The notes under the pieces: generated by a model | Seen by the model: only the letters and a program-made list of their open reading frames with translations | What the model was told of the DNA's origin: nothing | Databases searched by the model: none | Shown here: positions 1-64,000 of the stretch, one piece after another | Layout of the letters: each line of letters opens with the position of its first letter | Numbering within the stretch: position 1 is the first letter of the stretch | Made by a program: the position numbers and the translations under genes | Assembly: GCF_003473485.1 (NCBI RefSeq) | Contig: NC_053042.1 | Location: 39,832,762 to 39,896,761 of the forward strand | Direction: 5' to 3' | Length of the DNA: 64,000 nucleotides | Source of the DNA: Medicago truncatula | Lineage: Eukaryota > Streptophyta > Magnoliopsida > Fabales > Fabaceae

Positions 1-859
1 TATAATATTTTAAACATGGTTGTAAAAACTCATTCAAAAATATAAATGATACAAATGAGCTAACTTAAAAACAGAGACATAAAATGTTGGTTGAAAATAT
101 TTAAAAGACCATTGTTTAAAGAATTTAAAAAAAAATAAAAATTGATATGTTTATAGAGGAGATTAAAAACTTATCTGTTTTGGTGAGCTTAACTCGTTTA
201 TTTACCACATAAATGATATGTAGAACCACAAGGGAAACAAATGAATGTCAACATTCGAAATACTATAAACACATAATCACATACTGTGTACTTCCGTCCC
301 TAATAATAAGATTCTTTTGAGAAAAAAATTGTCCCTTATAAGATCATTTGATATTTCCAAGTACATTAATTATTTCTTTACCAACATATCTTTATTTATT
401 TTGCATCTTTTTCTTCAATCAACAATAAATATTATGTTGAAAACATAAATTAATTTTCTTTCTTAAGGATAAAATTATAAAAACAATAATAATTACATAC
501 AAATTTAATACTACAACCAACTTTCTTAATCTCCGAAATTTTTGCAAAAGGTTCATATATCATCAAGGCATGCCAATGTTATATGCACGATTATCATCAG
601 CTACTTCACGATATGATTTTAGCTAACTCCAGATTGATACGGGTAGAGAAGTCACCTTCAATCTCATGAATTGGATCTTGAAGTGATTAAGTATTCAACA
701 AAAATATTCTAATAGTGCATCATATTAACTTAAGATATTTATATCCTACCAATGTCGCCCACAAAACTTTCATGGCCTTCTACTTAGATTTTATCAAGTC
801 ATAACCTTGAAATCTATTTTCATTGGAAATAACAACGCTCTTTTTTTATTATAAAGAGA
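1..859. other. Left-edge intergenic DNA without a gene
   Basis: I see no supportable coding sequence here. Positions about 288-510 look like a truncated relative of the Stowaway-like element at 40437-40735: both share a start reading acttccgtccctaat and, inverted, a block around 400-500 containing cttcaatcaacaataa. A degraded tRNA-like A-box (gagcttaactcg, about 185) hints at an old SINE fragment. Confidence 0.5.
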
Positions 860-867
860 GATAATGC

Positions 868-1012
868 TCTTCTAGAAGTCCTAGCTCAACTGGTAAATGC
901 CGAAATTGTAAGGCTGGACGTTGTGACCTGGGTTCGAACCCGGAACCTCACAGTTGTGTGTGAATTTATTTTCAGTGGATTACCACTTCATCTAAGATCA
1001 AAAAAAAAAGAG
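868..1012 (+). mobile_element. tRNA-derived SINE with target-site duplication
   Basis: The 5' part contains a pol III A box (tagctcaactgg) and a B box (gggttcgaacc), as in the tRNA-related head of Au-type plant SINEs. A non-tRNA body and an A-rich tail follow. The direct repeat gataatgc occurs just before (860-867) and just after (1014-1021) the element, as expected for LINE-mediated insertion. It is not a working tRNA because no anticodon arm or acceptor stem can be folded. Confidence 0.7.
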
Positions 1013-1471
1013 GGATAATGCCCAGCCTCTGATGTATTCTATTTTTGAGAGGGTTATTACAAAGAGGGCTAAGTCAATATTTAATATCTTAATCGGTTAT
1101 CTATTTCATCTAATCGAATTATATATATAGGCTTAAAATTAAGGAGTTTTTTTTGTTGAAAAACTCACAAAAGGCTTAAAATTAAGAAGTTATTTGTTCA
1201 TAATTAAATGATAAATGAAATGCCTAACTTTGAAATTTACTTCTTTCCAATGTCCCCTGAAATATGTGTGTGAGAGAATAAAATCCAAAATAGCAAGTTA
1301 TATATAGTAAATGATAAATAAGTACTAAGACCCAAGAATATAGATTCATCCAAGTATACATGTAGCACTGCTTGTTTTATTTATAGTATTATTAGGCAGT
1401 GTATAACTTTTTCTTGAAGGAGGCAGTAATATAATTTATTATCATCCCAAAGAGGGATTCATTCGCGTTAA

Positions 1472-3216
1472 TTAACAATTAACAAAGACATAATCAACTA
1501 TAAGGTGACCCTTCTGGTAACCCTGTCCATTGGTATCAATTCGTTTGAAGACATTCACATCTAAGTCAAGTCCACCATTGGCGCACTGATCCACTATTCT
1601 CACTGTTTCCTGAGCTCCAGTTGCAGTATTTTTCACCTGCATCATCACCACTAATATTATTAATTCAACTATCAAAAGTAAACAAAAAAATCTCCTTGAA
1701 TTAAGTCCATTTAGAAGTCAACAAAAAGTCACCCAGAAAACTTTGAATCTTTGTTGGCTAGTTTGATTTTGAATCGCACTAGAGATTTTTTTTAAGCAAA
1801 AAAATTACTTATTCAAGAGTATAAGATATTTCAATCCATTATATTAAAACATTAAATCAAAATCATCCACATAGATTAAAGAGTAAAGACAGCCCAATAT
1901 GGATTACAGGCTAGAGCACACTAATATTAGAAAACTCAATTATGTATCTTTAATATATTTGCTACTACACATGGTCGCAATAAATCAACTCTTCATTGGT
2001 AATTTAACTACTCCCTTCGTTCCATTATAAGCGAGTCTTTTGTTCATTTTATAAATATTAAAAAAAATGTATAAGTGAAAGAACGAGAAAAATAATTTTG
2101 AGTGTCTTATCAAATATTAATAAGTGCATTTCTTATTATCATAAATGCAATATAAAGTATATTGAATTGAGAATGATGAAATTTTTATTTTTTTTGAACA
2201 AGTCAAAATGTGATATATTAAACACCACGAAAAGCCACCTCCTCAGCACAAAGTGTGTCGAAAAGAAGCAGAAAGTTCAAATACACAACAATTAACCAAC
2301 ATCCATTAAAGAATAGGGTACTATAAAAAAGAAACAAAACATTACAATTAACCAACACCCAAATGATCAAAAGGGGGCTGCCACCAATTGGCAAACTCAA
2401 CTGAAACATTTAAAGTCTTATGCTTCAGCCACCACAAAGACAAATATTTAACCATATCAAACAACTGAGACGTCGATTTTTCCTTATAATTAAAAAACCT
2501 GTCATTTCACTCTTGTCAGATAACTCACACAGGAAAACTAAATTAAGTTCAAAAGAGACCGTCTCGCTTTCGCACCCCCTATCAATATAGTATAATGATC
2601 GAAATGGTCCGTAATGGAGCAAAGGTCTATCGAGAAATTAATTAATATTGTATTAAGAAGTGAAATTTATCATTTTTTTAATTTTTTTTTTTTAAATGAC
2701 TCACTTATTATAGAACGGAAAAAATATTTAATTTAATTAAAAATGAGTTGAATATAAAGATCTTGTCCCCAGATAAAACATCTCATAAAAATGCGTTTAA
2801 GAACTCTATGAAATGTGTTTAAGTCAACTCTTTTTTAACGATCTTACATATACTTATGTCTGTCTGCACATAAACTTAAATAAATCTATGAAATAAGCTC
2901 GTATATTTTGATAAATATTTCTGAAATGAGTAAGTACGACACATACCCTCAAACACTTGCCGCAAGAGTCTCTACCACGAGGGCCCTGGGGTCCACAAAA
3001 GGCAGTCCAACCATACTTTTTACGCCATTCCAAGGGCTGGTTTGCATCCCAGGTAGCACAGTATACACTGGCTCTGTTGTAATCCCAATTAATATTCTGA
3101 GGGTTGTAAAGGTGGTACGTTGACCTTACACCGTTTGCACTCTGACCACTCACTAACATCATTCCCACAAGGAAACAAAATACCAACAAGCTCAACTTTC
3201 TCTGTGTGCTCTCCAT
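1472..3216 (-). CDS. PR4: PR-4 (barwin-domain) defence protein, copy 1
   Basis: A secreted pathogenesis-related protein of the PR-4 family, class II type, with no hevein chitin-binding domain. Two exons are read on the minus strand: 3216-2947 (90 codons, ends CGKCLR before GTATGT) and 1636-1472 (54 codons plus stop, after GCAG), giving 144 aa. Residues 1-24 form a signal peptide ending at VSG. Mature [15 protein letters not shown] starts the barwin domain, which runs to the last residue. Its six cysteines (53, 74, 85, 88, 108, 144) match the three disulphides known for the family. His35 and His134 correspond to histidines proposed for RNase activity in some PR-4 proteins. The single 1310-base intron carries a Stowaway-like insertion. 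It is likely apoplastic and defence-induced by family knowledge. A near-identical copy lies at 7615-8752. Family call very secure. Confidence 0.95.
2011..2724. mobile_element. Stowaway-like MITE in PR-4 copy 1 intron
   Basis: The element begins ctcccttcgttccattataa and ends with the imperfect complement (tcacttattatagaacgg then A-rich), flanked on both sides by TA (2009-2010 and 2725-2726). That is the target and end sequence style of Tc1/mariner-type Stowaway MITEs. The intron of the PR-4 paralogue at about 8175-8200 reads straight through this point and so preserves the empty site. At 714 bases it is long for a MITE because a LINE fragment sits inside it. Confidence 0.75.
2185..2640 (-). 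pseudogene. LINE 3'-end fragment nested in the MITE
   Basis: On the minus strand the segment encodes a broken stretch resembling the C-terminal tail of plant LINE reverse transcriptase ORFs: a WLKHKT motif, then a WWQPPF-like motif close to the stop, then a 3' untranslated part ending in an A/T-rich tail near 2185. It is strongly 5'-truncated, with no catalytic domain. The tail resemblance is from memory of legume LINEs and is moderately secure. Confidence 0.5.
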
Positions 3217-3259
3217 TTTCTCTTTTGTGCGTGTTTCATAGTAGAAGCTTGGTGTTCAA

Positions 3260-3292
3260 ATTTATAGACTTTGAGAAAGATAAGTGACGTCA
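3260..3292 (-). promoter_or_regulatory. PR-4 copy 1 core promoter: TATA box and TGACGTCA
   Basis: Reading the minus strand, ctataaat (3267-3260) lies 44 bases upstream of the ATG. A perfect TGACGTCA palindrome (3285-3292) lies 18 bases further upstream. TGACG elements are the binding sites of TGA-class bZIP factors that act in salicylate-induced PR gene expression (family knowledge). Function here is inferred from sequence only. Confidence 0.55.
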
Positions 3293-3299
3293 CACGTAC

Positions 3300-4204
3300 G
3301 ACGTTATTCTACGTACGTAAACTTAAAGTCTATCAAGTAATAATGTGTTTCTTTTCTTGACTGAGTCATATGCCTGTATTTAATTTATCTTTGTCTAGTT
3401 TTTCCATATTTTTCAAGAACATTTTATATAGTCGTTGTTTGATTTATTTTCACAATCAATCTATATAAATCGAGATAAATGTTCAGAGAATCCATGCATA
3501 CAATTGTAAATAAAGACTAGAAGAAGATGTGTTTTGTACCAAAAAAAAAAAGAAGATGTGTTTAAATAACAACTATTTTTGAGAATTATTACAGTGTTTT
3601 TTTTTTTTTTTTTTGAGGAAAGAATTATTACAGTGTTAATTCGACATGTATAGATACATCTATCTACTATAGACTTGAGAAAATAAAGGGCTAGCGAGAA
3701 AATAAAGGAATAGCACAATGACAAAAACATCATTTCCCCCTCTAATTTCTTTTCTTGACTTGACATGTGTTCATTTTTATTTTTATTTTAAGTAGTTTAA
3801 TGCTTATAAATTCAATTTTTAAGGTGAATAAGAGAGTTGTCTAGGGTTCGATCTCCGACCCTTGTATATATTATGAAATATTTTATCAATTGAACTAAGC
3901 TTACAAACAGTGGCGGAACCAAAAAATTTATAGAGCATAGGCGAAAAATTTATCGTAAATTCACATGTGACATAATATATAATAATAGTCATAAATCAAA
4001 ATAAAAGAGGATCGTCATTTTTCTATAATAGTACAGTTTGAAATACGAGAGATGAAATATAATCTATCTATAGCGTGCAAAATAAAATTAGGAGGTAAAT
4101 GTCCTTTCCGAGACCTCTTTTCGGTGAATGTTCGAATAACATCAACATCATCAAGTGACTTGAATATCTCCCGCTCGGTGTAACATATCATCAAGTCATT
4201 TTAC
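3300..4204. other. Upstream intergenic DNA of PR-4 copy 1
   Basis: About 3300-3520 is duplicated at 8850-9110 as part of the PR-4 segmental duplication. The rest is AT-rich with poly-T/poly-A runs and one SINE. No coding sequence is supported. Confidence 0.5.
3805..3908 (-). mobile_element. Degraded tRNA-derived SINE
   Basis: The minus strand shows an A-box relic (gcttagttcaattg), then a B-box relic (gatcgaaccctag) and a short tail, in the same order and spacing as the SINEs at 868 and 6719. No clear target duplication is visible. Confidence 0.5.
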
Positions 4205-4876
4205 CCAGGTCCGATGGGCACCCGCAATAGATAGGGTAAAACCCCGCTTTCATGGATATGGGCATGGGTCCGGGTAACTACCCGCAAACTTAAAAGGGTA
4301 CGGGCATGGGTATGGGCACTATACTACCCAGCCCTGCAACTCGCATTATGTTTTTATATAATATAATAATTAATTTACCTAACTATTTAAGCTTAAACCT
4401 AAACCTAAAAATTGCTTATTACAGTAACCTAAACCTAGTCTCTTGTTGCGTTGAATCTCTGCCGCCTGCCTGCCTTTCGTTGCCTTTTGTTATCCATCTC
4501 TTATGCTTCCAGGTAACTATTTCTCGAATCTCATATTTATAAAGGGAAGTCAATTGGACACAGGCCTAATGGGTACCCGCAAAATACTACCATTCATACT
4601 TTTTTTTATTTGGTTAAATACTACCATTCATACTATTTTATGAGTTGATTTGAAATTTTCTGGATCATAGTTGTATTTCAGTTGTGGTGCTTTTTTATTG
4701 TCTTTTCAGAGTTAAACTGCGGGTAATGGGTGCGGGTATGGGCACTTAGGTGCCCACAGGGTATGGGGAATGACACTAAAGTTGTTGTCCACGAGGGTAC
4801 GAATATTTTTTACAAACGCAGGTATAGGGATGGGTACTATAATTCCCTACCCATTGAATACCCATTGCCATCCCTA
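4205..4876. mobile_element. hAT-type MITE, rearranged copy of the gggatggcaa family
   Basis: Both ends carry many copies of gggta/taccc-type motifs, and the right end reads attgccatcccta, identical to the intact relative at 34136-34757. The left end is truncated. A second left-end-like segment (aattggacacaggcctaatg) appears at about 4551, so this is probably a composite of two overlapping insertions. It has no coding capacity. Confidence 0.65.
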
Positions 4877-5013
4877 ATGTAAGCTATTAGTAAATCTTAA
4901 GAAATTTCATCCAAAGTAATAACTATATAAAATTTAAAAAAATATTAGAATCATCACATTTATTTTATGAAGCAAATAATGCAAATGTATTGTTAATAAC
5001 TTTTCCCAAAACT

Positions 5014-6127
5014 TTAGGTTTGTTTGGATGCACAAAGAAAGTGAAAGGAAAGAATGAGAAAGAAAAAATTGTCTAAGGAAAGAAAGATCGTAGAAAGTAA
5101 GGGATTGTTTTGGTTGTTTGGTACAAGAGAATGTGGAATAGAAAGTTGGAGAAAAGAAAGACCAAAATTTAGTAATTGACATTAATACCTTTAAACAAAA
5201 ATAATGTTAGTATTTATAAACTAATTGTTTATAGTTTTTGTGGAAAAATAAATGCGGCATAAAACAACCACATGTACTGACAAAACGTTAGGCAGTAAAT
5301 TATTTCCAAAAAAAAAAAAGAAGCTAGCGTTGAATTGAAATAAAAAATGAAAAAAGACTTGACCAAAAACAAATAAAAAAGACAACAACTGAAATAATCA
5401 AAGAGTTAAATATGTTTTTGGTCCCTATAAATATACCAACTTTTTGTTTTAGTCCCTCTAAAATTTTCCTTCGACTTTTAGTCCCTAAAAAATTTTCCAT
5501 CTTCACTTTTGGTCCCTCTTTTAAAGTAAACTCATATGTAGAATTCATATTTTTGAATCAAATTTTTAATAAAAATTCATAATATTATAATAATCTCTCC
5601 CAAAAAATATTAGAATTTTTAAAAAAAACATAAATTTAATATGAATTTTTATATTATTTATGGTTAAAAATTCATATATAATTTATGTTTACTTAAAAAA
5701 TTCTAATTTTTTTTGGGAAATGTTTTTACAATATTCTACACATTTCTGTACAATTTCATTAAAAAATACTAAAATTTACTTTAAAATAGGGACCAAAAGT
5801 AGTGATTCAAAATTTTATAGGACTAAAAGTTGAAGGAAAATTTTAGAGAGACTAAATCGAAAAGTTGGTATATTTATAGGGACCAAAAATATATTTAACC
5901 CATAATAAAATGAGTAAAGAATAAAAATAGGGGCATTCTTGATATTTTGAACAAAACACCAGTATTCTTCAAGCATTCCGTTCAATTGTGGGTGGAAAAG
6001 TTTTCAACGTGGGTTCCACAAAAATTCTTTCTTTCCTTACCTTTTTAGGGAGTTCCAAACAACAGAAAGATTTTCTTTCCCTAACCTTTCTTTCCTCATC
6101 ACTTTCTTTCCCTTGAAACAAACATAC
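5014..6127. mobile_element. MITE with caaac/gtttg ends, interrupted by another MITE
   Basis: The left end (ttaggtttgtttggatgcac followed by a purine-rich gaaag stretch) is complementary to the right end (pyrimidine-rich ctttctttccc, then gaaacaaacatacc). The inside is split by the 499-base element at 5403-5901. The exact ends and target duplication are not resolved. Confidence 0.5.
5403..5901. mobile_element. Mutator-type MITE of the 'ggtccct' family
   Basis: Long complementary ends: aatatgtttttggtccctat at the left and the complement at the right, extending about 100 bases with mismatches. It is flanked by a 9-base direct repeat with one mismatch (ataatcaaa 5394-5402, ataataaaa 5902-5910), as made by Mutator-like transposases. 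It has no coding capacity. A degraded fragment of the same family lies at about 26380-26740. Confidence 0.7.
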
Positions 6128-6914
6128 CATTAGTGCCCTTCAATTTGTCAAAACAAAAAAAAAAAACTTTTCCCAAAACAATATACTTGTTTGTTTCACT
6201 TATCCATAAATCGTAATTAATATTTTTAGTAATAAATACATTATTTTGGTCTTCATCAGTTCCAACAAAAAGTATTCATTAATTATCATCAACGCACATC
6301 ACACTCCACTCTTCATGTATCCCGTTTTAGATTAACTCATTTTTCTCCTTGAATTTTTCATTCAACCAGAAATTCCCTCTTCAGTATCTTTCTTAAGTCT
6401 TTTTAAAATTCGCAAGTGCAAAAAGCGGAAACTTGTGTTTTCTTTTTCTGGAATCTAAGCGTGCGTTTCTTTTCCTGGGATGTTTCCCCAATGATATTTT
6501 TTGTTAGTGTGTTAATGGGCTATTGGGTTCGACCTAATGTACAAAAATTATCGATCGAGCCCGGACGATCGTGCCGGGGTTGCTTGTCAATTTCGTCTTC
6601 TTTTTTATATCACTTTATTGTTTTCATTAAAAAAACATTTTGGCAAATATAATTTGTACACAAAATAATTGTTGGCCATTAATTAATTAATTTAATTTAA
6701 TTTTTTTAATTTTTTTTTTGTCAAGTAGCATAATAGCAAGAAATTCACATCTTAATGTGAATCAGTTTTGATATTCGGGGTTCGAACCTCAGCCTCTGCA
6801 TATATTATGCAATGTTCCTACTAACTGAGTTAAGTTCATGTGGACTAAAGAAAAATGAAAATAATTATATAAAAAAGCAAATTTTAATTTGTTATAAAAA
6901 AACATGCATGCACA
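6128..6914. other. Intergenic DNA between MITE and LINE remnant
   Basis: No gene is seen. It holds a short G/C-richer stretch at 6540-6600, poly-T runs and the minus-strand SINE at 6719-6845. Confidence 0.4.
6719..6845 (-). mobile_element. tRNA-derived SINE (Au-like)
   Basis: On the minus strand: A box (cttaactcagttagtagg), B box (ggttcgaaccccg) and a tail ending near tgctacttgac, matching the 3' tail of the SINE at 53009-53135. This is the best-conserved copy here on the minus strand. Confidence 0.7.
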
Positions 6915-7385
6915 TGTCAATTGAATGTCGTTAGCGAATTACTACCCATAGAGTGGGAATTTTGTCATCTATAGAAGTTCTATCCGGCTTGAGAAATTAT
7001 TCTCTATAGTTGTGCCTTCGTGATTCGGGAGGACAGTTTGTAGCAGCGCAAACGATGCCGCGACAATCACATACGTTGGTTTTAGAGGGAGAGGCGATAG
7101 CTATCCGTTTTGCCCATGCTAAGGGGTGGGATATAGTGATTTTTGAATAAGATTCTAGTAATTTGGTTAATGCCCTTTCAACGCAACGACATGAAGCTTC
7201 TGAATTTTATGCAATAATTTCTGCTATTAAGAACCAGTTATCGGTGAAATTTATTAGACGATAAGCGAACATGGCAACTCATACTTTAGTTAGGACAATT
7301 GTTTTTTTTTGGGCTAGTCACCAAATTTTTAAATATTCTCCTACTTGTATTGAACCTTTTCTTATTAATGATACGAGTTAACCGA
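6915..7385 (+). pseudogene. LINE-derived RNase H domain remnant
   Basis: Translating with in-frame stops gives RDSGGQFVAAQ, LEGEAIAIRFAHAKGWD, VIFE*DSSNLVNAL and VKFIRR*ANMATHTLVR in the correct order. This is the plant LINE/RNase H-like (RVT_3) domain, with the ExEAI, E-D-S and final RxAN-AH motifs. The tail ends PTCIEPFLIND, typical for these ORFs. At least two stops interrupt it, so it is dead. It ends just before the duplicated PR-4 block begins at about 7400. Confidence 0.75.
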
Positions 7386-7614
7386 GCTTCTGAAGAAAAA
7401 AAAAATGATATGCCTAGCTTCGAATCTTCTTCTTTCCGATATGTGAGAGAGGATAAAATCCAAAATAGCAAGTTATATAGTAAATGAATAAGAACAAGAC
7501 ACACGAGAATATATATTCATCCAAGTTACGTGTAGCACCGCTTGTTTTATTTATGGTATTATTAGACAGTAGTTTAACTTATTATCATCACAAAGAGTGA
7601 TTAATTCGCATTAT

Positions 7615-8752
7615 TTAACAGTTAACAAAGACATAGTTAACCGTAAGGTGACCCTGCTGGTAACCTTGTCCATTGGTATCAATTTGATTGAAGACATTCA
7701 CATCCAAGTCTAACCCACCATTGGCACATTGGTCCACTATTCTTACTGTTGCCTGAGCTCCAGTTGCAGTATTTGTCACCTGCATCATTAGTCATCACCA
7801 CTAAATTAATTCAACTATCAAGAGTAAAAATAATAATATCCTTGACTAACTAATTGATCATAATTAAGTCCATTTACAAGTCCACAAAAAGCCACACAGA
7901 AAAACTTAGTGTTTGAATCTTTGTTGGCTAGTACTCCATTGTTTTTGTATCGCACTAGAGATTTTTTAAGCAAAAATATTATTATTCAAGAGTAAAAGGT
8001 AATTCAATCCATTATATTAAAACATTACATCAAAATCATACACATAGACTGTAGTGTAAAGACAGCCCAATATATGGAGTAGAAGGCAGTGCAATAATAT
8101 TAGAAAACTCAATTGTATAGCTTTAATATTTTTGCTACCACATCTTCACAATAAAGAAACTCTTCCTTGCTAATTTAATTATTTAATTTAACTAAAACTG
8201 AGATGAATATAAAGATCTTGTTTTGGACAAAACATCTCGCAAACATGTCATAAGTTGTTTCGTATATACTCCCTAAAATATAAATTATTTTCATAACTAT
8301 CGTAGCGTAGAGTTGGTAGAAACAAGTCGAAAACGGTTCATGGCACTAATTATAAATGTGTCTAGGTCAACTCTCTTTAACGATTTCATATGTACTTATG
8401 TCAGCAAATAAACTCAAATAAATTAACGAAATAAACTCGTATATTTCGATAATTTTTTCTAAAATGAGTAAAGTGGTCATACCCTCAAGCACTTGCCGCA
8501 AGAGTCTCTGCCATGAGGGCCCTGGGGTCCACAAAAGGCAGTCCAGCCATACTTTTGACGCCATGACAAGGGCTGGTTGGCATCCCATGTAGCACAGTAA
8601 ACACTGGCAGTGTTGTAGTTCCAGTTAATATTCTGAGGGTTGTAAAGGTGGTATGTTGCCCTAACGTTGTTTGCACTCTGACCATTCACTAACATCGTTC
8701 CCACAAGGAAACACAAAACCAACAAGCTCAAAGTTCTCTGTGTGCTCACCAT
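7615..8752 (-). CDS. PR4: PR-4 (barwin-domain) defence protein, copy 2
   Basis: Second secreted PR-4 gene, same structure as copy 1. Exons 8752-8483 (90 codons) and 7779-7615 (54 codons plus stop) give 144 aa with a 703-base intron. I start at [10 protein letters not shown] rather than at the in-frame ATG at 8797, because that upstream ATG coincides with the TATA box and would spoil the signal peptide. All six barwin cysteines and both conserved histidines (35, 134) are present, and no stops or frameshifts are seen. Differences from copy 1 include [14 protein letters not shown] and [15 protein letters not shown] in exon 2. These residues are the more usual ones in the family, so this copy looks closer to the ancestral form (inference). 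The intron lacks the MITE. Confidence 0.95.
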
Positions 8753-8796
8753 TTTCTCTTTTTTGTGTGTTTCATTGTAGAAGCATATGGGGTACA

Positions 8797-8804
8797 ATTT
8801 ATAG
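8797..8804 (-). promoter_or_regulatory. PR-4 copy 2 TATA box
   Basis: ctataaat on the minus strand, 44 bases upstream of the chosen ATG and at the same place as in copy 1. The TGACGTCA motif of copy 1 is replaced here by a sequence reading cgaagtca on the plus strand. Confidence 0.55.
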
Positions 8805-9307
8805 ACTTTGAGAGAGAGAGATAAACGAAGTCACACGACACTCTTCTACGTACGTAATCTCAAGTCTAACAATTAATGCATTTCAACCGTTTGATCAGTC
8901 ATATGCTTGTTTTTTTTCTTCTTTTGATTTGATTTTTCTTTGGCTTGTATTTAATTTTTCTTTGTCTAGTTTCTCCATATTTTTCAAGAACATTATCCTT
9001 TATATAATTGTTGTTTGATTTGTCTTCTCGATCAATCTATATAAATTAAGATAAATATTTGGAGGATCATGCATACAATTGTAATTATATAAAAACTAGA
9101 AGAAAATGTGGTCGAATCACAACTTTATTTTGGAGAATTTCTATGGTGGCAACTTAACATGTACAATGCATTTAATCTTTAACTTAAGAAAAATGCTAAC
9201 GAGTGCCTTCGATATGGTTTTTTTTAAATTACTCTCTTTTGTTTAGAGAGTATTTACCCTCTCATGATATCAACCAATCAAAATGTAATATACATTGTGA
9301 GGCCTAT

Positions 9308-11431
9308 GTTACCCTCTCTTGTTTAGAGGGTAATTACCCTATCATGATATCAACCAATCGAAATGTAATATAGATAGGTAACATTAAATGTCAAATAAAT
9401 GAGTAGATTTTTTCTAAAAATAAAGAGTTAATCTTAATCATTTTTTTAAGGAGAGTTAATCTTAATCATAAAGTAACTTTTAATACTTTTAATTTTTATT
9501 TAATTTTTTATTGAAACAGTAAATGATTTTTTTTTTTTTATATTAAGGTGTTCAATCTTAATTAATTTACACCATAAGACTTATAACAAATAAAATTTTA
9601 CATCAAATTTCTGTCATCTGGATGTACTTAAATTCATCACTTACATTCATAAAATTTCTTCCATTCTAGAACCCCGAACGTGAGAACAAAAACATCTCCT
9701 TCATTCAAATTTCTTCTTCTTTATTCTTTCCTATTGATCAATTCTTGTTTCTTTTTCATTCTTCTTCCCATTTTGATTTGTTCAATTTTGTCGTTCCAAA
9801 CTGCCGTAGTTTCCAATTATAGTGAGAATTGTCATTGTTTCTAGAACTGCGTCAGGTATCGTGACTTACTTTTTCTTATTTAAGTAGTCAACCTAATAAA
9901 ATCTGAAAACACGCATAGATCTGCCTCACTATCAGCCAAAGCCTTTAAGTCCAAACAAAAGAACAAAAGCCTCATCACATAACTATTTCAGCAGCAACCA
10001 AAAAAATGCTAGCAGACTCCCACAACATCACAACGGCAACACCTGCTAGCAGCCCTCAAAGTACAACAGATGACTTACTCAATTGTTATAATTAACTACC
10101 TCACAACCAAGAAAAATCAAATAAAAAAGAAAAATCAAGTCACCATACCTGACGTGGTACTGGAAATAACGACAATTCTCACGATATTTGGAATCAAACG
10201 AACGACGATGATTCTCACGAAAATTGAAAAATGTGGCAGTTGGGGACGACAAAATTGAACAATCAAAATGGGAAGAAGAAATTTTATGAATATAACTGAT
10301 AAATTTAAGGACATTCAGAAGAAAGAAATTTGATGTGAAATTTTAATTGTTCTAAGCCAATCCTGTAGTGTAAATTAACTAAGATTGAATACCTAAATAT
10401 GATTAAGGCTATTACATTATGGGTCCTTTATCTTATTTATATGTAACACTTTGGTCCTTTATCTTTATTTTTTTTCTCGTTTAGGTCCTTTATCTTTCTT
10501 AGAAGCACATATACATCTTTTTTCTCATTTTTTATTAAAAATGAAAAAAAATCCTGAAATATGATGAAGATGTTCATCATCTTCATCTTCTTCCTTTGAA
10601 TCTTCATCATCTTCTTTAAATAAAAAAAAAATTCTACTAAAATATATCTCAAAATATCGTGAATTAATGTTATTTTCACCTCAAATCTTCTTTTAAACAC
10701 AAAAATCAAAACCTTAATTTCACAAATGTTGCAAGGCGGATGGTGGAGGCTTGGTCACTGACGGAAGGGTTAGGCTTTACGAAAGTTAAGATTGTTCTGG
10801 AAACAACAAAATGGATGTGCAAAGCTGCTCTTGGGGTTATTTTTATGTCGGGTTTGAATATTGAGTTATAAAATAATAATAATAATATACGGTGTGACAA
10901 TCCTTTTTTTTTTTTTTTTGCGAGGAAACTAAATCTCTTTCTCTACAGGATTATGATTTTTGTGTTTAAAAGAAGATTTGAGGTGAATATAACATTAATT
11001 CATGATATTTGTGTAGAAATTTTTTTGATTCAAAGGAAGAAGATGAAGATGATGAACATCTTCATCATATTTATGGATTTTTTTCATTTTTAATAAAAAT
11101 ATATTTTAAAAAATAAAATTATGTATTTCTTTTATAAAAAATATGAGAAAAAGAATGTATATGTGCTTTTATAAGAGATAAAAGACCTAAACGAAAAAAA
11201 TAAAGATAAATGACCAAAGTTTTAGAAATAAATAAGATAAATGACCTCTAATGTAATCATGTCTATAATTAAATAAAATTAAAAGTATTAAAAGTTACCT
11301 TATGATTATAATTGATTTTTTTTTTAGAAAAAATTGACTCATTTATGGCATTTAATGTTGTCAATGTATATTATATTTTGATTGGTTGATATCATGAGAG
11401 GGTAAATACCCTCTAAACAAGAGAGGGTAAT
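9308..11431. mobile_element. Large non-coding inverted-repeat element
   Basis: The left end reads taccctctcttgtttagagg, followed by atgatatcaaccaatc and more. The right end is the complement, ending aacaagagagggta. A partial second left end lies at about 9229-9290. The inner arms (about 9590-9680 and 10290-10360) also pair. The interior has no recognisable transposase, only a younger nested element at about 10404-11262. The family could not be decided, since no clean target duplication was seen. Confidence 0.6.
10404..11262. mobile_element. Nested MITE with attacatta / taatgtaat ends
   Basis: The left end, attacattatgggtccttta, is complementary to the right end, taaatgacctctaatgtaat. The arms pair over roughly 200 bases, including the caaaggaagaagatgaagat segment near 11030 and its complement near 10570. 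It is inserted in the larger element 9308-11431 and so is younger. No protein-coding capacity. Confidence 0.6.
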
Positions 11432-13572
11432 ATAGAAAAAATCACATTTATTGCATTAGAAATTGAAGTTTTTACTTTTTTTAAAAATAATTTCTTTATT
11501 AAAAATGTTTAAAGAGTGTATCGGGGACAGTCATTAACAAAAACCCTTTACTTAATAGCTACAATTTTTTCGAAATATTTTTTGTCATTTAAAAAATTAT
11601 AATAACTAAAAACAATGAAGGGATGCTTTTTTTTCTTATGAAATAATATTTCTCATTCATTCAAAAAAATGATAAATAATTTATTGATTTAGTAAACAAA
11701 TATACCAAAATACTTAAATTTGTTAATTTATTGAAGACATATGGATTTAATTCATATACATAAAAAGTGTAAAAAAAAAAAAAAAACTATGTTGTGAAAG
11801 CTTTATACCGACAATGCATCTAAATTATTCTTTTAAAAAAGAATATAAAATATTGTGAAACCCTCTCAAAAACAAATAAAATATTGCGAAATGAGGACAC
11901 TAATTTGTCTAGCCTTTTCATGTTTCTTTGATAAAAATATAATATTTCAAAAAAAAAATGTTTAGAGAAAAAAATCATGCGTAGATATTTTTTCTACATT
12001 ACCCTTGATGAATTTCCAATTATCTACCCATATCAAAGAAAAATGTCACTTTTATTCTTACAATTAATTACCATTTTTATCTCAAAAACATCAAACTTTT
12101 CCATTTCTTTTATTTAATATGTGATCTCCATCTATTTCGTTCAAAAATCGAACTCAAGTTGTCATGAGGTAAATTACTCTCAATTCATCAAGGAGTAATG
12201 TAGACCCTCGTTGATAAATACATTAATAGTTTTCATTAAAAATTAATATATTTCATAAAAGAAAGAGACAATAAAGTCTATATATAGCAACTAATCACAA
12301 AACCAATTTTTTCACGTTTCCATGAATTCACAAAAGGTCGACAAAGTCAATTTGCGTATAATTTCTTGATGGATCTTGCTAAATAGGTGATAGGAGCAGC
12401 TAAATAAGTCCATTCACATATTAACAGCGAATATAATTTCTCTCAATAACCAATCACTCAATCAATTCCAAGATTTGGTTTATTTTGGTTGATTTCGTTA
12501 TTTATTGCCTTTCTTTTAGGCAAGTTGATTTGTTATTATATCCCTCCGTCAATTTTATGGATGTATCATTATCATTTTGTCAAGAAGTAAAACAATACAA
12601 GCAGCCAGCTCTAGCTCTCAGCAGCCGGAGTTTGCATTTTCATCTTCTTCATTTTGTGACTTGTGAAGATGTTTACTTCTAGAAAGTAAAACAATACTTA
12701 AAGTTGTAGCATATTCCTTTTTGTTTTTGTCTTTAGATGAATTGTGGCAAATATGCACAAGATTCATATACATTACACATATGTGAGATTTCAAATTTAA
12801 ATATGGATGAAAATGTTCAATCTAACGATCAACATTAATTAAACTAAGTCTTACAAACAAAGTATTCTATATATATCCTTTATTTTTAACTAAACTTTTA
12901 GAAAATAACTTTCATTTTTTTTACTTCAAAAAGTAATATGTACTTATTTATTTTTAGTGCAGAAAATAACTTTAAGAAAATAGCTAGACACTATAAAACA
13001 AATATTTGTCAACTTGATATTTTTTTCAATTACTTAATTATCGATATTTTTAAAGTAGTATTTATTTAATTTTTTTCACAAAAGTAAGAATTAACATTTC
13101 CTACTAAAAATGGAAACTTTGGCTCTGCTAGGATTTCGAGAGAGTCGAGCGTGAGTGTACAGTGAACCACCGTACACTGCAAAGACAAGTTGTCAGCACG
13201 GTTAATTGGCTAGATCGCACTCGCAGACATGCTTAAAAGGGTTATTAATAAGTTGCGGAGTTCATCATTTTCCTCAAAAGTCAATGTCTTTTGTTGGATA
13301 ATATTGGAGTTGTAATAAAGAGGATGTAGTGAATTGAGAAGCAAATCTCATACCAATAAATTTAGATATATGGAACAAAAAGGAAGTAGTAATAATCAAT
13401 AATTAAAGTAGTAATTTAGATATATGTTAGTTTTTTTAAAAAAAAAAATGGTCATAAAAGTAGAAGTTGAAAAAAAAAAACACAATGAGTCCTTATTCCA
13501 TTACTTCAAATGCACATACAAACTACTAGTGACACTTTCATTGCTCCATTTTTTCATAATTCTCCTACTTGA
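11432..13572. other. Intergenic DNA without recognised gene
   Basis: Very AT-rich with many homopolymer runs. A slightly GC-richer block at about 13110-13240 has a short inverted pair (gtgtacagtg / accaccgtacact), but I recognise no gene or element. Nothing else is supportable. Confidence 0.4.
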
Positions 13573-13769
13573 TCTAATTCACCACCACTATTACCTCAAG
13601 GTCCTCCTCAAGTTGTTGTTATGAGTTCTTGTGCTGCTTGCAAGATTTTGAGGAGAAGATGTACTGTTGATAAGTGTGTTTTGGCATCTTATTTTCCTCC
13701 TATACTGATCCTGCCAAGTTTACCATTGCTCATAGAGTTTTTGGTGCTAGCAACATTGAAAATGAATAA
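13573..13769 (+). pseudogene. LOB-domain (LBD) gene fragment, frameshifted
   Basis: Reading from the codons for SPPLLPQGPPQVVV through MSSCAACKILRRRC to YFPP gives the start of a plant LOB/LBD transcription-factor domain. After YFPP a two-base shift (extra 'at') moves the match to the next frame, which continues TDPAKFTIAHRVFGASNIE and then stops. The zinc-binding block reads C-x2-C-x6-C-x4-C instead of the strict C-x2-C-x6-C-x3-C. The rest of the domain (leucine-zipper-like part) and the variable C-terminus are absent, and a stop lies just upstream. It most resembles the LBD1/LBD11 group (from memory). A dead fragment, probably a partial duplication carried here. Confidence 0.85.
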
Positions 13770-14795
13770 CATTGAAAAACTGAACCTCATTATCTCAATA
13801 AATAATATGTAATAAGTGAATCAACCTAGGACTTTTAGCCTCACATTGAAGGTTCACACATAATGTTTGAAAGGATAAGTGCGTAATGTGAAGATAATTT
13901 TCGGCTGCCTGCAACATCCTTATTTATAATCTTAAGGTATTACATAATAAGGATCCGTGTTTGAACAAGTAAATCCCAGCCCATGAAAAAAGCAAGTGGC
14001 ACAAAACCGTAGTCAACTGCTTTAGATATCATATTTGTGACCTTCAAGACATCTGAATTAGGTTTTGGGTTCAACATGCAAGTTGTTGCTCTACTTATTA
14101 TATTTCCAACGAATGCTCGTACACTTCAATCCAATAATCACAACCCAAGTTATGGTCTACAGAGTGACCATAGATCAATATGCAAATAATTTCAAAAATT
14201 AGTCAAAGAAATACATCAGAGATTAATTATGACTCACCATTTAGAAACATGCTAACAAGCTGATATTAGGCTCAAACTGATCTCAAAATTTCAAAGTACA
14301 AAGCCAGAAAATATGTGCTTAAACGTGCAAATTAATATATTTTCAAAAATCCAAAATTAAGCCGAAAAAAAGCTTATGATAGACAACAATAAATAGTTAG
14401 ACCTTAAATATTTTGACAGGACAAACTTAAGTTTTGCAAAAGTCTAACTTAGTGCAACATATTTCCTCTAATAATGATGGTGTATGTGTTCCTCTTATTT
14501 GATCGCAAAACACTTGTGATAATTTTTATTTTTACAAGAGCGATAGTTGGCTTTTAATAAAGTTTAATTATAAAAAGATTTAAATGTACTTTTAGCCCCC
14601 TCAATGTTTATAAACTAGCGATTTTGACCACTAATTTTAAAAATAGCACATTTGCCCCACTCCCATTTCAGTCCATTTTACAAAAATCAACACATACATA
14701 ACCATCCACTTAACTAAATCAAACAACATGTAATTTTTTTATTTTAAAATAAAAAACTAAGCAAACGTCACAATCTTACAAAAACGACCTCAAGT
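13770..14795. other. Intergenic DNA between LBD fragment and MULE
   Basis: No gene is visible. About 14570-14760 resembles one side of a 'tttagccccctcaatg' type repeat (low-copy MITE remnant), with no partner arm in view. Confidence 0.4.
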
Positions 14796-14804
14796 CCTAG
14801 AAAT

Positions 14805-15963
14805 GAATTTTTTTTTTCTGCCCTAGTTTATACAAAAAAATACAAAAATGTCCCACTGTTTCGAAAAATTGCGCAAATGCCCTACTTTTTCAGAAGTTCC
14901 TGGTACCACTCCCCTTGGAGTTGCAGGGTACCCTAAAAAATCACAAATTTTTTGTCCTTATTGTACCCCGCTACTTGGAGTTGCGGGGTACTTTCCTATT
15001 TTTTTTTCTTCAATTTTTTAACTACCCCGCAAGTTGGACTTGCGTTTTAGCTTTTGGTTTTTTTTTTTAAATTTTTTAAATACCCCTCTACTTGGAGTAG
15101 AGTGGTATAATGAAGACAAAAAAAAAAAATGAACGTGTAATAATTACTCTCTAATAATAAAAAAATTAATTAAAATTATATAACCAATAAAATACCATCT
15201 ACAATGCCGCATGTTCTAGCTTTTGTCACGACTACAAGACTTTTGTCGATAACAAATTCACGAATGAGTGTGTATACGCCGTATACAACATCCACTTCGA
15301 CGTGGTTCACCACCAGACATATTGGCCTAATTATGAAGGACTGAAGGTGGTTCCCAACAAGTCCATGCGTAGGGCAAAGAAAGGTCGTCCACCAATTACT
15401 TGCATTAGGACCGAGATGGACGATGTGGAAACTGAGAGAAGATGCGGCGTTTGTAGGATGCTTGGTCATTCCCGCAAAGATTGCATTAATATTAGACACC
15501 AGTAGAAATCTAGTCTTTATTTCGTTTGTAGGATGTCTGGTCATTTCCACAAATAATTGTAGATTTTATGGTATTTTATTGGTTATATAATTTTAATTAG
15601 TTTTTTATTATTAAAGAGTAATTATTACACATTCATTTTTTTTTTTGTCTTCATTATACCACTCTACTCCAAGTAGAGGGGTATTTAAAAATTTTTTAAA
15701 AAAAAACAAAACCTAAAACGCAAGTCCAACTTGCGGGGTAGTTAAAAAATTGAAAAAAAAAATAGGAAAGTACCCCGCAACTCCAAGTAGCGGGGTACAA
15801 TAAGGACAAAAAATTTCTGACTTTTTAGGGTACCCCGTAACTCCAAGTGGAGTGGTACCATGGACTTCTGAAAAAGTAGGGTATTTGCGCAATTTTTTGA
15901 AAAAGTGGAACATTTTTGTATTTTTTTTGTATAAATTAGAGCAGAAAAAAAAAAAAAAAAACT
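14805..15963. mobile_element. Mutator-like element (MULE) deletion derivative
   Basis: Two arms of about 360 bases (14805-15175 and 15595-15963) are inverted copies of each other at roughly 90 per cent, judged by eye. They include the repeated tacccc/ggggta blocks around acttggagt. The element is flanked by an exact 9-base direct repeat, cctagaaat (14796-14804 and 15964-15972). Long terminal inverted repeats and a 9-base duplication are the hallmarks of MULEs. The interior retains only the last part of a transposase gene (15302-15505), so the copy is non-autonomous. Confidence 0.9.
15302..15505 (+). pseudogene. C-terminal remnant of a MULE transposase
   Basis: The 67-codon open stretch contains YWPNYEGLKVVPN, then a basic MRRAKKGRPP, then IRTEMDDVE and a CCHC zinc knuckle CGVCRMLGHSRKDC (C-x2-C-x4-H-x4-C), ending at a stop. 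This order matches the end of plant mudrA-type transposases after the SWIM finger. The DDE catalytic core and the SWIM finger are missing. A second partial knuckle-like copy follows at 15527-15562 (CRMSGHFHK-like), suggesting a small internal duplication. Confidence 0.8.
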
Positions 15964-16365
15964 CCTAGAAATAGATTGTTTAAGTTGAAAAGATAGATAA
16001 TATGAAGATTAACAATCAAAATCTCCACATTATTTTCTCAATTTTTTTTTTTTTTCCAACCAAGAGAATCTACTACCCCAAATCCCTTTTCCTTATGCGC
16101 GCTTTTTATATAATCCTCCCTCAAAAAAAAAAAAAATATAATCCTCCCCAAGCAAACGTTTCAATCTCGCAACCAATTCTGTTTCGGTTAGTATTCAATT
16201 TCACTTCTATTAATAATTTTCTTGCTTCGTTCATCATGCTACATCGATTTTTGCTTGTGTCACTATCTAGTTTTCAATTTTTTGTTATGGAAATTTCATA
16301 CAGAATTGTGCTTTTATCAAATGTATGTATCTGTTATGTGATACTTGGTTCCACTTTTTGAGGGG

Positions 16366-16594
16366 GCAAAATTGATTCTAGAGCTCTAGAATTAATTCAC
16401 ATGTTTGGTTGCTTTCGAGTAAAATTAATTTTGCTTGATTCTACTTGAAGTTTGAATTTGTAGCTTTTGGTTGTAAATGAGTTTTATACACAAATTTAAA
16501 ATTCAACTCACTTTTACATGAATGTATAGAAACATAAATCATTTTACCTTCAACTCACTTTTAGCCGTAATCTATTTTACAGAATCAATTTACT
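16366..16594. mobile_element. Legume MITE at the 5' end of the TXNL4B-like gene
   Basis: The ends read aaaattgattcta and agaatcaattt, with an interior containing cacatgtttggttgctt. A related, degraded copy lies at about 31530-31845 in the Aux/IAA intron. Its right end stops about 20 bases before the ATG at 16615, so it must lie in the leader or in a leader intron. Confidence 0.55.
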
Positions 16595-16614
16595 CAAAAC
16601 TGTGGTGAAGAAGA

Positions 16615-19600
16615 ATGAGTTACATGTTAACAACGTTGTCTCAAAAGAGAGAGGTTGATTCTATCATCAGAGACACTATAGATAAGGTTCTTGTCCTGCG
16701 CTTTGGTCGTGAATCTGATCCTAACTGTCTCCACCTCGATCAAATTGTATGTTTTCCTTTTGTCTCCTTTTTTAATTTATCTTGTTTTATTTTTTGAATT
16801 TTATATGATTCACAATTCTAACCCTTTACTTTTCATTTGTGTTGTTGATACAGCTTTCTAAAGCAGCAAGAGAGGTGTCCAAATTCGCAACTGTGGCACT
16901 TGTTGATGTTGACTCTCCTGACATTCAAGTTTATGTCAAATATTTTGACATCACTTTGATTCCATCTACACTGTTTTTCTTCAATGCCCATCACATGAAA
17001 ATGGATTCTGGGTATGATATTGTTACTTCCTTTGTGTTTTTGCTTTTGTTTATTGCTTCCTGTTCTGATTTTATGTTCAATTATTTTTAGTTGGTTCTTT
17101 AGTTCCGTTATGTTTGTGTAATTGGTAGATATTGTGTTAGATGATTTGCTTATAGTTATGATTCCTATTGAAAAGTATTGCAGGAAACAAAAAATGTACT
17201 TCCATATTTTGAAACTTGATGAGATTTGTAGTCTGTCTCTTATTTATTTTATTTAAAATTTCCCTTTGGATGTTGATGTTATTCTGTTATATACATGAAT
17301 TAGTACCAGAATAGATGGTTAGTTTCATTAACTATTTGTTCTACAATGCTTATATGTTCTTTTAGTTGAGAATTGAGATCATTTCGTGAAAAGTTGAGGA
17401 TTTGAAGTTGGCTTATAGAAGGTCTGAAAACTGGAATTGATCCTTCCTCTTCAATTTTACAGCATTGATCATTATGTATCTGTAAACTTCGATTCATGTG
17501 TGTTTAGAGGCGTGAGTGGGCATGTGGGGAAGGAGGGGAGAAGAGAGTTTGTTGGTTAAGAATGACCTTCCTTTAGTAAATTGTCCTAAAGTCCAAACAA
17601 AGTTGTACGAATCAAATGTCATTCAAATAAGTTAGGGAGGATATATCTATGTTGAGAAGAGTTTGCTCATATTGTGAACTCTCTCGACTAAGCTATCCAT
17701 TTATGTTTTCTCTTTTTGTTTTAAAGTTAGGAGTTAGGACCTAGTTTCCTCTTATTGTGTATGTGTGTTGTACTATTGCATTCTTTTTAGCTTTTTATCG
17801 GTTGTACCTCCTAAACATGTATTTATGGGTGCTTAATTCACCTAATGTTTTAAAATATAGAACCTTTAGACCTTTACTTTTGGTCACTTTTGTCGAGTTA
17901 AAATTTGCAGGTAATATTTTAAATTTGTTATCTTTTGAGTGATATAAAAAATTGAGGCATGGAGGACATCATGATAAAAACTACTATGTGAAATGTTAAA
18001 AAATCCCAACATTGGATGAGACAAGGCCTGAAAATGTATTTAAAAGTTGGGGGAGTCCTCACCTTACAACCCAGTTTTGTAATGGTTTAGTTAGGCTCAA
18101 CCCACATTCTAAGGAGAAACACCACTTAAGCGGGCCTATTATTTTAAGCTAAATGAGTTTGCTCTAAAAGTAAATAGCTACCTTTACACCGGTAAATACA
18201 ATCTGAACTAATCAATCACTCAAATGTTGGGTAAGTTTGGTTTTTGAAGTGAAGCTTATTCAAATCAAGTATTAAGTCTAATAAATGTTGCAATGTAATG
18301 TACGCCTGAGTCTATGAAACTTTTCATTATCTCTATAGTGCAATTAAACCATGTTTACTCAAAAGCTTTAGATGGTGTAAATGCAAACTATTAACTTTTT
18401 GTATTTGGTAATCCCCTGTTCTGCAAATGTTGGCTTAGATCTCTATGTTTATCTTATGTTCTGACTTATATCAATGAATTTAGGGAGTCTGCTTTTTTAT
18501 TTTTTTCTTTTACTTTATTTTATGTAGGACTGCAGATCATACTAAATGGATTGGTGCTTTTCACAAAAAGCAAGACTTCATTGATGTGGTTGAGGTACGT
18601 ATCCCTGTTTGCTGGATCCATAATGTTATTCGTGTGGATCTTTCATCTTAGTGGCATGATTATCAATTGCTTAAACTACTGATAGCTTTTAATATTAAAT
18701 TTATAGGTAAAATAGTAATAGATGATGATTATATGAAGATTTACAAGATTATGTAGTCCAAGCGTGAAAGTATGTGCAATAGTCTTATAGATAATATTGT
18801 TAAAAAAAGAGAGTCTTATAGATAATAAATTAGCGATAAATCATATCCTAGTCATTCCAAAACAAACCGAATACTTTCAATTACGAAAAATATTCTAAAA
18901 CAAAATGATAAATCATATCCTAGTCATTCCACATTGAGAAAATCAGCCTCTATGCCTAGCTCAGATGAGGACAAGTCAACTCAGCAACTTCAAGAAATCC
19001 ACTATCATCCAAACTCATCTCTAGCGACATCCCATATTTTACTTTCCTCTTGATGATATTGGGGAGTGCTCCTTGATAGAAGTCGAAGGTTACTATGCAC
19101 ATATACTAAAGCTTCCGCTCTATGTGGTGTCATCTTGTTTCTCTTCAAAAATGGATAAATGAATATGTACTTCAATTTCTTTCACAACATGAAGATGGAC
19201 AAGGTTGTTCAAGTAGCTTAGGTGCATCCTTTTGAAGTAATAGACCTCGAGCACCATGAACCAATCACCATACTTTTGGATCCATATCATCTTTATCAAC
19301 TAGAGAATCAAATTGTCAAAACCTTCTCTTCCATCTGAGAAGTTTGCAAACTCTGTTCACTTTCCTTCTTTCATCTACAACAGGAAACAATCTTCTGAAA
19401 CATTTTTCTCTTTCCTCAGTGAGCTCAATGGATAAGTGAAGATACTAATAGAGTCCCTCCACATCAAGCCATTGAGCTTACTGAGGAAAGAGAAAAATGT
19501 TTTAAAAGGTTGTTTCCTGATGTAAATGAAAGGAAAAAAAGTGAACATAGAGTTTGCCAACTTCTCAAATGGAAGAGAAGGATTTGACAATCTTGATGAT

Positions 19601-22600
19601 AGAGATAAGATGGATCCATAAGCATGGTGGTTGGTTCATGGTGCTCGAGTTCCATTAGTTGAAAAGGTTGCACTTAAGCTACTTGCGCAACCTTGTTTAT
19701 CTTCATGTTGTGAAAGCAATTGGAGCACATATTCATTTATTCATTCTTTGAAGAGAAACAAGATGACACCACATAGAGCGGAAACTTTAGTATATGTGCA
19801 TAGTAACCTTCGACTTCTATCACGGAACACTCCTCAATATCATCAAGAAATGTGGGATGCCGTTGGAGATGAGTTTGATTGATAGTGGATTTCTTGTAGT
19901 CGTTGACTTGTCTTCAGATGAGCCAGGCTGATTTTCTGAATGTGGAGTGACTAGGATATGATTTGATCATTTTGTTGTAGAATATTTTTTCGTAAATGAA
20001 AGTACTTAGTTTGTTTTGCTTGATTTATGTCTTCTTTTGGTTGATTGAAAGTACTGAGTTTAAATAAACATAAATTTTGCTTCTCATTTTACTCTTTATA
20101 AACTGTGCTCATAAATTGCTTTATTTTATTAATATATGTAGCAGTGCCCGTGACCTATGTTTTTTAATTAGCGATGTCCCCGTTTCTGAGTCCGTGCTTC
20201 ACAGGCATGCGCATACTGCTGAAATATAGATAATCTAGAATAGAACATATAAGATCTTACTATAGCAAAAATTGGTGAAAGAAATTTGATGTATTTGGTC
20301 AAAAATTTGGCATACATCAACTTTCTTTTACAAATTTTTGTTTATATTTGAGACTGGAGGCAGTAGATCGTAATATGACGGAATCTTAAGAATAGTTCAA
20401 AAGAAAAACAAGACATACCCCCCTACAACTTAAAAGAGTAGAGAGTTCCTTTTATTATTTTTTTGGAGTAGAGTAGAGAGTTCTTTAGCAGCACAAGCAA
20501 CTCTTTATAATGAGCAAGACTCTCTTCAACACTACAATTAATGTTTGATTCAGAAGTTGATCTAGAAATAGCTACTTCTTTAGCACCAACTGCTATACAA
20601 GCTTCAAAACCATATAAACGTAACCTTCCGCAACTATCGATAAATTCTCATAAAGCTAATGCAATTACACAACATGATAAGGATTCTTTCTGGGGGGTAG
20701 GGGTGAAGGTTACACCAAAACAAGAATGATTTTGTCAAACAAACCCTTGAAGGTTGAATGTTTTCAGGATTGACTCATGTGCCTTCTGGTCCTTTTCGCA
20801 ACCAGACAATATCAAAAGAAAAACTTCTGGTTAATATATGAATCACATAACATAACAGAAAAATAACGCAATTCAACTATCTAAGCAGAAAGATATTAGA
20901 AATATCAGAGTTACTTACAGCAAAGGAATGTGCCAAATATTTGGAACATCACAGAGAGTGAGTATGTTTGATAACTGCAGATACATAGTTTGCTTTAAGA
21001 ACATTATGTAATGCTTATCATAAGCAAAGTGAAACAGTGTTGAGTTATTTTGTGTCAGTTGCTGGGGTTGGTAACTGTTGGTTGGCGGCTTGGATTGTGC
21101 GGCATGACCTGAGGAGGGTCGTACCAGAGGGGTTTGCAGTTTCGCGTGACTGCGTGAGAGAGAACTGCGGAGAGGGTCTTGTGACGCACCAATGGGAGAA
21201 GAGAAGGGCAGTCATGCACTGGTGGCACTTTGGAAGGCTTCCACCATCAGAGAATTTGAGTGAGTTTAGAAGTTTAGAGAGAAGAGTGTAATGTGAATCT
21301 TAGGAATTTAGAGTGGTTTGGGTCTCTTGCATCTGAGGTGCAAAACAAAAACTCCAGGGTGCTCCCGATTCTTCTACCTCTAAGTATTGGACTTTCATTC
21401 ATCTAGTCAACCCTCTTTACCGCTGTTTTTATGGAGTTTCTCCACATATGTCCAAATTACCTTCGAAGAGATTCCATAATCTATTCTATGGTGAGAGCCA
21501 CTTCATAGTTCATAAATAAAATCATCATGTGTTTGTAAAGTATTTTACTGAGAAAGAGGGTCTTTTTCTGATGGCTAGTTGTAATTTGTAATTCCTGAGA
21601 GGACACAAAAAGCACTTCCCATTTGAATGGTGGGGAAAATGAAGAATGCTGGCTTATTGGCTTGATTTAGCGCAGCCACATGTCCCCTTTTCGAGTTTCT
21701 GTTCTATTCTTAAATCTTTTATATGGGAGTGCTTAACAAGGATGGACCCGAGTCGCCCTTGTGCTTCATTTCTAATGATTAATTTTTTTTGGTACATGAT
21801 AGATATTTTAGCAAGTGTACTAAATACTATCGAAGTAGTAAAAATATCGTTCCCACGAGGACTGTGTTAATCTCAATTTAGCAATAAGGTTAATATTTAG
21901 GATGTGTAAATTATTTTAATGCCTGAGGCAGTAGTTTTGGTTTGCATAAAATTAAATAACAAAATATAAAGATAGTTTGGAAAGAATAAGAGAGAGATGA
22001 GATCAGGTCTTTCGAATCATCTATGTTCCCCTAATTGGTATACTGCACCTATTCTTATAAATGATTTTCTAGTTCCACGATAGTTAACAAAATAGTCCTA
22101 ATCAATCCTTTGAGTTAGGACCCTCTTCTCAAACTACAGCCCCTAATTCCTTAGGTGGTCTAATAATCTTTGAAGGTTTTAAAAACGTTAACCTAATATC
22201 ACTAACAAACGATTATCCATTCCTAGACTAACCCTGTTTATTAGAACAATTCAATTCTGTCTAAGTAGAAAGCTATGGTCAGTAGTCATTCATTCTCACT
22301 AAATCATGTTTATATTTGATCAGGATATAAAAAGCATTAAGAACAATTGAATTGAATAAAAACTAGATTGTCATTCACAATAAATAGAGTTTCACAGCAA
22401 CATGGTTCAATTAGGGTTACAAAGAATCATCTCAGACCTAATCTCTAAGAGATTTAGCTACTCATAATTGAGTTTACAAATAGCATAATCAATAGTGGAA
22501 TCAAAACATACACGAACCGATAGAAGGTTGAAGAAATCGCCCTCCTAGCTGTCTTTAGGTCTCAAAATTGCACTTTGCTCTCTCCAAATCGTAACCCTTG

Positions 22601-23409
22601 TCTTTGGAATAGACTTCAGCTTAAATAGGCACAGAATTTCGCCTAAAATCGTGCCACGATTTAAGTAAATCGTGACACGATTCTCTTTGAATCGCAAATC
22701 ACTGAATTAGGGTTTCCTCAGATCGTGCCACGATTATGCCATCGTGACACGATTTCTTCAATGTCGAAGCTTGATTTTGATCTTCTAAAATCGTGTCACG
22801 TTTTTACCAAATCGTGACACGATTCTCTTCTTTATATTTTCTTCAGTTTTCTACTCTTTTGCTGCATAAGTTGCCTTGTGAACTCCAATTTGTGATCAAA
22901 ATACATATAAAAAGACTCTAGAATTAGCGAATGACGGACTGTACACCATTTCTAACAATTATGAATAATAAAGAGTAGTTCTTTGTGTTTTCGACCCAAA
23001 AAATCCACTAGAATAGGATAGGAGAAAGTGGTTTGTTCTCTCAACAAATAGACAAAGGGAGTGTTACTCTGTCATTTTACTTGAATATATCAAATTTAAG
23101 TTTGTCCACTCCTGGTGTTGATTCCCAAATCCATACTTGATGAATTTTGAGTGCATTTTTCTTTGGCATCACCAAGTTAGTATTCTAGTAGATTTCTTTT
23201 GTTTCTGTTATATTATTTTAAGATTTAATTTAAGAAGTTAGATATCTGGAAATGTTTTCTTCCAAGTATTTGTTAAGAATATTGATGAATCTGTTTTTAC
23301 ATTTCGATAGACAATATTTAGAGGAGCAATGAATGGAAAGCTCATAGTGAATTGTCCTCTCCCGCCTGAAAGGATACCAAAATACCAATTACTGTACAAG
23401 GATGTCTAG
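16615..23409 (+). CDS. TXNL4B: Dim1/TXNL4B-type thioredoxin-like splicing protein
   Basis: A 151-aa member of the Dim1 (U5-15kD) thioredoxin-fold family, which works in the nucleus with U5 / tri-snRNP splicing particles. Exons 16615-16746, 16854-17011, 18528-18594 and 23311-23409 join in phase at GT/AG sites. The protein runs MSYMLTTLSQKREVDSII, LVLRFGRESDPNCLHLDQI, then VALVDVDSPDIQVYVKYFDI, PSTLFFFNAHHMKMDSG, HTKWIGAFHKKQDFIDVVE and TIFRGAMNGKLIVNCPLPPE. The length matches TXNL4B (about 149 aa) better than the canonical Dim1/YLS8 (142 aa). It keeps FG and the single Cys37 but has no CxxC redox site, as in the family. Intron 3 is 4716 bases because of transposon debris, including an inverted hAT duplication. 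Loss of the correct intron 3 splice would truncate the last 32 residues. Confidence 0.92.
18855..20020. repeat. Long inverted duplication of hAT transposase sequence in intron 3
   Basis: Left arm about 18855-19432, right arm about 19469-20020, spacer about 36 bases. Matching pairs run from the outer ends (ttacgaaaaatattctaaaa with its complement) to the inner ends (tcctcagtgagctcaatgg with its complement). The right arm on the plus strand and the left arm on the minus strand both derive from the same hAT transposase 3' end. A transcript through the intron could fold into a hairpin of more than 500 base pairs with some mismatches. Confidence 0.85.
19631..19882 (+). pseudogene. hAT transposase C-terminal dimerisation domain remnant
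   Basis: The open stretch contains VALKLLAQPCLSSCCESNWS, then STYSFIHSLKRNKMTPHRAE and LVYVHSNLRLLSR. This is the conserved C-terminal dimerisation region (Dimer_Tnp_hAT) of plant hAT transposases. The catalytic part upstream is absent, apart from degenerate sequence. The opposite arm of the inverted duplication carries a worn copy on the minus strand. Confidence 0.85.
20021..21786. other. Unassigned middle of intron 3
   Basis: It contains two unexplained open stretches: 20541-20729 (62 codons, MFDSEVDLEIATSLAPTA) and 21037-21291 (84 codons, GC-rich, starting MLSYFVSVAGVGNCWLAAW). I recognise neither. Both probably belong to decayed mobile DNA, since they lie in an intron on the sense strand and have no conserved motif that I can name. 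Confidence 0.4.
21787..22945. mobile_element. Probable retroelement-derived repeat in intron 3
   Basis: Begins near ttggtacatgatagatattt, followed by the cgttcccacgaggactg motif that recurs in many plant repeats. The body is without coding sequence, and a palindrome-rich tail lies at 22647-22824. No complete LTR pair, primer site or target duplication is seen, so the class is uncertain. Confidence 0.4.
22647..22824. repeat. Cluster of aatcgtgNcacgatt palindromes
   Basis: Six copies of a 13-15-base near-perfect palindrome lie within 180 bases, for example aatcgtgccacgatt at 22647-22661, aatcgtgacacgatt at 22668-22682 and again at 22810-22824. The central base is C, A or T. The spacers differ, so this is not a simple tandem repeat. 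Confidence 0.8.
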
Positions 23410-24327
23410 AAATTTATTTAACTCAAACCACCCTCCCCTTTTTTCCTCTTTCCCTTGTAAAAACTCAAATTATAGTTTTTTTTTTTTTTTTTTTTCTGTT
23501 TTTCTTTCTCACCTTTTTCTTAGCAGATGCTGACTTGTAATAGTAAGACATGTATATGGGATTTTTTACATGTTGGTTCGACCATTAATGAAACAAAAAG
23601 CAGATATATCCGTCATTTGATTTGAACTCAAGTTGATTAGTATTAGTATTTCATTCATTTATCTCTGCTTTCCTTGTTTTTCAACAAAAAAAAAAGAGTA
23701 AGTCTTACTTGACCACAACCCAAATCAAAGATTAATTCGGCACGCACTGATGACAATTTTTAAAAGAGTAAACAACTAGACGGTGAATATTAAGAAGCTA
23801 CAAATGTAGCATTAAAGTGGACACATTTTTTTGTAAGATTGACGTGAAAACAAACACATACTAAGACAATTTGACAACTTGTAAACGTGATATTTTTCCC
23901 AATTGAAGTAGACAAACATTGCTTATCAATAGATTTCGATCAAACACAGATTTAATTGCCCCAGTATACTATTTGAGCTCAAAATATATTTTTAACTTGT
24001 TAAGTGCTAAATTAAAAATTATATCAAAAACATCATTTTTGAAATTTTTATTTTAGGATGTTATTGAGATATATAAGGATTAACTTATTAAGTCATATCT
24101 GTTAAAAATCATTAATCTATATATGTCTTAGTGACAAATCAAGTAGTGTTAGATTTATGGAAGTCTTATAGAGTGATTTACGTGATATTACTCAAGTGAT
24201 ACATGGGTGTAACTTGATATCTTCAAAATATATTCATTAATTAACAAGCAATCTGGATGATCTTTTTAAACTGTCATCTCAAATGGCAATCTAACCCATT
24301 TTTGATTCAAAAATAAATAATAAATAT
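23410..24327. other. 3' flank of the TXNL4B-like gene
   Basis: Probable 3' untranslated region for the first 100-250 bases, followed by AT-rich sequence with a poly-T run at about 23477. No other gene is seen. Confidence 0.45.
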
Positions 24328-24895
24328 AAATGCTCTTTTGGTCCCTTAAGTATTTAATTGATATTGCTTTGATCCCTTAACTAAAAAAAAGATTGTTTGA
24401 GTACTTTAAGTTTTTTTTTTTAGTCTCGTTTTGGTCCCTTCTGTTAGTTTCCGTTAGGGTTTAAAAAAAAAATTAACTCCTGGACACGTGTCACCTTGTC
24501 ATTGGCTCTGAGTTTTTTTTTTTACAAAAAAATATATATTTTTTTAAAAAATATATATATATATATTTAAAAAAAAAACTCAAAGCCAATGACAATGTGA
24601 CACGTGTCCCAGAGTTAACACGTGTCACCTTGTTATTGGTTCTGGAAATTTTTTACAAAAAAATAAAATACATATATTAAAAAAAATTATTAAAAAAAAA
24701 TTGTAAAAAAAAAAAAAACTCAGAGCCAATGACAAGGTGACACGTGTCCAGGAGTTAACTTTTTTTTAAACTCTAACGGAAACCTAACAGAAAGGACCAA
24801 AACGAGATTAAAAAATAAACTTAAAATACTCAAACAATCTTTTTTATAACCAAAGCGATACCAATTAAATACTTTAAGGGACCAAAAGAGCATTT
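24328..24895. mobile_element. Mutator-type MITE of a 'ggtccctt' family with ACGTG motifs
   Basis: Ends aaatgctcttttggtccctt and complement, with long pairing arms, flanked by aataaatat (24319-24327) and aataattat (24896-24904), a 9-base direct repeat with one mismatch. The arms contain four CACGTG cores (near 24485, 24602, 24620 and 24741), each within cacgtgtc(a/c). A fragment of a related family is at about 42270-42400. Non-coding. Confidence 0.7.
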
Positions 24896-25029
24896 AATAA
24901 TTATGCAGGCCATAATGATTGAGTTCAAAAATCTTACCCTACCTACTTCTTGTTCATCACAGTTTCCTAATTGATTTTTGTGATGGAATCAGCCATTTGT
25001 AAGTATCCTGAGAAGTCAAAAATTGTTAA

Positions 25030-26340
25030 ATCAAAATGCTACACAACATTAATACTCCTATTCTAGCTTACATGTATATAGGGAACAAAGAATATGGTAG
25101 CACTTGGCTGGATTTTCGCTATGAAAACATCCCTATGTTTTGCTTTCATCGTAGTATAGTGGGTCACTCTGAGGAAAATTGTGAACTGAAGCCTCAAATG
25201 CATATGGGAGATGAAGAAATCAATCTAGAGGGACCTTAGTTAAGGTTCAATATATTTGGAAAAAGGATTAATGACAAAAGTGATAAAAGATTCAACAGTA
25301 ATCATAGGAAAACAATGAGTAGAAATTTACATAGTCCTATTCGAAAGGATATATCTTTTGGACATGATGGCAAACATAAATATGGAAGATTAAGCGATGG
25401 AGCACCAATTCTGATCATAACACTATTATGCTAGAGTTTTCTTTTATGATATAACACCTTACACCAGTGGGGTTAGAAAAAGTTTGGCAACATTATTAAC
25501 CAAATTAAAGCTCATGAGGAAGACCTGAAAAGACTCAAGCATATAACACCTACTATTTCTAATTAATATTGACTCTATTAGAATCAAGGAAAATGAATTA
25601 GAGAAAATCCTCAAGAATGAGGAAATTTGGGCTTAGAGAGCAAAGGCTAAGTGGCTGGTGCATGGTGACTGAAATACAAAGTTTTTTCACATTAAAGCTT
25701 TTCAAAGAAAAAAGAAAAAACACTATCAGACACATAATTGACCCACAAGAAGTTGTTTGGAGAATAATATCAACAGAATCCATAATATCTTTCTTGATTA
25801 TATTCATGTCATCTAATCCTAATAATATGCACAACATTATTAGTGTGGTCAAAGATAAAGTTACTCCCTACATTTAGCAGCTGAGTTCACTGTGGAGGAG
25901 GTTAGGGCAACAACATTCGCACTAAAAGGTTAAGTGCTCTTTTCTTCCAAAACCATTGGGATATATTTAGTACTGATGTTCTAAACTCTTCTCTCTTAAG
26001 ATTCTTAAGTTTGGTTTGGCTCTAAATTGGGCATAAACTGTGTAGATTGGATGAGATATATACATGATTATTATCATAAACAAAGAAGATTTACAATATT
26101 TTGCAGTTATTGAATATGGAATATGGATGGCTAAAAACCTTTCAAATTTATTATGAGGACAAAGATAGAGGCAAACAACATTATCAGACAAGCTGAGCAA
26201 AGTATCATCAATTTCAAACAAGCAAATAGCAATGCTCCAGAATATAGAAAAACAGAATGTTGAATAACATTGTTCAAGGAATCAAACACAACACTAGGTT
26301 GTTTGATTTTTGTGAAGTTTAGCTATAAACACTTGAACAC
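25030..26340 (+). pseudogene. Decayed LINE (ORF1 zinc knuckle and RT linker)
   Basis: At 25090-25235 the reading WLDFRYENIPMFCFHRSIVG then HSEENC resembles the zf-CCHC_4 knuckle of plant LINE ORFs (the second Cys is replaced by R/S). At about 25650-25790, mixed frames give WLVHGD, then TKFFHIKAFQRKKKNTIRHI, then IDPQEVVW, the well-known linker before the reverse transcriptase. At about 25880-26010 there is AEFTVEEV and LSALFFQNHWDIFSTDV, the start of the RT domain. Multiple stops and frameshifts occur and the catalytic YxDD part is absent. One old, internally deleted plus-strand LINE. Confidence 0.75.
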
Positions 26341-29300
26341 TTGAACGTACCAAAAAAAAAAAAAAACTAAGTTAAATTAGTGTTTAGTCTCTATAAATTT
26401 TCAAATTTTACTTTTTAGTCCCTTTAAAAAAATTATCAAGTTTTAATCCCCTAAAAATTTTACATCATCACTTTTAGTTCATATTTTAAGTAAACTTATT
26501 TGTATTGTTCAAAATTTTAAATTATTTTTTACAATCATGTCTAGTACATTATAGAAATCTCTTTGTGAAAGCTTAATTTTTATAACAAGAATTGAATTAA
26601 ATATGATTTTTTAAATTATTAACGCTTAAAAGTTCATATTTAATTCATGTTTTGTTAAAAAAAAAAATTAAATTTTGGTGTGAGAAATAGACATCTCTAT
26701 AAAAAATTAATTATTCAAAAATACGAAGGGTACATTATAGTTGACTTAAAAAAAAATTAAGCAATAGGGAAGTGAGTAATGGACTCCACTAATGACCAAT
26801 TGTTCAAGAGAACATGAGTTCGATTCTTAAAAAAACAATTATTGATCAGACTTTACTTACTTCACGACCAAACTTCATATTATCAAGACCTCTTTCTCCT
26901 GAGTATCGGAGAGTTGACACAAAAAAAAAAAAAATTAAAAGTCATGTCGGAAAATATTTTGGATGCCAAAACTTGATGAAATTTTTTATAGATTAACAAT
27001 TGAAATTTGAAATTCTTCATCAAGCTTTACTTATCTTACAACCAAATTTTGAATTATCAGGATCCCTTTCTCCTTGAAAAACCGAAAAGTAATAAGTTTA
27101 GGTTTTGGAGAAGGCATGTGAATCACTTAATAAAATGTTTTAATCTCAACCACTTATTTTAATCAAATGATCGAAAATCATTCTTATCATTTTCACATAT
27201 AAATCTCATTCGTTGATATGCCTTATATGTATATTACATAGCTATGAGTGACATTTAGTGGCTGTTAAATTATGTTTTTGTGGGAGCATACACTTATTGA
27301 TTCATTATGTATCTTGAAAAAAAAACTCAATCAAATTAAAATAAAATAAAAAAAACCCACATTTTTATTTCTCTAGAGAACTTAGGAGTAAAATTCACAT
27401 AAACTAATTGTTGAGAAGTGAGAAATTGTAGGTTTGTACCTACACCCCAACAAATCAAATATATGCAACTTATTATCTTTTGAGTTGTAGACTAAAACCA
27501 CACAACTAAAAAATATGAAGGGCACACTAGAGTTTACTTAAAAAAAAAAACCAAGTAATTCTGAAGTGATTAATACACGACAGAATGGATATTAAAGTAC
27601 TCATACCACCCCGTATAATTTTAGTTGTCGTTTTAGGGGTGTGAATAATTTCCAAGGAAATTATTAGTTGGGTTGAATTTTGGGTGGAGTTTAACATAGG
27701 AATGGAGAAACCTTTTCATGATGGTGCATGTTGCTTTAAAACCATTGATATATTATTAAATATATTTGACGTTTCTGATGATAGACTGGTTACTTGATAT
27801 TAACTTTTTGTTCATACACTTAAAACAAAAACAAAAAACAGGCCCCACAATAGCTGTTCATCACTTTATCTGTATTTGTTAAGTGTAGTGGTAATGGGCC
27901 AGCGTCATTGTTTTTAATTCTGTAACAAATTGAAACATAACATTTTAATTCCAATTTTTTCGGCTTTTTTTTTTTTAATCCCAGTTTTATAAAATGGAAA
28001 ATAAAATATCAAAATTTGACAGTTAAATGGGAAAAAAAGGTTGATTTTGTTAATTTTTGTATTTGTATATAGTTTTTTTTTTTTTTTATTAAACTACTAG
28101 TAACTAATGAGTACTATTTTTATTAAAAAAGAAAAATTAGCTCATTAAAATTGACACCGAGAAAATTATTGTATAGATGTTCTAAAATAATTTATATTTT
28201 TTACCTTAATATAATGTCAGTTTAGAATAATTTGTTATCTTAATAAAATAAGCCACTCCTTACTTCCGTCTCATTCTAATAGTCATTTTTTTGATGCATT
28301 TTGTCAATTTTCTTTAATGTCTTAAAATATATATATATTTTTAATTTCTTTAAATATATCAACATTATAGAATATATTGAATACCACTTCAATTAACTAC
28401 TCCGCTAATTAATTAATAAAGATATTTTATTAAATTTTATCATAAAAATCAACTCAACAGATCATTATTTTAAAAACCATGCATGGTAGGTGTAGATTGT
28501 AGTGTTGTTTTAGATGGGAGGTGTATTTCAAAGTTTAATTTAATATTCCAAACACTTTTTTTTTTGTCAAAACCATCAAACCAAAAAAAACTTTTGCAAC
28601 TTGTTGACCTACATTTGGAGGTTAAAAGTAAGCTTTCCCATGGTGGGAAAGCTTTATACCTTCCCATGTGAACACATACTTGAATTTTGTGGTAAAATTA
28701 GTTTTATTTTTAAAATACTCATGTTAGTTGCAATTGAGCAATGATATTTGTTCATCCATTTCATGACAACTTTGCTTTTTTCTCTTCTTATTGATAAAAA
28801 ACAATGGAGAGAGAAAAATGAAGAGAGAAGATAAGAATATCATGTTTGTATGAGAGAGAAAGTTGTACAAAAGTTGTCACAAAATGGTTGAACAAATATC
28901 ATTTCTCGTTGCAATTAGTGTAGTAGTTAAGTGATATTAAACATATATTAAACTAATGTAGCGACCGAATGTTAATGTTTGTTGATGAATTTATGGTTTT
29001 TTTAGGTTTTCTATGAAGTTTGATGAAGATGTGTTGAAGATGATGAAGAAGAGGAAAGGAAGGAAGAAGATGAAGTTTTCTATGAATTTTAGGGTTTAGT
29101 CCCTCTGCGAATTTTGTTTTTTTGTCTTTTGTCCCTCCAACTTTGTGACTCGGCTTATGGAACGACACATCAACGTCGTCTGCCACGTCACACGTTGCCA
29201 CGTCAGCCTCCGTTTGCCACATAGACGTTTTTGTAACAGATGGTGACGGCAATGACCAAAACCAAAACGTTTATAACTTACGGGAGTTATTTTAGAAGAG

Positions 29301-29520
29301 AAAAACAAAAAAAATACAGGAACAAAAACAAAAAACACGCAAACTTATAGAAACGATTTACATATTTAAGCTTAAAAATATTCGTTAACAGGACCAAAAA
29401 AAAAAAAAATCTTATATTCCCACCACCAATAATTCTTTAGGATAGCCATCCACTCCATCTTAGAAAGTGAGCCATCAACAATAAATATAAATCACAAAAT
29501 AAGAATAAGAGGGAACATGT
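26341..29520. other. Intergenic DNA with MITE fragments
   Basis: About 26380-26740 is a degraded relative of the MITE at 5403-5901 ('tttagtccct' and 'ttagttcat' blocks). About 29090-29400 resembles one side of another 'gtccctc' repeat with GC-richer cacgtc motifs. The segment 28580-28675 has a small palindrome (ttcccatggtgggaa). I see no gene: the open stretches at 28470-28671 and 28953-29338 lack any family features. Confidence 0.45.
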
Positions 29521-30144
29521 GAAATAAAGTAGTGGATCCCTCCATTGAAGGCCGTAACAACAAGCACATGGTATGGGTCCACCATGTTCACGGATCTAGA
29601 GGCAATCACACCTCAACAAATCAGCTCCATTTACAACTTGACAGACAAGTGCATGTTGTGTACCTAATATTACAAAGGATCTTGCATATCATTCACAAAA
29701 CTATATACATTACACAATAAATATGATACGTATAAGGTAGGTATGTATGCACATACTCTGTCACATACTGTACAAAATACAAATAATGGGGGGACAAATC
29801 CAGCAATGATAACTGGAAACATTTGCATTATTATAAGTCAAGCACACGCTGGCAATAGACAGAGTCATATTTTTTTTCCCCTTATAAAACAAAAACTGGG
29901 TCATATAAACATCTTCTATATTATTTCTTGTCCCTAATGAATTTCCACCTAATTTCTCATTCATATATAATACACATATTAAGAGAGAAAAAAATACAAA
30001 AGAAATAGCAGACACATAGCAATAATAATATAATCGAGAACTCTTATTCCTATATTAGCCTCGACCTTACTCGAGCCAACTTGCTTCCTTGGGATGCAGA
30101 TTTATCAACCAGAAGTGGATTTTTGTCGGAACACAACAAGGATT
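29521..30144 (-). other. Likely 3' untranslated region of the Aux/IAA gene
   Basis: This stretch lies directly downstream (minus-strand sense) of the Aux/IAA stop codon. It is less homopolymer-rich than the surrounding intergenic DNA and has no coding features. The exact polyadenylation site cannot be read from sequence. Confidence 0.35.
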
Positions 30145-32982
30145 TCAGCTTCTGTTCTTGCATTTTTCCACTGCCCTTGGCGCTGTAATTAACAATATAT
30201 TAAAGATAAGATAAAATGTACCATAATGTTTTAAACCTAATTTGTTAAATGCATTTGAGTATAATACGAGTAATTAAGTATATGATCATTTACCTAGCCC
30301 AATTGCCTCAGAACCTTTCATTATGCGAAGACGCTTGCACGATTGAACGAACATTCTGCAAAAATTGTGTAGATGATGAGCATCAAATTAATAAGACTAT
30401 GACTACGATCAAAGTGTTATGAGTTGGGTTGAATTGGTTTCGACTAAATTTGTTACACGACGTAATAAATTTTTATTGGTTTCAACTTAATCTGATGACG
30501 AACGGATTGGTTCGGGTCAGATCAATGGATAATGCATGAAATTTAAAAAAAAAAAAAAAAAAAAATTAAACAATGAAATGTGAGGTGAAAAAAGAGGGGT
30601 ACTCACTCCCAAGGAACATCACCAACAAGCATCCAATCACCATCTTTGTCTTCATATGTTGGTACATAATCAGAACCGTTCAAAAGGTCAATCAATTTGC
30701 TTTCATTCATGAAGTCTTTGGTAACTTGGGACCCACAATTGTCAATTGTGAAGGAACTAAACATTTTAGCCAGCGCATCTGACAGCTCTTGGTAACTCTT
30801 GTACAATTTAAGGTCCACCTTACGTAGATATGGTGCACCATCCATACTCACCTTAACAAATGCTCCATTCCCACCACCACCACTTATGCTCTTATCTACT
30901 TCTGTTTCACTATTGCTCTTTTGATGAACATTTACTATGTTCTTTCTAAAGGATCTAACTGGTGGCCATCCCACAACTTGTGCCCTACAAATTCAATATT
31001 CATTAATCCATTAGCACCAAATCAATATTAACTATCACTTACCGCACGCATTCATGCGATCAGTGATCTGATTGCATGAATTCGACGGCAAAGAATCCAA
31101 TTTATGGATGAATTATTGGAGTGAGACTATGTAACAATGTGATATGTGACACGCACACAAGACAAGGGCGTGTGGACTATCGTTTTCAACTTTGTTTGGG
31201 GGAATTAACAATATTATATGAGTGGATAGAAAAAGTAAAGATTCCAAGTGTCTTGTCTTTTTCTTTTGTCTACCCGACAACCAACCAACCATGCTATCCG
31301 CAGAAAAAATCCAACTAAAATAATACTATTATTATTGCTTGCCAACCTATTCCTTCAGCCACCATCCAATACTTTATTTTTAATTTGAATTTTTTATTTT
31401 TCTTGCACATAATCTGGATGACATTTTCAGGATTTCTTTTCTCCTCCACCATACCATGCCCTGGTTGATTACTATACGTTGTCCATGTTTATTCTTTTAA
31501 AAAAATGTGATGTTAATTTATCTTAGAATCAAGTGTACACTTTTTATAATTAAATTCAGTTTAATTTTGCAACAATATAATTGATTTTGAACAAAATTTT
31601 TATATGAATTTAGTTTAGTTGAATGAAAAGTGATTTAAGATTGAAATTTATGTCAAAATAGATTAAACAATAAATTTGAGGTTCAAATTACAACAATTCG
31701 AAATTCTATCTTTAATTTAGAATCAAATTTGACAGCAAGTTTAATTTTATTCAAAAACATCTAACATTTTAAAATCAATTCTAATTTTATAATCAATTTT
31801 GCATCTTTTAAAAGTTGAACTAAACATGCAGTAGAAATTTTTATTTTTTTTGAAGGAATGCAGTAGAAAATTTAATGTTAGTGTTTATGGAAGAAATCTT
31901 ATAAGCAATTGTAGTCAAGTTTAATATTATTTTTTAACAAAAACATGTTTAAAAATAGAATTTAATTTTAATTTGACGCCATTTAAATGTGAACATGTAC
32001 ACTCTCATTCAATATTGTGCTGCGATAATATCATATTAGAATTAAGACTAAAAAATCATTACAAACTAAGAAGATGTTCAAAAGTAATCACACTGAATAT
32101 GATATACAAACAAATTTACAATTCCAAGTTGAATTTTATTCCAATCAAACTCAAATTGCTAATAGTTTTTTCACAAACAAATTCGAACAATAAACTAAAT
32201 CAAGTTCAAAAAAAACTAAATCAAGTTGTAAGAGCAAATTCAGCCAAAAATTATGGAACAAGAAACCTAATTGTAACCGTGTGATCTTTAATCACAAACA
32301 ACCTTCTAACCTAATTAAAACATTTTTATAAGCAACCTAATTAAAACTTATTCAAAATAAATAATTAAAACTTGTTACAACATTTATATAATCTTTTCAA
32401 TTCAATGGATCTATGATTTTTCGTTTTAGTAATTTTCATCTTTAATTATCTATACTCCATGAACAGGGTGATAAAACTGCATCCTCTTTCTAATAAGATT
32501 TCCCTGAATAGTGTTGCACACAAATTGAACAAAATTTTCTAATACCTAGCTCAGTCTCAAACAAAACCTAGATATAATTAAACTATTCACTTAATCAACA
32601 CAAATTAAAACAACAAAACTAATTCATCTATCATTAAACTAATTAAGAACGGTTGTAAAACAAAAAAAAAGTTAAGCATGAAAGTAAGAAAAACTTACTT
32701 AGCACGAGGAGGAGGAGAAACAGTAGCAGAAGTTGTTGTGTCTTTGCCTTTGTTTTCAGCTACAGAAGCTATAGTTGAAGAAGATGAAGCAGAATCATTT
32801 ATAGGAGAAAGATTAAGCTTCAAATCAACATTAGCAGTTTCTGAGAAACCTCTCTTTCCACAACTATTTTTAACAGGTGATTCTCCGTGATCACCTGCAC
32901 CTGGAAGACCGAGTCGTAACTCGGTCTCCTCAAAATTTATCAAGCTGTACTTGTCTCTCTCTGCATCCCCAACGTTAGTCAT
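30145..32982 (-). CDS. Aux/IAA auxin-response repressor (IAA7/14/16/17 type)
   Basis: A nuclear short-lived repressor of ARF transcription factors. Four exons: 32982-32699, 30984-30607, 30355-30294 and 30182-30145, all GT/AG with matching phases, giving 253 aa. Domain I is the EAR motif [10 protein letters not shown] (residues 19-28), which recruits TOPLESS. A KR pair (43-44) with a later basic patch serves as nuclear signal. Domain II is [14 protein letters not shown] (about 97-110), the TIR1/AFB degron with the GWPPV core intact, so auxin-triggered turnover is expected. Domain III ([20 protein letters not shown]) and domain IV ([19 protein letters not shown]) make the PB1 dimerisation fold. 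The C-terminus [18 protein letters not shown] is typical of the IAA7/14/16/17 clade. The N-terminal lead [18 protein letters not shown] is slightly long. Intron 1 (1714 bases) carries MITE debris. Which orthologue it is cannot be decided. Confidence 0.96.
31530..31845. mobile_element. Degraded legume MITE in Aux/IAA intron 1
   Basis: Related to 16366-16594: it contains aaaatcaattctaattttat, attgattttga and aactaaacatgc, the complement of the catgtttggtt block. The ends are worn and no target duplication is recognisable. Confidence 0.45.
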
Positions 32983-33102
32983 TTTCTCTTTTCTTGCTAC
33001 ACAGAAGAATGTTTTTCTTTTTCTTTTTTTGGTGAAAGATGAAAGAGAAATATGTGAGAATTTGCGAAGAGTTTTTTTGTGCGTTTAGAAGATGGTTTTG
33101 GT

Positions 33103-33197
33103 GATATATTTGGTGAAGGGGTATGAGGGAACCATATGGATGGAGATGTTGACACGTGTATGGGTTTTAATGGTTGGATTATAAGGGGATTTGTCGG
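33103..33197 (-). promoter_or_regulatory. Aux/IAA promoter elements: TATA, G-box, TGTCGG
   Basis: Upstream of the ATG at 32982: a TATA-like aatatatc on the minus strand (33110-33103), a G-box CACGTG (33153-33158, in gacacgtgta) and a single TGTCGG (33192-33197, plus strand). TGTCGG is the high-affinity ARF binding hexamer, and Aux/IAA genes are commonly ARF targets (established), so feedback control is plausible. Only single sites are seen and no repeat pair, so function is inferred. Confidence 0.45.
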
Positions 33198-34116
33198 GAA
33201 AATGAGGTCATGGATGATGTAATAATAAGAATGATTGTGGTTTTTGTAGTGGACATACTAGTTTGGTCCTGCCCCTACTTGCCTGCCTTTTCCTTTGCTA
33301 CCCACCAATTAACAATTCTTTTTAGACCAATCTTATTTGGTGGGAATCATTTGTAAAAATAAAGTGAAAAATTCATATAAATAGAAGATTTGATCAACTA
33401 GATTTTGGCTTTGGATGTTCATATATGGGATAGTATGTTATCATATAAGATTCTTGTGTTTATTGTGAATAATAAACATTTTTCTTCTTCTTATATATAC
33501 ATTGTTAAACGATAATTCTATTGTTTGCAAGTAAAATGATGTTGAGTCATATACAAGTTCTTTTTTACTTTTGAATCAATAAATCTCATTATATTAGCTA
33601 CTAAGGATAGTAACTAGACTATAGAGCTTATTGATCGATGTTTTCCAAGGAAATATCGTGTGTGTTTGTGTTAGCGAGGTCTTTTTTTACCGAGGAAGTG
33701 TTTGAGGAATCAATTCAAATTTTCAAATAAATGCATGAGTAGAAATTTAAGATGTACGTTTTATGTACTTGATGAATATAATCTTGACATATTTGTAAAA
33801 TCTCACAATTTGAAAGAGATGCATGAAAGTTAGCGTCCGATGCACAGAGGGGCACCCCATGGCCTGGAGCCCCTTCCCCCACTAATTTATAGTGCCTCAT
33901 TCATATGCTTTATATGGGTTAGGATCCTCTCCATTTATGTGTTTATTCATTTCTTTAATTTGGGGTTTTTTCACCTGCGAGCAGTATACGGTTCCTACTT
34001 TTCGGTCCATCACTTTTGTTGTAATTTTATTACCATCTCGTATTTTTGCCTTCAAAATTGTGCTTCCTGGTGTTTTTTGGCCCCAAAATCTCAATTATTA
34101 CCCCTGATTTTGAATC
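33198..34116. other. Intergenic DNA upstream of Aux/IAA
   Basis: No gene is recognised. Around 33913-33942 the sequence gttaggatcctctccattta matches the end of the small inverted-repeat element at 60825-60975. Around 33960-34110 some short open stretches are unsupported. Confidence 0.4.
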
Positions 34117-35673
34117 GGGTTAATAGGCATTTACCTAGGGATGGCAATTGGACCCAGACCCAATGGGTACCCGCAAAAAATATTCACAATGGGTAGGGTA
34201 AAATCCCGCTTTTATGGGTCTGGGCACGGGTACGGGTAATACCCACAAAATTAAATGGGTATGGGCACGGGTAATGGTACTATACTGCCCAGACCCGCAA
34301 CCCCGCATATACATATTTATATAATATCATAAATTATTTTTTTATTTTTTATGTATAATTAATTAATTAATTTAACTATTTAAGCCTAAACCTAAACTTA
34401 AATCAAACAACTGCTTAATACAATAACAACTCCATCATGCCGGTGTATAATTTTTTAGGGATATTTTGGATGTTTTCTACTTGACTAAATACCACGATTC
34501 ATACTATTTTATGAGTTAATTTTAAAAAATTGAGATCGTAGTTTTATATCATTTGTGATGTGTTTTTTTGTTTTTTTATATTTAAAGTGCGGGTAATGGG
34601 TGCGGGTATGGGCACTTAGGTACCCATAGGGTATGGGGAAGGGGACTAAAGTTGTTGCCCTTGAGGTACGGACACGGGTACGGGTATTTTTTATAAATGT
34701 GGGTATGGGGACGGGCACTGTAGTACCCTACCCATTGGGTACCCATTGCCATCCCTACATTTACCCCCTATAATATATGTCACTTTTGGTTTTGCCCTCT
34801 GTTAAAAAAAAAAATTAAAATTGGATTTGGTTCTTGTAAATTTTTTTGGTTTTGGAAAACCCCCCTAGGTCAGCTGACTGTGCATTTTTGTAGATGTGGC
34901 ATGCTGTGTCACTTTTTTCGGATGACGTGTCGCACAGACTGTATAATTATTTTTATTTTTTAATGGGATACACGTGGAATTTATGATTTTTTTTAAAAAA
35001 ATTCTTAAAATATTATAAAAAATGAAATAAATTCTGGAAAAATAAAAATGATTAAAAAAGGGAAATAATTATGGAAAAATTAATAAAAATCTGTAAATTT
35101 GAAAAAATTTAGTAAAAAAAAATCTGGAAAAAATGAAAAAATTAATATATTTCAAAAAATTCATATTACCATATTATTTTCAATAGCGAAAAAATTAAAA
35201 AAATCTGAAAAGATGAAAAAAATTCATTTTTTTTTTCGAAAGTAAGAAGTTTTATTTTATAAAAAAATGAAAAATTCAGGAACTTAAAATATTTCAAAAT
35301 TTATGAATATAATAAGAATAGAATTAAAAATTAAAGTTTAGATTTTTCTTTCAAAATTAAAAAGTTTGTTTTTTTAATCATTTTTATTAATTTTTCCGTT
35401 ATATTTTCATTTTTCCAAAATTTATTTTATTTTTTAAAAAAAAATCATAAATGCCACGTGTACCGCATTAAAAAATAAAAAAATTATAGAATCAGCGCGC
35501 CACGTCGTCCGAAAAAAGTGACGCTGCCAAATCAGCAAAAATGCACAGTCAGCTGGTCTAGGGGGTTTGCCAAAACAAAAAAAAATTACAAGGACCGAAT
35601 CCAATTTTTTTTTATATTTACAGGGGCAAAATCAAAAGTGACTTATATTACAGGGGGAAAAGACCTATTAACC
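34117..35673. mobile_element. Inverted-repeat element hosting a younger hAT MITE
   Basis: Left end gggttaataggc, then (after removing the nested MITE) atttaccccctataatatatg. The right end is the complement, ending tattacagggggaaaagacc then tattaaccc. The arms (34766-34960 and 35480-35673) pair well, including the ctaggtcagctgactgtgca block. The middle is A/T-rich with aaatgaaaaa repeats. Non-coding; probably a Mutator-type MITE by style, but I could not fix the target duplication. Confidence 0.6.
34136..34757. mobile_element. hAT-type MITE with exact 8-base target duplication
   Basis: Ends tagggatggcaattgg and ccattgccatccctA, flanked by catttacc on both sides (34128-34135 and 34758-34765). 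The 8-base duplication and short ends assign it to the hAT superfamily. Subterminal regions are packed with gggta/taccc motifs, as is the relative at 4205-4876. It sits inside the left end of the element 34117-35673 and is therefore younger. Confidence 0.9.
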
Positions 35674-35779
35674 CTTTTGAATATGAAGATAAAATACCAC
35701 TTTTGGATATAAAAAATCAGCATTTTTAGAGCGAAAATTTTGGGTTGCGGCAAAAGTTTAACAAATGTGATACTTGAGG

Positions 35780-36560
35780 TAGGGGTGTTCAAAACCGAAC
35801 CAATCCAATAGAAAAACCGCAAAAAACTGCATTTGATTTGGATGTGTTCGGATCACTTTTTTCCTCAACAGCATGGTTTGGTTTGGTTTGCGGTTTTCTT
35901 TTTACCAACCAAACCAAACCGCAACATAAGAAAAACACTAATTAAATCTATGTCACCTAGACAAATACTCATAGAAACTCAATGGAAACTTTTATAAATG
36001 ACATATTTTTTCTCTTGTTAAGTTTCTTCTTTGCTTTTTATTTCAAAATGGTATTTATGTGCTACTTGAACTTTTAGAGAATAATAAAATTTTAATCTTT
36101 TACATTTCTTACATAATAGAATTACGTTTTGTCCACGTTTTTAATTTGGTTTATGTTGTTTGGTGGAAATGAAATTGTAATGTGGAATGAATTAAAAACA
36201 TTGTCGAAAACATTGCTGAAAATATGTCGTTTTTTACCTTTTTAACTTGATTTTAATGTTGGAAACAAAAAATTGTATTGTCTCGAAAAAAACCGCACCA
36301 ACCGATCTAAACCAAACCACATTGGTTTGGATTTTATTTTAAAAGTCAACCAAACAAAACCAAACCACATGCTTTTTTACCTTGCGGTTCGGATGACTTT
36401 TAGCCTAAAAACCGCACCAACCGATCTAAACCAAACCGCATTGGTTTGGATTTTATTTTAAAAGTCAATCGAACAAAACCAAACCACATGCTTTTTTACC
36501 TTGCGGTTCGGATGACTTTTAGCCTCAAAACCGAACCAAACCGCACCGCAAACACCCCTA
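35780..36560. mobile_element. hAT-type MITE, 'aaccaaacc' family, copy 1
   Basis: Ends taggggtgttcaaaacc and aaacaccccta, with an exact 8-base duplication acttgagg (35772-35779 and 36561-36568). The body has aaccaaacc / ggtttggttt motifs near both ends. The last part is a tandem duplication of about 121 bases (36290-36410 and 36411-36531), each ending ttgcggttcggatgactttt. Non-coding. A second copy of the family lies at 48064-48735. Confidence 0.9.
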
Positions 36561-37194
36561 ACTTGAGGGGAGCAATGTAACGCCCTCTTTAATTATTTAA
36601 TTGTTTTATTGAGTTTAGAGTCCACTTTGATGATTTACGTGATTTTATATGATTAGGTGATGTGTTGATATTTTATTGATAGGCTTATTTTAGTATTTAA
36701 TAGAATAAGATTTGAAAATAAAATAAATATTGAGTTGAGGGGTTGTTTTGAGATTTTAGAGAGTTTTGGGGGAGAAAGAGAAATAAGATAAAGTAGATAG
36801 AGGAGATATAAATAGGAGAGACCTAGTTTAGAAAAAACAGTACGTACGATCAATTTTTGGAGAAAAAGGAGAAAAAGTCAAGAGAAGAGAAAGTGATCTG
36901 GAGTGCTGCGATTTCTGATTCTAAGGTAAGGGTGAGACTAGCAATCAATTATATTAATCGGTATGATTCTGATGGTTAAATTTAACAAGTGTAGGATTGA
37001 ATTAGAGGAGTTGGAAAACTATGGTTAATGAGGAAAATTGAGCATTAATTGATGTAGAATGGTTAGATTGATGTAGAAACTGTTTACAGACCTTAGATAA
37101 TCCATAGGGTGATTACAGGAATTAGTTTAAAGGTTTAAACCAAGTGATTAGATGAATTTTCGTGAAAATTGTGATTCTGCCCGAGCCAACATTC

Positions 37195-37530
37195 ATCGCT
37201 CGCCTCCCGAGCTATGATCCTCGCCATAGCGAGTGAGCAACTTCATCGCTCGCCTCGCGAGCAGCTTCTTCTCGCCTCGCGAGCCATACCTTGCAGCTCG
37301 CCATAGCGAGCAGATTAACTCGCCTAGCGAGTGTGACCAGAATGTCAACATGATTTTGTAGTTTTGACCTTTAAGTCGAACCTTGATGTTTTTGAGTGCC
37401 TGAACTTGTATGATGATGATTAGGAAAGATTGTAGATTGAGATTGAACCTGGGATAGTTTAAGAACGAATTTATGTGAGTTGCACCTGAACTCGCCATGG
37501 TGAGTAGAGGCTCTCGCCTCGCGAGCTAAC
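37195..37530. repeat. Cluster of ctcgc...gcgag palindromes in the LTR
   Basis: Eight short self-complementary units of the forms gctcgcctcgcgagc, ctcgccatagcgag and ctcgcctagcgag lie within about 330 bases, six of them in the first 130. They stand out as the most GC-rich sequence of the element. Spacing is irregular. Confidence 0.8.
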
Positions 37531-38339
37531 TAGTTACAGAATGCCTTGTTTAGGTTAAAAGCGATCTTTGTCGCACGAATTGATGTGAGTTGATCTTGGA
37601 GGTTAGAAACTAAGTTATTTATCTTGATGTTGTCATTCCAGTAAGCCTGGATTGTATATTCTAATGTTGATGATAATGTTATATAATTGCATATACATTA
37701 TATGAATTATGTTGATATTTGAGATGTTGTTGATATGAAGTTGAAATTGTTGCACATGAAGATTACTAATGATGGTTACTTGTTGTATATGTTTAAATGA
37801 TGTTGTCTTGCTGTCGTGATGAATATGATTGACTTTGATGAATATTTATATAATTGTGAAAGATGCTTATATGAAGTCGTAATGGTTGTATTTGACGATT
37901 ATTGTTGATGTTGACTTGTTGCATATTATTTAATGGTGTTGCCTTGCGGTTGTGACGTATTAATATCATGAAGATCTAATGTTGGTCTAAGTTGTTTAAA
38001 TTGTAAGATGTTGATCCAAATTATTGGAGTCATAAGAGATGCCTAAGTTGTTAAGATGTTGAGTCCATTGCATACTCATTTACGTTGGGTGAGGGCTTGA
38101 TGCTCTGTAATGTTTATTTATACATAATATGTGAAGGGAGAGGGCTTGATGCTCTGTGAGCCTATTTACGCTCAATATGTTGGGGGCTTGATGCCCTGGT
38201 TGGTACCACATGCATGATTAAGAAGTTGAAGTTGCATAGTCAAGTTGAAGTCGTTGAAGTTGCATTGTCGTTGTCTTTAAGTTGACATTTTCAATGAGTT
38301 GTTAATAAAGTACTTTATGAAGTATTATTATTATGATGT

Positions 38340-38560
38340 TTATGATGTGATGATTATGTTGTTGTTATATTATTATAAGATGATGAATATGTTGTTGTTA
38401 TATTATTATAAGATGATGAATATGTTGTTGTTTATATGGTTATGAGATGATGATTATGTTGTTGTCTATATGATTATGAAGTGATGATTATGTTGTCTAT
38501 GTTATTATGAGGTGATGATTATATTGTGTTTAATGAGATGATGATTATGCTGTGTGTTAA
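38340..38560. repeat. Diverged tandem repeat in the LTR
   Basis: Units of about 35-50 bases around atgatgaatatgttgttgtt recur at least four times with mismatches, including two nearly identical units at 38370-38440. Low-complexity TGA/TTG sequence continues on both sides. Confidence 0.6.
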
Positions 38561-39206
38561 AGATGATATTTATGATGTGGTGATCTATGTTGGTTATGAT
38601 TTGGTTGTTATGTGCTATATGATAATGTTTATAATGTGATGAATATGAAGTTAATGATGATTAGAAGTTGGTTGAGTCATTAAGAATTATTACATGAAGA
38701 ATTATTATTACTAATAGATGAAGTTATTTATGTTGTTAAATATAATTAATGAATTATATGCTTGATATTATTGTTTTGTGAAATCTCACCCCTTCTGCTT
38801 GGAAATGTTGTTCTTCGTATGAGTAACTTGCAGGTGATCGATTTTAGGTTGTTGTGTTTTGCTGTCGTGAGTGGCTATCCCTCACTGAGTCGTTTAGGTG
38901 CTCTGATACGTAACGGGATAAGATCTTTTGTCGCTATTTTCTATTCATTTACGTATTTGATTATGATTTCATGATTAAGTTGTTTAACTGAATAATTATG
39001 AGATATTTGATGAGGCCTGCGTGCCAAGACTTATTTATGATGTTGAATTAAATCTGCTGCAATGTTTGGAATTGAATTATGTTGAAGGATAATTAGTTAA
39101 TTATCTCATTTATGATTTTTAGAAGTGTAGCATTCCGTTTATATGCTGATTACTCTGATAATATGTTTGAAATTTTTAAGTTGGGAAAACGGGGTGTTAC
39201 AAGCAA

Positions 39207-40436
39207 CAAATTTGATTTTAAAAAGGGGAGACTATTTTCATGAACACGATAAAATAAAGGGATAAAAAATGCAATTTAGTTAACTATATAACTACATTAT
39301 CTTATTTTCTTGAAAAACAATAAATATTGTAATTTAATTTTATTTAAAATATATGAATATTTTTTCCAACCTCAATTCGATTGATTTCTGAATTTATCCT
39401 AAGGTAAAGACCCCATTTTTAGGTGATCGATTTGAGACACCTTCAACCAAGTCTAGTAGAGAAAAGGTGTGAGTGATCATCATTTAATACGTGAGATGTA
39501 AGTGTTATCATTCTTTATAACTCTTGAGCATGATATTGTATAGGGTTGACACTCATATTGGGTTGAGTCACATTGCCGTAATCTTATTTGAAGTGATGAA
39601 TAAATTACATTAAGGTGTTCTCGATTATGTAGGTATAAGTGACGAATCATGTAAATCTTTGTGTTTTATTATTCTCTTTGTAGTTTGCTCTTGTATGCTC
39701 CATCAAAGATGCCATTTTCTCCAATGAAATCCATTATAGAAACACCTTCAAGTTCAAATATAAGTTGATAGATCATCACTATCATAACTTTAAATTATAA
39801 TTTTAAAACAACATTTGTAGCTACAGTAGAGACTACAAATCCATGTAACTATAAAATTGTAACTGTTCTCCCACTCCTTCTCATTTGTTTATCGTTTTAG
39901 TCAATACTTTTGTTTCATTTTCTTTTTTGTTGAACTTTTGTTTCATTGTAACTCTAAGGGTTTGATTTGATCTAATGGTGAAATAACAAGCCTTGATCTA
40001 AAAAAATTTGAGTTCAAGTCGCGCTATAATGCCTTTGAAGGGAAGTAAGTATAAATATTTTTGTAAGCGTTATTTGAGTCTGAATGTCTTCCATGTTTTA
40101 GACTAGAGCATCATCCTTTTACTCTAAATTTTTATTGTCTTCGTGAGCTTAACTCAGTTAGTAAGTACGAGACATAATATGTGCAAAGTTTGTGGTTCGA
40201 ACCCCGGATAAAAAAAAATATGACAAAAAAACTGGTGAGGGAGTATAAAATTTATAATAATATTTGAATTTTGTAATTACTGTATTTAAAATTTTAAAAA
40301 ATAATTAATAAAATTTAGCTGAGGGAGTAAGTCAAAATTAATTCTTAGTGCACCAGGTCAATGAGGGAATCTTTTCCTTTTCTTTTTACTCCCTTTTGAG
40401 TTTGTCTGGTTGTTTCCCTTTGTCCCGAAACAAATA
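39207..40436. other. Intergenic DNA with a SINE
   Basis: No gene is visible. A plus-strand SINE head lies at 40136-40212. The rest is AT-rich single-copy-looking sequence. Confidence 0.4.
40136..40212 (+). mobile_element. tRNA-derived SINE head
   Basis: A box (gcttaactcagttagtaag) and B box (ggttcgaaccccg) with 40-base spacing, followed by an A-rich stretch. The tail domain seen in other copies is missing, so it is a short or truncated copy. Confidence 0.6.
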
Positions 40437-40735
40437 CTCCTTCCGTCCCTAATTATAAGACCCTTTTGCTTAAATCACGGGAATTAAAAAAGCATATATT
40501 TGTATTAAAGTTGTTTGTAATCACTATTGTTTTTACAATTTTATCCTTAAGAGAGAGAGTTAGTTTATGTTTTCCATATGCTACTTATTGTTGATTGAAG
40601 AAAAAGATGTATAATAAATAGGGGCATGTATGTAAAGAAATAATTAATGTAGTTAAAAATAACAAAGGGATTTTATAAAAAGGGACAAAAAAAATTCTCA
40701 AAAGGATCTTATAATTAGGGACTTATAATTGGAAA
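40437..40735. mobile_element. Stowaway-like MITE
   Basis: Begins ctccttccgtccctaattat after TA. The right side, gatcttataattagggac, is complementary. The interior matches the fragment at 288-510. The right terminus is slightly worn, so the end is approximate. Confidence 0.6.
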
Positions 40736-40966
40736 TAATTAATGTGTAATAAGTACCAACTTATGTCAAAGAGGATTTTTTTTTTTTAGGATAAAATTGC
40801 ATTTTAATGATCATGTGCATAAAAGAGAGATAAGGTTTATACTACTATTATTATGGTCCGATATCAAATTATTTTAATTACACACTTTGTCAACCTTCTG
40901 TGGTGGTCATTGAAAGTGTCCCCATCTATTTATTTTTTGGGTCCTGCTAACCGATGTCTCTGGGAC

Positions 40967-41673
40967 TAGAGCTGTCAAAACGGGCGGTCCGGCCCTAACA
41001 GGCTTTGGGCTTTATTAGGCCGGGTCAAAAAGCTCGGTTGAAAAAACGGGCTTGAAATATACTACCTGAGCCCGGCCCTACACGGGCCGCGGGCTAACCG
41101 GCCGGTCCGTATTAAAAATTATTTTTTTTTTAATATAAAAAAGTACTATAAAATACTCCTATAGTTTTTTTTATAAATAATTTTTTAATATGTTTAAATA
41201 ATGTCTAGCACAAAAAAAAATTGTAAACATTTTCGTACACCAGTCGTAAACTAAAACGGCGAGGAAAACAATTTTAAATAAATTAGATACGTTATGGTTA
41301 TAGATATTTACTTCCCTAAACAAATGTTATAGATATTTATATATTTGATCTTTAAAATTATAAATAACGAAACGAGTAAATATAATTTTATATTACATTC
41401 ATATGTGTTAATTCATTGAATTTTCACTTTTATTTTTTACTTTGATAATCAACAAAGTAAAGAATTATTTGAAAAATATATATAATTTATAGGATTTTTT
41501 TGTTATGCGGGCTAACGGGCTACCCGCGGCCCGTTCGGGTTAGCCCTAATGGGTACCGGGCTTTTTAGGGCCGGGCTAAAAAGCCCTATTAAAATTCGGA
41601 CTCAATATTTAAGGCCCAAGCCCTATAATTAATCGGGCTAAACGGGCCGGCCCGACCCGTTTTGACAGCTCTA
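40967..41673. mobile_element. hAT-type MITE of the 'gagctgtcaaaacgggc' family
   Basis: Ends tagagctgtcaaaacggg and cccgttttgacagctcta form a clean inverted repeat. Flanks tctgggac and cctggggc match at 6 of 8 bases, compatible with an aged 8-base hAT duplication. Subterminal cgggc/gcccg motifs are dense at both ends. AT-rich middle, no coding capacity. Confidence 0.8.
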
Positions 41674-41681
41674 CCTGGGGC

Positions 41682-43560
41682 ACTGGTTAAGTATACTATA
41701 AATGGGAATTATTACCATAAAAGGAAACTGTTTTTCACTTTATTATAAATTAATTACACAATTTCAATGCATTAACTACTATATAATTTCCTTTTTTATA
41801 TCCTTAAACAGTGATCCGGGGCACCGGTTAACATTTCCCTTATTTTTTTATAAGGGAAAAGTGGCCCTATGTATGTCTCCACAAGAATTCTGCATTATTA
41901 GAGTATCCAAAATATTTCCATAATAAAAGAGTTTGCATTATTAGATGTTAAGAAAATTAAAAGTAGTAGATGTGTATCGTACTCAATAATATTTAAATTT
42001 TTAAAAATTTGAATTCATCATTTTTAGTATAATATTTCTATTTTTATCCTCTTATTCAATATATATATATATATATATATATATATTACTTCATCCGTTC
42101 TAAAATAATTGACATTGTTTCACCATGTTTACTATTCACATAATATATTTTGATATTTTTTTACTATATGTAGGGATCGAGATTCGAACACAGAACATAA
42201 TGATGAAAGTGTTTATTGTGATTATGAATTATGTTTATGAGTGGAAGGAGATTTAAAAAAGAAAGCCTAAATTGCATTTTTGTTCCCTTAACTATTTAGG
42301 TAGTATCGCTTTGGTCCCTTAATTAAAATTCGATTTATTTTGGTCTCTTAACTTCTCGCCGATACACATTTTGGTCATTTATGTTAGTTTTAATTCAAAA
42401 ACGTTAGGTTTTCTTCATCTTCTTCTCCTCTTTTTCATCTTCATATCATTTCTATCAACCTTCAACCGCAAGAATGCTAAAAAAATTCCAAAAGAAAATG
42501 GTAAGTCAATTTCATGTGCTTTATTACCTTTCGTCTTAATTTTCTGGTAATGAATGATATCAAAATCAATTAGGGCGTTGTCTAAAATAGACCTACCTAT
42601 TACAAATGTTGTCTGCTATTCTCACACACATTTGTGGCATGGCTCATGCAACATCAAAATAGTACACCTTCAAGAGCAACATACAAGTATTCTATTAGTT
42701 TGTCTTTTATCTTTCTCCTTTATCTCTACACTTCTACATAATCATTATTTAGAGAAATTAAATTTGATGTTCTTAACGGTGATATGTGAATATTATTTAA
42801 AAAAAAAAAAAAAAAACGGTGATATGTGAATATGAGAATTTTTTCTAATATTCTGCCTAATTCAAGACAAGACATTTGGAACAATGCCAGTGTGTAGGTG
42901 ATGCCAAATTCGGGCCTTTACCTTTTTTTAGGAAAATTTAGGCATACCAAAACAAGTGTTTTCTACAAAGTAAAAATTGGACGGTAACATGTATCCAAAG
43001 GGTATAACAAACAGAGGGCTGTGATTAGCAAAAAAAAATAGTTCTTTTGCTCCACAATAGCGGTCACATTTGTACAAAAAATTATCTCAAAATAATTGTT
43101 TCAATAATGTAATTTTATTTGTGATTTTCCAATTGTATCAACTAATTAATTTTTTTTAAAGGAACTAATTAATATTATGTACACCACTCTTAAGTTATTA
43201 TTATTTTCTTTGCATATATGACAATGAAAACATACCAATATTTAATAAGGATAAATTAATAAAATTATCATGTTCATTCTTTTATTTCTTTATCGCTTTG
43301 TTTTTGTACAAATTTTGTTTGCTTTTTTAATTTGTGTGATATTGTCAAATACAACAATAAATTTTACATAAAAATAAATTACAATAATTATTTTTGAAGA
43401 AAATAAAATAGTTATATAATATAGTATTATTTTACATATATCAAATTATTAGTCATTAAGCATAACCTCACATAAAGTATTAAGTGAATATTACATGTAA
43501 TTACATCATTACATTCCTTCAAAAAAATGTAATTACATCATTACATGAAAGGAGGGAGGG
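41682..43560. other. Intergenic DNA with microsatellite and MITE fragment
   Basis: Contains (AT)n at 42059-42086 and a one-sided fragment of a 'ggtccctt' MITE at about 42270-42400. The open stretches at 41702-41923 and 42554-42829 have no recognisable features. Confidence 0.45.
42059..42086. repeat. (AT)14 microsatellite
   Basis: Uninterrupted at dinucleotides for 28 bases. Confidence 0.95.
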
Positions 43561-43639
43561 GCTGCAGCCACTTTAGAGCTGTCTCTGGACACTAAAAACT
43601 CCTCTAGTGTCATCTTAGTGTCAATTGAAGCTAAAAGCC

Positions 43640-43880
43640 TTGAAGGTAAGCAATAGCATCACTATCACGCAACTTGGCGTTAGCTATCATTGACGCTAAA
43701 ATAGAAGCTACGTCATGTTCCAAGACGCCGACGCTAACAAGCGTCTACTACTGTTGACGCAAACTTTAGTACGCCATATTAATATTTATATTGGTGTGTA
43801 GCGTCAAAATTTGTTACGCTAATGTTAAAGTCCAAAAAATATAAACGCTAATTTAGTTTTTGCTAAATATAGTGTAGGGT
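43640..43880 (-). mobile_element. Possible CACTA-element terminus
   Basis: Reading the minus strand from about 43875, the sequence opens cactatatttagcaaaaac and is followed by repeated (t)tagcgt/acgcta motifs (at least six in 230 bases, both orientations). A CACT(A) start with dense subterminal motifs is the pattern of En/Spm (CACTA) elements. The opposite end was not found, so it may be a fragment. Confidence 0.45.
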
Positions 43881-46600
43881 TACTGGTCGACACTAAAGAC
43901 CTTTAAATCTTTTTCGATAGTGATTGGAGCACGTTATGAAGACTTTAAATATAACTTTTATATAGACATCGCACCTACAAATTGCGGCATCTAATGAAAG
44001 GAAAAATCAAACTTACAAATTTTAGATATTGACTAAAATAAAATTGACTATGTTAAAGTAAAAATACTATGAATTTGGGTAGTGATAAGTCACCTTTCAT
44101 AGTACTTTTACTTTTAGTTAGACCATCTCGAATGGTAGTACTTATCACTAAAAGCATTGGTATCTATTAGATACCATCACAGATTTTGGGTACTTAATCA
44201 GATGAGAGTCTCGAATAAGCACTTTCCTTGTTTACGGGATCCACACTTTTTAAATATTAAAAAATTAAAATGTAATATAAAGTTATTAATAAATAATAAG
44301 TGAGACTCGTTTAAGAAATTAGTATGAAATGTTGGGTTGGAGGGATTGAGTGTTAATTAGGTAATATTATTAAAAAATTATAAATAATTGATTTGTATAC
44401 AAAAAAAATCTATTTAAGTATCCAAAAATATATTTTTCAATTGTGGATGCTCTTTGGTGTCTCTTTCTCGTTCTCACCATCATGTATGCTAGTGTGAAAA
44501 GGCTATCATTTTTTATTTGTATTATATTGATTTAATTTAATTTTTTATTTCCCATTTATATTAACTATATTATCCAAACATTTATATATTTTGATATGGA
44601 TATTCATATTTTAATTTTTAAATTCAAATTTATAAAAGATTATAAAAATAATTTGCTTAAAAAAAATTGACTAAAATTTTTAATTAGTTGTTTTTTGTTT
44701 GTTTCCAAGATATTGGTACCAGCTTTCGATCACTGCATAATAGTGACTAATCTCCATGAGGAGACCTCTGAGACACATAATGTGTGTTCTCCCCTCCCAA
44801 CTGATTTCTTTTCAACTGATTTTATTCTGTCAGTACAGTATTAAAGGATCGATCAAGTTGGATGTTTTGTTGGTTAGATATGTTGAAGAAATTCAGAAAA
44901 GTTTGATCTGGCTCAGTAATTACAAAGAGATCATAGCTCTGCTAGAAGGACCAGACAAAGACATTAGTTTAGTTGATCCATGATCTATTATGTTTTATTT
45001 TATTATGTGGTTTATGTTGTTGAATTATGTTGTTAAAATCAATATCTATATGGTCAGTTTATGAACCTGACTTCTACAAGAATATATCTTTTTTTTTTTT
45101 CTCTTCGTTGCACAAATTTATTTTTGTTCACACCGAAGGAACACATGAAGAAATACGAAGAGAGAAGTTTTCTGAAGATCTTCATCATGCTTTCAAAAAC
45201 CTCTCCGTTGAACTTTACACTAAAGATGTTCATTTAAAAAAACAGATAGATAGATAGGTAGAAAATATAGATTTTTATCATGTTGTCAAATATCTCTCCG
45301 TTGAACTTTACGCTAAAAATGTTCATTTTTTTTTTAAAAAAAAAAAAAGATAGATAGAAAATATAGATCTTCATCATACTGTCAAATATACCAAGATATA
45401 CAGGGTGCACGTCAGGCTCAGACTATATAATATGAACTAGTTCATCATAGGTTTTTGTGTGGTCCATATTGCACCGACAGTTTATGTGGTCCACAACGCA
45501 CAAAATAAGTGTGCTTGGTTCATTTGCTGTAAAACACAACAAAAAAAAAAACTCTGAAAAAACCTTCTGAATGATATGAACATCAAGAGGTTGCTTTAAG
45601 TTAGATCTTACTGTCTTGGCAATATAAATATGTCAGTTGGCAAGGCATCATGATCTAACTCAAAACAATCCTCTTGAAACACCTTTTCTTTCATCATTGT
45701 GTTGCAGATCTGATTCCGAAGTGGCTCTTATGAACTTGATCTAGTTGACCTTTCGAACTAAATATGTTAGTTGGCAGACCAACTGGATCAAGTACAAAAT
45801 TACATCTTCGAACACCTTCCCAGAAGATTCATCACTTCTGTTATTATGTTGTTTTAAGTTGTTTAATTATTTTGTACCTTTTTTTAAAAAAATCCTATGT
45901 CATTCGCCATTAAAACCTACCAAAAATCAAACTTAAACACAATCTGGTGCTATTCGGATTGTAAAATCTAAATTTTTTTTATAGAGTTTCGGATTGTAAA
46001 ATCCGAAACATCCCAGACTAGGTGGATTGTGGCGTTTCACCCAATGTTTGGACGGTTTGTGGTGTGTTTAATGCATTTTTGGTCGGTTGGACCATGGAAA
46101 ACGTTTTCTTTGACAATAGTTATGGTCTAGGAGTCTTTATGATGTCATGGTCACTGTTGACCGTTCATAGAATCTTTGCAATTGTTTTTGCAGTTTATGC
46201 GAGGATTCTACAACGATCAACACATACCTTTGACATCAAATACAACAGAAAAAATGTAGTTCGTTTAATTTCGGATTCCAAAATCCAAAAATACCAAACA
46301 ATCTGGTTCGAATTTTAGAATCCAAATATAGGGTATTTTCGGAAAGTTTATAGGGCGCGCGAGAAGAACATAAGGTGGGAAAAGTAAATCCGTCTTTTTT
46401 CTTATATTAATAGGTCTTTAGTAGCTGGCCCTATAGCCTTCTTTGCGGACTTGGGCTGGGACATAGACTTGGCTGAATTGCTGTTGACCAAATTTCAACC
46501 TTCTTTACATTTCTAGTTTATGAATCTGCTATCATGTCTTTATCTATTTTTTGACAAATAATTTTTGTCAGTTTACTTGATTATGTCTTAATTCATTTTA
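43881..46600. other. Intergenic DNA, no gene recognised
   Basis: Open stretches at 44756-44983, 45027-45257 and 46022-46318 are not assignable. A 50-base block (ccgttgaactttac then taaagatgttcattt) is duplicated at about 45205 and 45298. Around 45955-46330 short self-complementary ttcggattNtaaaatccga motifs flank a GC-richer block and may be the ends of an unknown repeat. Confidence 0.4.
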
Positions 46601-46609
46601 GTCAGAATT

Positions 46610-46770
46610 GAAGAATTGTAGTTAATTCATCCAACAATCAATGAAAGTGAACCTCTAGCAAATTTACAAGTAGGGAAAAAAAGTATTTGTAGTTCTTTGC
46701 CCCAAAGAAACAAAGGTATTCATAATTCTTCAAAGTAATTTGTGAATGTTGTTTTGACGCTACAAAAATC
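46610..46770. mobile_element. Small MITE, gaagaatt/aattcttc family, degraded copy
   Basis: Shares caatcaatgaaa and the terminal gaagaattg / aattcttcaaagtaattt pair with the copies at 47655-47805 and 59150-59330. Confidence 0.5.
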
Positions 46771-47419
46771 CCCACAAACACTTGCTCAATAAACCATTTA
46801 ATCCTCGTTCATCAAACATTAGAGAACTCTTAGAGCAATAATCAAGTTTCCCTTACAATCCAACAACACTCTACTCCTTTGTTTCACACACCTTTACCTG
46901 ATTAGAGTCACTTTTAGTCAAGACCAATCACCTGAGAAATATCTCAATGAGTCATCCCTCAGGCCCAGCCAGCATTTCAGCTCTATTTGGTTCTAAATAT
47001 AGAAGAGGAGGTGAGAATTTGTTTCCATTTCTAAATAGTCCAATGGTAAAATTCACACGTATAAAGCGATGGGAAATGAAGGATTGCAAGTTCGTGTCTC
47101 AATATATCAAATGTTTCTACAACCGATCATCTCTTATATACTTGTGGAACAAAGATGAAAGCTATTTTAATAGAGAAAAAGTGTAAAACTATATTTTTCA
47201 TCTTTGTATGGTCACATTTTATGAGATGATATTAAGTTTAAAGTTTATTCGTACCAAATGTCATCACTTTTGGAGGTGACCTAAACTTGACTCTTGAGTG
47301 ATTTTAATCCTTCCCTTATTCCCCTCCAACCACACAGACCCGTAAGTCCTAATGGATTGAAAAGGCCTAGCGATGCAGTTTTATTTTATTGTCCGCTTAT
47401 TTTCTATTCATATGTAATT

Positions 47420-47965
47420 AATTCTTGATATATATATATATATTTAAAGATGGAATTTTTACTTTTGAGATGTGCTATATAGCACGACATAGTAATAGCG
47501 GAAATCATGTGAATACAAAACAACATGGGAGAGAGAAATTTAATTTGTTAAAGAAAATAGAAGCATCAATCGGCGTTGAATGCTTCTTGGCACGACAATT
47601 TTACATGCATGGCAATGCACGAATCATTCAACGCCAATTGATGCTATCCATGAAAGAATGATAGCTAATTTACCCCAACCAATACATATTAGCCACATAA
47701 GCATATATTCATGAACTATCTTGACCCCACAAATAAATTGCTCATTTTCAATTGTTGGTGGATAAATTACCCACAATTCTTCAAAGGTAATTTAAAAAAA
47801 CCTTAACAAAATTGATGCTTCTATTTCCTTTAACAAATTAAATTTCTCTCTCTCATGTTTTGTTTTGTATTCTCATGATTTCCGATATTACTATCTAGTG
47901 TGCTTTCGTGTCGTGCTATACATTACATCTCTTTATTAAAAATAGTAGATCAAGAAAATAAAAAC
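47420..47965. repeat. Inverted-repeat hairpin locus with an inner small hairpin
   Basis: Outer arms 47420-47564 and 47816-47965 are imperfect complements over about 145 bases, sharing tagcacgaca, aaatcatg, gaatacaaaac, gagagagaaatttaatttgt and atagaagcatcaat. In the loop, agcatcaatcggcgttgaatg (split here: agcatcaat, cggcgttgaatg) pairs with cattcaacgccaattgatgct, making a second, microRNA-like hairpin of about 90 bases (47556-47646). A small MITE (47655-47805) fills the remaining loop. No known microRNA is recognised by me. Confidence 0.65.
47655..47805 (-). mobile_element. Small MITE inside the hairpin loop
   Basis: The inverted copy of 59150-59330: it shares ttattagccacataagca-like, tcatgaactatcttgacccc and ttacccacaattcttcaaag blocks with that element's complement. 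Short complementary ends, no coding capacity. Confidence 0.7.
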
Positions 47966-48063
47966 TTGAAAGAGTGAATCTTTTGTGGTTTGTGTTGTAT
48001 TTCAAAAGTATGAAGTGCCATATGACTCACTACTCAGACTCTGAAAGGGTTTATAGATAGAAT

Positions 48064-48735
48064 TAGAGTTGTTCAAAACCAAACCAATTCAATATAAAAA
48101 CTGCAAACTGAACCAATCCAAATCGAAACCATAAAAAACTGCATTTCATTTGGATGTGTTCGGATCACTTTTTTCCTCAATCGCATGGTTTGGTTTGGTT
48201 TGCAGTTTTCTTTTTACCAACCAAACCAAACCAAACCAAACTGCAACATAAGAAGAACACTAATTAAATCTATGTCACCTAGACAAATACTCAAAGAAAC
48301 TTAATGGAAACTTTTATAAATGACATATTTTTTCTCTTGTTAAGTTTCTTCTTTACTTTTTATTTCAAAATGGTATTTATGTGCTACTTGAACTTTTAGA
48401 GAATAATAAAATCTTAGTCTTTTACATTTCTTACATAATAGAATTACGTTTTGTCCACGTTTTTAATTTGGTTTATGTTGTTTGGTGGAAATGAAATTGT
48501 AATGTGGAATGAATTAAAAACATTGTCGAAAACATTGTTGAAAATATGTCTTGTTTTACCTTTTTAACTTGATTTTAATGTTGGAAGCAAAAAATTGTAT
48601 TGTCTCGAAAAAAACCGCACCAACCGATCCAAACCAAACCGCATTAGTTTGGTTTGGTTTGGATTGGATTTTATTTTAAAAGTCAACCAAACCGCATGCT
48701 TTTTTACCTTGCGGTTCGGATGACATTTAGCCTCC
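48064..48735. mobile_element. hAT-type MITE, 'aaccaaacc' family, copy 2
   Basis: Nearly identical over about 600 bases to 35780-36400, from ttgttcaaaacc to ttgcggttcggatgac. The left terminus reads tagagttgttc instead of taggggtgttc. The right end is truncated, lacking the second tail unit and the terminal inverted repeat, so it is probably immobile. Confidence 0.8.
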
Positions 48736-49521
48736 AATTGTTTTTCTTTTTTGAAATACTATTTTGAACATTTTTTCTTTTTATTTTTACCAAGCACAAA
48801 AATGAGCTTGAATTATTCATGACTCTAATCCCAATTTTGATGCTTATTAACCAATTCAACCGTTTCCACATTCCACAATATCACTACTATCTGATGTTAT
48901 GGATATCAGACAAATTTTAGACATGAAAAGAGGGGTTTCTATTCTGTCATCAAGCATAAACTTTATATAAATAGTGTTGGTAAGAAGATAAGTACTACTT
49001 TAATTTTTGTTAGTAAATTAACAAAGTGTCATTTTCAACTTTCTCAACTAGACACTGGTTCAGTTATCTCTCACCTAATTTCGTGGTGGAATTCACTTTG
49101 CTTTAGAAGCAAACAAAACTCTACAAGTTTAGGGTTATTTAAAAACACACTAGCTTTTCCAATTATCAGATGCTTCCAAACAGCTTTTCAATGTAAACAA
49201 CGATATTTTAAGTCAACTTGCATTAAAATTTCTCCAAATACATGATACATTACAAGCTTATATCCTTTCCTTTTAAATGTCCCCACTTTCCACTGACTCA
49301 AAAAACAAAAAGCTTAGAAAAAGAGCGCTTCCACTAACGATAAAATATTTTGGTAATACACCACCAACCCCACCATAGATATTTGGAGGAAAAAAATTCA
49401 ATAGGGTCATTGAAAATATTTGATTTTTCACCATGACAATGACATACTGGGCTCCTCTAATTTCACTTATTATTAGCAATGACAACTACTCCTAGTTTGA
49501 CAAAACTTGAAAAAATAAATA
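48736..49521. other. Intergenic DNA downstream of the bHLH gene
   Basis: No gene is seen. AT-rich, with no clear repeats. Confidence 0.4.
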
Positions 49522-49650
49522 TATGTTTGGTATCACGGCGGATATGACAGAATCACGGAGACTCACCGTGATTTTTTAAAAGTTATACAAATTTGCAAAA
49601 TCACGGTGGATCACCGTATTTCTCACATAACCACCGTGATACCAACATAT
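49522..49650. mobile_element. Tiny MITE with atcacgg motifs
   Basis: About 125 bases with ends tatgtttggtatcacgg and ccgtgataccaacata. The interior carries further tcacgg/ccgtga pairs, so almost the whole element folds on itself. Confidence 0.75.
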
Positions 49651-49772
49651 ACTACTATTAAAATATAAGTAAAATAATTAACCTTATGAAAAAGTAGGGA
49701 GAAATATTGGAGCAAATTTATGTCAAGTTTGTGGTGAGACATTTTTTTTTGTTAGCTACTAGGAGTAACATT

Positions 49773-52700
49773 CTATGTGTGGTTGTTTGATTCAGGCTTG
49801 ATGATTGTTGATGAGTCTGATTGAGGCATACGAAAAATTGCTGATGCTAGAGATATAGGCATTATGCAAAGTGCCTTGGATTGAAGAAGTTGCATAGCTG
49901 CACCAACATCTTCTTCCATAAGTTTGGCAACTTGTTGTTCTGTTCCATCGTTCGACCACTTCGCCCAGGCTTGCTGGTTGGTTCCACCTTCTATGTCCTC
50001 CCCCTGCATGCAGATCATATAGAGTTGTGTCAGAACCTATTAAACATTTTGCCCACTATACTGACACATAAACACCGATAATAATTTAAGAAAATAAGTG
50101 TTTGAATATAACAATGTGTTGGTATTGTGTCCGTATCCGACACCAAACGTGTTGGACAACGAATACGCCTACAATATGATTAAAAGAATATGAAGTAAAA
50201 ATGGAAGTGACATTTTCAAATTAAATGGTTCAGGTATTTGTTTGAATTATCACCTCCACTGCAGAAACGGGAACATCAGCTACAAGCTGAGCAACTGCAC
50301 CAGCTCCACCAAGTCTACTCATGCTCAAGACCTGTTTCAACATATGAGTCAAACTAAATGGCATGTAAAAGAAGATAGGTAATTTTTTTTACTTACTTCA
50401 GATAGTAGCTACAAAGAATTAAGCAGGTTAAAAAAAATAAAATTGGGGGCTAAATGTATACATCATACCTTAACTTGGAGCCTAAGGAACTTCACATAAT
50501 CAACAATTTCATCAAGCATCGCCGCTTTGTCAGTCTACAACCACAGTTTTATAATATTTAACACAAATGCAAATTATATATAGGCAAATGAATCAAGAGA
50601 AAATTGATCATACTATAACAACATTGGAAAACCACCAACCTTGTTGATGCTGGGAACTAATTCCTGTAATGCCTTCATTCTTTCAGCGATTCTTTCACGA
50701 CGCAGCTACATCACGTGCAAATTAATGAGAAATATGCAAGCTAAGCATTGCATTTAATAGACTTTATAATTGTTAACATAAAAGTGTAGCTTACCCGCTC
50801 AGCAATGCTGTGGGGGTCTGTGGCTTGGCCTCTTCTTGCTCGCACTCGAGGACGGATGCCAGGTGGTTGTGGCATGGCAGTAACTGACGCTGGATTTGGT
50901 TGCTGGCTCTGAAAGTGCTGCAATATTAATGCAATGGGATTACTAAGTAAGAAGTGGCTTCACAAATTCATAGCTAATCAAAATTATTATCATCGTGAAA
51001 AACTACAATCTTATTTTATTTACTACAAAAAACTATTATGAAATTGGGTACTAAAAGAAAGAATGAAACACATTATATGACTAGGACAAATAAAAAGTAG
51101 TTTTGAAAATAAACGAATCTTGATAAATCCCATTCATACATGTAACCTTTAGAAATATTTTTGTTTTAAGCAAGATTAAAAGTGGTATTGTATCATTCTG
51201 ATTCGGTGACATTCCAACTATGTTGGCATCCCAAAAAAACATTAATCATTTACAGCATCTTCAAAAGTATTATTATTCAATAAGAAAAAAGAAAACAAAG
51301 GTGAGGGCATAAACCAAATCCATCAAAACAAAGCTATCGGGAACGATTTTCTAAAAAGGAGTATTTTTTTCTTTGAAAAATATTAGGCAATGTGCAATTT
51401 GTACCTTGCAGCATTAAGTTATTTCAATGATTTATATTATAATATGGTGCCAAATACTTGTATGGAACTTGTGGTCTTCTATACTCATCCTTTTTGACAG
51501 AAATGTGTACTTTTAAACTATACTATTTAAATAAAAAATTGACTTAATGAGTTTTTTTTTTACAAGTAATTTATATTTCTTAATCACTATCCTACAATTA
51601 GAGTATTGAATTTGGTAAAACCCCGGAAAAAGAAAAAAGAAAACTTCAGCATTTGTTTTTCTTTGACAAGATTATATTTTTGTTGAAATCCTTGACAAGA
51701 GCTTAAGATGGAGGTCCCCTCAAAAAAAAAAAAAAAAAAAAACTTAAAAGATGGAGGAATCATCACCGACAATTATTATGATTAAGCGTCAAAATAAAAA
51801 GATATAAAATGTTGCACGCTTGCAAAATGTCAAGCCCTAACAAATAAAGGATGGTCCCATTCGGTACGAGGCTATTAGAAATGAGTTACCTTTTGGCCAA
51901 TGCCTATAATTCTAGGCATACTTTATGAATTAAAATGTGCAAATAAAACAAAAGAAAACGCGTTGGCGTAAAGGAAAATTCGCTATATCATTTATTAATA
52001 TCACACACTAAAGTGGTAGGTGGTACCAGTCATGAGGTAGTACTCATTAATCACTCATTGCAAAACTTCAAAACAAACAAAAAAAATTTAAAAATTATAG
52101 GACTCATTAACATTATAAATTTGATCTCACATTTGATGTCGTTTATATTTTGTTATATTTTTTAAATGAGTGAGGATCCGTTGATACCATGTGTAAGTCT
52201 AACAACCTACACCAAATCTTAGCCATTAAATTAAACTAATCCAACGACTTATATTTGACAAATTAAAAGGAATCAAAAGTGAGACACATGCAATTCCCTC
52301 TCCTCCTTCTTCTTTCATAGTTTCCCAAATTTGCAGCAGAAATTTTGATCCATTCCTTCTTCTCCTCTAACCGTAATTTTATTTTTTTTGGGTTGAAATC
52401 ATTCTTTCCAAAGTGCTCGTTTTAGATCTTCCATTAGACACAAACAAATCGGCTAGAGATTTTGATGCATATATTTAGACTAAATTCATGTCAATTTGTG
52501 GTTTATTTACCCGTTAATGAATGAGATGGAATAAGACAATCAAGCTGTAAATATCACTTCCTCTGATCCAATCTCTTTCTTGGTCTATTTCAAAATTGAG
52601 ATTGTTTGCCACCAGCGCTTTAAGTAAATTTAGGGCTAATCTTCCTAGAAATATTAATTCATACAATAAACAACAACAAAAAAGAAAAACAACAAACGAT

Positions 52701-55700
52701 GCATAAAAAAACCATAATTAATTTGATAGGATTTCAATGTTTTGGATCAGAAGTTATACGTTTGTTTTTGGCACTTGGAGTTTGGAGGGCCGAAAGGATT
52801 GCTCAAGAAAGAGGAAACATTGAAAAGCATCTCACAGTAATTGTAGCATCTATAATTTGAACCATTAGATTAATTAGATCTAATGGTTGAGTTTCGACTT
52901 ACACCTGGTGTCAACGGATCCTGCCTCTTTTTAAATATACATAAGTTGTGTATGTAAAATTGATGTTCAAATATATAGTACAACTGATAAATAAAGTTTG
53001 TTTTGTCCCATAAGTGTAGCTCAGTTGGTAGCTATCAGAGATAATTTGTGCAGTGGTTGGGGTTCAAATTCCGAATTCTCCACTTCTTCACACATAATGT
53101 GTGTGACTCTAGCCACTAAGTCTACTTGACCAAAAAAAAATGTTTGTTTTTTCTTAAATATTTATTTTTTGATTAAATTACTTGTATTTTGTAAGTGATA
53201 CCCTTAATTGTCTATTATTTTAGAACACCAATTTCATTTTACAATAAATAACTAAGAATATTATAAGTTTAAGATTTTTTTTTTTTGTTTGAAGGATGGT
53301 AGAACTAAGAATATTATTAGTAAAAGAATAATTAATGTAACTTAGATTTTTGAAAATGACATAAATTGTACGATTTTTTTAACTAACACTTCAAAAGGAA
53401 TTGGGGGAGTAACAATGTACCACGCTATGCTGCTAAAAGTCTAAAACATATTGAACAATCTTCTATTGAAAATATAAACAACATAAAGAACTAAATATAA
53501 AACAAAATCTAGTAATTTTTTAAACATGAATCGAGGAAAGAGGAGAAAAAGCCAGTGATTCTGCAAATGCAAATACTGCCCTTGAAGAATTGAAATTAAT
53601 ACAATGGGCATCCACAAGTAGAAAGGCTAAAGGAGCCTAATACTGATATTTCACCTCGAGGAAAAAGAAAAAGGAAGGAAAAGCATTGTATTATATAAAC
53701 ATCCTTTTATTATTAAATATTAGGATCCCTAGCTTATGTATATTTTTATTTATAAAATGAATGAATGAACGGCCATGGATGAAGCACTTAAATATTAATC
53801 ATCAAGAGGCATCTTCTCTTTATGCTTTGTAAAGGAGCTAAACTTTAAGGTAAATATATCATAATATTTTTGTCTTTATGTAGGTTTAGGTTTGAGTGGG
53901 TTACGGACGGAAGTGACTCATTGGCGTATGGTTTAATTATTATATCAAGATATATATTATTATTAAGATGAGAAGGTAAGCTACTAATACTCTTCTTTGG
54001 CACTCCCTTCCCTTTTTTGGCACTCCCTTCCCTTTTGACATTATCTTTATCATCTTTATAAAAGAAAGTATAATAGATAGATGATTGAAAAATGAGGGAC
54101 AATATGGTCATTCAAAGATGAAGATTTAGCGTCTGTTTGGTACGGTGTTTGATGGAAATCACGACAAAAAATTACGTTAGCGAAGAAGTTAGTATTTGGA
54201 GCTTCTAAAAATCACGACAAAAACGCATCAGGAAGCATGCAAACGTGCTTTTGTGTATTGCAAACGGGAAATCAAACAAACACCACTTGTATACCATTAA
54301 GGTACCAATGTTATATAACATTGATTAATAAGAGTGTGCCACATATCAATGTTATTTTATAAGTGTTTTATTTTATATATGTTTTTTAAAGTGTGTGCCA
54401 CATGGCACATCTTAATTGGCTAATGTTATATAACATAATGGTACACAGGTGCTATCCGAAATCAAACACACGCTTATATGATTTATAAGAATAAAATATT
54501 AATATTTGTCACAAAAAAAAAAAGAATAAATATTAATAATACCTGTTGGTGTTGATGGTGAAGGTGGAGTTGGGGTTGAGGAGGTGGAGATTGGAGCATG
54601 GGGCGTACAGGTTGAGCATGAGTAGGAGTATGCAATTGTCCAAACGTTGAAAACAAACCCCTCATCTGCATCGAATCCCTATCCTGCAAGAGACAAACCA
54701 TATAACTTCAAATTACATAAATCCATAAATAACAATACTCTCTTTTCTATTCACATTGAGAGATATAATTTTCTTTTTGCTTAAACTCGATATAGTTTAA
54801 ACACTCACACACATTGTACACCATTCAATAATTTGTGCTAGACTTTGCTTATTAAAAAGTTTGTAAAAAACTCAATACTTAATAATATCTATTTTATATA
54901 AAGTAACTCTTGATATATATAGTTTTTTTTTCTAAATTGAAAATGAAAAAAATTATTAAATGACACTTAGATAAGTTGATACAATATACATATTAAAAAA
55001 ATGAGATCAAACAAATTATATTTAAACAAGCATTATACAATAAAATGTAATAGAAAAGTGGAGAGACATGAACACCTAATAACAATAACCAAAACCAAAT
55101 GTTTTGGCATAACTTCTTGTCTTACATAAACTGCATGCATATACTCTGACATCCCACCCAGCACTATTAACTAATCACTTAACCCCCAAGATATGATTCA
55201 AGATTAATTATATTTATTTGTAAAAAAAAAAAAAGTAACTTTTTTTAATAAATATACAATAGCTAAGATATACTATGTGACATTAATAATATGATTAATT
55301 TTTATTTTTATTTAAGAAGAATAATCTACGAAGCAGAGACACTTTTTGGATCCGACATCAACACATATAATTATACTAAATTATATGATTTTCTTAAATT
55401 ATTAGTTGTATCGGTATGCCCGTGTTTATATCTGTGTTTCATAGAGAATAATATGATTAATTAAATAATAAAAGAGAATGAAAACATACAGTGATTCCCG
55501 GGGTAGAAGAAGGTGAAGAAGAAGTGATATTGTTGTTGTTGTTATGATTATTGATATCATGTAGACGAAGATGATGATGGTTGTTGTTGTTGTTATTGGT
55601 AATATTTCCTTCAACATCAACAACGTTATCAACAAACCGTGTTCCATCTTGATGCTGCCTGAGAAACCCATGATGATTTTGCTCCAAATTCAACCCTAAT

Positions 55701-55852
55701 GGCATTATTCCTCCTCCTCCTCCTCTCAAAGAACCACCATGAGGTGTGGACCCTAATTGCAACACTCCTCCATATCCAACTCCGTTCTCAGGCACTGCTA
55801 AGATCTGCTCAAAGAAATCATCACCTAATCCTTCTGAACAATTACCAGCCAT
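49773..55852 (-). CDS. bHLH transcription factor, UNE12/bHLH7 type
   Basis: Seven exons on the minus strand: 55852-55490, 54683-54543, 50917-50795, 50705-50640, 50534-50469, 50331-50254 and 50003-49773. All are phase 0 at GT/AG sites, giving 355 aa. The N-terminal [12 protein letters not shown] motif and low-complexity Asn/His runs (residues 86-108) are followed by a Gln/Pro/His-rich stretch. The DNA-binding part [20 protein letters not shown] has the H204-E208-R212 triad for E-box/G-box recognition. The HLH continues [20 protein letters not shown] and [20 protein letters not shown]. The C-terminal block [20 protein letters not shown] then LCIMPISLA is specific for the UNE12/bHLH7/LRL group (subfamily XI). 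It is expected to act in the nucleus as a dimer. Intron 2 is 3.6 kb and hosts a Mutator-type MITE and a SINE. The orthologue's exact role in this species is unknown. Confidence 0.95.
52168..52927. mobile_element. Mutator-type element in bHLH intron 2
   Basis: Ends gagtgaggatccgttgatac and the complement of gtgtcaacggatcctgcctc, flanked by an exact 9-base repeat tttttaaat (52159-52167 and 52928-52936). 760 bases, non-autonomous. The interior (about 52290-52800) looks unlike the ends and may be captured sequence, but no gene can be named. Confidence 0.85.
53009..53135 (+). mobile_element. tRNA-derived SINE in bHLH intron 2
   Basis: A box (tgtagctcagttggtagc), B box (ggttcaaattccg), then cacataatgtgtgtgactct and a tail ending ctacttgacc with an A-run. 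The tail matches the minus-strand SINE at 6719-6845, so this is a complete copy of the family. Confidence 0.75.
54128..54476. mobile_element. Probable MITE in bHLH intron 2 near exon 2
   Basis: Left end agcgtctgtttggtacgg and right end gaaatcaaacacacgct are complementary, with another gaaatcaaacaaacacc inside at about 54270. The inner stretch 54300-54470 contains two near-complementary atgttatataaca segments. Its right side reaches within about 70 bases of exon 2. Confidence 0.5.
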
Positions 55853-55854
55853 GT

Positions 55855-56061
55855 CTAAGATTCTTTTCTTTTTTCAGCTAGGTTATTAGTTTTGTGTAGT
55901 GGTAGTGTAACCTTTTTCAATACTGCAGCATTTGTTCTATTGTCAAGTGTGAAAATGGAAAACACAAAAAGCAGGAAACAAGGAGAGATGTTTTCCTTAC
56001 GTGGTGTGTGTGAAACCCTAGGACCTGAAAATGGAATAGAATTTAAGGGTATGCTTCCCAA
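55855..56061 (-). other. Upstream ORF ending 2 bases before the bHLH start
   Basis: A 68-codon ATG-started ORF (MGSIPLNSIPFSGPRVSHTP onward) whose TAG stop at 55857-55855 is separated by two bases from the bHLH ATG at 55852. If transcription starts upstream of 56061 it would be a long upstream ORF in the leader. No conserved-peptide family is recognised, and the transcription start is not known. Confidence 0.35.
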
Positions 56062-59051
56062 GAATGTCTTGTTTTGTTTTGTAGCTTAATTAGAAGATTG
56101 ATTATGGAAGAAATCAATAAACTAAAACAAGTGAGTGAGAAAGAAGAAGGAGAGAAGAGAAAGAGAAGAGAGTGGTGGTGTAAGCTTTTTCAGCTTTTTG
56201 TTCTTATGGAGTTCTGAGAAAATGGTGAGTGCGCTATGGTTTTAAAAAGACTAAAAACGACGTGAGAGAAAGATGAGAAGACCCGCAAAACTAAAGAAAT
56301 ACAAGTACTATAAAGCAAGATATTATAGAGAAGAACAAAACGGCAAAACTATTTTGGGTTGAGAAAACGTTTCGGTTTTTGATACGTGCACGAACACGCT
56401 CTCTTTAATTTCTTTTCTTAAATGAGTACTAGTAGTAAAGAAATATTGTAATGATAATTACAAAATTTAGCATTATTGCAAATTAAGATATTATCATTGT
56501 TGTTGTAATTAGAGTGCCCTTCGTACTCGTGAATTTAGTTCAATTCGTAAATTTAGGGTTTAACTTCCGACCATCAACAATAAAAATAGGAATGCACTTC
56601 CGTTTCTTTTTACTATTGTTATGTTATAAAGTCTCACGATAATTTTTGTCAAAAAAAAGTCTCACAGTAATCTTTTCTTTTACCGACACATTTGTACTAT
56701 TGAGGTGTAACTGACTATCTATTTTGTGATTTTTGTCTATCCACAACACTCTAATTTGAAATCTATTGTTGAGAGTTAGGTGATGAAGGAATTAAGAATT
56801 AGATATACATTTAGAAATTGTGTTATTTCTCATTTTATAAGTTGGTTTTGTTGGTTTGAGTTTGACATATATAATTCAAATTCTACTATCTAATGTCAAA
56901 GTTTATCTAAGATCATCAGGACGCCTATTATTAACATGGGCATACTCCAGATGATCGATCATGACACGATCCACATTTATTTGATCATACTCCATATTAT
57001 GATCAATCATGAGCATGACATAATGTGTTAAAAGTTTCAAATTTGATAAGATAAAATTTGAATATGTGCGTATATAAGAGGAGATAAATGTCACCTTACA
57101 TGTCATTTTATAAGATTGAATTAAGATCAATCCAAATTTAAATATCTATCATTGATCACATAAGAGCATCTATAATAAAGATCTCCATCTTGTTTTAGGG
57201 AATAAAGTTCTCCATCTTAGATGGTGATTAAATGGATCTTTTATCGACACTTTATTTTGTAAAGTTATGTTAGACTCACTTCATATTTAACATTGACCAC
57301 TTAAAAGCATCCACAATAATGTTATTTAGACCATCTCCAATAGAAGAGGCTTAGCTCATTAAGCCTTAGTATCCAATAGGTACTCCCACTAGGGAGAAAA
57401 TATAAATGGTGTTTACAGAGCAAGAGAGCTCAACTAAAGTAATCTCTCTTCTAGGAACCTACAATTTGTTAATGTTAAAATATCAAAATGCAATGATATA
57501 AAATTTTCTTTTACTGACAATATGATATAGAGTTAGTGATAATTGATAAAGTTACTAATAAGACTCATTTAAAAAAAATTTAAGACGTGCTTGGTTGGTA
57601 CGATTAAGTGTTATTATTGAAAATTATAAATGAGTGATTTATACAAATAGACCCATTAAATATTCAAAGTGGATGTCATTTAAATGAATCTTGTATGTAC
57701 AAGTCACTTATTTCAATATATGTTTATAGGATGACTATATGGTTATTTTCTCTAGTTTTTTATTTTTTTATTTTCTCTAGTTATCAATGACACGTATCAA
57801 TGATTTATAAGTATTTAGATTATTTTTTAAACAAAGCTAGCTTTTCTATGTCACAAAGTTTTCCTTTTTACCAAAGATGGGACAAAAGTTTAAGTATAAC
57901 TTTATTTACTTTTTTATTTTGAGATAAAAGTTAAGTACTTAGATCTTATATGGTTAGTAATCTTTAATCGATTCAAAAATATACTATATAAAAATTATTT
58001 ATGAAATGAAAGTGGTATACAGCACATCATACTTTATAAGAAACTAGGTCCAGTGTATCATTGTTAAAACATATTAATAAACCATTCATACATAAGTCAA
58101 TGATGAATCATTAAGTTGTAGGTAATTGCTTTCTACATGCTTTAATATTATAGTTTGTCGTGCCAGCATATGTATTGTTTGTTCTTTTCTTTTGATATTT
58201 CCTAAGAGACGTGGTCTAGAAATCATATATATACTTCCTGAAAAAATTAGTGAGGATAATATATTATTTTTTTGGTAAATTAAAATATTATTTTATAAAT
58301 ATATTCTAATGAAATATTTTCTGTTGTTTATTAGTGACTATTCTTTGTCGAAAAATTTATTCTATAAACAAGATAAATTATGTCCTTACAAACAAATTTT
58401 CTTTACTTTATATATAAGAGTTAGGGTTAAATCATGTAACACTTACCTTAGGTGATTGGGTTCCCTATCATAACACAATAAGTTTGTACTGTTCTTATGT
58501 ACTATACATTTTTTTCTATATTGTTTCCCATAAACTAAAGTAGTTGATTTTTTCTAGTTGCATCCCAAAAGATGTAACTAAAAATTCACGGGGCGTAACT
58601 AGGAGAAAAAGAAAATCAAAGTAGTTTGATTAATAAATAAATTCAAATATATTTTTATCCCAATTATTAACTCCTCATTAATATTTGACAAAAGTAGTGA
58701 TAATAGGGAGAATACTATGTAAGTGGAGAATTACCAATCTAAAAAGATAAGCTAATTTTGTTGCTCATCATCACTAACAAGGATGACATAATTTTATGCT
58801 AATTGTTGTGTATTTGATTGCATTTTATATTGTATTTTTCACATTTTGATGAATGAAATGATATAACTTTGTTATTGTTCCTTAAAAAAAAAAAAAAAAG
58901 TTATATCAATTTTAAATCACTTAAATCAGTTGTATTTTCAGCAATGGAAATGACTAATTTAAACGAGGCACACACTCTTTTGGGAAATGGTGTAGTACGC
59001 CTTATGCATTATCTAACTATATAATGTTTTAACAAAATGCTTAACAATAAA
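56062..59051. other. bHLH promoter and intergenic DNA
   Basis: A strong pyrimidine tract on the minus strand (56125-56180, gaga-type on the plus strand) marks the likely promoter/leader area of the bHLH gene. Further right, 57300-57460 has an agaccatctccaatagaaga start typical for plant MITEs, without a visible partner end. No gene is recognised. Confidence 0.4.
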
Positions 59052-59124
59052 GCGCCCATGGCCTAATGGATAAGGCGCTTGACTTCTAATCAAGCGATTG
59101 TGGGTTCGAGTCCCACTGGGCGTG
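59052..59124 (+). tRNA. tRNA-Arg (anticodon TCT)
   Basis: A complete cloverleaf of 73 bases without intron. The acceptor stem GCGCCCA pairs with TGGGCGT (the first pair is G-U) and the discriminator is G. The D arm is in ggcctaatggataaggc. The anticodon stem cttga/tcaag encloses the loop cttctaa with anticodon TCT. The T arm is gtggg-ttcgagt-cccac. A box and B box are consensus. It closely matches known plant cytosolic tRNA-Arg(TCT). A run of six T follows directly, so it is very probably a functional nuclear gene, not a SINE. Confidence 0.95.
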
Positions 59125-59125
59125 C

Positions 59126-59131
59126 TTTTTT
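59126..59131 (+). terminator. Pol III terminator of tRNA-Arg
   Basis: TTTTTT begins one base after the tRNA 3' end. Confidence 0.85.
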
Positions 59132-59149
59132 ATTTGGTTTTTTTTTCTA

Positions 59150-59330
59150 AATTACCAAGTTTTTTTCTAAATTACCTTTGAAGAATGGTGAGTAATTTAC
59201 CCACCAATCAATGAAAATGAGCAATTTACTGGTGGGGTCAAGATAGTTCATGGATACCACTTAAAAATGTGCTTATGTGGCTAATGTGTATTGGTTCGGA
59301 TAAATTACCCACCATTCTTCTTTCATAGGT
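59150..59330 (+). mobile_element. Small MITE downstream of tRNA-Arg
   Basis: Ends taaattacctttgaagaatg and accattcttctttcataggt are complementary, as are the inner ggtgagtaatttaccc / ataaattacccacc stretches. Reference copy for 46610-46770 and 47655-47805. Confidence 0.7.
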
Positions 59331-59809
59331 ACCCTAGTTGTCACCTTTTTATTTTGCTAATAAAAAACATTATCAAGAAAAAAAAAGTCTTATTTTGAAA
59401 CATTTTCTTATGTTGTATGATTACGTTGACCAGTTTAAAAGGATGCAAATTACAATCTTAATTTTTAATCATTACCGTTGGTCTAATCCACTAAATCATC
59501 TTCCACTATTTTAAGTGATGAAGATAACTAAGGTCGTTAAATTAAAACTCAAAATAATCAACTACTATTCTTTTAGAGGAAAAAATCAACAACTTGCTTC
59601 AAAGAAAAAAGCTTCGAATTGCTTTAGGTAAACTTCCTCAATTATTCTTTAACTACCCATGTTCCTTGTAACAAAAAAAGGTACCTAAACTACCACAAAG
59701 AAGAAAAATAAAAGACTTTCTATATCTTAATATATAGAATAGCTCTTGTTTTAAATGCATAACACCATGGTACAATTTTATTAAGAATATATCTACTTAG
59801 AATTTAATC
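59331..59809. other. 3' flank of the Tha4 gene
   Basis: AT-rich sequence with no other gene. The part next to the stop codon is likely the 3' untranslated region. Confidence 0.4.
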
Positions 59810-60441
59810 TCATACACTATCCTTTGTACTAGAAACCTTGTTATCTTGATCCTCTTGGTCATTCGTAACAGAAATTTCTTCAGTAGAATTAGGCTCCTTT
59901 TTTAACTCGGTCTCAAACTCCTTTGCTGCCTACAAAGGTTTCAAAACAAACAATAAAGATTTGCTTCAACTGAATTATTAAAAACTCATTCAAATAGGCA
60001 TATTCAAGCACAAGGTGTGTAACTAGGTTGCAGATAGATATACAAGTTACAAAATTTAATGCGATTATTTTAAAAAATATGATCAGCTAAATAGATAAGA
60101 AATTGTAAATGTAACTTATCCTAAGAATGAGAAAATGGAACCTGTTGGAAGCTTTTGACGGTTTTGCCGATGCTGCGACCAACTTCAGGCAATTTCTTGG
60201 GACCGAAAACAAGAGCAGCAACTCCGGCAATAACAACAAGCTCGGGCACGCCTAATCCAAAGAAGGCGTTGCAAGTAAAACGCTTTGTGCTTCTGGTTCT
60301 GGTTCTGGCTTTCTTCAAGAGAAGTGATGTAGTGTTAGAATTGGAAGCTGAGAAGGATAAGTTGGAATAGGATGAAGAGATTGGAAGCCTAGTCCTAGGG
60401 AGAATCGAAGAAGAAGAAGAAAGGGAAAGTGTTGTCTCCAT
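59810..60441 (-). CDS. THA4: Chloroplast Sec-independent translocase subunit TatA/Tha4
   Basis: Thylakoid twin-arginine (delta-pH) protein export component, nucleus-encoded. Two exons, 60441-60142 (100 codons) and 59929-59810 (39 codons plus stop), phase 0, 139 aa. Residues 1 to about 58 are a Ser/Thr/Arg-rich chloroplast transit peptide (METTLSLSSSSS, KKARTRTRSTKRF). The mature part starts near AFFGLGVPELVVIAGVAALV: a single membrane helix with the essential acidic residue Glu67 and the FGPKKLPEVG hinge. The amphipathic helix SIGKTVKSFQQAAKEFETEL and an acidic, Ser/Thr-rich tail ending KVSSTKDSV complete the Tha4 form, as opposed to the longer Hcf106 (TatB). No breaks. Intron 212 bases. Confidence 0.95.
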
Positions 60442-61268
60442 TTTTGGTTTGATTCTATTTGCTTGTTTCTGCTAAATGAGTGGATAACAATTATCAATGC
60501 CGATGGGAAACACGATTAGTTTGCGGATTGGGTGGGACTGTGTCTAGAGTTTTCAATGGCTCACCCAATATTTTTATGATTACGTACAACATATTTTTGA
60601 CAACTAGGATATTTTTCAATTTTATTTGTTGAGTCCAATTTATTTTCCTAAACATAAACATGGAATGCATGTCCTAAAACGCCCCATTCTTTTGAATTGA
60701 TGAATGATAGAGTTTAGGTTTAAAAAAATGTGTTTAATTAGTATATAACCTAACCCACCTAGGTTGTCACAATGACGTTATCGTATGATCTTGAGTGTCA
60801 ATTTTGATAGTCTAGTACGATCCTCTTTATTTATAATTTTTTTACATTTGTTGTAATTTGGAGAGAGATAAACAAAAAAAAAAATAATGATGGTGGGATC
60901 CACAATTTTTTTTTTGTCTATCTCTCTCCAAATTGCAACAAATGAAAAAAGTTATAAATGGAGAGGATCTTTACTCGTCTAGTACATGTGGAGTTTTATT
61001 TTGACTTTAAATTAAACCATCGCAAATAGACGGTGTATTGAACCCCCTCGATTTAATCGATCATTGGACCAAATACCAAGTTTTCAAAAAAATTGTGTAT
61101 AATGTGCAAATAATTGTGTATATATTTTAGAAATTAATATAATAAAGTGGTATAAAAGTAAGATAATACTTGACTATATGCATAAAAATTAACACATACA
61201 TTATTTCCCAAAATCGTTCCTTAAAAAAAAACATTTTCCAAAACTAAATTGGTTTAGGTTTTATTTAA
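60442..61268. other. Tha4 promoter side and intergenic DNA
   Basis: No gene. It contains the small inverted-repeat element at 60825-60975. Confidence 0.4.
60825..60975. mobile_element. Short perfectly folding MITE
   Basis: Outer ends tctagtacgatcctctttat and, inverted, ggagaggatctttactcgtc then tagtac. Inner arms ttgtaatttggagagagata and its complement also pair, with a spacer of only about 30 bases. The RNA would form a nearly uninterrupted hairpin. Related end at about 33913-33942. Confidence 0.65.
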
Positions 61269-61973
61269 GGCTTAAATATGATAATATTAATCCCTGTAAT
61301 TTTGGTTAGTTTTGAATTTCCTGTAAAAAAAAATTTGTTTGAAAAAGGTCCCTGACCCCACTAAAACGTTGAAGTGGCATGGTTATTGCCACGTGGCATG
61401 CCACATAATATTAAATTTTTAAAAATAATTTTAAAATTCTAAAAATTGTTTTTAAAATTTAAAAATATAAAAAAAAAAATTAAAATCTGAAAAAAGTTTA
61501 AAATTTTTTTTATCATATAATTTTCAAAAAAAAAATTATTTAAAATTATAAAATCTGAAATTTCTGAAAAAAAATGAAATGATTTTTTTTTTAAAATATG
61601 AAGAAAAAAATATAATTTTCAAATTAATAAAAATTAATGGTCGAAAATTTAATTTTAACGGTTTTTTTTTATTTTTTTTAATGATTTTTGAATTTATTTT
61701 CATATTTTTTTAATTTAAAAAAATAATTTTTAAAACTTTAAAAATAATTTTAATTTTTTAATTACGTGGACTGCCACGTCAACGCCATGTGGCAGAAGTT
61801 GCACAGTCAGCAACTGCCACGTGGCAAAACCCATGCCATATCATCAAAAATGTGGGGCCAGGGACCTTTTTCAAACAAAAAAGAATTTATAGAGATGTAA
61901 TTCAAAGTTTTTTTTTTACAGGACGAAATTCAAAACTGATCCAAATCACATGGACTAATATCATATTTAAGCC
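61269..61973. mobile_element. Mutator-type MITE with exact 9-base duplication
   Basis: Ends ggcttaaatatgataatatt and complement, then caggga/tccctg blocks, with arms about 170 bases long. It is flanked by exact tttatttaa (61260-61268 and 61974-61982). The arms hold several gccacgtggc palindromes. Non-coding. Confidence 0.85.
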
Positions 61974-62410
61974 TTTATTTAATATAAAACGTATTAAGGG
62001 TAATGAATAAAATGTCTTGTTATTTAGAAAGAATGAAAAAAAACTGCATATTTTACTTCACCTTCAAATCAAACAAGACTCGTTTCCTAGAATTTTTTCA
62101 AACTAGTAAAACAAAATCAACTATTTTCCAGTAGTATCTTTACGTTATTTTCCATCCCTTTCAATAAAATTCTTCCCCTCCCCTCGCATGAACCAAACAT
62201 TTTGAGGGAATAAGTTCATAGATTTTTAACGTATAAGAGGGTAAAGTGCATTCCCCAAACGAAGATATGGGGTGCACTGATTGAATACAGCACCATGTGC
62301 CTCATTAAATTGATTTGCAATGTAGTTCACAAGAATAAGATTTTTACTTGTAATAATAACTACCAGACAAGAATAACTTCTTGACTAAAGCGACCACAAG
62401 ATATGGCAAT
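61974..62410. other. 3' flank of the bZIP gene
   Basis: The stretch next to the stop codon (about 62150-62410) is likely 3' untranslated. No other gene. Confidence 0.4.
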
Positions 62411-63690
62411 TTACTGCTCTCCATTAGAAGGAGGTCCACAAGAATCGACACCACCACCACGAATCCGCTTCTGAAGATGTTCCAAGCTAGCCACCCGGTG
62501 CAACGGAGGAGCTGTTTGACCCATCTTGTTCCCACCTACAACTGCTGCATTGTTTGGCTGCACATTTTCAATTGAAGAAATTTCTCCCAACCCATTGCTG
62601 ACTCTCATATCATGACACGGCATAGGATTAATAGATGTTGGTTGATAGAAATGATGATGTGGATCGTCTTGCACAGGAACAGCTGCATCAGCTAAATTGT
62701 CTGAGGGGCTTCCATCAAATGCTGGCATTGACGACATATCAGGCATGACATGAAACAATGGGTTCAATCCAGTAACTCTTTTCACAGTCTCTTCAGCCAT
62801 CTTTACCTAAAAGAAAGAATAACATGGATCCAAACCAGAAACATGTCAGATATTTGTTATCAAAGATCAATGCTACTTTCATTTTAAGCTCTATTTGGCA
62901 AGGTCAAATCGTTAGCTTATAGCATACAAGTTCGTATCATCAAAATTGAGCGGTTTGGCAATGATATTCTCTCACAAGCTGATAGCAGTTTTTGAAATGC
63001 TACTTGAAAGTGTATTTTTCTTGACGCAACATCAAATAGTGTTTGAACTTACATCTTAATTGAAAAAAATAATTGAAGACATTTTTTTTGCCATTTCATA
63101 TTAATTAGTTAGTTCAGCCGATAATTTTACTAAACACTTCAAGCTCAATATGCTAGCTTATCCTGTATCAACTAGCTTATCTGCTATAAGCTATCAAGTA
63201 GCTTATTCATCATCCGCTACATTTTACCTAACAGAGCCTTAATATAGTTTCTCTTCTCAGCGAGTCTTAGTCTAGTTTCTCTTTTCTGTAAGCCAAACCT
63301 AAGGAACTTGTTTAGAAAGAGCAAAAATATTTGCCACAGTTTTTAACCAAGCAATGTAAATACATGAAGCAGGGCTTTACCTTTGCTCTTAACGTTTCAA
63401 CATCAGCTTTCAGTACTCTGTTGTCAACAGCAGAATCAGTGTACTTTTGGTTCACATCAGTAAGACGCTTTACCAAGGTAGAATTTTCACCTCTTAATTG
63501 TGAAACCTAAAGTATAATATAAGACAAAAAAAACATGAAAATCTAAATAGTAGAAAAACTGACCAACAGAAACATTGAAGAGAATAATCCAGATATAAAA
63601 TAAAATAAACAAACCTGTGTTTCCAACTCAGTTAAATGAGCCTGCTTTCTTCTTCTTGAGCGTCTGGCTGACTCTCTATTGGAAAGCATC
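62411..63690 (-). CDS. Group C bZIP transcription factor (CPRF2/BZO2H-like), 3' part
   Basis: The gene continues beyond the right edge; only the last three exons are in the window: 63690-63615, 63506-63381 and 62806-62411, 198 complete codons. The first visible codons, [20 protein letters not shown], form the basic region with the invariant N-x7-R. The leucine zipper follows ([33 protein letters not shown]) and is extended, as in group C (Opaque2-like). The tail has [27 protein letters not shown] and the conserved end [17 protein letters not shown]. The RVAS site fits the L-x-R-x-x-S-L pattern, and related group C factors (AtbZIP63) are phosphorylated by SnRK1 near this end. Nuclear, dimerising, likely linked to sugar/energy signalling by family. 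The intron between 63380 and 62807 contains a MITE. Confidence 0.93.
62884..63242. mobile_element. MITE in bZIP intron
   Basis: Ends ttaagctctatttggcaagg and acctaacagagccttaa are complementary, and the subterminal agcttat motifs are abundant. 'GGCTCTGTTTGG' is a common end of plant MITEs. No coding capacity. It is spliced out with the intron. Confidence 0.65.
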
Positions 63691-64000
63691 CTGAAAAATA
63701 GATGTCATTAGACATTGAACTAACCAAGGTAGAATGAGTCCTCAAGTCGAACAAATGAGTGTTTCACAATAACAAAGTAAAAAAGGGATTCTGATTTGTG
63801 AAAAAAATTAGGTAAGACAAGCTTTGGTAGCTTACAAATATAATTTTTGGATAAAACTTGGGTGCATTTCCTTAGGTGTTTTTGGTACGGTTCTTAACTA
63901 AACTATCCATGATTTCCTCAAATACATAATTTTCTCAAAGTTTGTTATAACAGATAAAAAGTGGACTATAGTTAAGCACCTAAGGAAACGCATCGAAGTT

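Follow-up and report, generated by a model that had tools for sequence, protein, structure and literature searches.

Two inverted copies of a transposon end within an intron raise the question of whether they serve as a natural source of silencing RNA or are a remnant without function. Such a pair, derived from the end of a hAT transposase gene, lies in the third intron of a gene of the DIM1 family in Medicago truncatula, within a stretch of 64,000 nucleotides (the window). The structure is probably a decaying hAT relic which was duplicated together with its host gene and changes at a rate similar to that of the rest of the intron, rather than a silencing device that is being maintained.

Hairpin and host gene

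A sequence-only reading of the window had described two inverted hAT-end arms of more than 500 bases, separated by a spacer of about 36 bases and placed in the 4.7 kb intron 3 of a splicing-factor gene. This description is borne out by arms of 574 and 550 nt, a spacer of 37 nt, and an intron spanning 18595-23310 in a gene of the DIM1 family (PF02966). The family is matched by three open reading frames that hold the first exons, the third scoring slightly under the Pfam cut-off, and the exon model and splice sites are read from the sequence. The features are as follows.

16615-16746, plus strand: exon 1 of the DIM1-family gene, coding part, in a PF02966-matching open reading frame
16854-17011, plus strand: exon 2, in a PF02966-matching open reading frame
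18528-18594, plus strand: exon 3, in a PF02966-matching open reading frame
18595-23310 (4716 bp), plus strand: intron 3, host of the hairpin, GT..AG
18835-18859, no strand: 25-bp sequence bordering the left arm on its outer side, a direct repeat of 18907-18931
18858-19431 (574 nt), minus strand: left arm of the hairpin, copy of the hAT 3′ end, antisense to the host gene
19432-19468 (37 nt), no strand: hairpin loop between the two hAT arms
19469-20018 (550 nt), plus strand: right arm of the hairpin, copy of the hAT 3′ end, sense to the host gene
19622-19882, plus strand: right-arm open reading frame of 86 aa, stop to stop, Dimer_Tnp_hAT (PF05699), E 1.9e-10
20019-20204, plus strand: hAT 3′ subterminal region and tip, ending in TGCTTCACAG, unpaired
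23311-23409, plus strand: exon 4, coding part to the stop

The hairpin lies within the extent first given for it (18855-20020), but the hAT-derived block is larger, at about 18835-20204. Both arms represent the hAT 3′ end, and the right arm contains the hAT dimerisation region. In relatives, the sequence preceding the right arm is similar to the loop; one of these relatives (L011) carries DUF659 (PF04937, E 4.8e-41). Terminal inverted repeats are not present at both ends, as the left tip is absent and only the right one survives. The latter, at 20204, is similar to the family tip and is present also in the paralogous copy described below; hAT tips are common to many loci. The region 20019-20204 is unpaired because the left arm has no counterpart to it, and the 25-bp repeat at 18835-18859 is the scar of the lost left end. 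Within the hAT superfamily, the structure is classified as a hAT-derived relic and not as an element.

Global alignment of the arms, calculated without an 88-bp non-homologous flank of the left arm, yields an identity of 90.4% at ungapped columns (491/543), the 581 columns consisting of 491 matches, 52 mismatches, and 38 gap columns. A value of 83% was discarded, as the alignment and tree behind it included this flank. In one piece of 102 nt, the arms are 96% complementary. Transitions make up 33 of the 52 mismatches, and 18 of the 52 still pair as G-U, which by our estimate is about the number expected from neutral transitions (half of 33). Standard or G-U pairs occupy 509 of the 543 arm columns as compared to 491 identical columns. 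The predicted fold of 18858-20018 comprises 506 arm-arm pairs and has a minimum free energy of -768.4 kcal/mol, against a mean of -272.2 kcal/mol (SD 8.8, lowest -294.4) in 60 dinucleotide shuffles.

Relatives and origin of the hairpin

In the genome, 23 independent loci were examined, the segmental pairs window/L009, L010/L011, and L018/L019 being counted once each. Tail-out inverted pairs are present at five of the eight independent loci with long copies of the hAT end, a long copy being defined by one alignment piece of more than 400 bp. A further 15 loci with shorter family matches (L018/L019, L020-L024, L027-L034, and L035) stand outside this count; no long inverted arm pair was seen among them, L035 being judged without a self-comparison. 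The genome searches score best candidates only, and short weak matches at C1:25544088, C5:36927448, C5:30329166, C7:40346179, and also C7:12086464 were left out of the set. At L031, weak outward-facing tip fragments lie in opposite orientation about 4.4 kb apart, and at L035 weak family fragments in opposite orientation are separated by about 0.7 kb; both are uncounted.

The frequency of these pairs speaks for an origin of the hairpin as a mobile foldback element, inserted as a unit and bounded at both ends by transposable 3′ tips. L016 and L017 have kept both tips, as has L012, where some of their bases are changed, and the tree of the arms is for the most part star-shaped, as would follow from a burst. 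However, insertion as a unit is not reflected in an 8-bp target-site duplication around L012 or L016, where at best 5 of 8 bases agree, nor by eye in a clear one at L017, where 6 of 10 flanking bases agree. Moreover, the five tail-out pairs turn at different points and are not copies of one structure. A foldback origin is rather unlikely. Typical MITE hairpins have shorter arms than the window hairpin.

Alternatively, two members of the same hAT family may have inserted separately in opposite orientation, with no inverted duplication involved. The window arms differ from each other (90% identity) about as much as from the L010/L011 arms (86-90%), and their grouping in the tree is without support (23/48). 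At L017, by contrast, the two arms form a group of their own (100/98). At the 37-nt turn of the window hairpin, both arms meet at nearly the same hAT position, and tight turns are found also in L012, L016, and L017, which makes chance insertions improbable in a genome of 430 Mb. Separate insertions are accordingly considered an unlikely source of the hairpin.

According to the preferred reading, that of a decaying relic, the 3′ end of a plant hAT of the DUF659 and hAT-dimerisation type would have come to be present twice and inverted, with both 3′ ends pointing outward, and the left tip would have been lost through a small rearrangement. The gene block would then have been duplicated between two chromosomes, which would account for the presence of the hairpin in both gene copies.

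Change since the gene duplication

A paralogous gene on contig C7 contains the same hairpin and the same 25-bp scar; the hairpin is therefore older than the gene duplication. The C7 match (98%) was also considered as a second transposition of the hairpin, which was rejected, as the flanks are shared and the match belongs to a segmental duplication of the gene block. In a genome search scoring best candidates, exon 2 DNA matches only the window and C7 places, and no third close copy was found. The paralogue exons show 5 differences in about 476 compared bases and no indel, so that both gene copies seem to be retained despite the hairpin.

Between the paralogues, substitutions amount to 16/1116 in the arms (1.43%) and 32/2933 in the other intron DNA (1.09%). 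On the basis of these 16 changes only, the arms have changed since the duplication no more slowly than the rest of the intron. Six of the arm substitutions break a pair, two create one, four keep one, three remain unpaired, and one falls in a gap column; none of the 16 is compensatory. There is no sign of selection on arm pairing in this test of 16 changes. The divergence between the arms (52/543) is about seven to nine times that between the paralogues. The value of the locus lies mainly in its being a duplicated and relatively datable intronic TE hairpin without sign of constraint.

Small RNAs and silencing

If the gene is transcribed, the intron could fold into a near-continuous hairpin of 1.16 kb. 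This hairpin would leave with the spliced intron, and no more than part of it would be diced; the resulting small RNAs would act mainly on their own locus and on broken relatives. The structure is probably no more than a common TE-derived inverted repeat of an intron, and dicing, if any, may be at a low level. The arrangement had been put forward as a candidate for an undescribed kind of regulation. However, inverted TE copies in Pol II introns have already been proposed to enter hairpin small-RNA pathways (PMC3086885), and siRNA-rich introns have been named sirtrons (PMC5260113). The window hairpin shares with them inverted TE copies inside a Pol II intron (PMC3086885, PMC5260113), and with rice long inverted repeats, which are probable small-RNA precursors, two complementary arms and a short spacer (PMC7649420). 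Unlike sirtrons, and unlike the rice Zhenshan 97 example, whose arms extend over about 7.4 kb and whose small RNAs have been measured (PMC7649420), it is described from its sequence and a computed fold. Among the papers listed in the literature searches, most of which had further hits, none deals with this locus or with hAT hairpins in the Medicago truncatula genome.

In Arabidopsis, about 486 of 634 gene-proximal inverted repeats are reported in a review to have 24-nt siRNAs, a base rate that favours siRNA output (PMC12595863). Those affecting chromatin resemble the window hairpin as TE-derived inverted repeats at a gene, but they are particularly MuDR-family MITEs, whereas the latter is a duplication of a hAT coding end (PMC12595863). 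It might be supposed that the hairpin acts in cis as a sirtron-type repeat, its 24-nt siRNAs methylating intron 3 and tuning the splicing or expression of the DIM1-family gene. Gene-proximal inverted repeats of TE origin are reported to have such effects (PMC12595863), siRNA-rich introns provide a precedent (PMC5260113), and any transcription of the gene would include the hairpin. However, the apparent retention of both gene copies with so few exon differences and the lack of visible constraint on the arms speak against this role, which appears improbable.

As regards action in trans, matches with no more than two mismatches exist in L010-L024 for 450 of the 554 21-mers of the left arm and for 408 of the 530 of the right arm, whereas neither of two control stretches of intron yields any (0 of 554 each); the arms are close enough to their relatives for siRNA matching. 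Given the arm pairing and these matches, dicing and trans-matching are physically possible. Among the 15 loci L010-L024, the limited stretches covered showed no intact transposase frame on the hAT strand; the longest open frame has 315 aa (L011), and frames split by introns would be missed. When the genome was searched at the DNA level with the hairpin, with the 3′ tail, and with an upstream part of the transposase, the best candidates scored were fragments, which does not prove absence.

The likeness to maize Mu killer drawn by the sequence-only reading holds for the geometry, since both loci contain an inverted duplication of a transposase end. In Mu killer, a MuDR derivative, part of a transposase gene is duplicated in inverted orientation, so that both sides carry the same element end, and a host gene is transcribed next to it (PMC3440606). 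The window hairpin differs in being hAT and not Mutator, in its arms of about 0.57 kb with 90% identity, its lost left tip, and its intronic position, and in having no intact target seen, its silencing role being only putative. For Mu killer, silencing is reported to be linked to short antisense transcripts and not to sense read-through from the flanking gene (PMC3440606), which weakens the claim of constitutive supply by the host gene. The further claim that an active family is silenced is unsupported, as no intact frame was seen in the stretches covered and the hairpin is without signs of maintenance.

Despite the geometry, the predicted fold, the 21-mer matches, and the presence of the hairpin in two intronic copies, a trans-silencer of the Mu killer type, constitutively supplied by host transcription and silencing related hAT copies through siRNAs, is very improbable in view of the lack of an intact target among the loci and DNA-search matches examined, the unslowed change of the arms, and the unlinked read-through at Mu killer.

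A broader scenario, highly speculative, is that the hAT 3′ end repeatedly became tail-out duplications, such hairpin derivatives maybe being a regular by-product of aberrant transposition or repair, and that one of them, once inside a transcribed intron and copied along with the host gene, contributed to the extinction of the family; this would explain why only broken copies are seen. If hairpins regularly arise from one hAT end, plants would possess a recurrent means of producing their own silencers of resident transposons, and public small-RNA data could serve to test families rich in tail-out pairs.

An Rfam search of the window at gathering level returned nothing except one tRNA. The hairpin at 18858-20018 is not the sole long inverted structure in the window, as further inverted pairs are present at 14834-15927, 9212-11447, 5405-5899, 24405-24826, and 34807-35619.

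The intronic hairpin and its host gene

The hairpin lies in intron 3 (18595-23310 by the exon model) of a DIM1-family gene, which agrees with the sequence-only reading, where a splicing-factor gene was proposed. The gene is recognized by open reading frames matching PF02966, and its last exon was located by short DIM1 motifs. Its protein presumably resembles the DIM1-like/TXNL4B branch of the U5 snRNP thioredoxin-like proteins.

Features of the window
16609-16797: DIM1-family open reading frame, PF02966 match
16809-17090: DIM1-family open reading frame, PF02966 match
18484-18651: DIM1-family open reading frame, PF02966 just under the Pfam cut-off (25.2 vs 27 bits)
18858-19431, minus strand: left arm of the hairpin
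19469-20018, plus strand: right arm of the hairpin
59052-59125: tRNA-Arg (anticodon TCT)

The inverted repeat with two arms of over 500 bases is real, both by alignment and by predicted fold. Aligned to each other, the arms show 491 matching positions, 52 mismatched ones, and 38 gap columns, and their identity, which it had been proposed to compute, is 90.4% at ungapped columns and 84.5% counting gaps; the spacer is 37 nt. The predicted RNA fold reaches −768.4 kcal/mol with 506 arm-arm pairs, against a mean of −272.2 (SD 8.8) for 60 dinucleotide shuffles and a lowest value of −423.9 among 42 same-length segments taken every 1500 bases across the 64 kb, none exactly on the hairpin.

The reading frame of the right arm contains the hAT dimerisation region (PF05699, E 1.9e-10), which bears out the assignment of the arms to an inverted hAT transposase end. 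This arm runs outward, unpaired, through the subterminal region to the family tip at 20204, as seen from relatives. The left arm stops at 18858, next to which 25 bp from within the arm are repeated (18835-18859 = 18907-18931), and its tip was therefore lost in a small rearrangement. The locus is a real, strong, and old transposable element hairpin within an intron.

Further long inverted structures occur in the window. Nested long inverted repeats occupy 9212-11447, with outer arms at about 9212-9496/11275-11447 and two inner foldbacks. Upstream of the gene, 14805-15989 is a foldback block of 1.19 kb whose inverted pieces are 91-95% complementary and whose predicted fold is −647.5 kcal/mol; it is flanked by repeated TCCTAGAAAT, is missing from the paralogue described below, and is probably a younger insertion.

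The paralogue on contig C7

The genome searched comprises 430 Mb in 42 contigs. The same gene block is present on C7 near 34750k, in pieces 95.7 to 98.2% identical to window 13267 to 24168, and contains the exons, intron 3, the hairpin, and its 25-bp scar. Blocks 14805-15989 and 21797-22941 are absent from this copy; the latter is a 1.1-kb stretch of intron 3 with GTAC near both junctions. A DNA search with exon 2 matched only the gene copies on C1 (the window contig) and C7, although a strongly diverged third copy could escape it; since both copies bear the hairpin, no empty site is at hand. At C7:34738101-34767800 (L026/L009/L025), the 5′ flank of the block copy (window 13190-14813 and 15990-16288) recurs after the block in inverted orientation, possibly a trace of the duplication mechanism.

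The paralogues differ at 16/1116 arm sites (left 6/574, right 10/542) and at 32/2933 sites of other intron sequence (18/1508, 1/263, 13/1162). Pairing is lost at 6 of the fifteen arm changes that fall in aligned columns, gained at 2, and retained at 4; the other 3 remain unpaired, and none of the fifteen has a compensatory change in its partner. Similarity between the arms is slightly lower in the C7 copy than in the window (482 matches, 54 mismatches). With 16 changes this is a weak test, and the pattern is that expected of unconstrained DNA.

Relatives, possible targets, and precedents

The point most deserving a second look is the recurrence of tail-out inverted pairs of the hAT end. Among 23 independent loci compared (three segmental pairs each counted once), long copies, defined as an alignment piece >400 bp of arm, occur in 8: window/L009 (the C7 paralogue), L010/L011, L012, L013, L014, L015, L016, and L017. 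In five of them (window/L009, L010/L011, L012, L016, L017) the copies form inverted pairs with hAT 3′ ends outward.

Arm identity of inverted pairs at ungapped columns
Window: 90.4%
L010: 89.0%
L011: 88.5%
L012: 84.1%
L016: 84.7%
L017: 92.5%

In the arm tree the two L017 arms cluster (100/98), and, segmental pairs aside, no other grouping has good support, whether inside one locus or across loci; the tree therefore does not discriminate among a burst from one founder, repeated formation, and insertions next to each other. Target-site duplications sought around L012 and L016 were not found. Turns are tight in L012, L016, L017, and the window, and turning points in hAT coordinates vary among pairs. 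Because they differ, repeated formation of these hairpins is favoured.

L010 and L011 are copies of an older segmental duplication, which takes up the greater part of the 9.9 kb retrieved and whose flank pieces are 89-97% identical in most cases. Both carry the hairpin, which thus predates that duplication. In L011 a more upstream portion of the transposase, containing DUF659 (PF04937, E 4.8e-41), is also retained.

Matching hAT copies exist: 450/554 left-arm and 408/530 right-arm 21-mers match loci L010-L024 at ≤2 mismatches, against 0/554 both times for control intron stretches. These copies appear broken: in the stretches examined (15 loci, hAT strand), open frames reach at most 315 aa. A DNA search using an upstream portion of the transposase found 13 matches, of which 12 lie in known loci and one is new and short (C2:10088903).

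The arrangement had been put forward as undescribed, which does not hold against the literature. In maize Mu killer, a mudrA inverted duplication, both terminal repeats derive from the same end, and sense read-through from the flanking gene was unlinked to silencing, contrary to the older model (PMC3440606). Small RNAs from inverted element copies in introns have been proposed (PMC3086885), and nested-insertion hairpins have been discussed as triggers (PMC11624286). A review gives about 486/634 Arabidopsis inverted repeats with 24-nt siRNAs (PMC12595863), long inverted repeats in rice are probable small-RNA precursors (PMC7649420), and listed Dicer substrates include endogenous inverted-repeat transcripts (PMC12825306). 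The idea being in print, the window locus is a further example; its hairpin is ordinary in kind, and nothing in the analysis pointed to a function.

The longest family hairpin found, L016:3090-6211, has arms of ~1.5-1.6 kb, a spacer of ~8 bases, and both tips. The 520-bp sequence L031:4479-4998, with both family tips and near-matching flanks (TAAGAAC/TAGGAAC), is possibly a short non-autonomous member.
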